Assembly: GCF_014641495.1 (NCBI RefSeq)
Contig: NZ_BMHV01000009.1
Coordinates: 1-64,000, forward strand
From: Terasakiella brassicae
Lineage (GTDB): Bacteria; Pseudomonadota; Alphaproteobacteria; Rhodospirillales; Terasakiellaceae
Reading direction: 5' to 3'
DNA length: 64,000 nucleotides
Made by a program: the position numbers and the translations under genes. A model generated the notes under the pieces. The model ran no database searches. It was not told the origin of the DNA and was given only the letters and a program-made list of their open reading frames with translations. This document shows, piece by piece, positions 1 through 64,000 of this stretch. The stretch's first letter is position 1. Every line of letters starts with the position of its first letter.

Positions 1-111
1 AAGCCATCATGCGGCGGCCTTCATAAAATTAAAGGCCAACAGACCGCGAAGACAACCATGAAATCGGCTAAGATGACAAAGATGGAGCTTGACAAAAAGG
101 ACCGCTATTAG
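1..111 (+). CDS. 3' end of an unidentified gene (partial)
   Basis: An open frame runs from the first base to a TAG at 109-111 and would encode the last 36 residues of a protein that starts outside the window. The tail is lysine-rich and ends in DKKDRY. The other two plus frames are closed by stops within the first 60 bases, and a terminator-like hairpin follows about 45 bases downstream, which fits the end of a plus-strand gene. No family is recognisable from so short a piece. Confidence 0.4.
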   Translation, partial: KPSCGGLHKIKGQQTAKTTMKSAKMTKMELDKKDRY

Positions 112-153
112 ACAACATATAGTTACTTTTTATTTAGCCAGAACATCTACAAA

Positions 154-195
154 AAGAGCCCGAAAAATCGGCCTCTTCCATGATTTTCTTTTTGC
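154..195 (+). terminator. Probable rho-independent terminator
   Basis: AAGAGCCCGA (154-163) can pair with TCGGCCTCTT (167-176), with one C-C mismatch and a short A-rich loop. A T-rich tract follows within 20 bases. It would end transcription of the partial gene at the left edge. The rest of the gap up to the next gene (177-455) is AT-rich and holds no gene that I can see. Confidence 0.45.
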
Positions 196-310
196 ACATG
201 CGAAAAAACATTCGTTGTTTCTCATGCACACATCCAAGCTTTACCCTTAATTTACCTCTTTGCAAGACCAAATTCCGGAATAAGTCGTTTTTTTTACCAT
301 CTGTTCAAAA

Positions 311-352
311 AATATGCGTAATAGTGGGTATATATTCACCATGACGCATATT
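311..352. promoter_or_regulatory. Inverted repeat upstream of mtnP
   Basis: AATATGCGT (311-319) and ACGCATATT (344-352) are perfect 9-base complements separated by 24 bases, about 100 bases before the mtnP start. This could be an operator dyad or a 5' UTR hairpin. No known riboswitch motif was recognised here. The function is unknown. Confidence 0.35.
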
Positions 353-455
353 AATTGTGCATTCCCAAAGTTGGCACACATTATTTCTTGGCATTCCCTT
401 AAAAGACGTGGCAAAAGAGTCTCTGAATTTTCTTTCAGGCAGGAGTGTTTTAAAC

Positions 456-1331
456 ATGTCAGAGACCATCATCGGCATCATGGGCGGCAGCGGAATCTAT
501 GAGATAGACGGGCTGGAGAATACCCGTTGGACGAAAATCGACTCGCCCTTCGGTACCGTTTCAGACGAGATCCTTTTTGGTGAACTGGACGGCGTTCAAA
601 TGCGTTTCCTGCCCCGTCATGCGCGCGGTCACCGCATTTCCCCGTCCGATGTCAATTACCGCGCCAATATCGATGCAATGAAACGTGCCGGCGTGACAGA
701 TATTGTTTCGATTTCTGCCTGTGGCTCGCTGAAAGAAGAACTGCCGCCCGGGCATTTTGTACTGGCTGATGATTATATTGATCGTACCTTCGCCCGCGAA
801 AAATCTTTCTTCACAACCGGCTGCGTTGCCCATGTTGCTTTTGGCGAACCGGTGTCGAAACGACTGGTCGATTGTCTGGAAGACGCCCTGAAAGAACTGG
901 ATATCGATTATACCCGAGGCGGGACGTATCTTGCGATGGAAGGCCCGCAGTTTTCCACCAAGGCAGAATCCAACCTCTATCGTAGTTGGGGCTGTTCCGT
1001 CATCGGAATGACCAACATGCCCGAAGCCAAATTGGCCCGCGAAGCTGAAATGGGCTATGCCACTGTCGCGATGGTCACCGATTATGATTGCTGGCATGAA
1101 GATCACGACGATGTCACCGTTGAGCAAGTCATCAAAGTGTTGCTGGAAAATGCCGAAAAAGGCCGCAGCCTTGTCAAAGCTGTTGCCCCAAAAATCGCAA
1201 AAGCCCCACTCCCCTGCCCATCTGGCTGTCACACTGCGCTTGAATACGCGCTCATCACCGCCCCGGATGCCCGCGACCCGGAAGTGCTAGCCAAACTGGA
1301 CGCGGTTGCCGGCCGGGTTTTGAAAGGATAA
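456..1331 (+). CDS. mtnP: S-methyl-5'-thioadenosine phosphorylase
   Basis: This cytosolic enzyme of the PNP/MTAP family cleaves 5'-methylthioadenosine with phosphate to adenine and methylthioribose-1-phosphate. The 291-residue protein has the N-terminal GIMGGSGIY phosphate-binding segment (residues 7-15), MEGPQFST (161-168), [12 protein letters not shown] (187-198) and TDYDCW (208-213), the last two being typical of MTA phosphorylases. The start at 456 is preferred over an upstream in-frame ATG at 357 because AGGAG lies at 441-445 and homology begins exactly at MSET. It is the first gene of a three-gene cluster: mtnA follows after 5 bases and a class II aldolase after that. The context points to salvage of MTA produced by polyamine or homoserine-lactone synthesis. 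Confidence 0.95.
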
Positions 1332-1336
1332 CACCA

Positions 1337-2431
1337 ATGAAAGTTAATGGCACTCCCACCCGCCCGATCTGGCTGGATGATGATGGATTTGGCGTCAATA
1401 TTATTGATCAAACCAAATTGCCACACGCCTACGAAGTAGTGCGTATGGAAACATTAGCCGATGCATGCCATGCGATTTTTGACATGTTGGTGCGTGGCGC
1501 GCCATTGATCGGGGCAACGGCGGCCTATGGTATGGCGCTTGCCTTGCATGCTGATGCCACTGACGCAGGATTTGAACAAGCCTACAAAGAACTTTATGCC
1601 ACCCGCCCAACAGCCGTAAATTTACGCTGGGCACTGGATGAAATGCGTAAACAGATTTTGCCCTTGCCGGTTGCTGAACGTGTAAAAGCGGCTTACGCAC
1701 TTTCAGCGCAAATCTGTGATGACGATGTCGCACAAAATTCCGCCATTGGGGATCATGGCCTGAAAATCATTGAAGAGATTTGGGAGAAAAAAGGCAAAAC
1801 AGGTGTGATCAACATCCTGACCCATTGCAACGCCGGATGGCTGGCCACAGTGGATTGGGGCACCGCAACCGCCCCGATTTATAAAGCCTTTGATGCGGGT
1901 ATTCCTGTTCATGTCTGGGTGGATGAAACCCGCCCGCGCAATCAAGGTGCATCCCTGACCGCATGGGAACTGGGCAATCACGGTGTACCCCACACCCTGA
2001 TCGTTGATAATGCCGGCGGACATTTGATGCAGCATGGCGAGGTTGATTTATGTATTGTCGGCACAGACCGCACCACCGCCAGCGGGGATGTCTGCAACAA
2101 GATCGGCACCTATTTGAAAGCCTTGGCCGCCCATGACAATGGTGTGCCCTTTTATGTGGGCCTGCCGTCCCCGACCATCGACTGGACGGTGGATGACGGC
2201 GTAAAGGAAATCCCGATTGAACAGCGCGATGCCACCGAGGTCACCGAAATGACCGGACGTTTAAAAGACGGCAGCACGGCCACAGTCACCATCACCCCAC
2301 AAAGCTGCAAGGCGGCAAATTACGCCTTTGATGTCACCCCGGCGAAATATGTCACCGGATTGATCACTGAACGCGGTGTCGCACACCCCAGCAAAGACGG
2401 CTTGGTACAACTGTTCCCCGAGTTTGCATAA
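1337..2431 (+). CDS. mtnA: Methylthioribose-1-phosphate isomerase
   Basis: This enzyme isomerises 5-methylthioribose-1-phosphate to 5-methylthioribulose-1-phosphate, the step after MtnP. The 364-residue protein is of normal family length and belongs to the eIF2B-like isomerases. Both catalytic positions are visible: Cys164 in THCNAGWLA and Asp244 in [10 protein letters not shown]. It begins 5 bases after the mtnP stop, so the two are probably translated from one mRNA. No mtnB, mtnW/E-1 or acireductone dioxygenase gene follows. A class II aldolase takes that place instead, so the isomerase product probably enters an aldolase shunt rather than the classical oxygen-dependent methionine salvage route. 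Confidence 0.94.
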
Positions 2432-2475
2432 ACATAGGCGAACGAGCCTTGGCAACATCAAAAGAGTAAACAATT

Positions 2476-3114
2476 ATGACTCGGCAACAGGTTATCAACA
2501 CCGCCTTAAAAATGAATGCCCTGGGTATCAATCAAGGTGCCAGCGGCAATGTCTCGACAAGATCGGACAATGGTTTTTTAATCACACCATCGGGGCTGGA
2601 TTATGACGCGCTTCGTCCCGAAGATATCGTGAACGTCCATATGGATGGCACCTACACGGGATCACTTAAACCCTCAAGCGAGTGGCTGTTTCATCGCGAT
2701 ATCTATTTGGCAAAACCCGATGTCCATGCCGTTATCCATACCCATTCCAAATTTGCGACCACCTTGGCCTGCCTGCGCCGGGATCTGCCGCCTTTTCATT
2801 ACATGATTGCGGTTTGTGGTGGCAAAGATGTCCGTTGTGCCCCTTATGCCACGTTCGGCACACAAGCTTTATCCGATGCGGCCCTTGACGCGCTTCAAGA
2901 CCGTCATGCCTGCCTGCTGGCCAATCATGGTATGATTGTGACAGGCCCAAATCTGGACAAAGCCCTGAAAATTGCACAAGAACTGGAACTTCTTTGTGAA
3001 CAATACCTGAGCGCCTTGCAGGTTGGTGAACCTTATATCTTGAGCGATAGCGAAATGGACGAGGTTCTTGAAAAATTTAAAACCTATGGCAAGCAGGATA
3101 AACCAAACCCATAA
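2476..3114 (+). CDS. ald2: Class II aldolase, probable MTRu-1-P aldolase
   Basis: This 212-residue protein is a zinc-dependent class II aldolase of the fuculose-phosphate aldolase/AraD family. Visible are the phosphate loop QGASGNVSTR (20-29), SSEW with the candidate catalytic Glu69, the metal ligands in IHTH (His88, His90) and LANHG (His151). In Rhodospirillum rubrum an aldolase with this neighbourhood (mtnP-mtnA-ald2) cleaves 5-methylthioribulose-1-phosphate to dihydroxyacetone phosphate and 2-methylthioacetaldehyde, and also handles 5-deoxyribulose-1-phosphate (DHAP shunt). The same role is inferred here from gene order. It lies 44 bases after mtnA. A general sugar-phosphate aldolase remains possible if it is not co-transcribed. 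Confidence 0.8.
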   Translation: MTRQQVINTALKMNALGINQGASGNVSTRSDNGFLITPSGLDYDALRPEDIVNVHMDGTYTGSLKPSSEWLFHRDIYLAKPDVHAVIHTHSKFATTLACLRRDLPPFHYMIAVCGGKDVRCAPYATFGTQALSDAALDALQDRHACLLANHGMIVTGPNLDKALKIAQELELLCEQYLSALQVGEPYILSDSEMDEVLEKFKTYGKQDKPNP

Positions 3115-3149
3115 AGGTTCATATGATCGGCTTGCGGCATCAATCAGGC

Positions 3150-3518
3150 TTAACGTAATAAAGCACGCGCTGTACGGATAAGCTCATCCGGCAAAAAGGG
3201 CTTTTCCAAAATGGCATCCGCCCCACTGAGCATAGCGGCCTCCAGCAAATCGCCGCCATCTTGATCCGGGCCACCCCCTGAAATGGCGAGAACGGAAATA
3301 TCCTGATTACCCGCAATTGCTTTATCAATAATGGCAAGCCCGTCGATTTCCGGCATTAAAATATCCGTAATCAATAGATCGAAACGACCCTTTCGTATTT
3401 GCTCCAGCGCCTGCTGACCGTTCACAGCACTTTCAACGTCAAATCCTGCATTTCGCAATGCCTCTGCCATAACCGCTAAAACGGCTTCATCGTCATCGAC
3501 GATCAAAAGTCTTGCCAC
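3150..3518 (-). CDS. Single-domain response regulator
   Basis: A CheY-like receiver without an output domain, 122 residues long. The acidic pocket (VDDDE, 7-11), phosphoacceptor Asp52 in LLITDILMPEIDG, Ser80 and Lys106 in EKPF are all present, so it should be phosphorylatable. The start is read as GTG at 3518. GGAG lies 7 bases upstream and the conserved strand LLIVDDD begins at once, whereas the longer frame opened by an ATG at 3566 adds 16 residues unlike the family. No kinase is adjacent. It converges on the ald2 gene with a 35-base gap and its target is unknown. Confidence 0.85.
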   Translation of the reverse strand: MARLLIVDDDEAVLAVMAEALRNAGFDVESAVNGQQALEQIRKGRFDLLITDILMPEIDGLAIIDKAIAGNQDISVLAISGGGPDQDGGDLLEAAMLSGADAILEKPFLPDELIRTARALLR

Positions 3519-3667
3519 GCATTTTCTCCATTGCGACGAGAACAAGTAACAAGGATAATCGCACAAAAGTGTAAATAAAGTACAAACATTTAAGCAAACT
3601 TAAACATTGTATGTTGCACTTACAGTTCACAAACCTTACATTTTAGCCTTGCGTCACCATCAGGACA

Positions 3668-4120
3668 ATGAACGTGTCTCTTTCCGTTTTTAAGTTTATG
3701 CGCCATACCGTTGAAAACCTGCCCCATTGCAAAAAACTGGGGCTGAAGTTCACACAGCTTGACGAAGGTGTCGGTGCCATGCAACTGGACCCTAAACCCG
3801 AATTTATCGGCAATACGGCCCAAAATTTCATGCATAGCGCAATTGTCACCACCCTTCTGGATACCTTGTGTGGCACCGTTGCCTCGTCGGCTTACAGCGA
3901 AGGCCGTACCGTTGCGACACTGGATTTACGTCTGGATCATCTGGACCGACTGCATGGTGATCGTACCCTTTACGCCAAGGCGGAATGTTTTCATCATAAT
4001 GATGATGTTGCTTATGTGCGCGGCTGGGCCTGGCAGGACAGCGAAGACAAAATGGTTGCCAAAGCCACCGGAACCTTTATGGCCAGCGGTACATTCAAAC
4101 TGCAAAAGGAAGATATGTGA
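3668..4120 (+). CDS. PaaI-family hotdog thioesterase
   Basis: This 150-residue protein has the single hotdog fold of PaaI/YbgC-type acyl-CoA thioesterases, with the central helix segment HSAIVTTLLDTLCG (near 57-70) and the following strand RTVATLDLRLDHLD. The usual HGG at the helix start is altered to HSA, which may affect activity or the choice of acyl chain. Its stop codon overlaps the ATG of a second hotdog gene, so the two are translationally coupled and may form a heteromer. The acyl-CoA substrate cannot be told from sequence. Confidence 0.8.
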   Translation: MNVSLSVFKFMRHTVENLPHCKKLGLKFTQLDEGVGAMQLDPKPEFIGNTAQNFMHSAIVTTLLDTLCGTVASSAYSEGRTVATLDLRLDHLDRLHGDRTLYAKAECFHHNDDVAYVRGWAWQDSEDKMVAKATGTFMASGTFKLQKEDM

Positions 4121-4536
4121 TGAAAACCCTTTTTGGAACAAGCAGTTTACAGGATATCAACACCCTGATCCCTTATGCTCAACTGGTCGGGCTGGATATT
4201 TCAAGTGATGAACACGGTTTGCTGACGATTTTGCGCGCACATGATGACAATATCGGTAATGAAATCATCGGGGCTGTTCATGGCGGGGTGGTTGCCGGTC
4301 TTATGGAGCATGCGGCTTCTTTTCACCTGCTGGACGAACTTGCCAACCCGGTGCGCATTCCCCGTATCATAAATGTCTCGATCGACTATCTTCGCCCTGC
4401 CCTCAATAAGGATACCTTTGCCCGTGGACAAGTGGTCAAGCAAGGCAAACGCGTTGCAAACGTGCGCGTTACGGCTTGGCAAGACGATGAAAATCGCCCG
4501 GTCGCCGCAGCTCATGCCCATTTCCTTATTGCGTAA
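4120..4536 (+). CDS. PaaI-family hotdog thioesterase (second copy)
   Basis: A second hotdog protein of 138 residues whose ATG (4120) overlaps the TGA of the preceding thioesterase by one base. A GTG at 4117 is a possible alternative start. The canonical helix motif VHGGVVAGLMEHAA is intact, unlike in its neighbour, and is followed by the strand RIINVSIDYLRPA. The pair therefore looks like one typical and one altered subunit made in equal amounts. Members of this family hydrolyse short or aromatic acyl-CoA esters. The substrate here is not known. Confidence 0.82.
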   Translation: MKTLFGTSSLQDINTLIPYAQLVGLDISSDEHGLLTILRAHDDNIGNEIIGAVHGGVVAGLMEHAASFHLLDELANPVRIPRIINVSIDYLRPALNKDTFARGQVVKQGKRVANVRVTAWQDDENRPVAAAHAHFLIA

Positions 4537-4590
4537 AACATCCCGCCTCCCCATCTTTAGAATCTGAACATATAAAACAGGGCCTTAAGA

Positions 4591-4986
4591 ATGGAATTTT
4601 CAGCGACAACGCGGATGGTACACATAACTGTCCAACCTTTTTTTCTGGAACAGGAATCCGATCCGCAAAAAAATGCCTTTATGTGGGCCTATCATATCCG
4701 CATTCACAACAGCGGGTTTGAACCCATACAACTGCTCTCGCGTTACTGGAAAATCACCGATGCCTTAGGGCGTGTACAGGAAGTTCGCGGCGAAGGCGTG
4801 GTCGGTGAACAACCTCTCATCAGCCCCGGTGGTTTTTACGAATATACCAGCGGTGTTCCCTTGCAAACCCCAAGCGGTTTTATGGGCGGGTCTTATGAAA
4901 TGATCAGTGGAAATGGCGAACGTCTGGAGGTGACCGTTCCGACATTTTCACTCGACAGCCCCTTTGATGTCCATTGCGTCAATTAA
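4591..4986 (+). CDS. apaG: ApaG domain protein
   Basis: A 131-residue all-beta ApaG protein of normal length. Family features include the N-terminal strand VHITVQPFF, the AYHIRIHNSG segment, LLSRYWKITDA, and the C-terminal GSYEMISGNGE followed by VTVPTFSLD. ApaG was linked in enterobacteria to cobalt and magnesium resistance, and the fold recurs in eukaryotic F-box proteins. Its biochemical role remains unsettled. It lies 55 bases after the thioesterase pair on the same strand and may be co-transcribed, though no functional link is evident. Confidence 0.93.
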   Translation: MEFSATTRMVHITVQPFFLEQESDPQKNAFMWAYHIRIHNSGFEPIQLLSRYWKITDALGRVQEVRGEGVVGEQPLISPGGFYEYTSGVPLQTPSGFMGGSYEMISGNGERLEVTVPTFSLDSPFDVHCVN

Positions 4987-5060
4987 TACCCTTTTCCCAA
5001 GACGTAGAAACATTTATTAAAAACGTTCTATTCATTATTTCATGCTGGCTTATTTTAAAG

Positions 5061-5741
5061 ATGAGAATTGTATCAATACTTGTTCTGACCACCTTGTTCT
5101 ACCTGAATACCCCTGCTTATGCGACCCCGCCGCAATGTCCGCAAACTCTCAGTATGTATGCGGAAAACAAGTTGACGCTGAAGGCGCGCCATATATTTGA
5201 AGAGATGTATGCAAAGCTGGGCTGTAAGCTATCGGTTCGTCTGTTGCCGCCCAAACGCAGTGTTATATATTTCAACAGTTCTCTCATTGACGGGGAACTC
5301 TACAGACTGGAAGATATCGAGAAAAGTTACACACAAACCTTTGTGCGCTCTCAATTCCCGCTGCTTTCCATTCCTGCCTCCCTTTGGGCTTCCGCAGACC
5401 CGGAAATATATAAAACACGTCCGCTGGGCTATATCAAAGGTTATGCATGGCAGGAACGTTTTATCCGGCAAAAACCTCTGCTGACACCCGTGGCCTATAA
5501 GAACGAAGACGATTTATATATTGCCTTCAACAAGGGCATTATCGGGTCCTTTCTCAGCAATGATCCCTACGTTGATTTCCTTCAAAAAGAAGGGTTGTTG
5601 AGCGCATCGCTCAAAAAAATTATGACCCTTGAGACCCGCCATTTTTACCATTATCTCCATGCAAAATATGCCCCCTTTATGGAACGATTTTCAGAGCTTC
5701 TGGCAAAAGAAGATAATTTTGCGGCCCTTTATAAAGAATAG
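5061..5741 (+). CDS. Periplasmic solute-binding-like protein
   Basis: A 226-residue secreted protein. The start at 5061 gives a clean signal peptide (MRIVSILVLTTLFYLNTPAYA); an in-frame ATG at 4974 overlaps apaG and is less likely. The mature part has the spacing of a small type-2 periplasmic binding fold like the amino-acid-binding proteins seen in many alphaproteobacteria: an N-terminal half around MYAENKLTLKARHIFEEMY, then a middle LGYIKGYAW loop. Similarity is weak and no permease is adjacent, so it may act as a sensory or orphan binding protein. The ribosome binding site is poor. Confidence 0.6.
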   Translation: MRIVSILVLTTLFYLNTPAYATPPQCPQTLSMYAENKLTLKARHIFEEMYAKLGCKLSVRLLPPKRSVIYFNSSLIDGELYRLEDIEKSYTQTFVRSQFPLLSIPASLWASADPEIYKTRPLGYIKGYAWQERFIRQKPLLTPVAYKNEDDLYIAFNKGIIGSFLSNDPYVDFLQKEGLLSASLKKIMTLETRHFYHYLHAKYAPFMERFSELLAKEDNFAALYKE

Positions 5742-5767
5742 CGTGTGCCCTGAAACATATTTTGCCC

Positions 5768-5796
5768 TTGCATTCCCATGATCTTGAGTCTATAAC
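5768..5796 (+). promoter_or_regulatory. Sigma-70-type promoter of rpmI-rplT
   Basis: TTGCAT (5768-5773) and TATAAC (5791-5796) are separated by 17 bases, a good housekeeping promoter. It lies about 125 bases before the L35 start and would give a long 5' UTR. Confidence 0.6.
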
Positions 5797-5806
5797 CCGC
5801 TACCTC

Positions 5807-5830
5807 GTCGCTGAAATTTTAGTCAGCGGC
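5807..5830 (+). other. Hairpin in the rpmI leader
   Basis: GTCGCTGA (5807-5814) pairs with TCAGCGGC (5823-5830) around an 8-base AT-rich loop, with one G-U pair, a few bases after the predicted promoter. Ribosomal protein L20 is known in several bacteria to bind its own operon leader. This hairpin could be such a site, but no specific L20 site pattern was matched. Confidence 0.4.
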
Positions 5831-5922
5831 GCATATTTTGTTAAAGGCATTGAAGGATAACGAACTGAGGCTAAGGCATGCCGAAGCGTTGGTTTCAATG
5901 TAGATACATAAAGGATAATGAA

Positions 5923-6120
5923 ATGCCTAAAATGAAGACGAAATCTGGCGCGAAAAAACGCTTCAAGATCACGGCTACTGGCAAAGTACGCGGTGCTTAC
6001 GCATTCAAATCCCACAACCTGCGCAAACGTTCTCAGAAAATGAAACGTCAGGCACGTGGCACAATGGTTCTGTGTGCAGCTGATGCACGTATGGCCAAAT
6101 CTTTGATGCCGTACGCTTAA
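5923..6120 (+). CDS. rpmI: 50S ribosomal protein L35
   Basis: A 65-residue basic protein with the L35 signature [14 protein letters not shown] at the start and [11 protein letters not shown] in the middle. The start at 5923 is preferred: AAGGA lies 7 bases upstream and the family begins MPKMKT. An in-frame ATG at 5878, itself preceded by AAGG, would add 15 residues ([15 protein letters not shown]) that the family lacks. It forms an operon with rplT 37 bases downstream. infC, often the first gene of this operon, is about 28 kb away after thrS. Confidence 0.97.
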
Positions 6121-6157
6121 GTACACGATTACAAGCCCAGAATAAGGATTAAGACAC

Positions 6158-6514
6158 ATGCGTTCAACAGTAGCAGTTGCTTCCCGCGCTCGTCGCAAGA
6201 AGATCATCAAGGCGGCCAAGGGTTATCGCGGCCGTAATAAAAACGTCCTGCGCGTTGCTATGGAAAAGGTCGATAAAGGCCTTCAGTATCAGTACCGCGA
6301 TCGTCGCAACAAAAAACGTAACTTCCGCGCACTGTGGATCCAGCGTATCAATGCTGGTTCTCGTCAGTATGGCGTAAGCTACTCTCAATTCATGAATGGC
6401 CTGAAACTGGCTGGTATCGAGCTGGACCGTAAAGTTCTGGCTGATCTGGCCGCTCGTGAGCCGGACGCGTTTAAATCTTTGGTAGAACAGGCCCAGGCCG
6501 CTCTTGCCAAGTAA
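6158..6514 (+). CDS. rplT: 50S ribosomal protein L20
   Basis: A 118-residue basic protein of normal length. It has the N-terminal helix rich in Arg and Lys ([19 protein letters not shown]), the conserved [20 protein letters not shown] segment and the globular end with [13 protein letters not shown]20 binds 23S rRNA early in large-subunit assembly and represses its own operon in other bacteria. It is followed by a strong hairpin and T-run before pheS. Confidence 0.98.
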
Positions 6515-6564
6515 CAAAACGCTCACGTAAAGCTGATTGTTTTACGTTGAAAATTCTTGGAAAA

Positions 6565-6600
6565 GGGGACTGGGGCCTTCGGGCCTTGGTCTCCTTTTTT
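6565..6600 (+). terminator. Terminator or attenuator between rplT and pheS
   Basis: GGGGACTGGGGCC (6565-6577) pairs along its full length with GGCCTTGGTCTCC (6582-6594) if G-U pairs are allowed. The arms flank a TTCG tetraloop and six T residues follow. A second small stem, ACGTAAA (6525-6531) with TTTACGT (6541-6547), lies just upstream. Only 32 bases separate the T-run from pheS, so the hairpin may partly terminate and thus set the ratio of ribosomal protein to synthetase mRNA. I see no phenylalanine-rich leader peptide. Confidence 0.8.
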
Positions 6601-6632
6601 GTTTGCTCTAAACACTTCCATAGGGAACGGAT

Positions 6633-7709
6633 ATGGAAAACCTCGATCAGATTAAAACAGAAGTCCTGGAAGCTGTCGTTGCCGCGACCGACTCCAAGGC
6701 TTTAGACGACATTCGCGTCAGTGCGCTCGGTAAAAAAGGGTCCATCACCTCGTTGATGAAGAACATGAAAGACCTGACACCGGAAGAACGCAAAGAAACC
6801 GGACAAAAGCTCAACCTCATTAAAGATGAAGTCGCCCAAGCCATTGATGCGCGTAAAACAGAATTGGCCGATACCGAACTCAACGCCCGCTTGATGGCGG
6901 AAAAAATTGATGTGACATTGTCTGTGCGCCCGGAACACACCGGCACGGTTCATCCGGTCAGCCAAACCATTGATGAAGCCATTGCCATCTTTGGCGAGAT
7001 GGGTTTCAGCGTTGCCGAAGGGCCGAATATCGAGGACGATTGGCGCAATTTCGGTGCCCTGAACATTGGCCCGGAACATCCCGCCCGTCAGGATCACGAC
7101 ACATTTTATCTGCCACGCGAACAAGACGGCAATCGTATGGTCTTGCGCACCCATACCTCCCCTGTACAAATCCGTTCCATGCAGGAAAAGGGCGCACCCA
7201 TCCGTATTATCTGTCCGGGGCGCACCTATCGTTGTGATTACGATGCGACCCATACACCGATGTTCCACCAAATCGAGGGGCTGGTCATCGACGAAAAAAC
7301 CCATTTCGGTCACCTGAAAGGCTGCTTGATTGATTTCTGCAAAGCCTACTTTGGTGTAGACGATCTGCCCGTTCGTTTCCGTCCCAGCTATTTCCCGTTC
7401 ACAGAACCCAGCGCGGAAGTCGATATCGGCTGTACCCGTAAAGACGGTGAATTCAAAATCGGTGCCGGTGATGACTGGCTGGAAATTTTAGGCTGCGGCA
7501 TGGTTCACCCCAAAGTTTTGGAAAACTGCGGTATCGATTCCAGCAAATATCAAGGCTTTGCCTTTGGCATGGGGATCGAACGGATTGCCATGTTGAAATA
7601 CGGCATTCCCGATCTGCGGACATTCTATGAATCTGATCTGCGTTGGCTGCGCCATTATGGCTTCAAGGCCTTGGACATTCCCAGCATGGTAGGAGGGCTG
7701 ACCCGATGA
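6633..7709 (+). CDS. pheS: Phenylalanine-tRNA ligase alpha subunit
   Basis: The catalytic alpha chain of the cytosolic (alpha-beta)2 synthetase, 358 residues. The N-terminal coiled coil (about 1-90) has the [13 protein letters not shown] segment. Class II motif 2 is seen around [20 protein letters not shown], and motif 3 near the end as [17 protein letters not shown]. The substrate loop [17 protein letters not shown] is also present. Its stop codon overlaps the pheT start as ATGA, so the two chains are coupled in translation. Confidence 0.98.
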
Positions 7710-10117
7710 AATTCACTTTAAGCTGGCTCTTGGAGCATCTCGAAACAGATAAGACCTGTGACGAAATCGTTGAAAAACTCTCCATGATCGGATTGGAGGT
7801 CGAAGGCGTCGAAGACCGCTCCAAAGGTCTGGAAACGTTTAAGGTTGCTGAAATTCTGACCGCAGAACGACACCCGGATGCAGACAAGTTGCAACTGCTG
7901 AAAGTCTTTGATGGTGAAAAAGAATATCAGGTCGTTTGCGGTGCCCCGAACGCACGCGCCGGCCTGAAAGGTGTGTTTGCCACATCCGGTTCCTACATTC
8001 CCGGTCTGGACGTGACCTTGAAGCCGACAAAAATTCGCGGTGTGGACAGTCAGGGCATGATGATGTCCGAAGCAGAAATGAATTTGTCCGATTCCCATGA
8101 CGGCATTGTCGATCTGCCGGGCGATGTTGAAGTTGGCGCACGCGCGATCGACATTATGGGCCTGAGCGATCCGATTATTGAAATTGCCATTACCCCGAAC
8201 CGGGGCGATTGCGCAGGCGTGCGCGGTATTGCCCGTGATTTGGCCGCAACCGGATTTGGCACTTTAAAACCGATCAATACTGATCCGGTAAAAGGGATGT
8301 ATGAAAGCCCGATCAAAATCCATCTGCACAATCCGGCAGACGGCGCAAAAGCCTGTCCGCAATTTGCCGGGCGTTATATTCGCGGTGTAAAAAACGGCCC
8401 CAGCCCGAAATGGCTGCAAGACAAGCTGCTTGCTGTTGGCCTGCGTCCGATTTCCGCACTCGTTGATGTCACCAACTATTTCAGCCAAGGCCTATGCCGC
8501 CCGCTGCACGTCTTTGATGCCGACAAACTCAACGGTGATGTGCATGTCCGTCTCGCCAAAGAAGGCGAAACACTGAAAGCACTGGACGAAAAAGAATACA
8601 CGCTGGATGCGGACATGACCGTTGTGTGTGACGACACAACCCCGCATGCCCTTGGTGGTATTATGGGGGGCGAAGCTTCCGGCTGTCAGGACGACACAAC
8701 TAATGTCTTCTTAGAATGTGCGTTGTTCGACCCGATCCGCACCGCTATGACCGGACGTAAACTGGATATCCTGTCCGATGCCCGTTATCGTTTCGAACGT
8801 GGTGTTGATGAGGCAGGCGTTGTTGACATGACGGAAATGGCAACCCGCCTGATCCTTGAGTTATGCGGTGGCGAAGCCTCTGATCTGGTTATTGCCGGTG
8901 AAGAACCCCAATGGCAACGCACCATCACTTTGCGCAAAGCCCGTGTCAAACAATTGACCGGTGTTGACGTGCCGGAAAGTGATATGGTCCGCATCCTCGA
9001 CGTTTTAGGCTGCAAATTGGAAGACAAAGGCGACACCTTTGATGTTCAACCGCCGTCATGGCGTTCAGATATTGAACTGGAAGCTTGCCTCGTTGAAGAA
9101 ATCATCCGCGTTTATGGTTACGAGCATATCGAAGAAGTGTCTTTGGTTCGTGAAACCAACCTGCCGGGGATTGCCTATACCCCCATGCAGATCAAACGCG
9201 ATATTTCACGTCGCACACTGGTTTCACGCGGCCTGTCCGAAGCCGTGACCTATGCTTTCTTGCCAGAAAAACAGGCCAAACTGTTTGGTTGGTCTGATGA
9301 AAACCTGCGTCTAACCAACCCGATTTCCAAAGATTTGGAGATTATGCGTCCAAGCCTGTTGCCCAATCTGCTGGCCGCTTGCCAGCGCAACAATGATCGT
9401 GGCCTACCCAATGGCTGCCTGTTCGAAGTTGGTCCGCAGTTTGACGGTGATACAGCCGACAAGCAACCCGTTGTGGTTTGCGGCGTACGTACAGGTCAAA
9501 CCGGCCCGCGTAACTGGGCGCAAGCCCCGCGCCGCTTTGATGTGTTTGATGCCAAGGCTGATGCAATGGCGGTTCTGGAAGCAGCCGGTGCCAAAGTTGA
9601 AAGCCTGCAAGTGGACCCCGAAGGCGCGCCCGCCCATTATCATCCGGGGCGAAGTGGTGCCTTGAAACTGGGGCCGAAAAACACCTTGGCCTATTTCGGG
9701 GAATTGCATCCCGGTACGCTCAAGAAAATGGGCTACAAGGGGATTGCCGTTGGTTTTGAGATCTATCTCGATGCTATTCCGGCAACAAAATCCAAGAAAA
9801 CAGGCGCGTTACGCCCTGTGTTGGAACTTTCCGCCTTCCAAAGTGTCGAACGTGACTTTGCCTTTGTGGTGGATCGCGATGTTCCTGCGGCCAAGATCAT
9901 TCAATCGGCCAAAACAGCTGATAAAAAATTGATCAGCGATGTGACCATATTCGATGTTTATGAAGGCGAAAATGTGGAAGCGGGTAAAAAATCCGTTGCC
10001 ATCAGCATCACCTTACAACCCACCACCGACACCCTGACGGATGAACAAATTCAAACCGTCAGTGATAACGTGGTTGCCAGTGTTGCTAAAAACACCGGCG
10101 GCGAGTTACGTGGGTAA
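7706..10117 (+). CDS. pheT: Phenylalanine-tRNA ligase beta subunit
   Basis: An 803-residue beta chain with the bacterial domain series: N-terminal [12 protein letters not shown], the tRNA-binding EMAP-like domain (about 40-150), the B3/B4 editing domain with its [16 protein letters not shown] segment (near 170), a B5 domain and the C-terminal anticodon-binding domain. The start at 7706 is fixed by AGGAGG (7691-7696) and the ATGA overlap with pheS. It charges tRNA-Phe together with PheS and edits mischarged Tyr. A bidirectional terminator follows. Confidence 0.97.
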
Positions 10118-10145
10118 AATGCTACGTCAGTACTGATAAAGAAAA

Positions 10146-10178
10146 AGGGCCGGAAAAATTATCTTCCGGCCCTGTTTT
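10146..10178. terminator. Bidirectional terminator between pheT and nasA
   Basis: AGGGCCGGAA (10146-10155) and TTCCGGCCCT (10164-10173) form a perfect 10-bp stem. TTTT follows on the plus strand, and five T residues follow on the minus strand. It serves the convergent pheST and nitrate assimilation transcripts. Confidence 0.85.
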
Positions 10179-10261
10179 ATAGGTTCCTGCTTATATTGAG
10201 TGCGGTGGTAGAGAGTGCAAAAAACACCACTTTTCAATCGAGTTAAGAACCTATCCCCCTC

Positions 10262-12913
10262 TTAGGCAACTTTTTGTTTTTGGTCATTTGTTTGCGTTTC
10301 CTCCAGAATTTGCTGGATTTCAGACTGACAGGACCCGCAATTGGTTCCGGCTTTCAACGCAACGCCGATGGCTTCGACACTCATTCGGCCTTCTTCGACG
10401 ATCGCGCGTTGAATTTCCAGCAAGCCGACATTGAAACACGAACAAACAATCGCGCCTTTTTCCGCCACTTTACCCGCAGGTTTTGCGCTTAATAATGATA
10501 AGCGGTCTTGTGCATTCAGTTCTTCCTGTGCAAACAGGCTGGCAATCCAGTTACGCGATGGAATACCTTCAGGTGTGCGCGCCATAATCATCACACCAAG
10601 CGGTTTATCGTCACACAAAACCGCATAACGGCGCGCACCACGGCGTTCATCACTCATCGCCAACATTTCACCTTGGCCCAACAAAACACCGGCATAATCA
10701 TCCCAGCTGGACGGATCCCCGACACCTGCCACATCATAGATATAACACCCGTTTGCAAGACTGCGCGTCCAATAGGCAAAACCGGATGGTTCCAACTTCT
10801 CCCGTACAATCAACAACGCATGCCAATCGGCGGCAAAAGGTTTCAAACAAACAGGTGTATGTTTGCTTTCCGGCTGACCGGAATAAGGATCACAAACCGG
10901 ATTTACCAGACGACCGACAACGGCTTCCGCACTGTTTTCATCACTCCAATGCATCGGCATGAAGACTTCGCCGCGCTTCATATTCTCGCTGATTTTGACC
11001 CGTAAAATCGCCCGGCCCCAATTTGAGGTAACTTCCACCAAACCACCGTCCAGCAATCCTTCGCACAGGGCGGCTTCGGGGTGAACTTCCAGATAGGGTT
11101 CAATCACATGTGTCGATAAGCGCGGGGACAGCCCGGTGCGCGTCATGGTATGCCATTGATCACGGATACGCCCGCTGTTCAACACATAGGGATAATCCGC
11201 CGTGACAGGATAAACCGGGCTTTTGGGTTGCACAGGCACCATATTGCCCTTACCCGAAGCGGTATAAAAACGACCATCCCCAAAAAAACGATCTTTCGCA
11301 TATGTGCCGACAGGCCATTGCGTGGGTTCAATTTCATCAAATCCAGCACGCGATAAATCGATCCAACCGGATAAATCAAAATCACGCCTGCCTTGATTTT
11401 CAAACGCAGATAAGGCGACATGCTCGTGAAAAACGTCATAGGAACTTTCATAAGGGAAAGCCTCCTCAAACCCCATTTTACGGGCAACTTGCGTGATAAT
11501 TTTCCAATCGGGCCGTGCCTCGCCCGCAAGATCACAAAAGGCGCGTTGTCTTGAAATACGGCGTTCCGTATTTGTCACCGTTCCGTTACGTTCCCCCCAG
11601 GCAGCGGCTGGCAGAACGACATCGGCATAAGCCATCGTATCGGTATGATCCACACAATCAGACACCACCACAAAATCACATTTTTCCAAGGCTTCGCGTA
11701 CCCGCCCCGCATCGGGAAGGGAAACACAGGGATTGGTCGCCATAATCCACACCGCCTTGATTTGACCTTCGTGAATGGCTTCAAACATATCCAATGCTTT
11801 TTTACCCGGTTCCTTCGCAATATTCTGGGCCTGCCAAAAACGCGATACCCGATCAATGTCATCGGGTGTAAAATCCATATGAGCGGCCAGCATATTGGCC
11901 AATCCGCCAACCTCGCGCCCGCCCATCGCATTGGGTTGTCCGGTTACAGATAACGGGCCACAACCTTCACGCCCAATGCGACCGGTAAAGAGATGACAAT
12001 TGATAATGCTGTTGACTTTATCGGTGCCTTGGGACGACTGATTGACCCCTTGGCTATAAACACTCAAGGTCCGATCCGTCTTTAAGAACCCGTCATAAAA
12101 GGCAAGCACATCTGCAACAGACACATCACAACCTTTTGCAACACTCAGGATATCAACAGCCGTTGCGTGTAATGTTTCTTCAAGACCTTCGACAAATGCC
12201 GCCACATAGGATTGGTCTTTTGCACCATTTTGATCCAGATAGCTCAGCAGACCATTAAACAGCAGAACATCCGAACCCGGTTTGATTGCCAAATGAAGGT
12301 CGGCAATTTCACAGGTCGCCGTTTTGCGCGGATCAATAACCACAACCTTGGTTCCCCGCTTCTTTTTCGCGGCTTTCAGACGTTGAAACAGGATAGGATG
12401 ACACCATGCCAGATTTGATCCAACCAGAACAACCAGATCGGATGTTTCCAAATCTTCATAGGTTTGAGGTACCGTGTCAGAACCAAATGCACGTTTATGC
12501 CCGGCGACGGAAGAACTCATACACAGGCGTGAATTTGTATCTATATTGGCGGTTCCGATAAAACCTTTAATCAGCTTGTTCGCCACATAATAATCTTCGC
12601 TCAGTAACTGGCCCGATACATAAAAGGCCACACTATCCGGTCCATAGCGTTCAACCGTTTCCTTAAAACGGGCGGCCACCAAATCACTGGCTTGCTCCCA
12701 TGTTGCAACCTGATGATTGATTTTCGGTGTCAGCAAACGGTTATCTTGGCCCAATGTATCCCCAAGAGCCGCCCCTTTGGAACAGAGCTTACCGAAATTT
12801 GCCGGGTGGTCGGGGTCGCCTTTAACGACAACCCCACCCGCATTATCTTTTGAAACCAGTACCCCGCAACCGACGCCGCAATAAGGGCAAGTGGTGCGAA
12901 TGCTGTCAGCCAT
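10262..12913 (-). CDS. nasA: Assimilatory nitrate reductase, catalytic subunit
   Basis: A cytoplasmic molybdopterin enzyme (883 residues) that reduces nitrate to nitrite. The [4Fe-4S] ligands are Cys9, Cys12, Cys16 and Cys44 (CPYCGVGCG ... LCSKG). The bis-MGD domain follows, and the C terminus carries a BFD-like [2Fe-2S] domain with Cys824, Cys826, Cys859 and Cys862 (VCSC ... NCGSC). This layout is typical of NasA/NasC enzymes fed by ferredoxin or an NADH subunit. The start at 12913 is preferred (AGGAAC upstream); it overlaps the nirD stop by 8 bases. It is the last gene of the nrtA-nrtB-nrtCD-nirB-nirD-nasA operon. Confidence 0.95.
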   Translation of the reverse strand: MADSIRTTCPYCGVGCGVLVSKDNAGGVVVKGDPDHPANFGKLCSKGAALGDTLGQDNRLLTPKINHQVATWEQASDLVAARFKETVERYGPDSVAFYVSGQLLSEDYYVANKLIKGFIGTANIDTNSRLCMSSSVAGHKRAFGSDTVPQTYEDLETSDLVVLVGSNLAWCHPILFQRLKAAKKKRGTKVVVIDPRKTATCEIADLHLAIKPGSDVLLFNGLLSYLDQNGAKDQSYVAAFVEGLEETLHATAVDILSVAKGCDVSVADVLAFYDGFLKTDRTLSVYSQGVNQSSQGTDKVNSIINCHLFTGRIGREGCGPLSVTGQPNAMGGREVGGLANMLAAHMDFTPDDIDRVSRFWQAQNIAKEPGKKALDMFEAIHEGQIKAVWIMATNPCVSLPDAGRVREALEKCDFVVVSDCVDHTDTMAYADVVLPAAAWGERNGTVTNTERRISRQRAFCDLAGEARPDWKIITQVARKMGFEEAFPYESSYDVFHEHVALSAFENQGRRDFDLSGWIDLSRAGFDEIEPTQWPVGTYAKDRFFGDGRFYTASGKGNMVPVQPKSPVYPVTADYPYVLNSGRIRDQWHTMTRTGLSPRLSTHVIEPYLEVHPEAALCEGLLDGGLVEVTSNWGRAILRVKISENMKRGEVFMPMHWSDENSAEAVVGRLVNPVCDPYSGQPESKHTPVCLKPFAADWHALLIVREKLEPSGFAYWTRSLANGCYIYDVAGVGDPSSWDDYAGVLLGQGEMLAMSDERRGARRYAVLCDDKPLGVMIMARTPEGIPSRNWIASLFAQEELNAQDRLSLLSAKPAGKVAEKGAIVCSCFNVGLLEIQRAIVEEGRMSVEAIGVALKAGTNCGSCQSEIQQILEETQTNDQKQKVA

Positions 12914-13241
12914 GCGTTCCTGTTGCCTCCGCCTCAACGTAGATACGGACAATGCCGTCTTTACTGGAAACCGGGATCACGCGCGCACAGCCATGATCAG
13001 GGTCCAGCACATCGCCTGTTTCCAGATCGATATTCCAGTTATGCAGCGGGCAGGCAACCGCCTTTCCATGCACAATTCCTTGTGACAGCGGGCCGCCGGA
13101 ATGGGGACAGCTATCGACGATGGCGAAAATTTCATCATCGGCTGTTCGAAAGACAGCGATATCACCGCGCATACTTTTGACCACACGTGCCCCCAGCTTG
13201 GGGATATCGTTAACGGTGCCGACTTCAATCCAGTTACTCAT
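12906..13241 (-). CDS. nirD: NAD(P)H nitrite reductase small subunit
   Basis: A 111-residue Rieske-fold protein that partners NirB. It has Cys45 and His47 (CPHSGGPLSQG) and Cys64 and His67 (CPLHNWN), so the complete CxH/CxxH pattern for a Rieske [2Fe-2S] cluster is present; some NirD proteins have lost these ligands. It lies 14 bases after nirB, and its end overlaps the nasA start. Cytoplasmic nitrite-to-ammonium reduction is inferred from this neighbourhood. Confidence 0.93.
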   Translation of the reverse strand: MSNWIEVGTVNDIPKLGARVVKSMRGDIAVFRTADDEIFAIVDSCPHSGGPLSQGIVHGKAVACPLHNWNIDLETGDVLDPDHGCARVIPVSSKDGIVRIYVEAEATGTHG

Positions 13242-13255
13242 TTTCCAATCTCCCT

Positions 13256-15700
13256 TTACTCAGCCGCAACAGCGGATAATGGTTTAAATTCACGCGCAGC
13301 CGCTTCTTCGTTGACCGCTTTGGCCCACGGGTCGTCCTGCCAGAATTTTTGTGAATAGATAAAGCGTGCGTTCAACTCTTTACGCTTGGCTTCATCTTCA
13401 ACAACAATTTGCTTGATGTAATCCAGACCGACACGTTCAACCCAAGGGGCTGTGCGTTCCAGATAACGGGCTTCTTCGCGATAAAGCTGAACAAAGGCAC
13501 CGCAATATTCCAGAACCTCTTGTTCCGATGCAACTTTGCACAACAAATCCGTTGCGCGGACATGGATGCCGCCATTACCTGCGATATGCAGTTCATACCC
13601 ACTATCCACACAAATCACGCCGAAATCCTTGATGGTGGCTTCTGCACAATTTCGCGGACAGCCAGAAACCGCCATTTTGAATTTATGCGGCATGTAGGAC
13701 CCCCAGCTGAGTTTTTCCAACTGCACACCAAGGTCCATCGACATTTGTGTTCCAAAACGGCACCATTCCTTACCCACACAGGTCTTCACCGTGCGCAACG
13801 ATTTGCCATAAGCATGACCTGACACCATCCCTGCTGCGTTCAGGTCCGCCCAAACCGCCGGCAGATCTTCTTTCTTGATCCCGAACAGATCAATACGTTG
13901 ACCGCCAGTCACTTTGAGCGTTTTCACATCAAATTTTTCCGCGACATCGGCAATGGCGCGTAATTCTTTCGGGTTGGTTAAACCACCCCACATGCGCGGC
14001 ACAACAGAATAGGTTCCGTCTTTTTGAATGTTGGCATGTGCGCGTTCATTAATATATCGCGATTGGGTATCATCGACATATTCACCGGGCCATGCGCACA
14101 ACAGGTAATAATTCATCGCCGGACGACATGATGAACATCCGTCCGGTGTTTTCCATTCCAAGGCCTGATAGGCTTCTGGGATAGATTTCAGCCCTTGTTC
14201 CACAATCGCAGCGCGGACTTCATCATGGGTATGTTCGGTGCAACCGCACATGGGTTTAACGGTTTGTGCCTGATAACTATCGCCTAATGTCACCTTCAGC
14301 AGGTTTTCCACCAGACCGGAACATGTCCCGCAAGAAGCCGATGCCTTGGTATGGGCCTTGACTTCATCCAAAGTTGTCAGGCCTTTTTCATTTACCGCCG
14401 TCACGATATCGCCCTTGCATACGCCGTTACAGCCACAAATTTCGGCGTCCATCGCCAAAGCTGCAACGGCTTCAAGAGGGTCCGCTGTCGCTCCTCCCCC
14501 AGACGCAAACGCCTGACCGAAGATCAACAGATCGCGGATATCGCTGATATCTTGACCATCCTTTAACATCTGGAAATACCATGCGCCATCGGTGGTGTCG
14601 CCATAAAGAACGGCCCCTTGAACTTTATTGTCTTTTAAGACCACGCGTTTGTAGATACCACGGGCCGCATCTCGCAGGACAATATCTTCACAGGCCTCAC
14701 CACCTGAAAAATCACCGGCAGAAAAAACATCAACGCCACTGACTTTCAACTTGGTCGATGTCACAGACCCCTGATAAGCGTTGTCCGTTCCGGTAATATG
14801 ATCCGCCAGCACCTTACCCATTTCATAGAGCGGGGCAACCAGACCGTAACAATCCCCACGGTGTTGTACACATTCCCCGATACTGTAAATATCCGCATCA
14901 GACGTTACCAATTGATCATTCACCAGAATGCCGCGCTCGACCTCCAATCCTGCTGATTGCCCAAGGCTGACATTGGGGCGGATCCCCACAGCCATCACCA
15001 CAAGGTCAGCTGCAATTTCACGCCCGTCCGCCAAGCAGACTTTTTTAACCCGGCCATTTTCACCAATGATTTCTTTGGTATTTGCCCCGGTTAAAACATC
15101 AATACCGCGCCCTTCTAATTCCTGCTTCAACAGGAAACCGGCGGCTTCATCCAACTGACGTTCCATCAAGGTATCCATCAGGTGAATGACGGTTGCTTTC
15201 ATACCGCGACGTTGCAGACCATAAGCCGCTTCCAGTCCCAACAGCCCGCCACCGATAACAACGGCGTTTTTATACTGTGAAATCGCTTCTTCCATGACAT
15301 TTACATCATTCATGTCACGAAACGAAATCACCCCGTCCAAATCTTTACCCGGTACCGGAATGATAAAAGGTTCAGACCCGGTGGCGATTAACAATTTGTC
15401 ATAAGCCGCTTCAATGCCATTTGCAGATTTCACAACCTTTGCCGCTCGGTCAATTTCCGTGACCTCGGCATCGGTGTGCAATGTGATTTTATTTTCAGCG
15501 TACCATTCAGGTGAATTAATCACGATTTCATCAAAAGTCTTTTCCCCGGACAAAACCGGCGACAACATGATGCGGTTATAGTTTCCGTAAGGCTCTGCGC
15601 CAAAAACAGTGATTTCAAATTGATCGGCGTTGCGTTTGAGAATTTCTTCCACACAGCGCATGCCCGCCATACCATTACCAATAACAACCAGCTTTTTCAT
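13256..15700 (-). CDS. nirB: NAD(P)H nitrite reductase large subunit
   Basis: An 814-residue siroheme enzyme that reduces nitrite to ammonium with NAD(P)H. The N-terminal FAD/NAD domain starts with VVIGNGMAG. Two BFD-like [2Fe-2S] segments (CGCNGVCKGD and, further on, CGCTEHTHDEV) lie in the middle. The C-terminal sulfite/nitrite reductase half carries the siroheme-[4Fe-4S] ligands in TCVGKEWCRFG and SGCPRNCAEA. The start at 15700 follows AAAGGAAC; a GTG at 15718 in the same frame is less likely. It belongs to the nitrate assimilation operon, just downstream of the transporter ATPase gene. Confidence 0.96.
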   Translation of the reverse strand: MKKLVVIGNGMAGMRCVEEILKRNADQFEITVFGAEPYGNYNRIMLSPVLSGEKTFDEIVINSPEWYAENKITLHTDAEVTEIDRAAKVVKSANGIEAAYDKLLIATGSEPFIIPVPGKDLDGVISFRDMNDVNVMEEAISQYKNAVVIGGGLLGLEAAYGLQRRGMKATVIHLMDTLMERQLDEAAGFLLKQELEGRGIDVLTGANTKEIIGENGRVKKVCLADGREIAADLVVMAVGIRPNVSLGQSAGLEVERGILVNDQLVTSDADIYSIGECVQHRGDCYGLVAPLYEMGKVLADHITGTDNAYQGSVTSTKLKVSGVDVFSAGDFSGGEACEDIVLRDAARGIYKRVVLKDNKVQGAVLYGDTTDGAWYFQMLKDGQDISDIRDLLIFGQAFASGGGATADPLEAVAALAMDAEICGCNGVCKGDIVTAVNEKGLTTLDEVKAHTKASASCGTCSGLVENLLKVTLGDSYQAQTVKPMCGCTEHTHDEVRAAIVEQGLKSIPEAYQALEWKTPDGCSSCRPAMNYYLLCAWPGEYVDDTQSRYINERAHANIQKDGTYSVVPRMWGGLTNPKELRAIADVAEKFDVKTLKVTGGQRIDLFGIKKEDLPAVWADLNAAGMVSGHAYGKSLRTVKTCVGKEWCRFGTQMSMDLGVQLEKLSWGSYMPHKFKMAVSGCPRNCAEATIKDFGVICVDSGYELHIAGNGGIHVRATDLLCKVASEQEVLEYCGAFVQLYREEARYLERTAPWVERVGLDYIKQIVVEDEAKRKELNARFIYSQKFWQDDPWAKAVNEEAAAREFKPLSAVAAE

Positions 15701-15714
15701 AAGTTTTGTTCCTT

Positions 15715-17439
15715 TCACGCGGCTTCTTGATCGTCAGCTTCACAAACGTCTTTATCATCGGTTTGCGGTTCCGGATCGCCATGTTCATATTCAGCAAGGA
15801 ATGAGAGAAGTTCTTCGCGCAGTTCGTAATAGCGCGGATGTTCCAACAATTGTTTGCGGGTGCGTGGGCGCGGCAGATCCACTTCCATGATCTTACCCAC
15901 TGTTGCATGTGGCCCGTTCGTCATCATAATGACGCGGTCTGCCAATAAAATAGCTTCATCAACATCGTGGGTGACACACATGGCGGTGACTTGTGTGCGT
16001 TTCCAGACATCCATCAGGACTTCCTGCAATTCCCAGCGCGTCAGACTATCCAGCATGCCGAACGGTTCATCCAGCAGCAGGAATTTAGGGGACAAGGCAA
16101 AGGCGCGGGCAATTCCGACACGTTGACGCATCCCGTTGGACATTTCAGAAGCCGCCTTGTCCATGCTGTCGGCCAAACCGACACGTTGCAGGTAATATTC
16201 AACGATATCGTTGCGTTCCTGTTGATTGGCATGGGGATATACCCGTTCGACACCGATCATCACATTGTCACGCGCCGTTAGCCACGGAAACAGGCTGGGG
16301 GCCTGAAAAACCACGCCCCGGTCCGGGCCTGCCCCATCAACTTCGCGTCCATCCAGAATGATCCCGCCTTTGGAAATCTCGTTCAATCCGGCAGCCATTG
16401 TCAAAACTGTGGACTTGCCACACCCGGAATGCCCGATAACCGAGATAAATTCCCCTTTCTTGAGCTGCAGATTAAAATCATCAACCACTGTCAACGGGCC
16501 TTTAGGAGTGGGATAGACCTTGTGAACATGGGAGAAATCAACAAAACGATGGGTATCGCCACTGCGGGCTTGCGCTGCCTCTTTCGCCTTTTTCGGCATC
16601 CGTGATCCCGGCATAATCGGGCTGACGGAGGGCAGCGGCGCAAATTCGCCGGTTTCAGCATTCTTTTCAATCCCCACATCGATCAGATACTGAGTGACGT
16701 CTTTGCGCAGCTTCTTGAATTTTTCATCATGGTTCATGGCCGTACGATCACGCGGACGATCCAGATCCACCACAAAATCCGGTCCAAAGGTCGCGTTCGG
16801 CCCCGGTGTCAACGGAATGATACGGTCGGCCAGCAAAATCGCCTCATCCACATCATTGGTGATTAAAATAACGGTTTTCTTTTCCTGTTCCCAAATCCGT
16901 TCGATCTCGTCCTGCAGGTTCGCCCGTGTTAATGCATCAAGCGCAGACAGCGGTTCATCCAGCAACAGGATTTGCGGGCTCATGGCCAAGGCACGCGCAA
17001 CAGCTACCCGTTGACGCATCCCACCGGACAATTCTGCCGGTTTACGATCCTTAGCATGGCCCAGACCGACCATTTCCACATAACGGTGAACGCGTTCTTC
17101 TTTTTCCTTGCGGCTGGCTTTTTTGAAAACACTGTCAACCGCCAGCATCACATTGGAAAAAACAGACATCCACGGGAAAAGGGAATAGCTTTGAAAAACC
17201 AGTCCACGGTCCGGGCCTGCACCTTCGATTTTCTTGCCGTTCAGGGTAATTTCGCCACTGTCCGGTTCGATCAGTCCGGCGATTGCCGAAATCAATGTGG
17301 TTTTACCGGAACCGGAAAATCCGACGATGGCAACAAACTCACCTTCTTTAATCGAAAGATTGATGTTGTTCAGGACTTCGGTGCGTTCCGCACCTTTGCC
17401 ATAGCCCTTATTTACATTTTTTAGCTCTAAGAATGACAT
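15715..17439 (-). CDS. Nitrate ABC transporter, double ATP-binding protein
   Basis: A 574-residue protein with two complete ABC ATPase domains in one chain. Walker A sites are GFSGSGKTT (40-48) and GHSGCGKST (336-344). The first signature is canonical (LSGGMRQR, 137-144); the second is altered to MSNGMRQR (433-440). Walker B of the first is [12 protein letters not shown]. Cyanobacteria use separate NrtC and NrtD, so this single chain probably replaces both; unlike NrtC it has no binding-protein-like tail. An in-frame ATG far upstream (17652) lies within the permease gene and is rejected: AAGGA precedes 17439. It energises nitrate/nitrite import with the permease and binding protein just upstream. 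Confidence 0.9.
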
Positions 17440-17464
17440 GGGGGTAATCCTTTTTGCGTTTGGG

Positions 17465-18463
17465 TTAGCGTTTGTCACTGAATGTGAAGAGGTCTTGCAG
17501 CGTGTACATGACACGATCAAGGGCGAAACCGATGATCCCGATGGTGAAAACCGCCACCATAATGCGTGCAAGAGAATGGGAGCTGCCGTTCTGGAATTCA
17601 TCCCAGACAAACTTGCCAAGTCCCGGGTTCTGCGCCAGCATTTCTGCGGCAATCAGAACCATCCACCCCACACCGAGTGACAGACGTAAGCCTGTAAAGA
17701 TCAACGGCAGGGAAGACGGTAAAATCATCTTGAAAATCGTGGTTCTCGCATCCAGTCGCAAAACGCGTGAGACGTTCAATAAATCCTTGTCAATCGAAGC
17801 AACCCCAAGCGTGGTATTGATCAACGTCGGCCACAAGGAACACAGCGTCACCGTAATCGCAGATGTCAGGAAGGATTTATCAAACATGGGATCATCACTG
17901 ACATAAAGGGCAGAAACCACCATCGTTACAATCGGCAACCATGCCAGTGGTGAAACCGGTTTAAAAATCTGGATCAGCGGGTTAAAGGCCGCGTTCATCG
18001 CTTTTGATAAGCCGCACGCGATCCCAAGGGGAACCGCCACCAACGTTGCCAACACAAACCCCATAAACACCGTTTTCAAGCTGGTAAGGATCTGATCGAT
18101 ATAAGTCGGCTTGCCGGTGAACTGACGGATTTTGACGTCCGCATCCGGGTTCTTTTTCAGTTTGGCGGCGTTGCGTTTTTCTTGGCGTTCATAGAATTTA
18201 TCTGCCTTTTCACGCATCTCCACATGATCCTGCCATAACAAGACCGTTTCTTCCGCAACCTGTACAGGGCCGGGAATATTGCCCAGACTGGTTTCGATTG
18301 AGGTTGATGCCTGCTGCCAGGCAAACAGGAAAATAAGGATGGAAAGAAGCGGAATACCGACATTTTGCCAGATTTTTTTCATCGCATCCGAGGAAGACGT
18401 CGCACCGGGAACAATTCGTCCCAGAAAGCCGACATCAGCAGTTTGAACAGAAGTTTCGGACAT
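17465..18463 (-). CDS. nrtB: Nitrate ABC transporter permease
   Basis: A 332-residue inner-membrane protein of the NtrB/TauC permease family. One membrane segment lies near residues 35-55. The main binding-protein-dependent transport domain follows, with several helices and the EAA-like loop around [19 protein letters not shown]. Between them lies an unusually long charged periplasmic stretch (about residues 60-120) rich in Lys and Glu. The start at 18463 follows ACAGGTG; the upstream in-frame ATG is rejected. The gene sits between nrtA and the double ATPase gene, as expected for a nitrate importer. Confidence 0.9.
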
Positions 18464-18586
18464 ATGGCACCTGTAAAAAATAAATGGATTCAAAAGTTAA
18501 AAATGAAAGAGGTCTTGTTTTTGGGTGGCTTAGGGGTATCAAGATCAACGAGATGATTTGACACCCCCTCGCCGAGGGCAAACTTG

Positions 18587-19972
18587 TTATTTGGCAGCGA
18601 CTTCCGTGCCTTTGATGACTTGTGCGCCCTTCAAGCCAATACCGAATTTTTCGAGATAAGCGTTCGGTTGGTGGCCGTCATAGCTCACATTGTCGATAAA
18701 GTGCGTTTGCGGATCACGGAAACCATCTGTATCCCACGGGAAATCCTCCTTCGCGACCTGACCTTCATCGACCAGCATTTTCGCAGCTTTCAGGTAGATA
18801 TCCGGGCGATAGACTTTCTTCGCGGTTTCAAAGAACCACTCGTCTGTTTTGCCTTCGGGGATTTGGCCCCAACGGCGCATTTGTGTCAGATACCAAATCG
18901 CATCGGAATAATAGGGGTACGTCGCGAAATAACGATAAAAGACGTTGAAGTCCGGCACATCGCGCTTATCGCCTTTTTCATATTCAAACGTCCCGGTCAT
19001 GGAGTTTGCAATCACTTCAACGTCCGCCCCGACATATGCGGATTTCGCCAAAATTTTCACAGCTTCCGGGCGGTTGGCGTTGTTATTTTCATCCAACCAT
19101 TTTGCTGCACGGATCAAGGCTTTAACAACGGCAGTATGTGTATTTGGATATTTTTCAGCCCATTCATTCGATACACCGAACACTTTTTCCGGGTTGTTTT
19201 TCCAAATTTCGTAATCGGTCACAACCGGCACACCGATTCCTTTAAACACGGCTTGCTGGTTCCACGGTTCGCCCACACAATACCCAGAGATCGTCCCGGC
19301 TTCCAACGTCGCAGGCATTTGCGGCGGCGGTGTTACAGACAACAACGCATCACCCTGAATTTGACCGGAAATATCGGTTTTGGAATAAAACCCGGGATGA
19401 ATGCCACCGGCGGCCAGCCAATACCGCAGTTCATAGTTATGGGTAGAGACAGGGAAGACCATCCCCATGTTGAAGGGTTTGCCTTCTGCCTTAAATTTTT
19501 CCACAACCGGTTTCAGATAATCAGCCTTGATCGGGTGCACGGGCTTACCGTCTGCGTCTGTCGGGATATGTTTTTTCATCTCCGCCCAAACGTCATTGGA
19601 AACCGTAATCCCGTTTCCATTCAAGTCCATCGAAAAAGCCGTAATAATATGGGCCTGTGTACCAAATCCAATCGTTGCCCCCAACGGTTGCCCGGCCAGC
19701 ATATGCGCACCATCCAGTTCGCCATCAATCACGCGGTCCAGCAGAACTTTCCAGTTTGCTTGGGGTTCCAGCGTGACATAAAGGCCTTCATCTTCGAAAA
19801 AACCTTTTTCATAAGCAATGGCCAGCGGGGCCATATCTGTCAATTTGATGAAACCGAATTTCAGTTCCTCTTTCTCCAGATCCAGCATCTCCGCCAAGGC
19901 AGAACCGCTCATGGCACTCAGGGCGACAACAGCACCTGCCAGAACGGATTTGAATGACTTAAACGTTTTCAT
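18587..19972 (-). CDS. nrtA: Nitrate-binding protein of ABC transporter
   Basis: A 461-residue periplasmic binding protein of the NrtA/CmpA family. An N-terminal signal peptide ends near SGSALA. The mature protein starts with a strand of the type [21 protein letters not shown], and has [12 protein letters not shown] and the conserved FCVGEP-like segment [15 protein letters not shown]. It delivers nitrate (possibly nitrite) to NrtB. It is the first gene of the operon, behind a sigma-54-type promoter and an ANTAR-type leader. NasS, encoded next door, is its cytoplasmic relative. Confidence 0.93.
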
Positions 19973-20034
19973 ATCGGCTTGCTCTCCTTAAAAGTTTGCC
20001 TTGTTTTTTCAAACCGGATCGCCAGAACCGATCT

Positions 20035-20151
20035 AAAAAAACAAAAACGCCGCTCACAAAGCGCACCCGGGGAGGACGATGGGGGATGCGATTGTCAGCG
20101 GCGTTGCTGATTGTCCTAAAGGACGATATAGGATCCGGCGTCTTTGCCGGA
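20035..20151 (-). promoter_or_regulatory. NasT (ANTAR) antitermination leader of nrtA
   Basis: On the minus strand the nrtA leader holds two hexaloop hairpins and then a terminator. P1 (20151-20134) has stem TCCGGC/GCCGGA and loop AAAGAC. P2 (20110-20095) has stem TCAGC/GCTGA and loop AACGCC. Both loops have A at position 1 and G at position 4, the known ANTAR-target rule. The terminator stem joins AACGCCGCT (20105-20097) to AGCGGCGTT (20054-20046), followed by a T-run (20047-20035). Its 5' arm contains the P2 loop and 3' strand, so P2 and the terminator exclude one another. NasT binding should therefore permit read-through into nrtA. A small stem, GTCC-TTTA-GGAC, sits between P1 and P2. Confidence 0.85.
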
Positions 20152-20168
20152 CATCTGCTTCTTACCTT

Positions 20169-20184
20169 ACAAGGTTCGTGCCAA
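20169..20184 (-). promoter_or_regulatory. Sigma-54 promoter of the nrtA operon
   Basis: On the minus strand TTGGCACGAACCTTGT matches the RpoN consensus (TTGGCACG-N4-TTGC/T) at both the -24 and -12 elements. Transcription would start near 20158, a few bases before hairpin P1. This implies activation by an NtrC-type protein under nitrogen limitation. A half-site ATATTGTGC lies about 45 bases upstream (20229-20237). Confidence 0.8.
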
Positions 20185-20351
20185 CTTTTACTCACCCACA
20201 ACAAACACCAATAAAATCATATAGTTACATATTGTGCGATGCGGCATTTTATTCAGTACGGCTTCTTTTTAACCTTGTGCAATGCAAAATATTAGAGCAG
20301 TTCAAAAATATTATGCATAATTTTTAATCATTATTTTTATTTGTTTATTTT

Positions 20352-21455
20352 TTATGCAATATCAAAAAGGGCAGCTTCATTGATGTCGGAAAATTCCCCA
20401 CCAATACAATCCAGATAAGTTTGCGTTGAGAAGGCATCTTTCAGGGCGGTTTCCACAATCATGTCCGACTGAATTTGCCCCCAGCGTTCCATTTGTCGCG
20501 TCAACCAAAAGGCTGCGCTTAAATGGGGACAGCTATCCCCATGTAAAGACATAAAACCATCAACATGGCGCGACGGCTCCCCCTTCTTAAGGGATAAATC
20601 CCCGCTCAATGCTTTAAGGATAATCTCTTTCGGGACATCCAAATATTGATGGTCTGATAAAATATGCGCCAATTCATCGAAGTTTTCCGCATTCCCGGCC
20701 CAATCAGCCGCTTCCTTCATTGCACACAACAAAGCTTTTAAGGCTTTGGGGTTTGCCTCACACCAGTTTTTACGAACGCCCAATAGTTTTTCGGGGCTTT
20801 GCGGCCAAATTTGTGATGTCGAGGCGATAATCACCCCAATATCCTGTGCAACCGCCAAAGAATTCCACGGTTCCCCCACACAAAAACCATCAAGGCGCCC
20901 TTGTTCAAGGTATTGATCCATAAACGGCGGGGGGACAACCTGCAAATGAACATCAACATCCGGGTCAATCCCACAGGCCGCCAGCCAATAACGCAAATGA
21001 TAGTTATGACAGGAAAACGGAAAGACCATCCCGAAGCGCAGCACAGGTTGCCCTGCATTTTTGCGTGCCTCAATCACAGCCTTCAACGCAGCTCCGGTGA
21101 CAGACAAGTCCCAGCTTTCCAGTAACCCCTGTGTATGAGCACTCATGGCATCATATAAATCATGTGACACAGTAATCGCATTACCATTGCGCCCCAAAAC
21201 AAAGGGCGCAACAATATCGCAACTATTAGGCATCAAGGACAAATTACCCGCCAAGGCCATCGGGGCCAACATATGCGCGCCATCCAGATATCCTAAAAAC
21301 ACCTTATCGCGAATATTTGCCCACGAAACTTCTTTTGACAAAGACAGGTCCAGACCGTGTGCCTGTGCAATTCCCTTTTCACGGGCAACCGCCAAGACCG
21401 CGCAATCCACAAGCGGGACAAATCCGATATTCACATTTTGCAGTTTTGATTTCAT
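20352..21455 (-). CDS. nasS: Nitrate sensor NasS
   Basis: A 367-residue protein of the NrtA/CmpA family with no signal peptide, so it should be cytoplasmic. It keeps the family segments [33 protein letters not shown] and GFCVGEPWNSLAV. In Azotobacter, Paracoccus and Bradyrhizobium NasS binds nitrate and, without nitrate, holds NasT inactive. The gene begins 2 bases after the nasT stop, so the partners are co-translated. The 380 bases between nasS and nrtA carry the regulated promoter and leader of the nitrate operon. Confidence 0.9.
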   Translation of the reverse strand: MKSKLQNVNIGFVPLVDCAVLAVAREKGIAQAHGLDLSLSKEVSWANIRDKVFLGYLDGAHMLAPMALAGNLSLMPNSCDIVAPFVLGRNGNAITVSHDLYDAMSAHTQGLLESWDLSVTGAALKAVIEARKNAGQPVLRFGMVFPFSCHNYHLRYWLAACGIDPDVDVHLQVVPPPFMDQYLEQGRLDGFCVGEPWNSLAVAQDIGVIIASTSQIWPQSPEKLLGVRKNWCEANPKALKALLCAMKEAADWAGNAENFDELAHILSDHQYLDVPKEIILKALSGDLSLKKGEPSRHVDGFMSLHGDSCPHLSAAFWLTRQMERWGQIQSDMIVETALKDAFSTQTYLDCIGGEFSDINEAALFDIA

Positions 21456-21457
21456 AA

Positions 21458-22042
21458 CTACCCCAAGATCTCTGATGCGGTCACAATACTGCTGGCGATA
21501 TCACTGATTTTCTGACCTTTGTTCATAGCTGTCTTACGCAACAACGCATAGGCTTCCCCCTCCCCAATGCCGCGCTGTGTCATAAGTATTCCTTTGGCCC
21601 GTTCCAAAACCTTACGATCCTGAAGGGCGTTTTTGGCCTCTGCCAATTCTTTATGAAGTTTAGAGAATGCGTTAAACCGGCTCACCGTCATTTCAACAAT
21701 AGAGCGCACCCGTTCACTTTTTAAACCGTCAACAATATAGGCGCTGACCCCGGCATCGACCGCCTGCGATATGGACTGACTGTCCGAACTATCGACAAAC
21801 ATGGCAATCGGGCGGCGCACTTCCCGGCTGACCTGAAACATCTGTTCCAGCACATCGCGGTTCGGATCTTCCAGATCAATTAAAATCACATCGGGATCAA
21901 GCCTAAAAATACGCTCAGACAAACCACGCGTATCCTTCAGCCATTCCACACATGTCAGACCACTGGCACACAATCCTTCAAGCAATATGGCGGCGCGTGT
22001 TTCATTTTCGTCAATGACTAATATTTTAAGTTCAGCGTCCAC
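21458..22042 (-). CDS. nasT: ANTAR antiterminator NasT
   Basis: A 194-residue protein with an N-terminal receiver-like domain (about 5-120) and a C-terminal ANTAR RNA-binding domain (about 130-190; LQDRKVLERAKGILMTQRG then EAYALLRKTAMNKGQ). Asp56 remains at the usual phosphorylation position, but NasT proteins are controlled by NasS rather than by a kinase. Its expected target is the two-hairpin leader of nrtA 1.3 kb downstream. The gene diverges from a chemoreceptor gene across a 290-base region. Confidence 0.93.
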   Translation of the reverse strand: MDAELKILVIDENETRAAILLEGLCASGLTCVEWLKDTRGLSERIFRLDPDVILIDLEDPNRDVLEQMFQVSREVRRPIAMFVDSSDSQSISQAVDAGVSAYIVDGLKSERVRSIVEMTVSRFNAFSKLHKELAEAKNALQDRKVLERAKGILMTQRGIGEGEAYALLRKTAMNKGQKISDIASSIVTASEILG

Positions 22043-22144
22043 GGCTGAGCACTTTCAAAAATTTAAACTTATTGAGTATTCTTAAGCAAAAGCCATGCCG
22101 GAACTAAAGGATGAGGTTTTTCAGTACTTTTGCCTTAACTGCGC

Positions 22145-22163
22145 ATATTGCGCTGCACAATAT
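22145..22163. promoter_or_regulatory. Near-perfect 19-bp palindrome in the nasT-chemoreceptor gap
   Basis: The 19 bases read ATATTG-CGCTGCA-CAATAT. All pairs match but one around the central T. Read on the other strand it begins ATATTGTGC, the same nine bases as at 20229-20237 upstream of the nrtA promoter. It lies about 100 bases from the nasT start and about 80 bases before a sigma-54-like element. It could be an enhancer site for an NtrC-type activator; this is an inference. Confidence 0.45.
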
Positions 22164-22241
22164 CAGGCGGCATACGCACATTTTTTAGGCAAACAAAGAG
22201 AGAGGTATTTCTAATTCATTGCTTTCTATAACTTTTCCAAG

Positions 22242-22256
22242 TGGCATGGAAAGTGC
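22242..22256 (+). promoter_or_regulatory. Sigma-54-like promoter of the chemoreceptor gene
   Basis: TGGCAT (22242-22247), five bases, then GTGC (22253-22256) reproduces the spacing of RpoN promoters. The -24 GG and -12 GC pairs are both present; the deviations are T for C in the first box and G for T in the second. It is oriented towards the GAF chemoreceptor 77 bases downstream. Confidence 0.5.
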
Positions 22257-22303
22257 TTGATAGAAATCAAAGGCCCGATCGCCAGACCGCTCACACGGTA
22301 GGG

Positions 22304-22325
22304 TCCTCACCCATTTTATTGAGGA
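22304..22325 (+). other. Hairpin covering the ribosome binding site
   Basis: TCCTCA (22304-22309) can pair with TGAGGA (22320-22325), which includes most of the GAGGAG ribosome binding site of the chemoreceptor gene. Such a stem could limit translation unless it is opened. It may equally be chance in a purine-rich SD region. Confidence 0.35.
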
Positions 22326-22332
22326 GTTTCCC

Positions 22333-23757
22333 ATGTTGGCCAAGATTGTAGCTTTTCAGCCCAAGAATAAAATCCAAAGCCAGAACACAGGCTTAACCGA
22401 GGCCTTGAGCTTTCTAAACCGTGTGTCCGCGATTGTTGATCGCCATGACGATTTTAAAACAGCAACCCGGAAAATCTTTGCCGAAGTCTGTACATACACC
22501 CAATGGCCGATTGCCCATCTTTATATCAATACAACAGAAAAACCGGAGACTTATATTTCCAACGGCATTTGGTTTTTAGAAAACGGGTTTGACAAAAACG
22601 CCATTGATGAATTCGTCACCATCAGCGAAGAAAGTATCTTTGAAACGGGCAAAGGCCTTATTGGCCTGATCGCACAGGAAAAAGAAGCCAAAGCCATCGA
22701 AGACGTTACCGTCCTGACACAGTTTCTCAGAGCCGAGGCGGCAGCGCGTAACGGCGTGCGTGGCTTTTTTGGTTTTCCCATTCTGGTTAATCAAAAATGT
22801 GTCGCCGTTGCTGAATTTTACAGTCGTCAGACCGGACTGCTTGACCCAACAGCCTTGGAGATCATGCAATATGTCAGCTCACAACTGGCACGTCTTTATG
22901 AACGGGCAACCCATCTTGATCATCAGGAACAATTGATCAAACAGTTTCAATCCAATGTGCAAACATCCATCCAAAAACTGGCCGAAGGTTCCCATGAACT
23001 GGAAAATGTGGCCAGCGGTGTTCAGCAGCAAGCCAACTTAACCAACCGTCAAAGCGATCAGGTGACACGCGGCAGCAATTCCATTGCCGGTAATATGGAA
23101 ACCTTGCAACAGGCAATGGAAGACCTCGTCCATATTGAAGGTCAAACGTTGCAGTCCAGCACGACCGTCAACTCAACGGTTGAAGAGCTGGCAAAAAACG
23201 TCATGACAACCTTACAGGAATTACGCCAGTTGGGCACACTCAGCGCCCAAATTGAAAGTATTGCCCAGAACGTTTCTGAAATATCGTCCCAAGTGCGCAT
23301 GCTCGGTCTCAATGCCTCCATCGAGGCGGCACGGGCTGGGATTGCCGGTAAAGGTTTTGCCATTGTCGCCGGTGAAATTAAGTCTCTGGCTCAACAATCG
23401 GAAAAATCTTCACAGGACATCTCCACCCAGCTCAGTGAAATTCGCACAATTGCCGATTCCAGTATCACCTGCATGCAGACCGTTCGTCAGTCTATGGATA
23501 TGCTGGAAAACTGTACGGGAAATCTGAGCAACGTTGTCGATCAACAACATCAAGCCACCAAAACCATTCGCCAAAATCTAACAGATGCCCAAGGCACCTT
23601 TGCCCATATCGGACAGGACATTGCAGGAATGGGCAACGCATCGGCAGACCTGCTGAACTTGGCACAAAATGCCAGCACACAAGTGCAATCCATCAAAGGG
23701 TTAAGCGAAAGCATTTCAAGTTCCAGCCATGATTTTATCGCCGCGCTTAAAAATTAG
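22333..23757 (+). CDS. Cytoplasmic GAF-domain chemoreceptor
   Basis: A 474-residue methyl-accepting-type protein without a membrane segment or signal peptide. A GAF sensor domain occupies about residues 25-195. A long coiled coil then leads to the signalling tip with VRMLGLNASIEAARAG (322-337) and GKGFAIVAGEIKSLAQQS. Bases 22321-22326 give a strong GAGGAG site. The tip is recognisable but departs from the most common EARAGE form. It sits next to nasT and behind a sigma-54-like promoter, so a role in nitrogen- or nitrate-related taxis is possible; the ligand is unknown. Its end lies 8 bases from the convergent exonuclease gene. Confidence 0.88.
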   Translation: MLAKIVAFQPKNKIQSQNTGLTEALSFLNRVSAIVDRHDDFKTATRKIFAEVCTYTQWPIAHLYINTTEKPETYISNGIWFLENGFDKNAIDEFVTISEESIFETGKGLIGLIAQEKEAKAIEDVTVLTQFLRAEAAARNGVRGFFGFPILVNQKCVAVAEFYSRQTGLLDPTALEIMQYVSSQLARLYERATHLDHQEQLIKQFQSNVQTSIQKLAEGSHELENVASGVQQQANLTNRQSDQVTRGSNSIAGNMETLQQAMEDLVHIEGQTLQSSTTVNSTVEELAKNVMTTLQELRQLGTLSAQIESIAQNVSEISSQVRMLGLNASIEAARAGIAGKGFAIVAGEIKSLAQQSEKSSQDISTQLSEIRTIADSSITCMQTVRQSMDMLENCTGNLSNVVDQQHQATKTIRQNLTDAQGTFAHIGQDIAGMGNASADLLNLAQNASTQVQSIKGLSESISSSSHDFIAALKN

Positions 23758-23765
23758 GCGATACC

Positions 23766-24410
23766 TCAATTCAACTGTTTTTCGTGACCTCTGCGCCAGG
23801 CCGACATGGTTTGGTGTTTGAGTTTCACGAAACACAGGGCCGTCATCAAGGCATCATGAACCGCGTTATGCGCTGGTAACGCGGGAAGATCGAGTGTCTT
23901 TCGAATATTTTCGAAACTCAAATCAACATAGCGGTCGATATCCCCGCGCGTTTGCCAATCATAATATTGGGCGGAAACTTCAATTTGACGATTAGGTAGG
24001 CCAATGCCGATCATATCCTTCAAATATCGATTGACCACCGCAACATCAAATTCCAGGTAATAACCAACAATAGGACGAGAACCGATAAATTCCACCAATT
24101 GCTTAACCGCATCCTGTACGCAATGGCCTTTTTTTGCATCGGTTTTACGAATACGATGCACCTTGATCGCCTCTTCATCAAAATTACCTTCGGCGCGGAC
24201 TTCCAGATAAAATTTTTGGCTACTCAGCACACGGTGATCGCGGATACGCACCGCCCCGATTGATAAAATTTGTGCCATGCGCGGATCCAGATTGGTGGTC
24301 TCCAGATCAAAGCAGACATATTCATTTTCCGGCTCTTCTTCAAAAAGGAAACCATAAGACGGGTCTTGCAACCGCTTTTTCATCCATGCCCGTTTTAACC
24401 TCTGCCACAT
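23766..24410 (-). CDS. DnaQ-like 3'-5' exonuclease
   Basis: A 214-residue DEDDh exonuclease domain protein. The metal-binding residues are visible as Asp35 and Glu37 (FDLETTN), Asp122 (EFDVAVVNRYL), His181 and Asp186 (HNAVHDAL). It resembles the epsilon-like proteins encoded beside actP in many proteobacteria rather than the true replicative epsilon subunit. It starts 2 bases after the stop of the DUF294 gene and is the last gene of the acetate-symporter cluster. Why a nuclease travels with this cluster is not established. Confidence 0.88.
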   Translation of the reverse strand: MWQRLKRAWMKKRLQDPSYGFLFEEEPENEYVCFDLETTNLDPRMAQILSIGAVRIRDHRVLSSQKFYLEVRAEGNFDEEAIKVHRIRKTDAKKGHCVQDAVKQLVEFIGSRPIVGYYLEFDVAVVNRYLKDMIGIGLPNRQIEVSAQYYDWQTRGDIDRYVDLSFENIRKTLDLPALPAHNAVHDALMTALCFVKLKHQTMSAWRRGHEKQLN

Positions 24411-24412
24411 GA

Positions 24413-26227
24413 TTAAAAATGTCCCAGATTGAAATGATGACTGACCACGTTTTTAAATTCTTTCACCAACTGCAAGGAATCTTTGAGAAGGTCTTTTTCC
24501 AGCTTGTGCAAACTCTTGATCCGCACAAAATTAGTCGCCCCTTTAAATTCCCCATCCGCATTGAACGAGGCTTTTAATTTTAGTCCCCGCAAAAATTCAA
24601 AGGCATCAATTAAGTCTTCGCCAAACCGCTTATCAAGGACACCTGCTTCTGCCAAGGCCGAAATGCGACGCAAGGTGTTGGTGGTATGGATTTTATGCTT
24701 GATCGCCAAAACGCGCGCACCGTGAACGATGGTGAAAATTCCACCTTTTTTCAAATCCATCTCGCCTTCATGCTCGCCCTTTTCGACTTTCAAACGGTGA
24801 AACATGCCCAATGGTGTATCAAACGACACAATCGGGGCGGCAAACATGGCATAAAATCCATCATGGTCGCTGAGAACCTGATGAAAATATTCTTTGGCCT
24901 CGCGCAATAAATTCTTATCCCCACAGGCAGATACCGCATCGACAAAGGCCGACAAGCCAATCATGCTGTTTTCATCCGGTTGATTGATCCATTGGAAAAT
25001 TTTGCGCTTATACTCACTCAGGCTCATGCACCAGTCCGGGTTGGACACCATCATATGACCGGGACAAGGTGGAAAGCCAAAACTGTCCAACACTTCTGAA
25101 AACTTTTGACCAAAGGCACGCACAGTGTCCACATCATATCCATCGCGAATAATCAGCGCATTATCCTGATCGGTACGCAAAACCTGCTCGCGCCGCCCTT
25201 CACTGCCCATAATAATCAGGCACGTATTTTCCATCATCCCCTTTGGGGCAATGAAGTGCGTCAACTTGGTAAAGACACGCTGATTTACCTCGGACACCAA
25301 ACGCGTAATAATCGCAATACTGGTTCCGCTATCATGCAGCAAGCAAACCAGATCGTTAATCCCACTGACCACATCTTTTAATTCTGACAGATTTTGTGCG
25401 CGTTCCACCTGCAAAAACAACAAATAGGAATGGTTGGACAAGAAACTGAGCAAATCGGTCAGTTCCAACACCCCCGTAATATGGTCGCCATCCCGCACAA
25501 CAACCCGGTTAATCTTATGCTTCACCATTGTAATCATGGCATGGCTCATGGGGTCTTGCTGGTTTACCCCGATTAAATCAATTAGACAAACATCCCCAAC
25601 AGGGGTTTGGGCCGGTATGCCGTCAATCAAAGCACTGTCACGCAGTTTTGAGGATGTAATCAGCCCGCATACCTCGTTTTGGCGATCCGTCACCAAAATA
25701 GATGTCGTCGCATGATCACGCATCAAACGCGCCGCATCCGACATCGGTGCACTGGCTGCAATTGATAAAGGGTGCGGGACAACTTTTTGCACAGGTGTTG
25801 CCAACAAGGGGCTGGCTGTGTAACTGGAGGCCCGCGCCGGGGTCATGTTCACTTTGTCACGGATGGATTTAAAAAAGAAACTATGAAAATCTTCATTCTG
25901 TTTCAAAATATCTTCAAACAGGGCAGCGGGCAGCAAATAGATCAAGGCCTCTTCCACCACCGTAAAGGTACTGGAACGTTTTCCCTCAATCAGCCAACGG
26001 GCACCAAACACATCATGTTCGCCATGCACATTCAGGGTTTCCCCGTCCTGTGTTTCATGGACAATGCCTTTAATTAAAATGAAAAGGGACTGGATATCCT
26101 TGTTCGGTTCAATCAGAACCTCGCCTTCCTGAAAGTAGCCGATATCCAGCGCCTCGCTGAACTTATCGCGTTCAGACGGGGTCAACAGGTTGAAAGGCGG
26201 AAAATCAAAATTAAAAAACTCGGTCAT
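24413..26227 (-). CDS. cNMP-binding/CBS/DUF294 nucleotidyltransferase-like protein
   Basis: A 604-residue cytoplasmic regulator-like protein. In order it has a cyclic-nucleotide-binding fold (about 12-130), a CBS domain pair (about 150-280) and a DUF294 nucleotidyltransferase domain with GSEGRREQVLRTDQDNALI near 340-360. A C-terminal DUF294 substrate-binding helical domain ends the protein. This architecture accompanies actP across proteobacteria and is presumed to sense nucleotides and control acetate metabolism or transport. Its substrate is unknown. It is tightly linked to the downstream exonuclease gene, while 135 bases separate it from actP. Confidence 0.88.
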   Translation of the reverse strand: MTEFFNFDFPPFNLLTPSERDKFSEALDIGYFQEGEVLIEPNKDIQSLFILIKGIVHETQDGETLNVHGEHDVFGARWLIEGKRSSTFTVVEEALIYLLPAALFEDILKQNEDFHSFFFKSIRDKVNMTPARASSYTASPLLATPVQKVVPHPLSIAASAPMSDAARLMRDHATTSILVTDRQNEVCGLITSSKLRDSALIDGIPAQTPVGDVCLIDLIGVNQQDPMSHAMITMVKHKINRVVVRDGDHITGVLELTDLLSFLSNHSYLLFLQVERAQNLSELKDVVSGINDLVCLLHDSGTSIAIITRLVSEVNQRVFTKLTHFIAPKGMMENTCLIIMGSEGRREQVLRTDQDNALIIRDGYDVDTVRAFGQKFSEVLDSFGFPPCPGHMMVSNPDWCMSLSEYKRKIFQWINQPDENSMIGLSAFVDAVSACGDKNLLREAKEYFHQVLSDHDGFYAMFAAPIVSFDTPLGMFHRLKVEKGEHEGEMDLKKGGIFTIVHGARVLAIKHKIHTTNTLRRISALAEAGVLDKRFGEDLIDAFEFLRGLKLKASFNADGEFKGATNFVRIKSLHKLEKDLLKDSLQLVKEFKNVVSHHFNLGHF

Positions 26228-26314
26228 CGTGTGATCGCTTTCACAAGAAAAATCCCGAAAAGGAAGGGCTGAAATTTCCCTCCCCTTTCAGGACTTCAAG
26301 TTTGACAAGTCTAG

Positions 26315-26349
26315 AGATCGAAAGACATGGGTCGCATCCCTTTCGATCT
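26315..26349. other. Inverted repeat between actP and the DUF294 gene
   Basis: AGATCGAAAG (26315-26324) and CTTTCGATCT (26340-26349) form a perfect 10-bp stem just after the actP stop. No T-run follows on either strand, so it looks more like an mRNA-stabilising or processing hairpin than a terminator. It would help keep actP mRNA more abundant than the downstream regulator mRNA. Confidence 0.5.
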
Positions 26350-26361
26350 ATTGTACCCATT

Positions 26362-28035
26362 TTAGTGGGCAGAGGCACCTTCTGCACCCACACCTGTTTG
26401 TGAACGAACAGATTGTGAGTCAAACAGGTCTGCTTCTTTACGGGCTTGTTCAGAATTATCCAGTTTCGAGAAAACATAGATCGCAAGGAATGCCGTTGTC
26501 ATAGAGAACAGAGCCGGGTGATTGTACGGGAAAATTGCTTCTTCAAAACCGAAGATGCTCACCCAGATGGTCGGGGACAGGATCACCAAGATCAATGCTG
26601 TCAACAGGCCGATAAAGCCACCGATGAACGCACCGCGCGTGGTCAAACCTTTCCAGTACATAGACAGGATCAGAACCGGGAAGTTGGCAGAACCGGCAAT
26701 ACCGAAGGCCAAACCAACCATGAAGGCAATGTTCTGTTTCTCAAACGCAATCCCCAAAACGATGGCCAATAGACCAAGACAGATGGTTGCAATACGAGAA
26801 ACGCGGATTTCCTGTTGTTCTGTTGCTTTACCCTTTTTGAAGACAGAAGCATACAGATCGTGTGAAATCGCAGACGCCCCAGCCAAAGCCAGACCGGACA
26901 CAACCGCAAGGATTGTTGCGAAGGCAACAGCTGAAATAAAGCCGAAGAACAAGTCACCGCCAACCGCTTGTGCAAGGTGCATCGCCGCCATATTGCCACC
27001 ACCCAGCAATTTACCGGCTGCATCATAGAAGCTAGAATCCGTGCCAACGATAACAATCGCACACAGGCCCATCGTACAAACAACCATGAAGAAATAACCG
27101 ATAAACCCGGTTGCGTAGAACACAGATTTACGGGCTTCTTTCGCGTCCGTTACCGTAAAGAAACGCATCAGGATATGCGGCAAACCGGCTGTCCCGAACA
27201 TCAGGGCCAAGCCCAATGAAATCGCAGAAACAGGATCCGCCAACAAACCGCCCGGTGCCATCAAGGAAATACCGGATTTGTGAACTTCTGTTGCCTTGGT
27301 TGCCAGTGCTTCGAAATTAAAGCCGAACTGGGACATGGCCATCACAACCATGAACGTACCACCGAACAGCAACAGGCAGGCCTTGATGATCTGCACCCAT
27401 GTGGTTGCAATCATGCCACCAAACGTCACATAGACCATCATCATAATACCGACGAGAACAACGGCATAAGCATAGTCCAGACCAAACAGCAATTGGATCA
27501 GTTTACCGGCACCCACCATCTGCGCGATAAGGTACAAAACAACAACCGACAACGCACCGGAAGCCGCCAAAGAACGGATCGGTGTTTGTTGCAAACGGAA
27601 AGAACAGATATCAGCAAACGTAAATTTGCCAAGATTACGCAAACGTTCCGCCATCATAAACAGGATGATCGGCCAACCGACCAAAAAACCGATGGAATAA
27701 ACAAAACCGTCATAGCCTTTGGCAAACACCAGACCAGATAGACCCAGCAAAGTTGCCGCAGACATATAGTCCCCTGCAATCGCAAGACCGTTCTGGAACC
27801 CCGTGATCCCGCCACCAGCAGTATAGAAATCTTTTGCCGATTTTGTACGGCGTGCCGCCCAGTATGTAATCCCCAAGGTAATACAAACGAAAATCACGAA
27901 CATGGAAATCGCAGAAAGATTGACCGGCTGTTTCGTAACTTCGCCTTCAATCGCACCAGCGGCCCATGCCGGGTCGCCAGCAAGCAACATAAGGGCAAAA
28001 AGACCGGATATGGTCAAAATACGGTTCAAACTCAT
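26362..28035 (-). CDS. actP: Cation/acetate symporter
   Basis: A 557-residue inner-membrane transporter of the sodium:solute symporter family, with about 13-14 hydrophobic segments and an N-terminal signal-like helix ending near AWA. Family segments include [20 protein letters not shown], the [12 protein letters not shown] stretch and [20 protein letters not shown]. With a DUF485 partner encoded immediately upstream (4-base overlap), it is best read as ActP, which imports acetate and related short-chain acids. The cluster continues with the DUF294 and exonuclease genes. Confidence 0.93.
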
Positions 28036-28343
28036 TTGCTTGCATCCTCCACAATCTGTTTGTTGAGGCTGTCAAACTCGCTGTTGGCACGGCGCACATA
28101 AATCCCTGTGCTCAACCATGCCAAAATAATAATCGCTGCCCCGATCGGTATGCCAATGCTTGTCGTCATGCCTTCCGCCAACGGTGTCGCCAGCTTTTCA
28201 GGGGCAAAGGCAACAACCATGATAAAACCGTAATAAACGGTCAAAACAAGGATAGACAAAATAAGAGCAAAACGTCCCCGACGTTTTTGCAAGTCACTAA
28301 ATCGCGGATCTTTCTTGATCCGCTCATAAATATGTTCAGACAT
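28032..28343 (-). CDS. DUF485 membrane protein (ActP partner)
   Basis: A 103-residue protein with two membrane helices (about 27-50 and 60-82) and the DUF485 N-terminal motif of the type [16 protein letters not shown]. The start at 28343 has GGGGAG 7 bases upstream; a TTG at 28361 is rejected. It is the YjcH-type companion of ActP and overlaps the actP start by 4 bases. Its exact role in symport is not known. Confidence 0.93.
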
Positions 28344-28398
28344 TTTTTTCTCCCCGCCCAATATGAAATTGGGTCATTAAATCTGCCCCCTTGCCATA

Positions 28399-28478
28399 TA
28401 CCGATTTAATCTAATAATCCAGTATCAAAATACCGATTTCTGCATTTTATCGCAGGTTTCTGCTGGTCTTACCGATTT
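28399..28478. repeat. Three direct copies of TACCGATTT upstream of DUF485-actP
   Basis: TACCGATTT occurs at 28399-28407, 28431-28439 and 28470-28478, spaced 32 and 39 bases, within the 540-base gap before the acetate cluster. TTTCTGC also occurs twice between the last two copies. Iterated short direct repeats in a promoter region suggest an activator binding array. The rest of the gap to 28884 is AT-rich; I see no gene in it. Confidence 0.5.
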
Positions 28479-28884
28479 TTATCAAAATATAAAAACTTAA
28501 AAGAAAGAGAAACTCACCTGAAACGGTTGAGTTTTCTTGCAATGCACCCTCGCAGATGCACAATTTACATTACAGAAATATAATTTAGTTATTTTGCTGC
28601 CCTGCCTTTTTTTTGCAGATCAATTCTCAAAATATCTTTTGCGGGGATATCAAATCGCCGGATTCGTCATAACTTCGACTGTTCGGTCAGGTTTTGAGGT
28701 GTACACACGCTTATTCCCCCCTTAAAACCCGCACAAACTGTAAATTTTCACTCAACAGAGAAAATAAAAATTGTAATGTGGCATGATTAAATTAACTTAG
28801 TACCAACTCTGGCCTTTTAGGGCAGAATACTAGGGGTTCACCCTAACCATCCACTTCGTTTCAAACTGAAAAGCAGGGACTGCT

Positions 28885-29865
28885 ATGTTCAACAAAAAAA
28901 TTCTCGGCGCTTTTGCAACTGCCGCTTACATCGGTGTCAGCGCTCTTTTCCCCGCTGTTGCCCAAGCCGACAGCAAAACCGTTAAAATCACTGCAATCGT
29001 CGAACACCCCGCCTTGGACGCTGTGCGCAAAGGCGTCAAAGACGTTTTGGGTGAAAATGGCTATAAAGTGGGTGAGAACCTGAACTGGGAATTCCAAAGT
29101 GCACAAGGCGATGTCGGCATTGCCGGGCAAATCGCCAAAAAATTCGTTGGCGAAAACCCTGACGTGATCGTTGCTATCGCCACCCCGTCTGCACAAGCTG
29201 CTGTAGCTTCTGCGCGCGGCACGATCCCTATTGTCTTTTCTGCCGTAACCGACCCGGTTGCCGCCAAACTCGTTAAATCATGGAAAGCGTCCGGCGGTTC
29301 TGTCACCGGGGTCAGCGATATGTTACCGCTGGAAAAACACCTGCAACTCATCACAGATGCTCTGCCGAACGCAAAAACCATTGGTGTTCCCTACAATCCG
29401 GGTGAAACCAACGCCGTTGTTCTGGTCGAAAACTTCAAAAAAATTGCCGAAAGCAAAGGCATCAATGTTGTCACGGCCTCTGCCCCCTCCAGTGGTGACG
29501 TTTTGATGGCCGTTCGCAGCCTCGTCGGTAAAGTCGATGCGATCTATGTCACAACCGACAACACCATCGTCAGCGCATTTGAATCCGTTGTCAAAGTTGG
29601 TATCGATGCCCAAATCCCGGTCTTTGCTGGCGATACGGGTTCGGTTGAGCGCGGCGCGGCAGCCGCCCTTGGTTTTGACTATTACGACATCGGGCGTCAA
29701 ACAGGCCAGATCGTTCTGGATGTTCTGAAAGGCAAAAAAGCTGGTGATATCGATGTTCAAGGCGTGGATAAAACCAATTTGCACATCAATCTGGGGACAG
29801 CCAAACAAATGGGGCTGACTTTCGACGAACAAATGGTTAAAAAGGCCGCAAAAGTCGTTGAATAA
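28885..29865 (+). CDS. ABC transporter substrate-binding protein (TrpX type)
   Basis: A 326-residue periplasmic binding protein of the PF04392 family. The signal peptide ends around AVAQA. The mature part has the family opening VKITAIVEHPALDAVRKGVKD, then GENPDVIVAIATPSAQAAV and the C-terminal GFDYYDIGRQTGQIV. Members bind tryptophan, tyrosine, other aromatic or small organic ligands; the ligand here is unknown. The permease and ATPase genes follow on the same strand. A strong hairpin after the stop probably keeps this mRNA portion more abundant. Confidence 0.9.
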   Translation: MFNKKILGAFATAAYIGVSALFPAVAQADSKTVKITAIVEHPALDAVRKGVKDVLGENGYKVGENLNWEFQSAQGDVGIAGQIAKKFVGENPDVIVAIATPSAQAAVASARGTIPIVFSAVTDPVAAKLVKSWKASGGSVTGVSDMLPLEKHLQLITDALPNAKTIGVPYNPGETNAVVLVENFKKIAESKGINVVTASAPSSGDVLMAVRSLVGKVDAIYVTTDNTIVSAFESVVKVGIDAQIPVFAGDTGSVERGAAAALGFDYYDIGRQTGQIVLDVLKGKKAGDIDVQGVDKTNLHINLGTAKQMGLTFDEQMVKKAAKVVE

Positions 29866-29895
29866 TCTTTCTTGATTTCACGACCTGTTCTGATT

Positions 29896-29929
29896 GATCC
29901 GCTGCCTTCATCCTTGAGGGCGGCGGATC
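29896..29929 (+). other. Intercistronic hairpin after the binding-protein gene
   Basis: GATCCGCTGCC (29896-29906) pairs with GGCGGCGGATC (29919-29929), an 11-bp stem with one G-U pair. No T-run follows. Hairpins at this place in importer operons commonly protect the binding-protein mRNA from 3' decay. Confidence 0.6.
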
Positions 29930-29955
29930 ATACTATATAGATGTAAGGTTCTGGT

Positions 29956-30864
29956 ATGAGTTTAATCGCCTTTCTCGGTGCAATAGAAACCGGCCTCCTG
30001 TTCGGTATTGTCGCGCTTGGGGTATTTATTAGTTTCCGCGTTCTTGATTTTCCCGATTTGACGGTTGACGGCAGTCTGCCTATGGGGGCAGCCACAAGTG
30101 CAACCCTGATCGTTGCGGGCGTCAATCCTTTTCTGTCCCTTCTGGGGGCGATTATTGCCGGGGCATTGGCCGGACTGGTCACGGCATGGTTGAACGTAAG
30201 ACTCGGCATTTTGCACCTTCTTGCCAGTATACTGACCATGATCGCGCTTTATTCGGTGAATTTGCGCATCATGGGCAAACCCAACCAGGCCTTGCTGGGG
30301 GAAGAAACCGTCTTTACCCCGTTCGAAAAACTGATCGACCTGCCTTATTATTGGGTCACCCCCATTGTTTTATTCGCCGTTATCGTTGTCTTGCTGATTT
30401 TGTTAAATTTATTCCTGTCTTCGGAAACCGGGCTTGGTATGCGGGCCACAGGTGTCAATGGACGTATGGCAGCCGCACAAGGCATCAATACCGGTAAAAT
30501 GAAACTGGTCGGTATTGCACTGAGCAACGCAATGGTTGCCTTGGCCGGTGCCTTGTTTGCCCAAATTCAAGGCGGGGCTGATATTACAATGGGTGTCGGT
30601 GTGATTGTCGTCGGGCTGGCCGCCGTTATTCTGGGCGAAGCAACCTTTTCGACGCGCACCATCATTTTAGCAACAATCGGCTGCGTGATCGGATCAATCC
30701 TGTATCGCGTTGTTGTTGCCGTTGCCCTGAACGCCGACTTTATCGGTTTGCAAGCCCAAGACCTGAAACTCGTCACCGCCGTTCTCGTGGTTCTCGCCAT
30801 GACATTACCCGGCGCACGCCAAAAATGGGCAAAACGTAAATCCGTGAAAGGAGCCGGCCAATGA
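29956..30864 (+). CDS. ABC transporter permease (TrpY type)
   Basis: A 302-residue integral membrane protein of the branched-chain-type permease family (about eight to nine hydrophobic segments). Characteristic segments are FRVLDFPDLTVDGSLPMG near the start and GLGMRATGVNGRMAAAQGIN in the cytoplasmic coupling loop. It pairs with the PF04392 binding protein upstream. Its stop overlaps the ATPase start by 4 bases. Confidence 0.9.
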   Translation: MSLIAFLGAIETGLLFGIVALGVFISFRVLDFPDLTVDGSLPMGAATSATLIVAGVNPFLSLLGAIIAGALAGLVTAWLNVRLGILHLLASILTMIALYSVNLRIMGKPNQALLGEETVFTPFEKLIDLPYYWVTPIVLFAVIVVLLILLNLFLSSETGLGMRATGVNGRMAAAQGINTGKMKLVGIALSNAMVALAGALFAQIQGGADITMGVGVIVVGLAAVILGEATFSTRTIILATIGCVIGSILYRVVVAVALNADFIGLQAQDLKLVTAVLVVLAMTLPGARQKWAKRKSVKGAGQ

Positions 30865-31655
30865 TCGAAGCAAAAGACATTCAAGTCGTCTTCAATCCGG
30901 GTAGCGCCATTGAAAACAAAGCCCTGCGCGGCATGAACCTGCAAATCCCCGAAAGCCAGTTTGTCACCGTGATCGGATCAAACGGGGCGGGGAAATCCAC
31001 TTTCCTGAATGTGTTAGCGGGTGAGATTAAAGCGGACGCAGGCTCGGTTAAAATCGATGAACAGGATGTTACCAACTGGTCAACGGCACAGCGTTCCGGT
31101 CTGGTCGCCCGCGTTTTTCAGGACCCGATGGCCGGAACATGTGAAAGCCTGACCATCGAAGAAAATCTCGCTTTGGCTTCCGGGCGCGGTCAAAAGCGTG
31201 GTTTTTCCCACGCGGTCACCGCAGAACGTCGTGAATTATTCCGCGAAAAAATCTCCGTCCTTGGTCTTGGCCTTGAAAATCGTCTTGAAGACAAAATGGG
31301 CCTGCTGTCCGGTGGGCAACGTCAAGCCGTTAGCCTTGTCATGGCGACATTGAATCCGATGAAAATCCTTTTGCTGGATGAACATACCGCTGCCCTTGAC
31401 CCCAAAACAGCCGCTTTCGTGCTTGAACTGACCGAAAAACTGGTCAACGAAGGCCAACTGACGACCATGATGGTCACCCATTCCATGCGACAAGCTCTTG
31501 ATCACGGTCAACGAACCGTCATGTTGCACGAAGGCCGCGTTGTTCTGGATGTGGAAGGCGATCAACGCAAAAATATGAAAGTCGAAGACCTGCTGCATAT
31601 GTTTGAAAAAGTACGCGGCGAAGAAATCGACGATGACAAGTTGTTGCTCAGCTAG
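30861..31655 (+). CDS. ABC transporter ATP-binding protein (TrpZ type)
   Basis: A 264-residue ABC ATPase with Walker A GSNGAGKST (near 39-47), signature LLSGGQRQAVSLVMA (near 149) and Walker B ILLLDEHTAALDPK. The DEHTAALDPK variant, with His after Glu, is typical of ATPases paired with PF04392 binding proteins. It is translationally coupled to the permease and completes a three-gene importer. A perfect hairpin follows the stop. Confidence 0.92.
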   Translation: MIEAKDIQVVFNPGSAIENKALRGMNLQIPESQFVTVIGSNGAGKSTFLNVLAGEIKADAGSVKIDEQDVTNWSTAQRSGLVARVFQDPMAGTCESLTIEENLALASGRGQKRGFSHAVTAERRELFREKISVLGLGLENRLEDKMGLLSGGQRQAVSLVMATLNPMKILLLDEHTAALDPKTAAFVLELTEKLVNEGQLTTMMVTHSMRQALDHGQRTVMLHEGRVVLDVEGDQRKNMKVEDLLHMFEKVRGEEIDDDKLLLS

Positions 31656-31661
31656 ATAAAA

Positions 31662-31703
31662 ATGCCCTGCCCTTTCTTCTGTGCAAATAAGGTGCAGGGC
31701 ATT
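31662..31703 (+). terminator. Hairpin ending the ABC operon
   Basis: AATGCCCTGC (31662-31671) and GCAGGGCATT (31694-31703) are perfect complements shortly after the ATPase stop. Only a weak T-rich tract follows, so it may be a processed 3' end as much as a true terminator. Confidence 0.55.
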
Positions 31704-31808
31704 AGCTTATTATCCGCAAGGTACGGTTTACCTTGACACACCGCACAATCTCGCTAATTTGCCCCTCTTGATGTTAATTTCTTATTTTAAAGAGTGAGTG
31801 CGAGATCA

Positions 31809-33725
31809 ATGGTCGCGATTACTTTGCCCGATGGCTCTAAACGTGAATTCGACGGTTCTGTCACCGGCGCCCAAGTGGCTGCCGACATTGGTGCGGGCTT
31901 GGCCAAGGCTGCCTTGGCTGTGCGCATCAATGGCGAAATGAAAGACCTGTCTTTGACGATCACGCAAGATTGCGAGATGTCCATTGTCACGGCCAAAGAC
32001 GAAGACGCACTGGAACTTTTGCGCCACGATGCCGCTCACGTCATGGCACAGGCCGTACAGGAACTGTTCGACAATGTTCAGGTCACCATCGGCCCGGCGA
32101 TTGAAAACGGCTATTACTACGACTTTGCAACCGACAAACCGTTCAGCCCGGACGATCTGGAAAAGATCGAAAAGCGTATGGAAGACATCGTGGACCGCGA
32201 TCTCCCCATCGAGCGCGAAGTCTGGGAACGCAACGAACTCATCGCCAAGTTCAAAGAAATGGGCGAACATTATAAGGCCGAGATTATCGAAAGCATCCCA
32301 GAAGGCGAAGATGTCACCGTCTATCGTCAAGGCGACTGGTTCGATGTATGTCGCGGCCCGCACCTGCCGTCAACCGGCAAACTGGGCAAGGCGTTCAAAC
32401 TGATGAAAGTGGCGGGCGCCTATTGGCGTGGCGATTCCAATAACGAGATGTTGCAACGTATCTACGGGACAGCCTGGACAGATAAAAAAGCCCTGCGCCA
32501 ATACTTGCATATGCTGGAAGAAGCCGAAAAACGTGACCACCGTAAACTCGGTAAGGAAATGGGCCTGTTCCATTTTCAGGAAGAGGCTGTCGGTTCCGTC
32601 TTTTGGCACCCGCACGGCTGGAAAATCTATCGCACCGTTCAGGGCTACATGCGTGATCGTCTGGAAAACGCAGGCTACGTTGAAGTCAACACACCGCAAA
32701 TGGTGGACCGTAAACTATGGGAAGATTCCGGTCACTGGGAAAAATTCCGTGAAAATATGTTCATCACCGGGGCTGAAGACAAAGTTCTCGCCATCAAACC
32801 GATGAACTGTCCCTGTCACGTCCAGATCTTTAACCAAGGTTTGAAATCCTACCGTGACCTGCCGTTACGTATGGCGGAATTCGGTTCTTGCTTCCGTAAC
32901 GAACCATCTGGTGCCTTGCACGGCTTGATGCGCGTGCGTTCCTTTACACAGGATGATGCGCATATTTTCTGTAGCCCGGATCAGATTATTTCTGAAACCA
33001 AGATTTTCTGTGACCTTCTCAAATCCGTTTATAAAGATTTCGGTTTTGAAGAGGTCAAAGTTAAATTTTCTGACCGACCAGACGTACGGGCCGGTTCCGA
33101 CGAAACATGGGACAAGGCCGAAAATGCTTTGAAAGAAGCAACCGAAGCGGCCGGTCTGGAATGGACATTGAACCCGGGTGAAGGCGCGTTCTACGGTCCG
33201 AAACTGGAATTCGTTCTGCGCGATGCCATTGGTCGGGATTGGCAATGCGGTACCCTGCAGGTTGATTTCGTTTTACCGGAACGACTGGATGCGGATTACA
33301 TCGGTGAAGACGGACAAAAACACCGCCCCGTGATGTTACACCGTGCGATTCTCGGATCCTTCGAGCGTTTTATCGGCATTTTGATCGAAAACTTCGCCGG
33401 ACGCTTCCCGTTATGGCTGGCACCGCAGCAAGTTGTCGTTGCCTCCATCACAAGTGATCATAACGATTATGCTCAGGACGTGTGCGATACGCTTAAACAG
33501 CACGGTTTGTCTTGTGAAACGGACTTCCGTAATGAAAGTATCAACTATAAAATCCGCGAACATTCCCATGCAAAAGTGCCAGTTATTCTGGTCGTCGGTG
33601 GCAAAGAAGTCGAAAATCGCAGCGTTGCCATGCGCCGTTTGGGTGGAAAAACGCAAGAAATTCTTGCACTTGACGAAGCGGTAGATAAACTAGTGAGCGA
33701 AGCGGCCCGCCCGACCGGTAAATAG
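31809..33725 (+). CDS. thrS: Threonine-tRNA ligase
   Basis: A 638-residue class II synthetase. It has an N-terminal TGS domain (1-60), an editing domain with [15 protein letters not shown] and the [10 protein letters not shown] segment, and a catalytic core with [10 protein letters not shown] (zinc Cys), [16 protein letters not shown] (motif 2) and [11 protein letters not shown] (motif 3). The C-terminal anticodon-binding domain starts near QVVVASIT. The start at 31809 fits family N termini; the upstream in-frame codon gives only five extra residues. A terminator-like stem covers the stop codon, and infC follows 49 bases later. Confidence 0.97.
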
Positions 33726-33747
33726 GGCGGCCCTTCTTCGTTTTTTT
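33704..33747 (+). terminator. Terminator or attenuator between thrS and infC
   Basis: GGCCCGCCC (33704-33712) in the last codons of thrS can pair with GGGCGGCC (33725-33732), with one bulged C. Seven T residues follow at 33741-33747. It may partly separate thrS from infC transcription. Ribosomes reaching the thrS stop would cover the 5' arm, which suggests a coupling effect. Confidence 0.55.
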
Positions 33748-33774
33748 GGCGTAGCAAGATATAGGAGAATTTCA

Positions 33775-34326
33775 ATAGCTCGTCGTCCGATGAAGGCGCA
33801 ACTGGCCCAAGATGGTCCTCGCGTCAATAAAGAAATCCGCGCTCCGCAAGTTCGGCTCGTAGATGAGAATGGTGAAATGGTTGGCGTTGTCTCAATTGAT
33901 GAGGCACTGAAACGCGCACAAAAGGCAGGCATCGACCTGATCGAAGTGTCGCCCAATGCCGAGCCGCCTGTTTGTAAAATCCTGGATTCAGGGAAATACA
34001 AATATGAAGCTCAGAAACGAAAAGCTGAAGCCAAGAAAAAACAGAAAGTCGTTCAGGTCAAAGAGATCAAAATGCGACCCGGCATTGATCAACACGACTA
34101 TGAAGTCAAGATGCGCAATGTCGTCAAATTCCTGGAAAGTGGCGATAAGGTAAAGATTACCTTGCGCTATCGTGGACGTGAAATGGCTCACCAGGAATTG
34201 GGGATGGAAGTTCTCAACCGCGTGAAAGCCGACACGACAGAAATCGCAAAAGTCGAACATCAGCCGAAGATGGAAGGCCGCCAGATGATTATGATCCTCG
34301 GCCCAATTCCAACGGGTGCAAAATAA
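33775..34326 (+). CDS. infC: Translation initiation factor IF-3, AUA start
   Basis: A 183-residue IF-3 of normal domain layout: the N domain ([21 protein letters not shown]), the lysine-rich linker near 75-90 and the C domain ([17 protein letters not shown]). The only well-placed ribosome binding site, AGGAG at 33763-33767, is 7 bases before an ATA at 33775, giving an ARRPMKAQ start. The first ATG (33790) lies 22 bases from AGGAG with no other site. IF-3 rejects unusual start codons, and infC in enterobacteria starts at AUU to allow self-repression. An AUA start fits that logic. Confidence 0.93.
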
Positions 34327-34390
34327 TTCATCGCACTTGATACGGGATCCATTTAAAATCAATGAGTTAAACATTACTCATGCGATAAAC

Positions 34391-34420
34391 ATGGATCCCC
34401 GATCAGGGTCGGGGATGACA
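34391..34420. repeat. Palindromic intergenic element after infC
   Basis: ATCCCCGA (34393-34400 region) and TCGGGGAT (34408-34415 region) form an 8-bp stem inside a TGGATCCCCGA...TCGGGGATGACA block. Blocks of this form (TGGATCCCCG...CGGGGATGACA) recur between genes in many alphaproteobacterial genomes as I recall them. No second copy is visible in this window. Confidence 0.5.
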
Positions 34421-34445
34421 GTTTAGGGGCTTTGTCAATAATCTG

Positions 34446-34470
34446 GGCGCTGAAAACAGCGCCGTTTTTT
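34446..34470 (+). terminator. Terminator of thrS-infC
   Basis: GGCGCTG (34446-34452) and CAGCGCC (34457-34463) enclose an AAAA loop, and six T residues follow at 34465-34470. It ends the plus-strand infC transcript just before the convergent kinase gene. Confidence 0.88.
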
Positions 34471-34477
34471 ATTTAAT

Positions 34478-36988
34478 TCATTTCACACGTGCCCGAAAGA
34501 CTTCCGTGAGTTTTTCGTGTAACTGCACCCAGTTCAAGGGCTTGGTCACCACGTCATTTGCACCGGCTTCCAAATATTTGCCCCGATGTTCGGGGAACGC
34601 ATCGGCCGTAAATGCAAAAATGGCCGTTGTATAATTAAGGCCCTGTTCCTTTCGGATATGTGAAATGGCCTCAACGCCATCCATCACCGGCATTTGCATG
34701 TCCATGAGAATGATATCAAACTTCTTTTGCTGCGCAATCTCGACGGCTTCCTGACCATTTGAAACAATATCAACCGTATGCCCTTTTTGTCGCAGAAGGG
34801 TCGAAACAACTTTTTGATTAACCCTATTGTCTTCGGCCAACAACATTTGAAGCGAGCCTATATCCACATCCCGAGATGCATCCCCATGAGGGGCATGCAC
34901 CTGATCAACGGGTATATCTACGGCGAAGGTCGAACCTGAATTCAGCGCACTCTTGATTGTTAAACGACCACCAAGGAGTTGACATAACTGTTGTGTAATC
35001 GTCAACCCAAGCCCCGTTCCACCATACTTGCGCGTTGTCGATGCATCCGCCTGCGTAAAGGGTTGAAACACGGTATCCACTTGTTGCGGAGTCATGCCGA
35101 TACCCGTATCTTCCACCACAATTTTCAGAGAAACCTTGCCCGCCACCAAGGGAGTGATGCGCAGGTTCACCCGCACATGGCCTATTTCCGTAAACTTAAC
35201 CGCATTGCTCACCAGATTGGATACAATTTGGCGCAATCGCAAACCATCTGTTTTCACCCAGATATCGCTATATTCTTGGGCATTTGAAACCAGTTCCATG
35301 CCTTTGGCTTGCGCTGTTTCCCGAAACAAATGCAGCACATTTTCAATAATGGCACCGGGATTACAGGGTAAAAGTTCAATTTGTAGCTTTCCGGCCTCGA
35401 TTTTCGACAAATCAAGAATATCATTCAACAACATCATCAAGGCGTTGGAGGAACTGCCCAGATCATCCAAAAGGTCAGAAACTTGTTGCGGGTTACATTG
35501 ATTTGATTGCAAAAGTTCGATAATCCCGTTGATCCCGGTCATGGGGGTACGTAATTCGTGGCTCATCGTTGCCAGAAAATGCGACTTGGCTTCGCTTGCC
35601 AACTGTGCTTCACGAGACGCGGCCAAGGCTTTTTCCTGCAAGGCTTTTTGCACAGAAATATCCATCAGCGCACCGACCAGATAATCAAAATTACCATCGT
35701 CATCAATGACAGGTGAAATCGCGCTCGATGTCGGGATCAACCGGCCTTGCTTGGTTTTATTGATAAACTCTCCTTGCCATGTCTCGCCCCGGTTGATGCT
35801 GTCCCATAAGTTTTTATAAACCTCTTCTGATGCTAATCCACTTTTGATAATTGAAGGGTGCTGACCGATATACTCGGCCCTTGAATAGCCGTAAAGTTTC
35901 TCAAACGCCGGGTTGGCATAATGAATGACGCCTTGTTTATCCGTAATTAAAAAAGATACCGGAGATTGCTGGACAGCCGACGACAACAGGCGAATTTCTT
36001 TGCGTAAAATTTTCGAACGCTGCAAATCCATATAAAGCCAGAACGCAATAAACAAGACACCCAGCGTGGCAAGAAAAAGGGCCAAAATCAGAATTTTGTT
36101 TTCATCCAGCCAATTGCTAAATGTTGCCCCATGATCGACACTGACCACAATGCCCAAGGGGTATTTGCTGGAAAAACGGATTGTCGTTTTACTTTTTTCA
36201 AACCCGCCGTCTTGTTCTTTCAGATGACTTTCATCACGCCCTTCTTTGAAGCTGGAAATCGCTTTTTGAATGACATGCAGACTCGTACTTTCGCGCCCTC
36301 TGGATAAAAGGATGGTCCCATCGGCACGCAATAAAGCATAGCTATCACGGTCCCCCAGATCGGTTGTCTTAAACAGACGATCCAGATAATGTGCATTCAT
36401 CCCCACCAAAACCCGATAGGTCGCCTCCGGCGGATTGTTTTTGAGACTTAAGAGTAACGGGATCAGCTTGCGCGGTGAGGATTTCGACGTGACATCACCG
36501 ACTTCCGGTAAAAAACGTCCATGAACGGTATCACCGATTTGTATGCCCAATGACAATGCATTCGACAATTCCTCAGGAAAATTTAAACGTGCAAGATCAA
36601 TCTTGGCAGGGCTGCGCATATTGCTGTTAAACAGAACATCATCCCCGCGCAGAAGAATAATCTGCCGGATATGAGGCGCAAATCGAATTAGGTTATCAAT
36701 GCGCCGCTCATAAATGGCGAAATCAATGTCACCTTCTTCCAGTTCCAAATCCTGTAAAATTCCGAACAGGTTATTTTCAACCGCTTCAACCATGCGCGTG
36801 ATACTGCTTTCGATCATACGTGCATAAAGCTTACTGAGGTTGTCGCGTTCGGCAATCGAAGCCTGAAAACTGATCCAAAGCATCGAAATCACCAGCCCCA
36901 ATACCCCAAACGAAATAATCGTATAGCGCAGAAAAGGCGGACGGTGTCTTTTAAATATACGATACTTCTTCGATGCCAAGAGACCCAC
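34478..36988 (-). CDS. Hybrid sensor histidine kinase with PAS domain
   Basis: An 836-residue membrane kinase. It has a membrane helix at about 22-43, a periplasmic sensor region (44-295), a second helix at about 298-320, PAS at about 335-450, HisKA with His477 (FLATMSHELRTP), HATPase with DTGIGM (627-632) and KYGGTGLGL, and a C-terminal receiver with phosphoacceptor Asp763 (ILMDMQMPVMDG). The large extracytoplasmic domain resembles a double-Cache sensor. No output regulator is adjacent. A divergent gene for a small-molecule-binding protein starts 146 bases away, which could link the two. Confidence 0.9.
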   Translation of the reverse strand: MGLLASKKYRIFKRHRPPFLRYTIISFGVLGLVISMLWISFQASIAERDNLSKLYARMIESSITRMVEAVENNLFGILQDLELEEGDIDFAIYERRIDNLIRFAPHIRQIILLRGDDVLFNSNMRSPAKIDLARLNFPEELSNALSLGIQIGDTVHGRFLPEVGDVTSKSSPRKLIPLLLSLKNNPPEATYRVLVGMNAHYLDRLFKTTDLGDRDSYALLRADGTILLSRGRESTSLHVIQKAISSFKEGRDESHLKEQDGGFEKSKTTIRFSSKYPLGIVVSVDHGATFSNWLDENKILILALFLATLGVLFIAFWLYMDLQRSKILRKEIRLLSSAVQQSPVSFLITDKQGVIHYANPAFEKLYGYSRAEYIGQHPSIIKSGLASEEVYKNLWDSINRGETWQGEFINKTKQGRLIPTSSAISPVIDDDGNFDYLVGALMDISVQKALQEKALAASREAQLASEAKSHFLATMSHELRTPMTGINGIIELLQSNQCNPQQVSDLLDDLGSSSNALMMLLNDILDLSKIEAGKLQIELLPCNPGAIIENVLHLFRETAQAKGMELVSNAQEYSDIWVKTDGLRLRQIVSNLVSNAVKFTEIGHVRVNLRITPLVAGKVSLKIVVEDTGIGMTPQQVDTVFQPFTQADASTTRKYGGTGLGLTITQQLCQLLGGRLTIKSALNSGSTFAVDIPVDQVHAPHGDASRDVDIGSLQMLLAEDNRVNQKVVSTLLRQKGHTVDIVSNGQEAVEIAQQKKFDIILMDMQMPVMDGVEAISHIRKEQGLNYTTAIFAFTADAFPEHRGKYLEAGANDVVTKPLNWVQLHEKLTEVFRARVK

Positions 36989-37134
36989 TTTCCCGAAAAT
37001 ATATTTTTGTATTTATTCTATATACAAATATTTAAAGAAACACCACGATATCAGTAATTATAAAAGTTACAACTTGCTTCACATTAAACCCTGAATTACT
37101 AATGACCAGCTAATTTCGAGGGGGAATTACGAAA

Positions 37135-37923
37135 ATGTTGCGTATAATTGTGAGTGTGATTTTATTTACACTTCTTACAATGCCTGCAAACTCTTATGCC
37201 GCAGACCGACTGGAAAAAATTCAAAAAAACAATGAACTGCGCGTTTGTATCTGGCCGGGATACTTTGCCATTTCCTATCGCAATCCCAGAACGGGGGAAC
37301 TGGAAGGTATCGACATTGATATGGCGCATGAATTTGCCAAGTATCTGAAGGTAAACCTTAAATTTGTCGATAGCTCTTTTGGTAAAATCAAAGAGAATAT
37401 GACCAATGACGCCTGTGATATTTCCATGCATGGTGTGGGCGTGCGTGAAGATCGCAAACCCTTTATGGATTTTTCCGAACCACACTTGATCAGCGGGATT
37501 TATGCGGTTTCTATGAAATCCAACCCGACGATCAAACATTGGGAAGATATTGATCAAGACGGTCACATTGTTGTGGTTCAAAAAGGAACCTATATGGAAC
37601 CGGTCATGCGGGACTATCTGAAAAAGGCCGAACTTTCCGTTGTAGATAGCTTCAAAGCCCGTGAACAGGAAGTCGAAGCTGGACGCGCCGATGTCTTTAT
37701 GACTGATTTTCCCTATGGTCGGCGCATGGCATCCCTCACCACCTGGGCACATTTGATGGAGCCGAAAAAAGCATTGGCCCCGACACCTTATGCCTATGCC
37801 GTCCCCAAAGGGGAACCTGCCTGGTTGGTAAAGGTCAATGAATTCCTGCAAACCGTTAAGAAAGACGGGCGGCTGGCAGATTCTGCCAAAAAACACGGCC
37901 TTAGCCCGATTGTCGCCAAGTAA
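37135..37923 (+). CDS. Amino-acid-type periplasmic binding protein
   Basis: A 262-residue protein of the SBP_bac_3 family. A signal peptide ends near NSYAA; the mature part begins DRLEKIQKNNELRVCIWPG and has the family segment GELEGIDIDMAHEFAKYL. No ABC permease or ATPase gene is adjacent, so it is an orphan that may feed a distant transporter or present a ligand to the neighbouring sensor kinase. A strong terminator follows. The ribosome site GAGGGGG is close upstream. Confidence 0.85.
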   Translation: MLRIIVSVILFTLLTMPANSYAADRLEKIQKNNELRVCIWPGYFAISYRNPRTGELEGIDIDMAHEFAKYLKVNLKFVDSSFGKIKENMTNDACDISMHGVGVREDRKPFMDFSEPHLISGIYAVSMKSNPTIKHWEDIDQDGHIVVVQKGTYMEPVMRDYLKKAELSVVDSFKAREQEVEAGRADVFMTDFPYGRRMASLTTWAHLMEPKKALAPTPYAYAVPKGEPAWLVKVNEFLQTVKKDGRLADSAKKHGLSPIVAK

Positions 37924-37950
37924 TAAAAATACACAAACCAAACAATCTCT

Positions 37951-37985
37951 AAGCCCGCAAAACCGTGTGTTTCTGCGGGCTTTTT
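37951..37985 (+). terminator. Rho-independent terminator
   Basis: AAGCCCGCA (37951-37959) and TGCGGGCTT (37974-37982) form a perfect 9-bp stem followed by further T residues. It ends the orphan binding-protein gene. Confidence 0.9.
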
Positions 37986-38003
37986 CATGCTTTGATACAT
38001 TCG

Positions 38004-39193
<1,190 letters not shown>

Positions 39194-39213
39194 TCCTTTT
39201 TCTTTATATACAC

Positions 39214-39246
39214 GGCTTTTGTCTTTAACGCTGAAAGACAAAAGCC
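39214..39246. terminator. Long hairpin after ccrM
   Basis: GGCTTTTGTCTTT (39214-39226) and AAAGACAAAAGCC (39234-39246) form a perfect 13-bp stem 20 bases after the ccrM stop. The tract after it is not T-rich on the plus strand, so termination efficiency is uncertain; a stronger terminator follows 50 bases on. Confidence 0.6.
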
Positions 39247-39296
39247 CTTGATTTCGGACATATCCCACAGCGTTTTCATCATCGGGATATATCCAA

Positions 39297-39333
39297 AAAA
39301 ATACCCTCGCTCTGATCAAGCGAGGGTATTTTT
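39297..39333. terminator. Bidirectional terminator
   Basis: AAAAATACCCTCGCT (39297-39311) and AGCGAGGGTATTTTT (39319-39333) are perfect complements with T-runs on both strands. It separates ccrM from the convergent secreted-protein gene. Confidence 0.9.
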
Positions 39334-39361
39334 GTGGGTTTACCGATTTACAGAACCGACT

Positions 39362-40033
39362 TTAAGGATCTTCTGCCGTAATGGTTACGGTTGGTGGTTG
39401 CGGGAAAGTGACTGTACAGGCACCACCACCATGTCCAAAAGCCTGGGAGGTATCGAACTTCACATCAATACGCGGGAGCTCACCTTTACAGGTGTAAGGC
39501 GATGCAAGTGCGATGGTCATTGTAAACTGGCTGGCCCCATCTGTTTGCGTAATGCCATAGGTCGAATAATCAAACCCACCTAACCCCGGCACCGCTTGAA
39601 CCGTTGCCTGATTGGGAAGCTGCATGGTCGCCGGCAACACCGCCCCGCCAGAGGCCGCACCGGCTAAAAACGCACCACGCGCGCCGCTGCCACCGTTTGT
39701 TTTACATGTGCCGTCATCCCCGCTGATCACAAAGGATGTGGACATGGTTACCCGGACATGAGACCAGGTTTGAAAAAGCGGAATGCCTTGCAGATCGATA
39801 AATTTACCGACTTCTTCCCCGACACTGGCAGAAGCAATATCAAAAACTTTGGACGAACTCCCCAAAACGAATGGCGCGGTACATGTCGCACTTTGGCAGA
39901 GCTCAACCTTGGTAATCGTCACATCATAACGTGTTGCCTGCCCCGAGTTCGTCCCTGTGATCGGACTCGCATGGGCCGATGAAGCCAAGGACAACGCAAA
40001 CAAAACAAAAAACATGTTCGTGAATTTTAACAT
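39362..40033 (-). CDS. Secreted protein of unknown function
   Basis: A 223-residue protein with a clear signal peptide (cleavage near AHA-S, residue 22) and GGAG 7 bases before its ATG. The mature part is rich in Thr, Ser, Gly and Ala, looks beta-rich, and carries five Cys (46, 51, 110, 182, 206). I do not recognise a family. The gene begins 18 bases after the stop of the inverse-autotransporter-like barrel gene, so the two form an operon. It might be a surface protein served by or attached to that barrel; nothing in the sequence proves this. Confidence 0.75.
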   Translation of the reverse strand: MLKFTNMFFVLFALSLASSAHASPITGTNSGQATRYDVTITKVELCQSATCTAPFVLGSSSKVFDIASASVGEEVGKFIDLQGIPLFQTWSHVRVTMSTSFVISGDDGTCKTNGGSGARGAFLAGAASGGAVLPATMQLPNQATVQAVPGLGGFDYSTYGITQTDGASQFTMTIALASPYTCKGELPRIDVKFDTSQAFGHGGGACTVTFPQPPTVTITAEDP

Positions 40034-40051
40034 TTTTTTCTCCGATCCGGC

Positions 40052-41062
40052 TTAGTTGCTGCGACTAATCACAACGCCGCTGGAACGACGTTCAACGATA
40101 ATACGATTTTCGCGGCGTACTTTATCCAGATTATGTTCGCTCATATCGCGCATATCCCATGCCTGATCGGCAATAAAGGAGGAACTGAAGGCCGCAGGCC
40201 GATTGGGCTGTCCCCCACCGGGGCCGAAATTGAAGCTCAGCTTCATAAAGACTTCATCGTCGCTGAAATTGTCATCGCGCCAACCCGCTTCAACCGTCAG
40301 GTTTTGATGAATGTCGGCTTCCAGACTGGCTGTCCAGCCTTTGATATCTTCAGTATTGAGAACGGATTCCCAAAAATAGCGTTTGCTATAGACCCGTGCC
40401 CACGGCATGTAAGGGATTTGCAGACCAAGCTCGACATCGAAGCCGTCCAGAACTTCTTCGCGGGTATCGCCGCTCAGGCCGTGTGAGGTTGCCCCGCCAA
40501 GCCCCCAATAGGCATTGCTGGCGAAATCCAGACCGGACCATTTGGCTTCAACCCCCATACCCAACCGTTTATGGCGGCGTTTCCATTCCCAATCAAAGAA
40601 GGTGTTCGCCCCTAACATAATTGTATTGTCGTTTAATAACTGACGATAACCCAAACCGATGTTAGTTACATCACGGTCCGTCCCCAGATATTCATACCGG
40701 TTTTGACTGAGTTGCGTAAAAACGGTTTGTTCCTTGCCTTCACTCTCGTAAAGCGGTTGCACAGTCAGCAAAGACCAATAGGGTTTGCCGTCATCCTGTA
40801 TTTCAGCCTCAAATTCGATACGTTGTGCCCATGCGGGCAAATCTTCGCCGATTGCCGGTAAAAAATATTCAATCGCAGCTTGCCCCAGATTAACAGCTGC
40901 CCCTTCAACATTGTTGCTGGCCGCCATTTGAACGGATTGCGCCACTTTCTGATATGTTTTTTGCGCATTTGGATCTTCGGCGTTTGCCAACGTGACACAC
41001 CCCGCAGATATGCCCGCAAAAATTGTCGCACGACACATATATTTAAAGTTAATTTGAGACAT
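40052..41062 (-). CDS. Inverse autotransporter beta-barrel protein lacking a passenger
   Basis: A 336-residue outer-membrane protein with a signal peptide (about 1-28, ending NAE). The intimin/invasin-type barrel is recognised from NIGLGYRQLLNDNTIMLGAN, FFDWEWKRRHKRLGMGVEAKW, ASNAYWGL and the closing LSFNFG. Just after the barrel comes NLDKVRRENRIIVERR, which parallels the linker that follows intimin barrels. There the protein stops, after RSSGVVISRSN: no Ig-like or lectin passenger and no LysM domain. A small secreted protein gene follows 18 bases later. It may act as a porin-like stub or as the anchor of a split adhesin. Confidence 0.82.
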   Translation of the reverse strand: MSQINFKYMCRATIFAGISAGCVTLANAEDPNAQKTYQKVAQSVQMAASNNVEGAAVNLGQAAIEYFLPAIGEDLPAWAQRIEFEAEIQDDGKPYWSLLTVQPLYESEGKEQTVFTQLSQNRYEYLGTDRDVTNIGLGYRQLLNDNTIMLGANTFFDWEWKRRHKRLGMGVEAKWSGLDFASNAYWGLGGATSHGLSGDTREEVLDGFDVELGLQIPYMPWARVYSKRYFWESVLNTEDIKGWTASLEADIHQNLTVEAGWRDDNFSDDEVFMKLSFNFGPGGGQPNRPAAFSSSFIADQAWDMRDMSEHNLDKVRRENRIIVERRSSGVVISRSN

Positions 41063-41155
41063 TCTAGTTGGACCTAACCATTTCCCCTGAGAGCAAAAAC
41101 TTGCTCTTTCTTCAAAACCTTGGCTAAATTAATGAGTTCTTACCCTTAACTCAAT

Positions 41156-41171
41156 TGCTACACATGTAGCA
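41156..41171. promoter_or_regulatory. Palindrome in the barrel/kinase divergent promoter
   Basis: TGCTAC-ACAT-GTAGCA is a perfect 6-bp dyad between the minus-strand barrel gene and the plus-strand kinase gene, about 95 bases from each start. It could be an operator shared by both. Confidence 0.4.
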
Positions 41172-41257
41172 TACATCTCTTAATTAGTACACAATGAACA
41201 TGCACTTTTTCCATCCAGGGATATACTTAACAGCCGACAACACCATAGGTTGACAAA

Positions 41258-42973
41258 ATGACATCTGTGCAGACTGAACAAATCCGACTATTTGCCAAAG
41301 CCCCTAAAACCATTGTGATCGGGCATATCAGTTCGTTTGCCGTTTTATTGTATTTGGCAACGAAATCCTCAGCCCTCCCATCGGGTCTTCTGATCGCATG
41401 GGCGATTCTGGAACTTGTCCTCACACCCGGACTTCTGTTGTACATGAAAATATGGGCAAAAGACCTCCCGGAAGAAATACCGCAACAAGCACGCTGGATT
41501 GGTTTTCTCAATGCCTTGGTCTGTCTGGTCGGCACCAGTTGGGGGATGATGCTTTATCTTTCCCTTGCGACAGATGACCCGGCGTCATTTGCCATGCAAA
41601 TGGCAATTGCAGCCGGATCAACGGCGGCGTCTGTCAAATCCCTTGGTTTATTTCGCTGGACCTTTATCTGTTACGGCATTCCCTATCTGGGCCTGTTATC
41701 CCTCAAACTTATTCTATTGGGCGGAGACTTTGTTGCATTGGCCGTTCTCGTGCTGATCTTTTTGTTAATGATGTTATTACTGGCCAAGGACGTCTTGGCC
41801 TCTTTCATGGACTACGTTGCTATCAAGAATGAAAACCTCGACCTGATTGCCCAGCTTCAAAATGCCAATGCACAGGCCCGTTTGGCCAATCGGGAAAAAA
41901 CCCGGCTGCTTGCCTCTGCCAGTCACGATTTGCGCCAACCGGTTCATGCAATGGGGCTGCATCTGGAAACACTATCTGACAGTACGTTACCTGAAGCTGC
42001 GCAAAAAACCGTTGCCCATTTGCGTCAATCCATTCGCAACCTCAGCAATATGTTCACCTCTTTGCTGGATATCAGCCTGTTGGAAACCGGGAATTTTACA
42101 TTTCAAACCCAAGTGATTGACCTTGCGGCCTTTCTCAAAAACATTGCCGAAGAATTCAAGCCATTGGCTGATATTTGCGAGGCCTCCATTCACATCAAAT
42201 GCGCCCCTTACTGGATTGAAAGTGACCCGGTCCTCTTGCGCCGGATTGTACAAAACTTACTATCCAATGCCTTGAAATATGGCGGCAAAGGCACTGTTAC
42301 GCTGGAGATTACACACACCTCCAACACTTTGAACCTGCATGTAAAAGATCAAGGTCGGGGAATTGCACAGAAAGAACGCACCCAGATTTTTGAAGAATTT
42401 AAACGTGCCGCCACCACACCAGACCATGTCCAGACACAAGACAGCATCGGTCTGGGTCTTGCCATTGTCAAAAAGCTCTGCATACCTTTACACTTAGACC
42501 TTGATTTGCACAGCTCAATCAAAGGGTCCATTTTCACCGTTTCCGGCCTTAAGCTGGGGCATGCACAAGCTGCGACACCGCCTGAAACCACGTTAAACAA
42601 TTCATTAAACGGTTTACATATCCTCATCGTTGATGACGACCCTGACAGCCTGCGGGCCAGCGAAACCTTGCTCGCCCATTGGGGGGCACGTGTCAGTTAT
42701 GCGCAATCGCTTTATGAAGTTAAACCCTCGGATGCACCCGATCTGGTCTTGAGCGATTTTTCATTGGGAAACGGCGTGACCGCCTTTGATGTGCAGGAAC
42801 AAATTAACCAACAAAGTCCCCATCCGGTACCCTTTATTATCCTGTCCGGTGAAACCGATCCAAAGATTATTGATGAAATTCACACACGCGGTCTTTTATT
42901 GATCCCAAAACCGGTTCAACCGGCCCGCCTGCGCGCCGCGATTGAAAGCCAGCTTGCCCGGATCAGGCGCTAA
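41258..42973 (+). CDS. Hybrid histidine kinase with multi-pass membrane sensor
   Basis: A 571-residue kinase. About six hydrophobic segments occupy residues 18-180 with little periplasmic sequence. A short coiled coil leads to HisKA with His223 (SASHDLRQPVHAMG), then HATPase (NLLSNALKYGG, DQGRGIA, GLGLAIV) and a C-terminal receiver (ILIVDDD 455-461; Asp500 in VLSDFSLGNG). This layout is like RpfC-type or ketoacid-related hybrid kinases with DLRQP boxes. A LuxR-type regulator is encoded convergently, with the two stops overlapping by 11 bases, and is the likely partner. Confidence 0.88.
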   Translation: MTSVQTEQIRLFAKAPKTIVIGHISSFAVLLYLATKSSALPSGLLIAWAILELVLTPGLLLYMKIWAKDLPEEIPQQARWIGFLNALVCLVGTSWGMMLYLSLATDDPASFAMQMAIAAGSTAASVKSLGLFRWTFICYGIPYLGLLSLKLILLGGDFVALAVLVLIFLLMMLLLAKDVLASFMDYVAIKNENLDLIAQLQNANAQARLANREKTRLLASASHDLRQPVHAMGLHLETLSDSTLPEAAQKTVAHLRQSIRNLSNMFTSLLDISLLETGNFTFQTQVIDLAAFLKNIAEEFKPLADICEASIHIKCAPYWIESDPVLLRRIVQNLLSNALKYGGKGTVTLEITHTSNTLNLHVKDQGRGIAQKERTQIFEEFKRAATTPDHVQTQDSIGLGLAIVKKLCIPLHLDLDLHSSIKGSIFTVSGLKLGHAQAATPPETTLNNSLNGLHILIVDDDPDSLRASETLLAHWGARVSYAQSLYEVKPSDAPDLVLSDFSLGNGVTAFDVQEQINQQSPHPVPFIILSGETDPKIIDEIHTRGLLLIPKPVQPARLRAAIESQLARIRR

Positions 42974-43583
42974 CGTCCTGATCCATTTTATGCGCCCATG
43001 ATGCCGCAGCGGTGCGTGAATTGACATTTAACGCCCGCATCAGGGCTGAAATATGACTGCGCACTGTAAAGGGCGATAAATCCAGAACGCGGGCAATTTC
43101 TTTATTGCTCATGCCTTGGCTCAACAGGTCAAGGACTTCACGTTGGCGCGGTGGTAAATTCGACAGAATTTTGCGTTCCTCTGTATCGACATCAATCAGA
43201 AACTCCCCCATCGCCAAGACCCGTTCCCCGGCCCAAACATCCTGAATATGAGCACTGATGTCTTGCGGGTCCAAACTTTTTGAGACAAACCCGTTTACCC
43301 CCATATCCATAATCTGCTGAATATCACCTTTACGATCCAGCATCGACACAATCACCAAAGGAACCAACGGATAGGATTGTCGAATATCGGGAAGATCTTT
43401 CTTGTAATCAAAATTGGGGAGGAACAGGTCCAAAATTGCAAGGTCATACGGCTGTTCGAATGCTTCCATGAGGGCTTCTCCCTCACCAACCTGCGTACAT
43501 GTCACCCCGTCAAACGCTTGCGCCATCAACCCGCATATTCCACTTCGAAACATCGGATGATCATCTGCAATTAAAACCCGCAT
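42963..43583 (-). CDS. LuxR/NarL-type response regulator
   Basis: A 206-residue regulator with a receiver (about 1-120; Asp7, Asp8 and phosphoacceptor Asp52 in LAILDLFLPNFD) and a C-terminal LuxR helix-turn-helix (about 140-200) with LPPRQREVLDLLSQGMSNKE and LDLSPFTVRSHISAL. It binds DNA as a dimer when phosphorylated, by family precedent. Its 3' end overlaps that of the hybrid kinase gene. Targets are unknown; the neighbouring barrel operon is a reasonable candidate. Confidence 0.92.
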   Translation of the reverse strand: MRVLIADDHPMFRSGICGLMAQAFDGVTCTQVGEGEALMEAFEQPYDLAILDLFLPNFDYKKDLPDIRQSYPLVPLVIVSMLDRKGDIQQIMDMGVNGFVSKSLDPQDISAHIQDVWAGERVLAMGEFLIDVDTEERKILSNLPPRQREVLDLLSQGMSNKEIARVLDLSPFTVRSHISALMRALNVNSRTAAASWAHKMDQDVSA

Positions 43584-43781
43584 CGTTCCCTCAATTCACC
43601 TTGCCCTCCTATTTTCATAACGCAGACACGGTCTTTTTGCCAAGGTAAAGATTGGGATTTCCACAAAATGACTTTGATATAGCCCCTCTTCCCCCCTTTC
43701 TTTCTTTGACATCGATGCCTAAATCCCCTAAGCCAAAAAACGTTCTTTCTGTTCCCCTTTTCGATCAAGTGAGCCTTACCG

Positions 43782-44480
43782 ATGAAAGCTTTTGAACGTA
43801 TTTATGTCGCCTTGGATACAACCGATGTGTCCTATGCTGTTGAACTGGCCCAAAAGCTGAAAGGGCTTGTCGGGGGAATGAAGGTTGGCAAAGAATTTTT
43901 TACCGCCAATGGCCCGCAAGGGGTTGCTGCCATTCGCGATGTCGGCATGCCGGTTTTTCTGGATTTAAAATTTCATGATATTCCCAATACCGTTGCCGGG
44001 GCCATTCGTGCGGCAAAACCGATTGCGCCACAGATTATCAACGTGCATGCCCAAGGCGGACCGGAAATGTTGAAACAGGCCGCAAACGCTGGACGCGAAG
44101 CTGGTATTCCCCTGACCATTGCCGTGACGATCCTGACCGCACTGGATCAAGACGATCTCGATGCTATTGGTATCAATGACACCATCGAAGATCAGGTCGT
44201 GCGCCTTGCTAAACTGACCCAAGACAATGGTTTGGACGGTGTGGTCTGTTCTGCCAAAGAAATTGCCCCGATCCGCGCGGCCTGTGGTCCCGATTTTAAA
44301 TTGATCGTCCCCGGCATTCGCCCGGCATGGGCCGCCAAAGGCGACCAAAAACGTGTGATGACCCCGCGTGACGCTGTTCTCGCAGGTGCCGATATTTTAG
44401 TCATCGGGCGCCCGATCACTCAAGCCGATGATCCGGTGGAAGCCGCCCAAAAAATTGCACACGAACTGGAAGGGCTGTAA
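43782..44480 (+). CDS. pyrF: Orotidine 5'-phosphate decarboxylase
   Basis: A 232-residue TIM-barrel enzyme for the last step of UMP synthesis. The catalytic Asp61-Lys63-Asp66 cluster is seen in FLDLKFHDIPNTV, and phosphate-binding segments in VPGIRPAWA and VIGRPITQADDPV near the end. It begins a plus-strand run of closely spaced genes that includes two membrane proteins and the end of the trp pathway. No other pyrimidine gene is in the window. Confidence 0.97.
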   Translation: MKAFERIYVALDTTDVSYAVELAQKLKGLVGGMKVGKEFFTANGPQGVAAIRDVGMPVFLDLKFHDIPNTVAGAIRAAKPIAPQIINVHAQGGPEMLKQAANAGREAGIPLTIAVTILTALDQDDLDAIGINDTIEDQVVRLAKLTQDNGLDGVVCSAKEIAPIRAACGPDFKLIVPGIRPAWAAKGDQKRVMTPRDAVLAGADILVIGRPITQADDPVEAAQKIAHELEGL

Positions 44481-44486
44481 GCCGAC

Positions 44487-45185
44487 ATGGAAATGCAAAT
44501 TATGACCATCGTTTTTGACGCATTGGCCTTTATGCGCGCAAATGCAAAGGTTTTTCGCAAATATATTTTCCTGCCGCTGTGCTTGTCCATTGCCTCGTTG
44601 TTTCTGGTCAAAATTCCTGTTGTCGGCTTAACGCTGTCGACAATTTCCAATTCATTTGCGCTTGCTTTACTGGGGGTGTCTTCCACCCGGTTTTATCTGC
44701 TGCGCGATGCCGATGCTGTTGCTGACGGGGCAAACCGTCCTTTCGTCCGTTTCTTTTTCCTGACCTTCTGCCTGACATTTTTGGGGCATATGGCGGAGAT
44801 TTTCGAATACCTCCCGCCAGAATATATGGGGGGTATGTTTATCTGGATGTTGCTCGGTTTCTGGGTCAATCTGAAAATCTGCCTTGCCTTTCCCGCCCTT
44901 GCAATGGATCATCCGGGGTCGGTCTGGGACAATGTTAAAGCCAGTTTCAATTGGACGACAGGATACGGGTTTCGCATTATTGCAGCATTCCTGTTCTGTT
45001 ATTTCCCGGTCATTTTCTTTACCCTTGCCCTGATGCAGGTGCCGGACCTGACACCGTCACTGGATAATTTCTGGGCCAGCCTGCCCCAACTGATTTTTTC
45101 AGATGTCCTGATTGTCTTCTCAATGCTCTGGTCGTCGCTGGTGCTGGCTAAATTCTATGAAAATATTGTCCTGAAAAGGCCTTAA
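44487..45185 (+). CDS. Multi-pass membrane protein of unknown function
   Basis: A 232-residue protein with five or so hydrophobic segments, starting 6 bases after pyrF. The N terminus FDALAFMRANAKVFRKYIFLPL and later VKASFNWTTGYGFRIIAAF are reminiscent of DUF-type YciC-like membrane proteins, but the family is not certain. A second membrane protein with the same general plan follows after 3 bases, so the two are likely to work together. Confidence 0.75.
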   Translation: MEMQIMTIVFDALAFMRANAKVFRKYIFLPLCLSIASLFLVKIPVVGLTLSTISNSFALALLGVSSTRFYLLRDADAVADGANRPFVRFFFLTFCLTFLGHMAEIFEYLPPEYMGGMFIWMLLGFWVNLKICLAFPALAMDHPGSVWDNVKASFNWTTGYGFRIIAAFLFCYFPVIFFTLALMQVPDLTPSLDNFWASLPQLIFSDVLIVFSMLWSSLVLAKFYENIVLKRP

Positions 45186-45188
45186 AAC

Positions 45189-46022
45189 ATGCTGGACATC
45201 CCAAAACTAGACGACAAACTGCCGGTTTTCGCCCTTGTAAACGGGGTTTATGCCGTCTTATTTCGCAATCCCATGATCTTTGTCCGGGCGGGATTATTTC
45301 CCTTTTTACTTTTGCTCACCATTAATTTGTGGCACACGCCGCAAAGCTGGGGACTCGAAGCTTTTTACGGGATACGGGTTGTTGAATGGCTGCTGATCCT
45401 CACACTTTGGACCTTTTATGCGCTACAATTACAACGCTTTGTCCTCAAAGGATCCTTTGAAGGTGCGACATCTTTCCTGCCGAAATTGAATATGCGCGAA
45501 TGGCGTTTTTTCAAGGCCTCCGTGCTGGTATTGATGCCGCTGACGATCTTTGCCTTCTGGTTTGACCAACCCTTGTTTTTCCATCAACCCGATGTGTTGG
45601 TGATGGGCGGCATTACGGCCTTGGACGGGGTCAGCCTGCATTTATACGCCAGTTTGTTTTTAGGCTGGATCATGCAGGTTTTTGCCTTTGTTCTGCCTGC
45701 AATTGCGGAAGACACCCCCCGTCCGGCCCGTGACCTGTTCGCCATGTCATTTCATGCCTTACGCCAAGATTTCACCCGCCTGTTTGCCGCCAGTGTGCTG
45801 GTCGCCTTGCCTTTATGGGTCGCCGTGTTTATCCTGCGCCTTGTCCTGCATATGCCGATTTTCACCCAATTGGCAATGGGGGATGAAGCATCTGCCCTAG
45901 TCTGGAATTTACTCTTTTTAACTTTGGAAACCGCCAAAACCTTTATCGGGGGCGGATTACTCGCTATGTTATGGGCACTCGCCTATGGAAGAACGAGAGG
46001 ACGCCATGTCGATAGCCGTTAA
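45189..46022 (+). CDS. Multi-pass membrane protein of unknown function
   Basis: A 277-residue protein with about six hydrophobic segments. The first part FALVNGVYAVLFRNPMIFVRAGLFPFLLLL parallels the start of the preceding membrane protein (amphipathic stretch, then a long helix), suggesting a distant paralogue pair. Its last 17 bases overlap trpF, so expression is coupled to tryptophan synthesis genes. No transport or enzyme motif was recognised. Confidence 0.75.
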   Translation: MLDIPKLDDKLPVFALVNGVYAVLFRNPMIFVRAGLFPFLLLLTINLWHTPQSWGLEAFYGIRVVEWLLILTLWTFYALQLQRFVLKGSFEGATSFLPKLNMREWRFFKASVLVLMPLTIFAFWFDQPLFFHQPDVLVMGGITALDGVSLHLYASLFLGWIMQVFAFVLPAIAEDTPRPARDLFAMSFHALRQDFTRLFAASVLVALPLWVAVFILRLVLHMPIFTQLAMGDEASALVWNLLFLTLETAKTFIGGGLLAMLWALAYGRTRGRHVDSR

Positions 46023-46647
46023 AATCTGTGGATTAAAAACACCCGAGGATGCCCATGTTGCCATACAGGCCGGGGCTGACCTGTTGGGGTGTGTCTTTTT
46101 CCCGCCCAGCCCGCGCAATGTCAGTGCCAAACAGGCCGCAGAAGTTTTTGATATGGTCGGTGACGCCGATGTTTTAAAAGTCGGCCTGTTCGTTAATCCA
46201 AGCGATGACGAATTGATGAGCGTGCTTAATCAGGTTCGCCTTGATTTGATCCAGTTTCATGGTGACGAAAGCCCGGAACGTGTGGAAGAGGTTCGCCAGA
46301 CCTTTGGCCTGCCGGTTATGAAAGCCCTGCCCATCGAAACGACTGAGGATGTGGAAAAAGCGCGGACCTATGACGGTGTGGCGGATCGTTTGTTATTTGA
46401 TGCCAAACCACCCAAAGGGGCGACACGTCCGGGCGGAAACGCCATTGCCTTTGACTGGTCCTTGCTGCGCGATACCCAATGGACGGTGCCGTGGATGCTG
46501 GCGGGCGGTTTAACCGTGGATAACGTTCTTGACGCTGTGAAACAAAGCGGGTGCAAAGCGGTCGACGTTTCCAGCGGGGTTGAGGCCGAAAAAGGCGTAA
46601 AAAGCCCCGAGTTGATAGAAGCTTTCCTCAAAGCCGTAAAAGGCTGA
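46006..46647 (+). CDS. trpF: Phosphoribosylanthranilate isomerase
   Basis: A 213-residue TIM barrel that performs the Amadori rearrangement in tryptophan synthesis. The N-terminal VKICGLKTPEDA holds the catalytic Cys, VDLIQFHGDE follows, and LLFDAKPPKG holds the catalytic Asp. The start at 46006 is supported by GAGAGG at 45995-46000 and by family N termini; an ATG at 45985 lies inside the upstream gene. trpB and trpA follow. trpC, trpD and trpE are not in this window, which is common in alphaproteobacteria. Confidence 0.96.
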   Translation: MSIAVKICGLKTPEDAHVAIQAGADLLGCVFFPPSPRNVSAKQAAEVFDMVGDADVLKVGLFVNPSDDELMSVLNQVRLDLIQFHGDESPERVEEVRQTFGLPVMKALPIETTEDVEKARTYDGVADRLLFDAKPPKGATRPGGNAIAFDWSLLRDTQWTVPWMLAGGLTVDNVLDAVKQSGCKAVDVSSGVEAEKGVKSPELIEAFLKAVKG

Positions 46648-46728
46648 GTAAAAAACGCCATTTTTCTTTGCCAGTCCTTTTCCACATGCGCTATAAGACA
46701 AGCAAATATTTATAGGTCACGTTTAACG

Positions 46729-47940
46729 ATGAACACACCCAATACATTTATGGCAGGCCCGGACGAAGATGGGCGCTTTGGTATTTTCGGCGGACGCTTT
46801 GTTGCCGAAACGCTCATGCCCTTGATCCTTGATGTTGAAAAACATTTTAACGAGGTCAAAGACGACCCGGAATTTCAGGCCCAAGTTCAAGGTTACCTGA
46901 AACAATATGTTGGTCGCCCCAGCCCGCTTTATTTCGCAGAACGTTTCACCGAACATTGCGGTGGGGCAAAGGTTTATTTCAAACGCGAAGACCTGAACCA
47001 TACAGGTGCGCATAAAATCAACAGCTGCATCGGTCAAATCCTGCTGGCAAAACGCATGGGTAAAAAACGCATCATTGCGGAAACCGGTGCAGGTCAACAC
47101 GGTGTGGCAACCGCAACCGTTTGCGCCCTGTTCGGGTTGGACTGTACCGTCTTTATGGGCGCAACCGATATTGAACGCCAGCAACCCAACGTCTTTCGCA
47201 TGAAATTGCTGGGCGCAGAAGTTCGCCCGGTAACCGCCGGGTCCGGCACCTTAAAAGACGCGATGAACGAAGCTTTGCGCGATTGGGTCGCCAATGTGCA
47301 TGATACCTATTATTTGATCGGCACGGTCGCAGGACCGCACCCTTACCCGGTTATGGTCCGCGAATTCCAGAAAATCATTGGCGAAGAAGCCCGCGAACAG
47401 ATTATGGAACAGGAAGGCCGCCTGCCTGATATGCTTGTGGCCTGTGTCGGTGGCGGGTCCAACGCAATGGGTCTGTTCTATCCCTTCCTTGATGATACAG
47501 ACGTGCGCATTATCGGCGTCGAAGCCGCCGGGCATGGTGTCGATACCGATGAACATGCGGCGTCCCTGACAGGGGGGCGTCCCGGTGTGTTACACGGCAA
47601 CCGGACCTATTTGCTGCAAGATGACGATGGGCAGATTATCGAAGCACATTCCATCTCTGCCGGGTTGGATTATCCGGGCATTGGGCCGGAACATAGCTTT
47701 CTGTTTGATGCCGGACGGGTGGAATATCATTCGATCAAAGATGACGAAGCGGTCGCGGCGTTCCAGCTTTGCACCAAACTGGAAGGGATTATTCCCGCCC
47801 TTGAATCTTCCCACGCATTAGCTGAGGCTGAAAAGCTTGCCAAACAAATGTCCAAGGATGAAATCCTCGTGGTCAATATGTCCGGGCGCGGCGATAAAGA
47901 TGTCAACACGATTGCCAAGGCGATGGGGACCGTATTATGA
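46729..47940 (+). CDS. trpB: Tryptophan synthase beta chain
   Basis: A 403-residue PLP enzyme that condenses indole with serine. The PLP lysine is Lys96 in HTGAHKINS. Glutamate in ETGAGQHG and the phosphate-binding VGGGSNAMG are present, as is GRGDKD at the C terminus. It acts in a complex with TrpA, whose gene overlaps its stop by 4 bases. Confidence 0.98.
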
Positions 47941-48767
47941 GCCAGACCCGATTAAAAACACGTTTTGACCAGCTCAAGGCCGAAGGGCGTTCCGCGCTTG
48001 TCACCTTTATCACCGCCGGTGACCCGGACCTTGCCACATCGAAAAAATTGCTGATGGGCATGCCCGGTGCGGGTGCCGATGTCATTGAACTGGGTATGCC
48101 GTTTTCCGACCCGATGGCCGATGGCCCAGCCATTCAATTGGGATCACAACGCGCCTTGGCAGCAGGTATGAACCTGAAAAATGTTTTGGCGATGGTGCGT
48201 GAATTCCGCCAAGCTGATAACGACACACCGATTGTCCTGATGGGATATTTCAACCCGATTTATTCTTATGGTGTGGACGGTTTCCTCAAAGATGCTGCAC
48301 AAGCCGGGGTTGACGGGTTTATTATTGTGGACCTGCCCCCGGAAGAAGAACGCGAATTTGCCATTCCCGCCCAAAAGGCCGGTTTGGATTTTATTTATCT
48401 CTGCACACCGACCGCAGATGATGCCCGCCTGCAATTGATCGCAGATCGGGCCAGTGGCTTTATTTATTATGTATCCATCACCGGGGTGACCGGCACGGCA
48501 TCCGCCGTCACATCCGATGTGGATGCGGCTGTCAAACGCATTCGTCAACATAGTGACTTGCCTGTTGCCATCGGTTTCGGTATCAACACGCCCGATCAGG
48601 CAAAAACAATGGCGGGCCTCAGTGATGCGGCGGTTGTCGGTTCTGCCATTGTCAAGCGGATCGCAGATAATCTGGACGAAAACGGCAAGGCCAAAGCGGG
48701 CTTGTCCGAGGCCGTTCTCTCTTATGTACAAGAATTGGCTGACGGCGTACGCGCCGCCAAAGCTTAA
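47937..48767 (+). CDS. trpA: Tryptophan synthase alpha chain
   Basis: A 276-residue TIM barrel that releases indole from indole-3-glycerol phosphate. The catalytic residues Glu51 ([11 protein letters not shown]) and Asp62 (MADGPAIQ) are present, along with GYFNPI and the phosphate-binding VGSAIVKRI. It is coupled to trpB through an ATGA overlap and lies 13 bases before accD. Confidence 0.98.
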
Positions 48768-48780
48768 AGGGGTTTAATCG

Positions 48781-49800
48781 ATGAACTGGTTAACAAACTA
48801 CGTAAAACCGAAACTGCGCGACCTTGTGCGCCCCAAAGAAATCCCCGATAACCTTTGGCACAAATGCACCAAATGCGGTCAAATGATTTTCCACCGTGAT
48901 CTGGCGAAAAACCATCATGTCTGCCAGCATTGCGGTCATCATATGCGCCTGTCAGTCACAGAGCGGCTGGAACTGTTATTTGACGATGGAAAATATACCC
49001 GCGCCGAACTGCCCAAGGTCAAACAAGACCCGTTGAAATTTAGTGATCGCCGCAAATATAAAGACCGCATCAAAGAAGCAAATAGCAAAACCAAGGAAGA
49101 AGATGCCCTTGTTGTCGCACATGGTAAAATGGGCGCTCAGAACGTGGTCATTGCCGCCTTTAACTTTGCCTATATGGGCGGGTCTATGGGAACGGCTGTC
49201 GGTGAAGGATTGGTTGCGGCCTCCAAACTGGCGATTGTACAAGATGCAGCCTTGATTGTTGTCCCAGCCTCAGGCGGGGCGCGTATGCAAGAAGGCATCC
49301 TGTCCCTGATGCAAATGGCACGTACCACAATCGGTGTGGAACGTGTCAAGGAAGCCGGCTTGCCCTATATCGTCGTTCTGACCGATCCGACAACGGGTGG
49401 GGTTTCTGCCTCTTTTGCGATGCTGGGCGATATTGCGATTGCTGAAAGCGGCGCTGTTATCGGTTTTGCCGGTCGCCGTGTGATCGAACAAACCATTCGC
49501 GAACAATTGCCCGATGATTTCCAGACCGCTGAATATTTGTATGAACACGGCATGGTCGATATGGTTGTGCGCCGTCACGAACTGCGCCCGACCCTGATCA
49601 ACGTTCTCAGCCTGTTGCGCCATACAAAACCGGCAGGGGATCTGGTCGAACTGGCGCACGGTGATAAACCGATCGAGCCGGAAGTCGAAGATAACATCAA
49701 CGACATCCCGCCACCGCCGGATATCCGCCGCCCTGACAGTGAACCGCTTCCGGGCACAGAAGAAAAAGACGAAAAGGACGAGGACCATAAAGCTGACTAG
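48781..49800 (+). CDS. accD: Acetyl-CoA carboxylase carboxyltransferase beta subunit
   Basis: A 339-residue subunit that transfers carboxybiotin carbon to acetyl-CoA together with AccA. The zinc ribbon ligands are Cys29, Cys32, Cys48 and Cys51. The crotonase-like core has GGSMGTAVGEG and the acetyl-CoA loop PTTGGVSASFAMLGD. The last 50 or so residues are an acidic, proline-rich tail (for example DIPPPPDIRRPDSE) of the kind that varies among alphaproteobacteria. The folC start lies within its last codons. Confidence 0.97.
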   Translation: MNWLTNYVKPKLRDLVRPKEIPDNLWHKCTKCGQMIFHRDLAKNHHVCQHCGHHMRLSVTERLELLFDDGKYTRAELPKVKQDPLKFSDRRKYKDRIKEANSKTKEEDALVVAHGKMGAQNVVIAAFNFAYMGGSMGTAVGEGLVAASKLAIVQDAALIVVPASGGARMQEGILSLMQMARTTIGVERVKEAGLPYIVVLTDPTTGGVSASFAMLGDIAIAESGAVIGFAGRRVIEQTIREQLPDDFQTAEYLYEHGMVDMVVRRHELRPTLINVLSLLRHTKPAGDLVELAHGDKPIEPEVEDNINDIPPPPDIRRPDSEPLPGTEEKDEKDEDHKAD

Positions 49801-51070
49801 CGATATCCTTCTCTCAGAAATTGCCAAGCTCCATGACAAAGATATTGATCTGGGGCTTGAGCGATTTTTGACCCTGCTGGAACGGTTGGACAATCCGCAG
49901 AAAAAACTGCCGCCCACCATTCATGTTGCAGGCACCAACGGTAAAGGATCCACCATCGCTTTTTTACGCGCCTTTTTTGAATCCGTTGGATACAAGGTGC
50001 ACAGTTTTACCTCGCCTCATTTTTTCAATGCCCGCGAAACCGTTAACTTAGCAGGCAATGAAATAGACGAAGACATCTATTGCGCCCTTCTTCAAGAAGT
50101 CATAGATGCCAATGCGGGTGCGCCCCTCACGGTATTTGAAGCCATGACCGCCGCTGCCTTTCTGGCGTTTAGCCGCAGCAAAGGCCATGTCCTGTTGCTG
50201 GAAACCGGAATGGGCGGATTGGGCGACACCACCAATGTGATTGAAGCCCCGATCGCCTGTGCCATTACGCCGATCTCACTGGATCATAAAGAATTTCTGG
50301 GGGAAAGCGTTGCTGAAATCGCCTGCCATAAGGCCGGGATTTTGAAAAAAGACGTTCCCGTTGTCATTGCCAAACAGGAAGACGAAGCCTATCACGCCAT
50401 TCGCGAACGGGCCAAGCAACTGAATGTGCTGATGTATCGCGAACGGCGCGAATGGTTCATTAAAAAAGCAGGCGAACGGGTCATTTTTGAAGGATGGCAA
50501 GGCATTGATCGTGCATGGCCCCGCCCCGCCCTGATCGGATCTCATCAAGTTCAAAACGCCGGTGTGGCCTTGGCCTGTCTGGAACTGGTGAAAGACCGCT
50601 TCAATTTCCCTGATGAAGCCTTAAACAACGCCATGCGTTCCGTTCACTGGCCGGGGCGACTGGAACGTGTCGTTCTGCCGACCTTCGATCCGAAATGGGA
50701 GATTTGGCTGGACGGTGCCCATAACGAAGCAGCGGGAAAAGCGTTACGGCGGCAACTCAAAAAATGGGATGACCGTCCGCTTTATCTTGTGCTTGGCATG
50801 CTGAAACGAAAAGACAGCAAACCTTTTATTCGTGAAATTGCCGATGTTGTCGATCATGTCTACACCGTTCCCATCCCGAACCAGCCGTGCAAAAAACCGG
50901 AAAGACTCGCCCTGAACGTCATGGATATCGGGGCAACGGCAACGGTCTGTGAAGACTTGCCGCTTGCCTTGGAATTGATTAAACGCGAACGTAAAAAAAC
51001 GGGACGGATCGTGATTTGCGGCTCTCTCAGTCTTGTGGCTAACTTCTATGAATTACAATCACGCACTTGA
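49793..51070 (+). CDS. folC: Bifunctional folylpolyglutamate/dihydrofolate synthase, CUG start
   Basis: A 425-residue ATP-dependent ligase that adds glutamate to folates. Motifs are complete: P-loop GTNGKGS (47-53), TSPHFFNARETVN, ETGMGGLGDTTNV, DH (164-165), the carbamylated-type Lys180 (ACHKAGI) and DGAHN in the C-terminal half. No ATG exists near the homologous start. GAGGA (49780-49784) lies 8 bases before a CTG at 49793, giving TSDILLSEIAKLH, which matches FolC N termini. An upstream in-frame ATG (49661) would add 44 unrelated residues inside accD. Two FolC-like genes follow, overlapping in series. Confidence 0.93.
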   Translation: MTSDILLSEIAKLHDKDIDLGLERFLTLLERLDNPQKKLPPTIHVAGTNGKGSTIAFLRAFFESVGYKVHSFTSPHFFNARETVNLAGNEIDEDIYCALLQEVIDANAGAPLTVFEAMTAAAFLAFSRSKGHVLLLETGMGGLGDTTNVIEAPIACAITPISLDHKEFLGESVAEIACHKAGILKKDVPVVIAKQEDEAYHAIRERAKQLNVLMYRERREWFIKKAGERVIFEGWQGIDRAWPRPALIGSHQVQNAGVALACLELVKDRFNFPDEALNNAMRSVHWPGRLERVVLPTFDPKWEIWLDGAHNEAAGKALRRQLKKWDDRPLYLVLGMLKRKDSKPFIREIADVVDHVYTVPIPNQPCKKPERLALNVMDIGATATVCEDLPLALELIKRERKKTGRIVICGSLSLVANFYELQSRT

Positions 51071-52175
51071 TCTGATTTTTGAAAGCTACATTGCGGTCAA
51101 ACCTTTGTTAAAAGGGCGTTTGGACCGCGATGTTCGCAACCCGCATATTATCCTGAATATGGCCCGGCAACTGGATTTAATCCCACCCGCCGATAAAATC
51201 CTGAAAGTCACCGGGTCAAAGGGCAAAGGCACGGTTGCGCGACTTTGTGCCAGCAGTCTTGAACCGTTTGGCAAAGTGGGTCTGGTGATTTCGCCTGAAG
51301 AAATCGACCATACCGATCGCATGCGTATTAACGGACAGCCAATTCCCCAAGACCGTTTTATTGCCTGTTTTGAGAAAATATGGACACAAATTAAGATACC
51401 ATCGGCACCTGATTATCTCTCCCCCTACGGTCTGTTTTTATTGATTGCCCTGCACTGGTTCAAAGAGGAAAACGTCGATCTGTTTGTTATTGAAACCGGG
51501 CGCGGTGTGCGTTTTGACGAAGGCGGTCAAATCCCGGCCCATACCGGTGTCGTGACCTCTATCTTTTTTGAACATGGCGATTATCTGGGGCCGACACTGG
51601 ATGATATACGCGCCGATAAACTCTCTATTTCAGAAACCTGTGACCATCTGGTCATAGGTGCACGTGACACAAAGACACCCAACCTTGCCTATCCACATTG
51701 GTACGAGCTGGCCCGCCAAAGTGCCACCGAAGCCTTACGCGCCTTTCGTGGACGCGCCATTGATATTATCGATATCCCTTGTGCGTCTTTCGCAACACGA
51801 CAAGATGTCAACCGGACTTTGATGTACGAAGGCATGATCGCGCGCGACAGCGCGGACGAGGCCTTTCTACAACGACTTATGCAAGATCATAACGGACAGG
51901 TGCATTTTTATCTGTCGCTGCCCGATGATAAAGATTTCGATGGTATTATGGACCTGTTGCAAAAAACGGGTGCCACAGTCTCCCAAATCATCCTGACCGG
52001 GGAACGTGGCTTTCTGTCATATGAAAAGGCAAAACAACATCAGGTCGCCTATCAAGGGGATTTCAACGATGTTTGCGCCCTGCAATCCGGTCTTGATTTA
52101 CCCCAAACGGGATTGATCTATTTTATCGGTACGCAAACCTATCTGCGCTTGATTAAACGGGCTTATTTTATATGA
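51048..52175 (+). CDS. Diverged FolC/Mur-ligase-like protein, first copy
   Basis: A 375-residue protein with the Mur-ligase central fold. Its P-loop GSKGKGT (56-62) is intact, EH (175-176) and Lys191 (ADKLSIS) are kept, and the C-terminal domain has the DDKD motif (293-296). The folate-binding parts are lost: TSPHL has become ISPEE (81-85) and DGAHN has become EGMIA (261-265). ETGRGVRFDEG (149-159) resembles the ETARGG loop of cyanophycin synthetase more than folate ligases. Its start overlaps folC by 23 bases and its end overlaps the next ligase by 4. ATP use is likely; the acceptor and amino acid are unknown. Confidence 0.8.
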   Translation: MNYNHALDLIFESYIAVKPLLKGRLDRDVRNPHIILNMARQLDLIPPADKILKVTGSKGKGTVARLCASSLEPFGKVGLVISPEEIDHTDRMRINGQPIPQDRFIACFEKIWTQIKIPSAPDYLSPYGLFLLIALHWFKEENVDLFVIETGRGVRFDEGGQIPAHTGVVTSIFFEHGDYLGPTLDDIRADKLSISETCDHLVIGARDTKTPNLAYPHWYELARQSATEALRAFRGRAIDIIDIPCASFATRQDVNRTLMYEGMIARDSADEAFLQRLMQDHNGQVHFYLSLPDDKDFDGIMDLLQKTGATVSQIILTGERGFLSYEKAKQHQVAYQGDFNDVCALQSGLDLPQTGLIYFIGTQTYLRLIKRAYFI

Positions 52176-53281
52176 CGGCTATAGATCGCCTGCTTCAACA
52201 TCCCCGTTTCGGTCCACCCGGTGTTAATGAACGCATGGCCCAACTTTGCCAAGGGCTGAACATGGTGCCCAGCATCAAAGTTGTCGGATCAAACGGCAAA
52301 GGCACCACCGCACACCTGATGGCCCGAATGGCACAGGGATTGGGGAAATCTGTCGGGCTTTATACCTCCCCCCATTTATTGCAGGTCAACGAACGCATCC
52401 AGATCAATGGATGCATGATCACGGATGAAGACCTCGATGCCTGCCTGACACAGGCCTTAAATCACGCGGTCGCCCTTCCACAAAGTGGGCGGTTTGAAAT
52501 CCTGACCCTTGCCGCCCTAATTTTTTTTGCCGAACAAAACGTCGATCTCGCCATTATGGAAATCGGATTGGGCGGGCGGTTTGATCCAGTTCGCATTGCA
52601 CCGGGCACCATTTCGGTTTTGACTTCAATCGATCTGGAACATACCGCCATTCTGGGGGAAAACCTTCACGCCATTGCAAGCGAAAAAGCCGCTGTTTGCA
52701 AAGCAGGTGACACACTCCTCAGCGCCGTTGGTGGTCTTGAAGACTGCATACCCAACGGTGTGACCTATATTGATCTCTCCTGCCCGCCCCTTGATCCCTT
52801 GCACAGCAATGCCCGACTTGCCGCCCATGCCTTAAAACAGCATTTTGCGCTGGATACCTTACCCGAAACATATGGTGTTCAGGTGCCGGGACGGTTGCAA
52901 AAACTGTCCACCCATCCACCGATCTATGTGGATGTGGCCCATAACGCCCAAAGCGTTGCAACGGCTGTTTCAGCTTTTCCTGAGCGTCCCCTCAGTCTGA
53001 TTTGTGCTTTTAAAAATGATAAAGACCTCGCTGCAATAAAAGGGACATTTCATCATGTGATTGCCCTTCAATTTGATGCCGATATGCACACACCAGATCA
53101 TATCCTCACCCACTTGAACGCCACATATAAAGACACCGCACACGATATCGAGCATGCCCTTACGTTCGCAAAAGACAAACGACCTGAGGATGGCGTTATT
53201 CTCTGTCTCGGCGGCTTTGGTATGGCAGGACGGGTCTTGGCACATATGCAGGGTGTTCACTATGATGTGATTGGCTTGTGA
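52172..53281 (+). CDS. Diverged FolC/Mur-ligase-like protein, second copy
   Basis: A 369-residue ligase closer to FolC than its neighbour. It has P-loop GSNGKGT (39-45), TSPHL (65-69) with NERIQING, EH (156-157), Lys172 (ASEKAAV) and DVAHN (254-258). The DATN-type element of FolC after GLGGRFD is replaced by PVRIAPG. About 50 residues shorter than FolC, it is coupled to the preceding gene by an ATGA overlap. The three ligases are thus made from one mRNA in tandem. It may still act on a folate or pterin, or on another carboxylate; the substrate is not known. Confidence 0.82.
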   Translation: MTAIDRLLQHPRFGPPGVNERMAQLCQGLNMVPSIKVVGSNGKGTTAHLMARMAQGLGKSVGLYTSPHLLQVNERIQINGCMITDEDLDACLTQALNHAVALPQSGRFEILTLAALIFFAEQNVDLAIMEIGLGGRFDPVRIAPGTISVLTSIDLEHTAILGENLHAIASEKAAVCKAGDTLLSAVGGLEDCIPNGVTYIDLSCPPLDPLHSNARLAAHALKQHFALDTLPETYGVQVPGRLQKLSTHPPIYVDVAHNAQSVATAVSAFPERPLSLICAFKNDKDLAAIKGTFHHVIALQFDADMHTPDHILTHLNATYKDTAHDIEHALTFAKDKRPEDGVILCLGGFGMAGRVLAHMQGVHYDVIGL

Positions 53282-53332
53282 AGGGCACAATACCTATTCT
53301 TGAGGGGTGATCCATAATGAAAGCCCCTACAG

Positions 53333-54019
53333 ATGAAAAAAGCAACGTTTCTGAGCCTCAGCCTTCTTCTCGGTTTCAGCTTTCCGGTGAATGCCAGCCA
53401 GCCGGTGGCCCTTGTTGAACTTTTTACCTCACAAGGGTGTTCAAGCTGCCCGCCTGCCGATGCGTTTTTAGGGAAGCTTGCCATGCGCCCGGATGTGCTT
53501 GCCTTGGCCTATCATGTGGATTATTGGGATTATATTGGCTGGAAAGATGTCCATGCCAAAGCAGCCTTTACCCAGCGCCAGCGCGATTATGCCCACAGCT
53601 TTAATTTACGTTATGTCTATACGCCTCAAATGGTGGTGTCTGGTCGATATCAAGACAGCGGCAATCAACAAGATCGTATCTTAAAAGCAATCACACGTGA
53701 GCTTGCCAACCAAACGGATATTACCCTTGAATACAAATCAGACGGTTTCTCCCTCAGCGGTCCGAAGCAAGAAAGTCCGCTCAACGCATATCTGATCAAT
53801 TACCTGAAAGAAAACACAACCGAAGTCCGCCGTGGGGAAAATCGCGGGCGCAGCCTGACCAATTATCACATTGTCCAATCCTTGCAAAAAGTTGGCGCTT
53901 GGTCGGGTGGACAGAGTCACTTTGACCTATCCGCACAAAAGAAAAACAACATCGGACAGGGATTTTTTTTACAACACCCTGAAACCCTTGAAATCGTAGC
54001 TGCCTTTAAACTGGATTAG
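53333..54019 (+). CDS. DUF1223 secreted thioredoxin-like protein
   Basis: A 228-residue protein with a signal peptide (about 1-21) and a thioredoxin-like domain carrying Cys36 and Cys39 in FTSQGCSSCPPAD. The segments LAYHVDYWDYIGWKD and YTPQMVVSGR identify the DUF1223 family, widespread in alphaproteobacteria, often with no known function. It should sit in the periplasm and may act in thiol redox chemistry. It starts 51 bases after the ligase cassette. Confidence 0.88.
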   Translation: MKKATFLSLSLLLGFSFPVNASQPVALVELFTSQGCSSCPPADAFLGKLAMRPDVLALAYHVDYWDYIGWKDVHAKAAFTQRQRDYAHSFNLRYVYTPQMVVSGRYQDSGNQQDRILKAITRELANQTDITLEYKSDGFSLSGPKQESPLNAYLINYLKENTTEVRRGENRGRSLTNYHIVQSLQKVGAWSGGQSHFDLSAQKKNNIGQGFFLQHPETLEIVAAFKLD

Positions 54020-54099
54020 CGTCTTTCAACCAAAGCATGCCTTGAAACCAGCCTCCTGCAAACTATATCGGTTCTAGTCACATCGTGAAGGAGGAAGCT

Positions 54100-54312
54100 A
54101 TGCTATTAGGCCTGAATATCCTGAAGTCCCCGAAGGAAAAGGTCGAGCTTCCCGTTATCGGACCCTACGGTAGCGGTGGGCAAGAACCCAAATTAAAAGA
54201 ACTTCTGGACGACCCGATTATCCATTTAATCGCAAAATCCGACAAAATTGCACCTCACGAACTCGCCGGTTGCGTCGAACAAATGCGCAAAAAAATCGGT
54301 TCCAAACATTAA
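54100..54312 (+). CDS. Small protein of unknown function
   Basis: A 70-residue soluble protein. AGGAGG lies just before the ATG at 54100, a strong ribosome binding site; in-frame codons upstream back to 54085 lie on the site itself. It has a short helix-forming C-terminal half (IIHLIAKSDKIAPHELAGCVEQMRK region) and one Cys. No family was recognised. A bidirectional terminator follows. Confidence 0.7.
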   Translation: MLLGLNILKSPKEKVELPVIGPYGSGGQEPKLKELLDDPIIHLIAKSDKIAPHELAGCVEQMRKKIGSKH

Positions 54313-54353
54313 GGCACACAGACTTCTAGGCGCTAGAAGATATCGATAAAAAG

Positions 54354-54393
54354 AATGGGCCACGAAGGAAAACTCTTTCGTGGCCCATTTTTT
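54354..54393. terminator. Bidirectional terminator
   Basis: AATGGGCCACGAA (54354-54366) and TTCGTGGCCCATT (54377-54389) form a perfect 13-bp stem with T residues after it. It stands between the plus-strand small protein gene and the convergent htpG. Confidence 0.9.
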
Positions 54394-54400
54394 ACATGGC

Positions 54401-56263
54401 TTAAACCAAGCCTTTTTCCATTGCCGATGTCATACGATGGGCAAAAGCCGTCATATCGGGAATGGTTTCACCTTCAATAATACGGGCCTGATCCAGTAAA
54501 AGATGGGCTGCATCATCAATCGTCGGCGTGGTGCCGTCTGCAGACAGGTCAACCAATTTCTTAATCAAGCTATGTGTTGGGTTCAGTTCCAGAATTGGGG
54601 CATCGTCCGGTACGGCCTGACCATGTTGTTTCAACATGCGTTGCAAGTTGCGATCCATCGCCCCTTCGCCGGCGACCAAACAAACCGCACTATCGGTCAA
54701 ACGGTCCGTGGAACGAACTTCTTGAACGCTATCGCCCAATACGGCCTTAAAAGCAGCGCATAAACGGTCGACACCGTCTTTATCTGCACTCTCTTCTTTG
54801 GCGTCCTCGTCGCTTTCCCCGTCTTTTTTAATCTTGGACAGGTCAGCCCCACCTTTGGTGATCGACTGGAATTGCTTTTCTTCAAAAGCACCGACACCGG
54901 GGATCCAGAATTCATCGATCGGGTCGGTCATAAACAGAACCTCAACCCCTTTGGCCTTAAAGCCTTCCAATTGCGGAGATTTCTTCAAGGCATCGATATC
55001 ATCACCGGAAATATAGAAAATCTGGTCCTGACCTTCCTTCATGCGTTCGACATATTGCGCCAAGGAAACCCAATCATCATCCTGTGTTGATTTGAAACGA
55101 GCCAAGGCCAGACAGTCTTGTTTATGGGCAAAATCTTCGTAGATGCCTTCTTTCATCACCGCGCCAAAGTTTTCCCAAAATGTGACATAGCCTTCGGTGT
55201 CTTTTTCAGCCTTTTTCTTCAGCTCGCCCAAAATTTTCTTGGTGAGACCGGCTTTGATTTTCGCCAGAACCGGATTGTGTTGCAGCATTTCGCGTGACAC
55301 ATTCAACGGCAAATCCCCACTATCGACAACACCGCGTACAAAACGCAGGTATTGCGGGATAACTTCATCACAATCATCGGTGATAAACACACGATTGACG
55401 TATAGCTTCAGGTGGTTTTTACGTTCCGGTGTGAACAAATCCATCGGGCGTGAACCGGGAATGAACAGCAAGTTGGTATATTCAATCACCCCTTCAACCC
55501 GGTTATGTAAAGTCAGCCACGGTTCATCAAAGGCATGGGCCACATGGTGATAGAACTCTTTATACTGTTCTTCACTGACATCGCTTTGCGAACGTGTCCA
55601 GATGGCAGAGGCAGAATTCAGCGTTTCGTCTTCTTCGCCTTTGAGCTCAATCGGAATACTGATGTGGTCGGAATAGGTTTTGACGATATGGCGCAGGCGA
55701 TGATCTTCTAAAAATTCGCTTTGATCTTCGCGCATCTTCAATTGAATGGTTGTGCCGTGGCCGTCGCGTGTCGCATCCCCGATCACATAATCGCCTTCAC
55801 CATTGCTGGTCCAGGACCAGGCCTTGTCTTCGCCCGCCTTACGGGTGGTCACCACCACTTCTTCGGCCACCATGAAGGAGGAATAGAACCCGACCCCAAA
55901 TTGGCCGATCAAGTTCACATCCGACTTACCGGATTCTTCTGCCGCCTTTAAAAAGGCTTCGGTGCCGGATTTGGCAATCGTACCCAGATTATTAATCAGG
56001 TCGTCATGGTTCATACCGATACCGTTATCGGCAATCGTTAAGATTTTGGCCTCTTTATCAAGCGACAACGAGATTTTAAAATCTGAATCACCATCAAGAA
56101 GAGACGAATCGGTTTGCGCTTCATAACGCAATTTATCGCACGCATCCGATGCGTTAGAGATCAGTTCCCTGAGGAAAATCTCTTTATTGCTGTACAACGA
56201 GTGGGTGACAATATGCAGAAGTTTGCTGACTTCTGCCTGAAACGATAGTTTTTCTTCGGTCAT
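54401..56263 (-). CDS. htpG: Molecular chaperone HtpG (Hsp90)
   Basis: A 620-residue cytosolic Hsp90. The N-terminal ATPase domain has ELISNASDACDKLRYE, DNGIGM and GQFGVGFYSSFMV; the middle domain includes GVVDSGDLPLNVSREMLQ; the C-terminal dimerisation domain follows. It folds and remodels client proteins under stress. Length and motifs are complete. It diverges from the hibernation-factor gene; I could not identify a clear heat-shock promoter between them. Confidence 0.98.
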   Translation of the reverse strand: MTEEKLSFQAEVSKLLHIVTHSLYSNKEIFLRELISNASDACDKLRYEAQTDSSLLDGDSDFKISLSLDKEAKILTIADNGIGMNHDDLINNLGTIAKSGTEAFLKAAEESGKSDVNLIGQFGVGFYSSFMVAEEVVVTTRKAGEDKAWSWTSNGEGDYVIGDATRDGHGTTIQLKMREDQSEFLEDHRLRHIVKTYSDHISIPIELKGEEDETLNSASAIWTRSQSDVSEEQYKEFYHHVAHAFDEPWLTLHNRVEGVIEYTNLLFIPGSRPMDLFTPERKNHLKLYVNRVFITDDCDEVIPQYLRFVRGVVDSGDLPLNVSREMLQHNPVLAKIKAGLTKKILGELKKKAEKDTEGYVTFWENFGAVMKEGIYEDFAHKQDCLALARFKSTQDDDWVSLAQYVERMKEGQDQIFYISGDDIDALKKSPQLEGFKAKGVEVLFMTDPIDEFWIPGVGAFEEKQFQSITKGGADLSKIKKDGESDEDAKEESADKDGVDRLCAAFKAVLGDSVQEVRSTDRLTDSAVCLVAGEGAMDRNLQRMLKQHGQAVPDDAPILELNPTHSLIKKLVDLSADGTTPTIDDAAHLLLDQARIIEGETIPDMTAFAHRMTSAMEKGLV

Positions 56264-56487
56264 GGCTAAAATTAAATATCCCTATATTGAAAATGGATGT
56301 GGTGGATATGTCTAAAAAAACACCCGTATGCAACCCTTCTTGTATAAAGAATCTGCAAAACTTGCATCTCTTATGTTGCGTAATCAAAAATAAGCAGGTA
56401 TGAGAGTGGGAAATTCACTGACCATTGCGCCGTTTTCCGGCACGCAAGGTCGCAATCTGTAAAGTTTTTTTTTAGGGCACGAGATAA

Positions 56488-56853
56488 ATGCAGTCTCCTT
56501 TGCAAATCGTTTTTCGCGATGTTGACCACTCCGACGCTGTCGAAGCGCGTATCCGCGAAAAAGTAGAAATGTTGGAAAAACATTCTGACAAAATCGTTAG
56601 CTGCCGCGTCACCGTGAGCGCGCCGCACAAAAGCCAGACTAAAGGCAAACTGTATGACATCCGTCTCGACATCAGCATGCCGGGCGAAGAAATCGTTGTG
56701 AACAAAAACCACAAAGATGACCACGCACACGAAGACGTCTATGTCACAATCCGTGATGCGTTTGATGCTGCACGTCGCCAAATCAAAGAATGGGTTCAAC
56801 GTAACCGTGGCGAAGTCAAACAGCACGAAGACGAAGAAGCTGTTGCTGGCTAA
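56488..56853 (+). CDS. hpf: Short ribosome hibernation-promoting factor
   Basis: A 121-residue HPF/RaiA-family protein. The beta-alpha-beta-beta-beta-alpha fold is recognised from PLQIVFRDVDHSDAVEARIR at the start and HEDVYVTIRDAFDAARRQI near the end. It lacks the C-terminal dimerisation domain of long HPF. It has an acidic, His-containing C-terminal tail. This form is typical of a proteobacterial subgroup. By family, it binds the 30S subunit in stationary phase or under stress. A strong terminator follows. Confidence 0.9.
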   Translation: MQSPLQIVFRDVDHSDAVEARIREKVEMLEKHSDKIVSCRVTVSAPHKSQTKGKLYDIRLDISMPGEEIVVNKNHKDDHAHEDVYVTIRDAFDAARRQIKEWVQRNRGEVKQHEDEEAVAG

Positions 56854-56870
56854 ACGCTGACACAATCAAT

Positions 56871-56913
56871 AAAAAAAGCCCGCTGATCCTGAACAGGACA
56901 GCGGGCTTTTTTT
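56871..56913. terminator. Bidirectional terminator
   Basis: AAAAAAAGCCCGCTG (56871-56885) and CAGCGGGCTTTTTTT (56899-56913) are perfect complements with long A/T flanks on both strands. It ends hpf and also the convergent membrane-protein gene, whose stop codon lies on its edge. Confidence 0.93.
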
Positions 56914-57343
56914 ATACCGCCTCGCTTGTTTGTAACTCGTCCCTTTTTGGGGGATAGATACAGAACAACAAGACAATCCCCAATGCCGCCACAAACCCAA
57001 CCAAGGGAGAAAGGGCGCCAAAGACCACCACGACACCTGCGCACAAAACCAGATTAACCAGATAATATCGTCCAACCGGGCGCAAGGCCGTTGAACGGAT
57101 ACGACCGATCATGGACGCATACATAAATGTGGAACTGGCAAAGGTCAGAAGATAATTCACCACAATGATTTCCATGCCTGCCAAGGCTTCTTCCATAATC
57201 ATACTGGCAATAATATTAAATGCCATGACCGCCACAAAACGAACAACGAATTCCCCCCGCGAAATCACGGTTTGAAATTTTACGTCATATAAAAAGGCTA
57301 AAATAGGGGGCGCGATGATTGAGAAGATTAAGACAGCTTGCAT
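56912..57343 (-). CDS. Small membrane protein of unknown function
   Basis: A 143-residue protein with about four hydrophobic segments (near 1-20, 33-52, 60-85 and 100-130). The loop MIGRIRSTALRPVGRYYLVNLV has the Arg-rich pattern seen in DUF805-type proteins, but the match is too loose to name the family. It stands alone between two terminated or divergent units. Confidence 0.6.
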   Translation of the reverse strand: MQAVLIFSIIAPPILAFLYDVKFQTVISRGEFVVRFVAVMAFNIIASMIMEEALAGMEIIVVNYLLTFASSTFMYASMIGRIRSTALRPVGRYYLVNLVLCAGVVVVFGALSPLVGFVAALGIVLLFCIYPPKRDELQTSEAV

Positions 57344-57630
57344 GATAATAGCTCAAAAAATTCGATTAACGACAAATTGGATAAGCTGCTACACCCCGAG
57401 CAAGGCAGAATTAGGGCACAGAAGTGAACACTATATCCTCATACTCTTTATCGTTATGAAAAGATGGGACACTTTTTTTCTTGAGCAGAGATTTAAAACT
57501 CTAAGAACCGTTCTTATATTCACTTTACTTAACCCAACTAAAATAGTAGGAATAGGCCAAATTCGCCGTTCACACGTTGGTGTGGGTGCGAATTTTATAC
57601 ATTTTCTATTTAACTAAAATTATTTGTAAT

Positions 57631-57658
57631 TGACAAATAATTAACACTGCGTATTGTG
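57631..57658 (+). promoter_or_regulatory. Probable promoter of fpr
   Basis: TTGACA (57631-57636) and TATTGT (57653-57658) are 16 bases apart, about 120 bases before the fpr start. The surrounding gap from 57344 to 57777 is AT-rich and contains no convincing gene; an open frame at 57315-57617 lacks coding character. Confidence 0.45.
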
Positions 57659-57777
57659 CATTTAATTTCAGGACACAACATTCGACCGTTCCTGTAATAT
57701 TGAGATTAGACCCCCTATGTATGGACAGGCGTGGCTTGCCCACGACCCCGACCATCACGAACACGAAGAGAGTAAAA

Positions 57778-58551
57778 ATGGCTTTTTACCAAGAGGACGT
57801 ATTAGAAGTAAAACACTGGAACGACAGCCTGTTCAGCTTTAAAACCTCGCGTCCGGATGCATTGAGATTCCATAATGGTCACTTTGTTATGATCGGTCTG
57901 GAAGTTAACGGTAAACCGCTAACGCGTGCCTACAGCATCGCCAGCGCCAACTACGAAGAACATCTGGAATTTTTGAGCATTAAAGTTCAGGACGGGCCTT
58001 TGACCTCACGCCTGCAACACTTGAAAAAAGATGACAAAATCCTGATCAGCAAAAAACCGGTGGGCACATTGGTTGTTGATGACCTGACACCCGCGAAAAA
58101 CCTGTTCCTGTTTGCCACCGGAACCGGCCTCGCCCCGTTTATGAGCATCATTCGTGATTTTGAAACCTATGACCGTTTTGACAAAGTCATTCTGGTTCAT
58201 GGTGTGCGCCACGTCAGCGAATTGGCCTATCAGGATTACATCAACGAAGAATTGCCCAATCACGAGTACCTCGGCGAAATGATCGCTGAAAAACTGGTTT
58301 ATTATCCAACCGTGACACGCGAACCTTTCCGCAATCAGGGCCGTCTAACCGATTTGATCGTCAACGGTAAACTGTGTCAGGACCTTGGCTTGCCGCAATT
58401 AAATCCGGAAACGGATCGCGCCATGATCTGCGGCAGCCCGAGCATGCTGGAAGATACCTGCAAAATTCTGGATGATCTCGGTTTCCGTGCCTCCGCCCAC
58501 ACCGGCGATGCGGCTGATTATGTGATTGAACGCGCCTTTGTTGAACGTTAA
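57778..58551 (+). CDS. fpr: Ferredoxin-NADP reductase
   Basis: A 257-residue flavoprotein of the bacterial FPR subgroup. RAYSIAS (50-56) binds FAD, GTGLAPF (115-121) and CGSPSMLEDT bind NADP, and the C terminus ends YVIERAFVER as in this family. It exchanges electrons between NADPH and ferredoxin or flavodoxin and often acts in oxidative-stress defence. The start at 57778 fits homologues; an in-frame ATG at 57700 adds 26 unlike residues. A clear terminator follows. Confidence 0.95.
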   Translation: MAFYQEDVLEVKHWNDSLFSFKTSRPDALRFHNGHFVMIGLEVNGKPLTRAYSIASANYEEHLEFLSIKVQDGPLTSRLQHLKKDDKILISKKPVGTLVVDDLTPAKNLFLFATGTGLAPFMSIIRDFETYDRFDKVILVHGVRHVSELAYQDYINEELPNHEYLGEMIAEKLVYYPTVTREPFRNQGRLTDLIVNGKLCQDLGLPQLNPETDRAMICGSPSMLEDTCKILDDLGFRASAHTGDAADYVIERAFVER

Positions 58552-58609
58552 ATCCTGATTAAAGTAACCCGGACCCAATTGCCCCCCAATTCCTGTTCGG
58601 GATACTTTT

Positions 58610-58645
58610 AAAACGCCCTGCCTTGACCAAAGGCAGGGCGTTTTT
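58610..58645 (+). terminator. Terminator of fpr
   Basis: AAAACGCCCTGCCTT (58610-58624) and AAGGCAGGGCGTTTT (58630-58644) form a perfect 15-bp stem with a GACCA loop and further T residues. Confidence 0.92.
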
Positions 58646-58712
58646 ATTTGTAATTTGGGAAAATTGATATATAAGAAAAGCCTCAAGATTACACTGACTA
58701 GAATGTTTCTAA

Positions 58713-59117
58713 ATGATTGATTTGTTAAGACGTTTTCAAAAAGCAGGAAAGGCTGATATTTCGGCCCTGCTTCTGATCGCGTTTCTTTTTCAATTGTTTA
58801 CCCCTATTGTCCTGTTTGCAGCAGAACACAGCGAGCAAGGCGAATACGAAGCTGCCCTTCGCAATAGCATTTGTCAGGTCATGCTGGCAGAACAGCAAGA
58901 CACGTCCCTCCCAACCGAACAAACAGACGGTTTTGTTTGTGACTGGTGTCTACGCGGCACGTTTTTACCTGCTATACAACTCAAAGACCCTGCCCTTGGC
59001 GTTATCCTTACACGCTTACCCACATCGAAAATCACCTATAAGGAGACGCCCCTCGTCTTGGACACCCAAGTTTGGGGTAATATTGCGTCTTCACGGGCAC
59101 CACCTTTTTCTTCTTAA
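58713..59117 (+). CDS. DUF2946-like membrane-anchored CxxC protein, first paralogue
   Basis: A 134-residue protein with one N-terminal hydrophobic segment (about 16-36; DISALLLIAFLFQLFTPIV) that may be an uncleaved anchor or signal. The exported part has Cys in NSICQV, then FVCDWC, and ends with RAPPFSS. A paralogue at 62123 shares the segment DISALLLIAF, SIC, FVCD-C and RAPP. Such small proteins are often encoded next to copper-related TonB receptors, and this one precedes such a receptor by 45 bases. A role in copper binding or delivery is inferred. CTAGAATGTTT precedes the start by 4 bases. Confidence 0.72.
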   Translation: MIDLLRRFQKAGKADISALLLIAFLFQLFTPIVLFAAEHSEQGEYEAALRNSICQVMLAEQQDTSLPTEQTDGFVCDWCLRGTFLPAIQLKDPALGVILTRLPTSKITYKETPLVLDTQVWGNIASSRAPPFSS

Positions 59118-59162
59118 AGATCCGTTTCACATATCCATTTATCTTTAAGAAGAGACTTAATT

Positions 59163-61220
59163 ATGAAACAGCAATTATTGCTGGGCGCCGCTTTATGTGC
59201 GTTCCTGCCTTTGTCCGTCCATGCCGGTGATCCCGTTAAACTTCCGGAAGTTCTGGCCGAAGACCAAATCGAAACACCCCAGCGTATTATCCTGAATTTT
59301 GAAGAAGACAGCACCTTCCCGGCGGCTGACGGCGGGGACTATTTACAATCTGTCCCCGGTGTCTCCGGTAGCCGTATGGGCAGTCACGGGATTGATCCCT
59401 TTATCCGTGGTCAAAAACAGACCCAGTTAAATATCGTGGATGATGGCGTGTTTGTTCAAGGCGGCTGTCCCAACCGTATGGACCCGCCTGCCTCCTTCCT
59501 GTCCATTGATGGCAACGACGAATTGATCGTGGAAAAAGGTTATACCTCAGTCCAACATGGTAGCGGTGGTTCCGGCGGGACCGTGAAAACCAAACGCAAC
59601 GCCCCGACCTTTACAGAAGGCAAATCGGCAAACATCAATATTTCAGGTGGCATTGACAGCAACGGCAACACCCGTGACGTTGCAATCAAAGGGTCCTTTG
59701 ATCTTGGCGATGGTCACTATGTGCGTGCCAATATCGAAAAATCAGCCGCCAACACTTATGAAGACGGTAATGGCAAAAAAGTCCGTTCCGGCTTTGACCA
59801 ACATGGCGGGCGACTGGATGTCGGTGTTCAGGCCACTGCAGATACAAAAATCACTTTTGGTGCACAATTAGATGATACCAGCGATGCCCTTTATGCCGGG
59901 GCTGGCATGGATGCACCGGAAGCCAAGATGATGGCCTTGCGCAGTTCCCTGACCCACAAAGGCGACCTTGGCCTGTTCAATCAAATTAACGCCTCTGCCT
60001 ATATCAGTCAGGTCGATCACACAATGGATAACTTCAGCCTGCGCAGCCGCGCCGGTATGGGGATGCTGACCGATTCGGAAACTCAAATCTACGGCGGGAC
60101 AGTCTCGTTGGAAAATAACGACCTTGTCGTTGGGGCCGATTTAAAAGTCTCCTATCAGGATGCCTTGCGTTACATGGGGGCACAAACCAACATTTATGCC
60201 AGCGGGAATGAACATGCCTATATGTGGCCGGGCATGACCACCGATCAAATTGGCCTGTTTGGTGAAAAAACCTATCAGGTAACGTCCGCCAGCAAGGTCA
60301 AAGTCGGGCTTCGTTATGACTATGTCGGGGTTGATGCAGGCAAGGTAAACACCGTTTCCGCACGGACCGGGCGTACCGCCAATCAACTGTACCAGATGTA
60401 TTACGGCAAACAGTGGGACGACCAGAGCGAACATAACATTGGTGGTTTGTTGCGCTATGATCACGAACTGGATCAAAACATCGCCTTCTACGGCAGCTTG
60501 TCACGCGTTGTGCGCACCGCAGATGCCACAGAACGCGGGATGGCCGGTGATCATGCCACCGCAGCAAGCCGTTGGATCGGCAACCCGGATATCGACCCGG
60601 AACAACATCATCAAATTGAACTGGGTACCAGTGCCACCTATGACGGCTGGAACGTAGGCGGTTCTGTTTATTACAACAAAGTCAGTGATTACATCCTGCG
60701 CGATAACGCCACGGGTCAAGACGGCATTCTGCTGGCTGACAACGCCGATATTTATCGCAACGTCGATGCAACCTTGATGGGCTTTGAACTGTCCGGTGGG
60801 ATTGATTTGATGGAAGGTTTGAACCTCGCCTTGAACGTGGCTTACACATACGGTGAAAATGACGAAGATAACCGTCCGCTGGCCCAAATTGCACCGCTGG
60901 AAGTCGGCGCAGCACTTGAATACAGCACCGCCGACTGGATGAGCGGTTTGCGCATGCGGGCGGCTGCCAAACAAAACCGCGCCGACATCGGGACAGTGAC
61001 CAGTGGTCAGGACATCGAAAAAACCGGTGGCTATGCTGTCTTTGATGTTTATGGAAAAATCTGGGCCTTCCAACCGTTTAATCTGGCATTGGGCGTGACA
61101 AACGTGCTGGATAAAACCTATTCCAACCATTTGAACCGCAGCAGTTCTTTTGACAACACAGTCGCAAAGGTGAATGAACCGGGACGTTCATTCTTCCTGC
61201 GGATCAATGCTGATTTCTAA
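59163..61220 (+). CDS. TonB-dependent copper receptor (OprC type)
   Basis: A 685-residue outer-membrane receptor with a signal peptide (about 1-21), a plug domain and a 22-strand-type barrel ending in a Phe-terminated strand. GGCPNRMDPPASF in the plug (Cys102, Met106) corresponds to the CxxxM copper ligands of Pseudomonas OprC; His351 and Met354 (EHAYMWPGM) are candidates for the second pair. The TonB box is not obvious. It overlaps tonB by 14 bases and lies between two CxxC paralogues, forming a four-gene island. Copper is the likely substrate from the family. Confidence 0.88.
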   Translation: MKQQLLLGAALCAFLPLSVHAGDPVKLPEVLAEDQIETPQRIILNFEEDSTFPAADGGDYLQSVPGVSGSRMGSHGIDPFIRGQKQTQLNIVDDGVFVQGGCPNRMDPPASFLSIDGNDELIVEKGYTSVQHGSGGSGGTVKTKRNAPTFTEGKSANINISGGIDSNGNTRDVAIKGSFDLGDGHYVRANIEKSAANTYEDGNGKKVRSGFDQHGGRLDVGVQATADTKITFGAQLDDTSDALYAGAGMDAPEAKMMALRSSLTHKGDLGLFNQINASAYISQVDHTMDNFSLRSRAGMGMLTDSETQIYGGTVSLENNDLVVGADLKVSYQDALRYMGAQTNIYASGNEHAYMWPGMTTDQIGLFGEKTYQVTSASKVKVGLRYDYVGVDAGKVNTVSARTGRTANQLYQMYYGKQWDDQSEHNIGGLLRYDHELDQNIAFYGSLSRVVRTADATERGMAGDHATAASRWIGNPDIDPEQHHQIELGTSATYDGWNVGGSVYYNKVSDYILRDNATGQDGILLADNADIYRNVDATLMGFELSGGIDLMEGLNLALNVAYTYGENDEDNRPLAQIAPLEVGAALEYSTADWMSGLRMRAAAKQNRADIGTVTSGQDIEKTGGYAVFDVYGKIWAFQPFNLALGVTNVLDKTYSNHLNRSSSFDNTVAKVNEPGRSFFLRINADF

Positions 61221-62010
61221 TCAATATAGGCTGGACGAAAGCACCGGGCGGGTTGTCGTGGACACCCCGCTCGGGGCACGCCTGTTGCCCATCGGGGCCG
61301 CAGGTTTTTTGCATATCTTGCTGTTTAGCGGCCTGTTCCTGATCGGACAGGCCAGCGGGGAATTACACATCCCCAAAGACGATGCCCCCCAAGAAATCGC
61401 CTTTATGGTGGAAACCTACGTCGAACCTGTTATCGAACCCGAAGAGGTCATCGAAGAAACACCCATTGAAGAAGAAGAAATCGTTGAAGAAGAACCAGTA
61501 ATCGAAGAAGAAGAAATCGCCGAAATTATCGAAGAAGCAGTTGAACCACCCAAAGAAGAAAAAAAGATAGAAAAACCCAAACCGCGAATCGTCCCCAAAC
61601 AGGTTGAGGTGAAACCACCTGTCAAACCCGTATCGCCGCCGAAAACCGTACAGCCCCGACCAAAAATTCAGGCTGTCGCACAAGCTTTTACAACCGCACC
61701 TGTTAAAAAGGTCCAAGCCAAAACAGGCTTTATCAAACCGGTTTATCCGGCCTATTTGCGCAACCCCGCCCCGCCTTATCCCAAATCGGCCAAACGCCGC
61801 CGTCTGGAAGGGGTTGTGGAATTAAAAGTTTTGGTGAGTGCTGAAGGCCGTGTTTTAAATCTGAGCATCTTTAAATCCTGCGGGCATAGCGCACTGGATC
61901 GTTCCGCCTTACAAACCGTCAGGAACTGGCGCTTTCTACCCGCCAAACGCAACGGAAAAGCCGTCAACAGCGATGTCATCGTTCCCATACGTTTTCAACT
62001 GCGGACCTGA
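61207..62010 (+). CDS. tonB: Energy-transducing protein TonB
   Basis: A 267-residue TonB. A cytoplasmic N-terminal part is followed by a membrane helix at about 28-48, a very acidic stretch (about 70-112, many Glu and Ile/Val-Glu-Glu repeats), a Pro/Lys-rich spacer (113-155) and the C-terminal TonB domain (about 190-267) with AYLRNPAPPYP and NWRFLPAK. The ATG at 61207 lies within the last codons of the receptor gene. No exbB or exbD is nearby, so it must use a proton-channel pair encoded elsewhere. It is presumably dedicated to the copper receptor. Confidence 0.9.
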   Translation: MLISNQYRLDESTGRVVVDTPLGARLLPIGAAGFLHILLFSGLFLIGQASGELHIPKDDAPQEIAFMVETYVEPVIEPEEVIEETPIEEEEIVEEEPVIEEEEIAEIIEEAVEPPKEEKKIEKPKPRIVPKQVEVKPPVKPVSPPKTVQPRPKIQAVAQAFTTAPVKKVQAKTGFIKPVYPAYLRNPAPPYPKSAKRRRLEGVVELKVLVSAEGRVLNLSIFKSCGHSALDRSALQTVRNWRFLPAKRNGKAVNSDVIVPIRFQLRT

Positions 62011-62122
62011 TTTTAAACGCTTTGCCCTATTTCAGCCGTAATGGTTTGAATAATACGAATTGTATTCGTCCTGTTTTTTTGATAGGTATATTAAAGTTTA
62101 TAGTAGCTGGAATGTTTAGTCT

Positions 62123-62521
62123 ATGAGTCACAAGCTGACAAAACTGATGAACGCGCTGCGTGTCGATATATCGGCACTGTTGCTGATTGCGTTCGTCTTT
62201 CAGTTTGTCACGCCCGTTGTTGTTCTTGCCAGTGAATCACCTGCAATGGCTGAATTCGAATCGGCAATGCGCACCAGCATTTGCCGTGTTAATCTGGACA
62301 ACGACCCGGACACGCCCAGCCATACAGACAATTTTGTCTGTGATTATTGCGTCCTTTGCCATCAGGATGCCACCCGGGATTTTGACCTCATTCTTCCCGA
62401 AGTCGTACACTTCGACTTCCATATAGGTCCCCCCCAACTCAGCGAAGCAGTCGCATTCGGGCACCAGGCACTTTCGCATTACGCCCGCACGAAATCGCCG
62501 CGCGCCCCTCCGCAAATATAA
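62123..62521 (+). CDS. DUF2946-like membrane-anchored CxxC protein, second paralogue
   Basis: A 132-residue paralogue of the protein encoded at 58713. The membrane segment (about 15-36, DISALLLIAFVFQFVTPVV), SIC, FVCDYCVLCHQD and the closing RAPP are shared. It has an extra Cys-His after the CxxC (CVLCHQD), giving a richer metal-binding motif. CTGGAATGTTT lies 5 bases before the start, nearly the same as the 5' flank of the first copy, so the duplication includes the leader. It ends the copper island before a terminator. Confidence 0.72.
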   Translation: MSHKLTKLMNALRVDISALLLIAFVFQFVTPVVVLASESPAMAEFESAMRTSICRVNLDNDPDTPSHTDNFVCDYCVLCHQDATRDFDLILPEVVHFDFHIGPPQLSEAVAFGHQALSHYARTKSPRAPPQI

Positions 62522-62531
62522 GGTTTTTCGC

Positions 62532-62560
62532 CCTCCCATAGGTGGGAGGCCCTTATTTTT
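62532..62560 (+). terminator. Terminator of the receptor island
   Basis: CCTCCCA (62532-62538) and TGGGAGG (62543-62549) flank a TAGG loop and are followed by CCCTTATTTTT, 10 bases after the last CxxC gene. Confidence 0.75.
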
Positions 62561-62671
62561 GCCACCTCAAAGGTACTTTCACCTATGTGATTTGTAAGAG
62601 AGAGGGGTTTGATACCAACATTCCCCTCTTTTCTTGCCTCTTTTTGCAAACTGGTCCATTGTGCGCCCGTT

Positions 62672-64000
62672 ATGCAAATTGATACTTCTTCAGATGCCCG
62701 TATTTCTGCGGTGCTTGGCCCTACAAATACCGGAAAAACCTATCTCGCCCTGGAACGTATGATGGCCCACGGCACCGGTATGATCGGCTTCCCTTTGCGC
62801 CTTCTGGCGCGTGAAAACTACGATCGGGTCGTCAAAATAAAAGGGCCTGATCAAGTCGCCCTGATTACCGGCGAAGAAAAAATACTTCCCCCACATGCCC
62901 GTTATTTTTTATGCACCGTCGAATCCATGCCTGTGGACCATACGGTTGATTTCCTCGCCATTGATGAAATTCAATTATGTGCAGACCCTGAACGCGGTCA
63001 TATTTTCACCGATCGCCTGATTAATGCCCGTGGGCAGGCCGAAACCATGTTTATGGGCTCGCAATCCATCGCCCCCTTGATCCGTCGTTTGATCCCTGAC
63101 GTCCAGTTTGATCAACGTCCCCGTTTTTCAAAACTGACCTATACCGGGTCAAAGAAAATTACCCGCCTGCCCAATCGTTCTGCCATTGTGGCGTTTTCTG
63201 CCTCCGAAGTGTACGCCATTGCCGAATTGATCAAACGTCAAAAAGGCGGGGCGGCTGTCGTCCTTGGTGCCCTCAGCCCACGCACCCGCAACGCACAGGT
63301 CGGACTGTATCAGGCAGGCGAGGTGGATTATATTATCGCCACAGACGCCATCGGTATGGGGTTGAACATGGATGTGGATCATGTCGCCTTTGCAGCCCTG
63401 TCCAAATTTGACGGACACCAGATGCGCAGACTGCAAGCCCCCGAACTGGCCCAAATCGCAGGACGGGCCGGACGTTACATGACAGATGGTACCTTCGGGG
63501 TGACGGCAGACTGCCCGCCCCTTGATCCTGAAATCATTGATCGGCTCGAATCCCATGAATTTGACAATATCGAACAGATTTACTGGCGCAATTCCCGCCT
63601 GCGTTTTACCTCGGTTGACACCTTGCAGATGGATTTGCGCCGCGCCCCACAAACACACGGATTGATCCGCCCGCGCATTCCCGAAGATGAAATCACGCTG
63701 GATTTTCTGTCCAAAAACCCGGATGTCATCAAATACGCCACACATCCCAAGGCCGTTAAGCTTTTGTGGGATGTTTGCCAAATTCCGGACTTTGCCAAGA
63801 CCTTGTCCGACAGTCACCCCCGCCTTTTGGGACAGATTTATCAACATCTTTCCACCCATAAAAATCTATTGCCAACCGATTGGGTTGCCGGACATGTCCA
63901 ACGTCTGGACCGTACAGACGGCGACATCGATACATTGACGCAACGCCTCGCCAGGATTCGAACCTGGACATATATTTCCCAGCGCAGCAAATGGCTGGTG
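62672..64000 (+). CDS. SUV3-like ATP-dependent RNA helicase (partial, 5' part)
   Basis: An open frame of 443 codons runs from the ATG at 62672 off the right edge. It has the P-loop GPTNTGKT (16-23), the Walker B form DEIQ (98-101) and the helicase C motifs IIATDAIGMGLNMDVDHV (221-238) and QIAGRAGR (261-268), all typical of mitochondrial SUV3 and its alphaproteobacterial relatives. SUV3 unwinds RNA with the degradosome in mitochondria; the bacterial role is less clear. The C-terminal part lies outside the window. Confidence 0.92.
   Translation, partial: MQIDTSSDARISAVLGPTNTGKTYLALERMMAHGTGMIGFPLRLLARENYDRVVKIKGPDQVALITGEEKILPPHARYFLCTVESMPVDHTVDFLAIDEIQLCADPERGHIFTDRLINARGQAETMFMGSQSIAPLIRRLIPDVQFDQRPRFSKLTYTGSKKITRLPNRSAIVAFSASEVYAIAELIKRQKGGAAVVLGALSPRTRNAQVGLYQAGEVDYIIATDAIGMGLNMDVDHVAFAALSKFDGHQMRRLQAPELAQIAGRAGRYMTDGTFGVTADCPPLDPEIIDRLESHEFDNIEQIYWRNSRLRFTSVDTLQMDLRRAPQTHGLIRPRIPEDEITLDFLSKNPDVIKYATHPKAVKLLWDVCQIPDFAKTLSDSHPRLLGQIYQHLSTHKNLLPTDWVAGHVQRLDRTDGDIDTLTQRLARIRTWTYISQRSKWLV

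Follow-up and report, generated by a model that had tools for sequence, protein, structure and literature searches.

Two FolC-fold ligase genes behind folC in Terasakiella brassicae as a candidate two-ligase module

The window, i.e., the whole stretch of 64,000 nucleotides analyzed here, belongs to the 3.64 Mb genome of Terasakiella brassicae. It carries accD, folC and two further FolC-like ligase genes (hereafter genes 2 and 3), all head to tail and followed by a DUF1223 gene (Table 1). By eye, an htpG-like gene lies on the opposite strand beyond the DUF1223 gene. Three overlapping ligase genes in a row had been reported in a preliminary description of this DNA, and their reading frames, order and overlaps were found as claimed, with 23 bp shared between folC and gene 2 (51,048-51,070) and 4 bp (ATGA; 52,172-52,175) between genes 2 and 3. 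The folC start given there, position 49,793, did not hold, as its codon is CTG, which is not a standard start. The true start of folC is therefore uncertain: the nearest in-frame standard start upstream is the GTG at 49,739, and the ORF finder opens the frame at the GTG at 49,661. An Rfam scan (gathering threshold) and a tRNA scan of the window returned no match.

Table 1. Genes and sequence features of the folC locus (window coordinates)
Feature	Position	Strand	Basis or remark
accD (context)	48781..49800	+	directly 5' of folC; Carboxyl_trans and Zn_ribbon_ACC domains
folC, canonical	49739..51070	+	TIGR01499 339.7 bits against a cut-off of 162.65; start uncertain
gene 2, FolC-fold ligase, TGSKGKG type, 375 aa	51048..52175	+	profile, tree, model
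gene 2 P-loop TGSKGKGT	51210..51233	+	
gene 2 ISPEE replacing TSPHL	51288..51302	+	
gene 2 metal-site Lys191	51618..51620	+	
gene 2 EGMIA replacing DGAHN	51828..51842	+	
gene 3, FolC-derived ligase of clade C, 369 aa	52172..53281	+	profile, tree, model
gene 3 P-loop GSNGKGT	52286..52306	+	
gene 3 DPVR replacing DATN	52583..52594	+	
gene 3 metal-site Lys172	52685..52687	+	

The motif readings of the preliminary description were all recovered. An intact P-loop (GTNGKGS in FolC, GSKGKGT in gene 2, GSNGKGT in gene 3) and the metal-binding lysine (within HKAGI, DKLSI and EKAAV, respectively) were read in each protein. Gene 2 lacks TSPHL and DGAHN, with ISPEE and EGMIA in their places, and displays DEGG at the DATN position; gene 3 lost DATN to DPVR and retains TSPHL and VAHN. 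In the motif table, the P-loop and the metal-site Glu, His and Lys were kept in every row of the gene-2 clade (15 rows) and of clade C, the clade of gene 3 (11 rows). The TSPH position of the gene-2 rows read SPEE (12), SPHE (2) or SPNE (1), and GSL was replaced by GTQ, GIQ or GVQ. All 15 lacked WPGR, HQxxN and the His of DGAHN, the Asp of which was E or D, and all kept the C-terminal DK motif. A conserved S-F/W-G stood near the expected place of PGR in a nine-row gene-2 alignment inspected by eye (SFA in the window). Clade C rows kept TSPH, the PGR-type Arg and the DGAHN His throughout (11 of 11); the last residue of DATN was Arg in 10 rows and Lys in one, and GSL was of a GG type in 10, the G005 row still reading GSL. 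The PGR Arg and the Asp and His of DGAHN align to R300, D313 and H316 of L. casei FPGS, for which we assume the roles generally given, and the changed motifs are placed near what we take to be the folate and amino-acid sites. Because gene 2 has lost the Arg of WPGR and the His of DGAHN, its catalysis is not assured.

Against the curated FolC model TIGR01499 (cut-off 162.65 bits), gene 2 scored 98.8 bits, below the cut-off, and gene 3 scored 220 bits, above it, in two stretches. The structure prediction suggested earlier as a check gave confident FolC folds for both, with mean pLDDT values of 94.6 for gene 2 (36 rows) and 93.1 for gene 3 (29 rows) in AlphaFold models; L167-L170, L174, L175, L129 and L141 were excluded when the rows for structure alignments were prepared. 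The best solved match of gene 2 was 1w78 (Z 33.9, rmsd 2.8, 348 residues) and that of gene 3 was 2vor (Z 39.5, rmsd 2.8, 355 residues), tied with 1w78. Cyanophycin synthetase, pseudomurein ligases and MurE came next, with best Z of 20 to 24, and plastid RNA polymerase chains were among the fold matches of gene 2, including those of a Foldseek-only search. Both proteins are thus predicted to adopt complete FolC folds, the fold alone being no proof of function.

A 54-row tree, before which L168, L145 and L111 were dropped, recovered the gene-2 clade with a support of 100/100 and clade C with 99/97, in agreement with a 57-row quick tree. A branch supported at 100/99 parted gene 2 and the TGSKGKG rows of Firmicutes and Chloroflexi, which clustered at 92/74, from clade C, folC and two SCGKG rows. 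Gene 2 therefore does not descend from the adjacent folC and sides with a TGSKGKG family whose members are mainly Firmicutes and Chloroflexi. A recent tandem duplication of folC was rejected, since both trees put genes 2 and 3 in clades apart from folC.

Both ligase families are rare in the sampled genomes. The P0002 search (E ≤ 1e-15) matched nine of 385 genomes of the class. Six of these were counted as gene-2 clade (own genome, G054, G072, G100, G200 and G298), five of them on a full reading of the protein, with G298 as the exception; the other three (G093, G144, G161) were FolC-type or clade C. The clade C profile (E ≤ 1e-65) matched 27 of the 385, four of them at E ≤ 1e-153 (own genome, G079, G161, G265), and the remaining matches, from 1e-72 on, were taken as folC. 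The set included one genome each from the family and the order of G079 and two from the family of G161, and no clade C genomes were gained there. In the phylum sample, the gene-2 profile (E ≤ 1e-38) matched a single genome out of 299, that of the window itself.

Within the genus, gene 2 was present in four of the five congeners searched (G001-G004, 57-62% identity), in which genes 2 and 3 form open frames ordered as in the window. Frequent pseudogenisation in relatives, named beforehand as a finding that would speak against the two genes, was not seen in these four. Each of the five genomes with genes 2 and 3, that of the window included, repeats the overlaps of 23 and 4 bp, as judged from coordinates with genes 2 and 3 counted from ATG. 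Between the window and the four congeners, Nei-Gojobori dN was 0.30-0.37 for gene 2, 0.27-0.35 for gene 3 and 0.27-0.32 for folC. As dS was at least 1.2, and beyond estimation in two of the gene-2 comparisons, dN/dS ratios are only rough; the constraint is nonetheless clear, and genes 2 and 3 are under purifying selection.

Each of the 11 clade C loci seen was immediately preceded by a partner ligase gene in the same orientation. The partner was gene 2 at seven loci (the window, G001-G004, L100 and L102) and an ATP-grasp protein at four (G005, G079, G161 and G265, the last cut by a contig end). Gene 2 had led to seven of the 11 paired loci, among them L100, L102 and the four congeners, so the pairing in these is partly a matter of selection, and five of the loci represent one genus; in the fairer set found without gene 2 in mind (own genome, G079, G161, G265), four of four were partnered. 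The ATP-grasp partners scored best against the front, ATP-grasp half of cyanophycin synthetase (7.8e-29, 3.4e-24 and 4.5e-34; three of four tested), all far under the 850-bit cut-off.

In the congener G005, the ATP-grasp pair lies directly after folC, where the other congeners carry genes 2 and 3, and a 345-aa gene on the opposite strand stands between this pair and a DUF1223-like gene. Gene 2 was not found in the G005 search, its two matches being folC and the clade C gene. Since the G005 folC is sister to that of G001 (99/98), a genome with genes 2 and 3, an exchange inside the genus is the simplest account; the G005 clade C gene itself may be either the old gene 3 or a newcomer, its branches having a support of 70/8 and less in the 54-row tree.

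The two halves of the pair also occur apart. The ATP-grasp profile (E ≤ 1e-30) matched 12 of 385 genomes, three of them with clade C, and no ligase was seen beside the ATP-grasp homologues of L207 and L208 in the stretch viewed, L207 lying at a contig end. The genome of the window holds six RimK-type matches. Gene 2 does not need gene 3, because clade C was unmatched in eight of the ten non-Terasakiella gene-2 genomes searched, L100 and L102 having it beside gene 2. A separate FolC-type match was present in these ten genomes and in G005 (11 of 11). The ligase triple had been put forward as one system; the recurrent unit is instead a partner ligase followed by a gene-3-type ligase, and folC stands beside it as a neighbour, a frequent one in the case of gene 2.

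Genes 2 and 3 may best be read as a two-ligase, amide-forming module with a folate tail or a separate peptide-like product as candidate acceptor, the reading that we favour, although we consider its chances evenly balanced. It builds on the recurrent pairs and their gene overlaps, on the occurrence of another pair at this position in one congener, on the retained ATP and metal residues and on the purifying selection. Acyl-phosphate chemistry is established for the Mur/FolC family, and we infer that both proteins may be catalytic and use it. Each would bind ATP and Mg2+ at its FolC-type site, turn a carboxylate into an acyl phosphate and couple it to an amine. The two products may act in turn on one shared acceptor, extending or capping a short peptide-like chain. 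Gene 3 would be the constant half, preceded by gene 2 as the first half in the window and by an ATP-grasp ligase in certain relatives. Two diverged ligases with conserved ATP chemistry had been proposed from the start, and this part of the preliminary description agrees with the predicted FolC folds, the retained ATP and metal residues, the changes in other motifs and the separation from plain folC duplicates; its extension to the triple as a unit does not. Of the acceptors suggested there, a folate, a pterin or a peptide-like product may each apply. ATP-grasp homologues without an adjacent clade C gene, gene 2 without gene 3 in eight of ten genomes and the score of gene 3 above the FolC cut-off speak against the two-ligase module.

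The position relative to folC bears on the acceptor. In Terasakiella, Telmatospirillum J64-1 (L098), Arenibaculum (L101), G054 (L056) and the MAGs L105 and L116, gene 2 and folC share a strand and are no more than about 1.3 kb apart, with gene 2 downstream in the first four and upstream in the two MAGs. L105 is labelled Hydrogenophaga and L116 Cytophagales, yet the neighbours in L116 look betaproteobacterial by eye. In Tistrella (L055, L106), gene 2 is about 3.5-4 kb from folC on the other strand, and no folC matched in the examined flank of gene 2 in L099, L100, L102 and L104. It had been asked whether the extra genes always follow folC: they do not, although gene 2 without gene 3 is usually near it. 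The ATP-grasp pair comes after folC in G005 and G161; by eye, it lies elsewhere in G079, and the gene-2 neighbours in L100, L102, L104 and L053 gave no firm clue to a role. The proximity of gene 2 to folC favours a folate connection for this gene, while the pairs away from folC (L100, L102, G079) favour an independent module. In a folate-tail system, gene 2, joined in Terasakiella by gene 3, could alter or cap the polyglutamate chain that FolC builds, e.g., with another linkage or amino acid. The same-strand proximity in two arrangements and the position of the ATP-grasp pair in G005 and G161 agree with such a role, as do the alpha-linkages reported for the distal folate tail of E. coli (PMC1971073). 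The loci with no folC in the flank and the G079 pair count against it, and adjacency in Alphaproteobacteria may be one inherited placement. The changed motifs near the presumed folate and amino-acid sites also count against it. We judge this folate-tail role rather unlikely, but a live rival.

Gene 2 could also bind ATP with little or no catalysis of its own and act as a stabilising or regulatory partner of a FolC-type ligase, i.e., FolC when alone and gene 3 in the pair. MurE-like proteins became subunits of plastid RNA polymerase, chains of which were among the gene 2 fold matches, and in most of the genomes viewed gene 2 has folC or a clade C ligase as a neighbour; the loss of WPGR, HQxxN and the DGAHN His in 15 of 15 rows points the same way. 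However, the P-loop, the metal-site Glu, His and Lys and the C-terminal DK are kept in the same 15 rows, beyond the needs of binding, and L099 and L104 show neither folC nor clade C beside gene 2. We take such a supporting role to be improbable, though it too is a live rival. Far less credible still are plain redundant folC copies or decaying duplicates, despite the shared fold, the tandem position and the gene 3 score above the FolC cut-off: the clades are separate and supported, the motif changes are clade-wide, and all 11 genomes checked carry a separate FolC-type gene. The open frames in four congeners and a dN well below dS speak against a pseudogene or decaying copy.

In a broader form of the two-ligase module, which we hold only tentatively, an ATP-grasp or FolC-fold first enzyme would be exchangeable at one and the same locus ahead of a FolC-derived second one, in a mix-and-match system for an undescribed amino-acid-tailed cofactor or peptide-like product, scattered in Proteobacteria and with a parallel in Firmicutes. 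If two unrelated folds do occupy one position in front of a common second enzyme, this would amount to a clear-cut replacement, which cultured Terasakiella strains, e.g., T. pusilla DSM 6293, would allow to be tested. A new folate tail or peptide-like product, if true, would add a pathway and amide-forming enzymes. Genes of these types are easily mistaken for extra folC copies, gene 3 even scoring above the curated FolC cut-off, and such a mistake would hide at least two distinct ligase families.

Among known systems, FolC (TIGR01499; 1w78 from E. coli, 2vor from M. tuberculosis) shares its whole fold, P-loop and metal-site residues with genes 2 and 3. Gene 2 differs in falling under the TIGR01499 cut-off, in forming its own clade and in lacking TSPHL, DATN and DGAHN; gene 3 exceeds the cut-off, yet stands outside the folC clade with DATN replaced. 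Other ligase families were rejected: on the cyanophycin synthetase model TIGR02068 (cut-off 850 bits) gene 3 scored 21.8 bits and gene 2 was not listed at E ≤ 1, on the PgsB/CapB model TIGR04012 (cut-off 222.7 bits) gene 2 scored 15.6 bits and gene 3 was not listed at E ≤ 1, and on the NCBIfam MurC/D/E/F models both stayed under 26 bits, short of the cut-offs. Contig C8 of the same genome carries a group of four more Mur_ligase_M genes. A search of the open-access literature (PubMed Central) yielded neither an account of genes 2 and 3 as a pair nor, in line with the preliminary description, a pathway with the triple.

Two other known systems also use two amide ligases. CphA1 combines an ATP-grasp and a MurE-like ligase in a single protein, with two amide-ligase activities on one chain (PMC9427784), and the ATP-grasp partner of the relatives scores best against its ATP-grasp half; in the window, by contrast, the pair consists of two FolC-fold proteins encoded separately and includes no ATP-grasp gene. 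The methylofuran polyglutamate ligases MyfA and MyfB are likewise two ligases thought to act in sequence, on the glutamate tail of the cofactor (PMC8141765), but both are ATP-grasp proteins, with no FolC-fold member.

Gene 2 shares its side of the tree with the TGSKGKG family of Firmicutes and Chloroflexi, for which no name was found, and which has in common with gene 2 the P-loop, a D-G-x-I-x-R-x-S-A-type motif, GTQ and an N-terminal motif. Unlike gene 2, most members of this family keep TSPHL, all 13 of its rows in the second tree keep the GR of PGR, and the proteins span about 430-470 aa. The Firmicutes parallel comes from a set of 80 loci, with gene names assigned by eye: a RimK-like ATP-grasp gene lay near the match in 19, a convergent second ATP-grasp-like gene in seven and an amidohydrolase-like gene in 11. 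In L123 and L156, a further FolC-like gene, whose P-loop reads SCGKGST, precedes the match. With ATP-grasp and FolC-like genes nearby, ligase neighbours are therefore recurrent in these loci as well.

Gene 2, the FolC-fold ligase that follows folC in Terasakiella brassicae, was also carried by a 1.2-Mb alphaproteobacterial genome (locus L053, the same locus as L099), and no match to folC was obtained in the examined flank of that copy. In the Terasakiella congener G005, the 345-aa gene located beside the ATP-grasp pair (L043) showed a weak match to CorA, below the cut-off.

Features at loci of other genomes (phosphoribosyltransferase-like and amidohydrolase-like functions named by eye)
Feature	Locus and position
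Phosphoribosyltransferase-like gene, then gene 2 after 29 bp	L053:5668-7364
FolC-like tandem, SCGKGST type then TGSKGKG type	L123:4643-7350
FolC-like tandem, SCGKGST type then TGSKGKG type	L156:4677-7347
345-aa gene, other strand, between ATP-grasp pair and DUF1223-like gene, Terasakiella G005	L043:2585-3622
Amidohydrolase-like gene, downstream of TGSKGKG ligase	L158, L160, L161
Amidohydrolase-like gene, upstream of TGSKGKG ligase	L108, L118, L121, L139, L144, L145, L149, L151

Amidohydrolase-like genes, resembling N-formylglutamate amidohydrolase, were found close to TGSKGKG ligases (FolC-like proteins on the gene 2 side of the tree) at 11 loci, and in three of them the amidohydrolase-like gene lay 8 to 18 bp downstream of the ligase. 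These genes possibly encode enzymes cleaving the ligase product.

One or two RimK-like ATP-grasp genes were located upstream of the TGSKGKG ligase in 19 of the 80 loci (L107, L108, L109, L111, L113, L117, L118, L120, L121, L133, L138, L139, L145, L147, L155, L159, L162, L164 and L165), in Bacilli, Clostridia and other groups, with functions assigned by eye; L110, L112, L114, L115, L116 and L119 fell outside this set. In acidophilic Bacilli and MAGs related to them, genes that by eye resembled those for penicillin-binding proteins adjoined the ligase at L110, L112, L114, L119, L122, L125 and L132, and at some of these loci a SpoVR-like gene, likewise named by eye, was present as well. The tandems of Bacilli (L123 and L156) represent a second arrangement of two FolC-fold genes.
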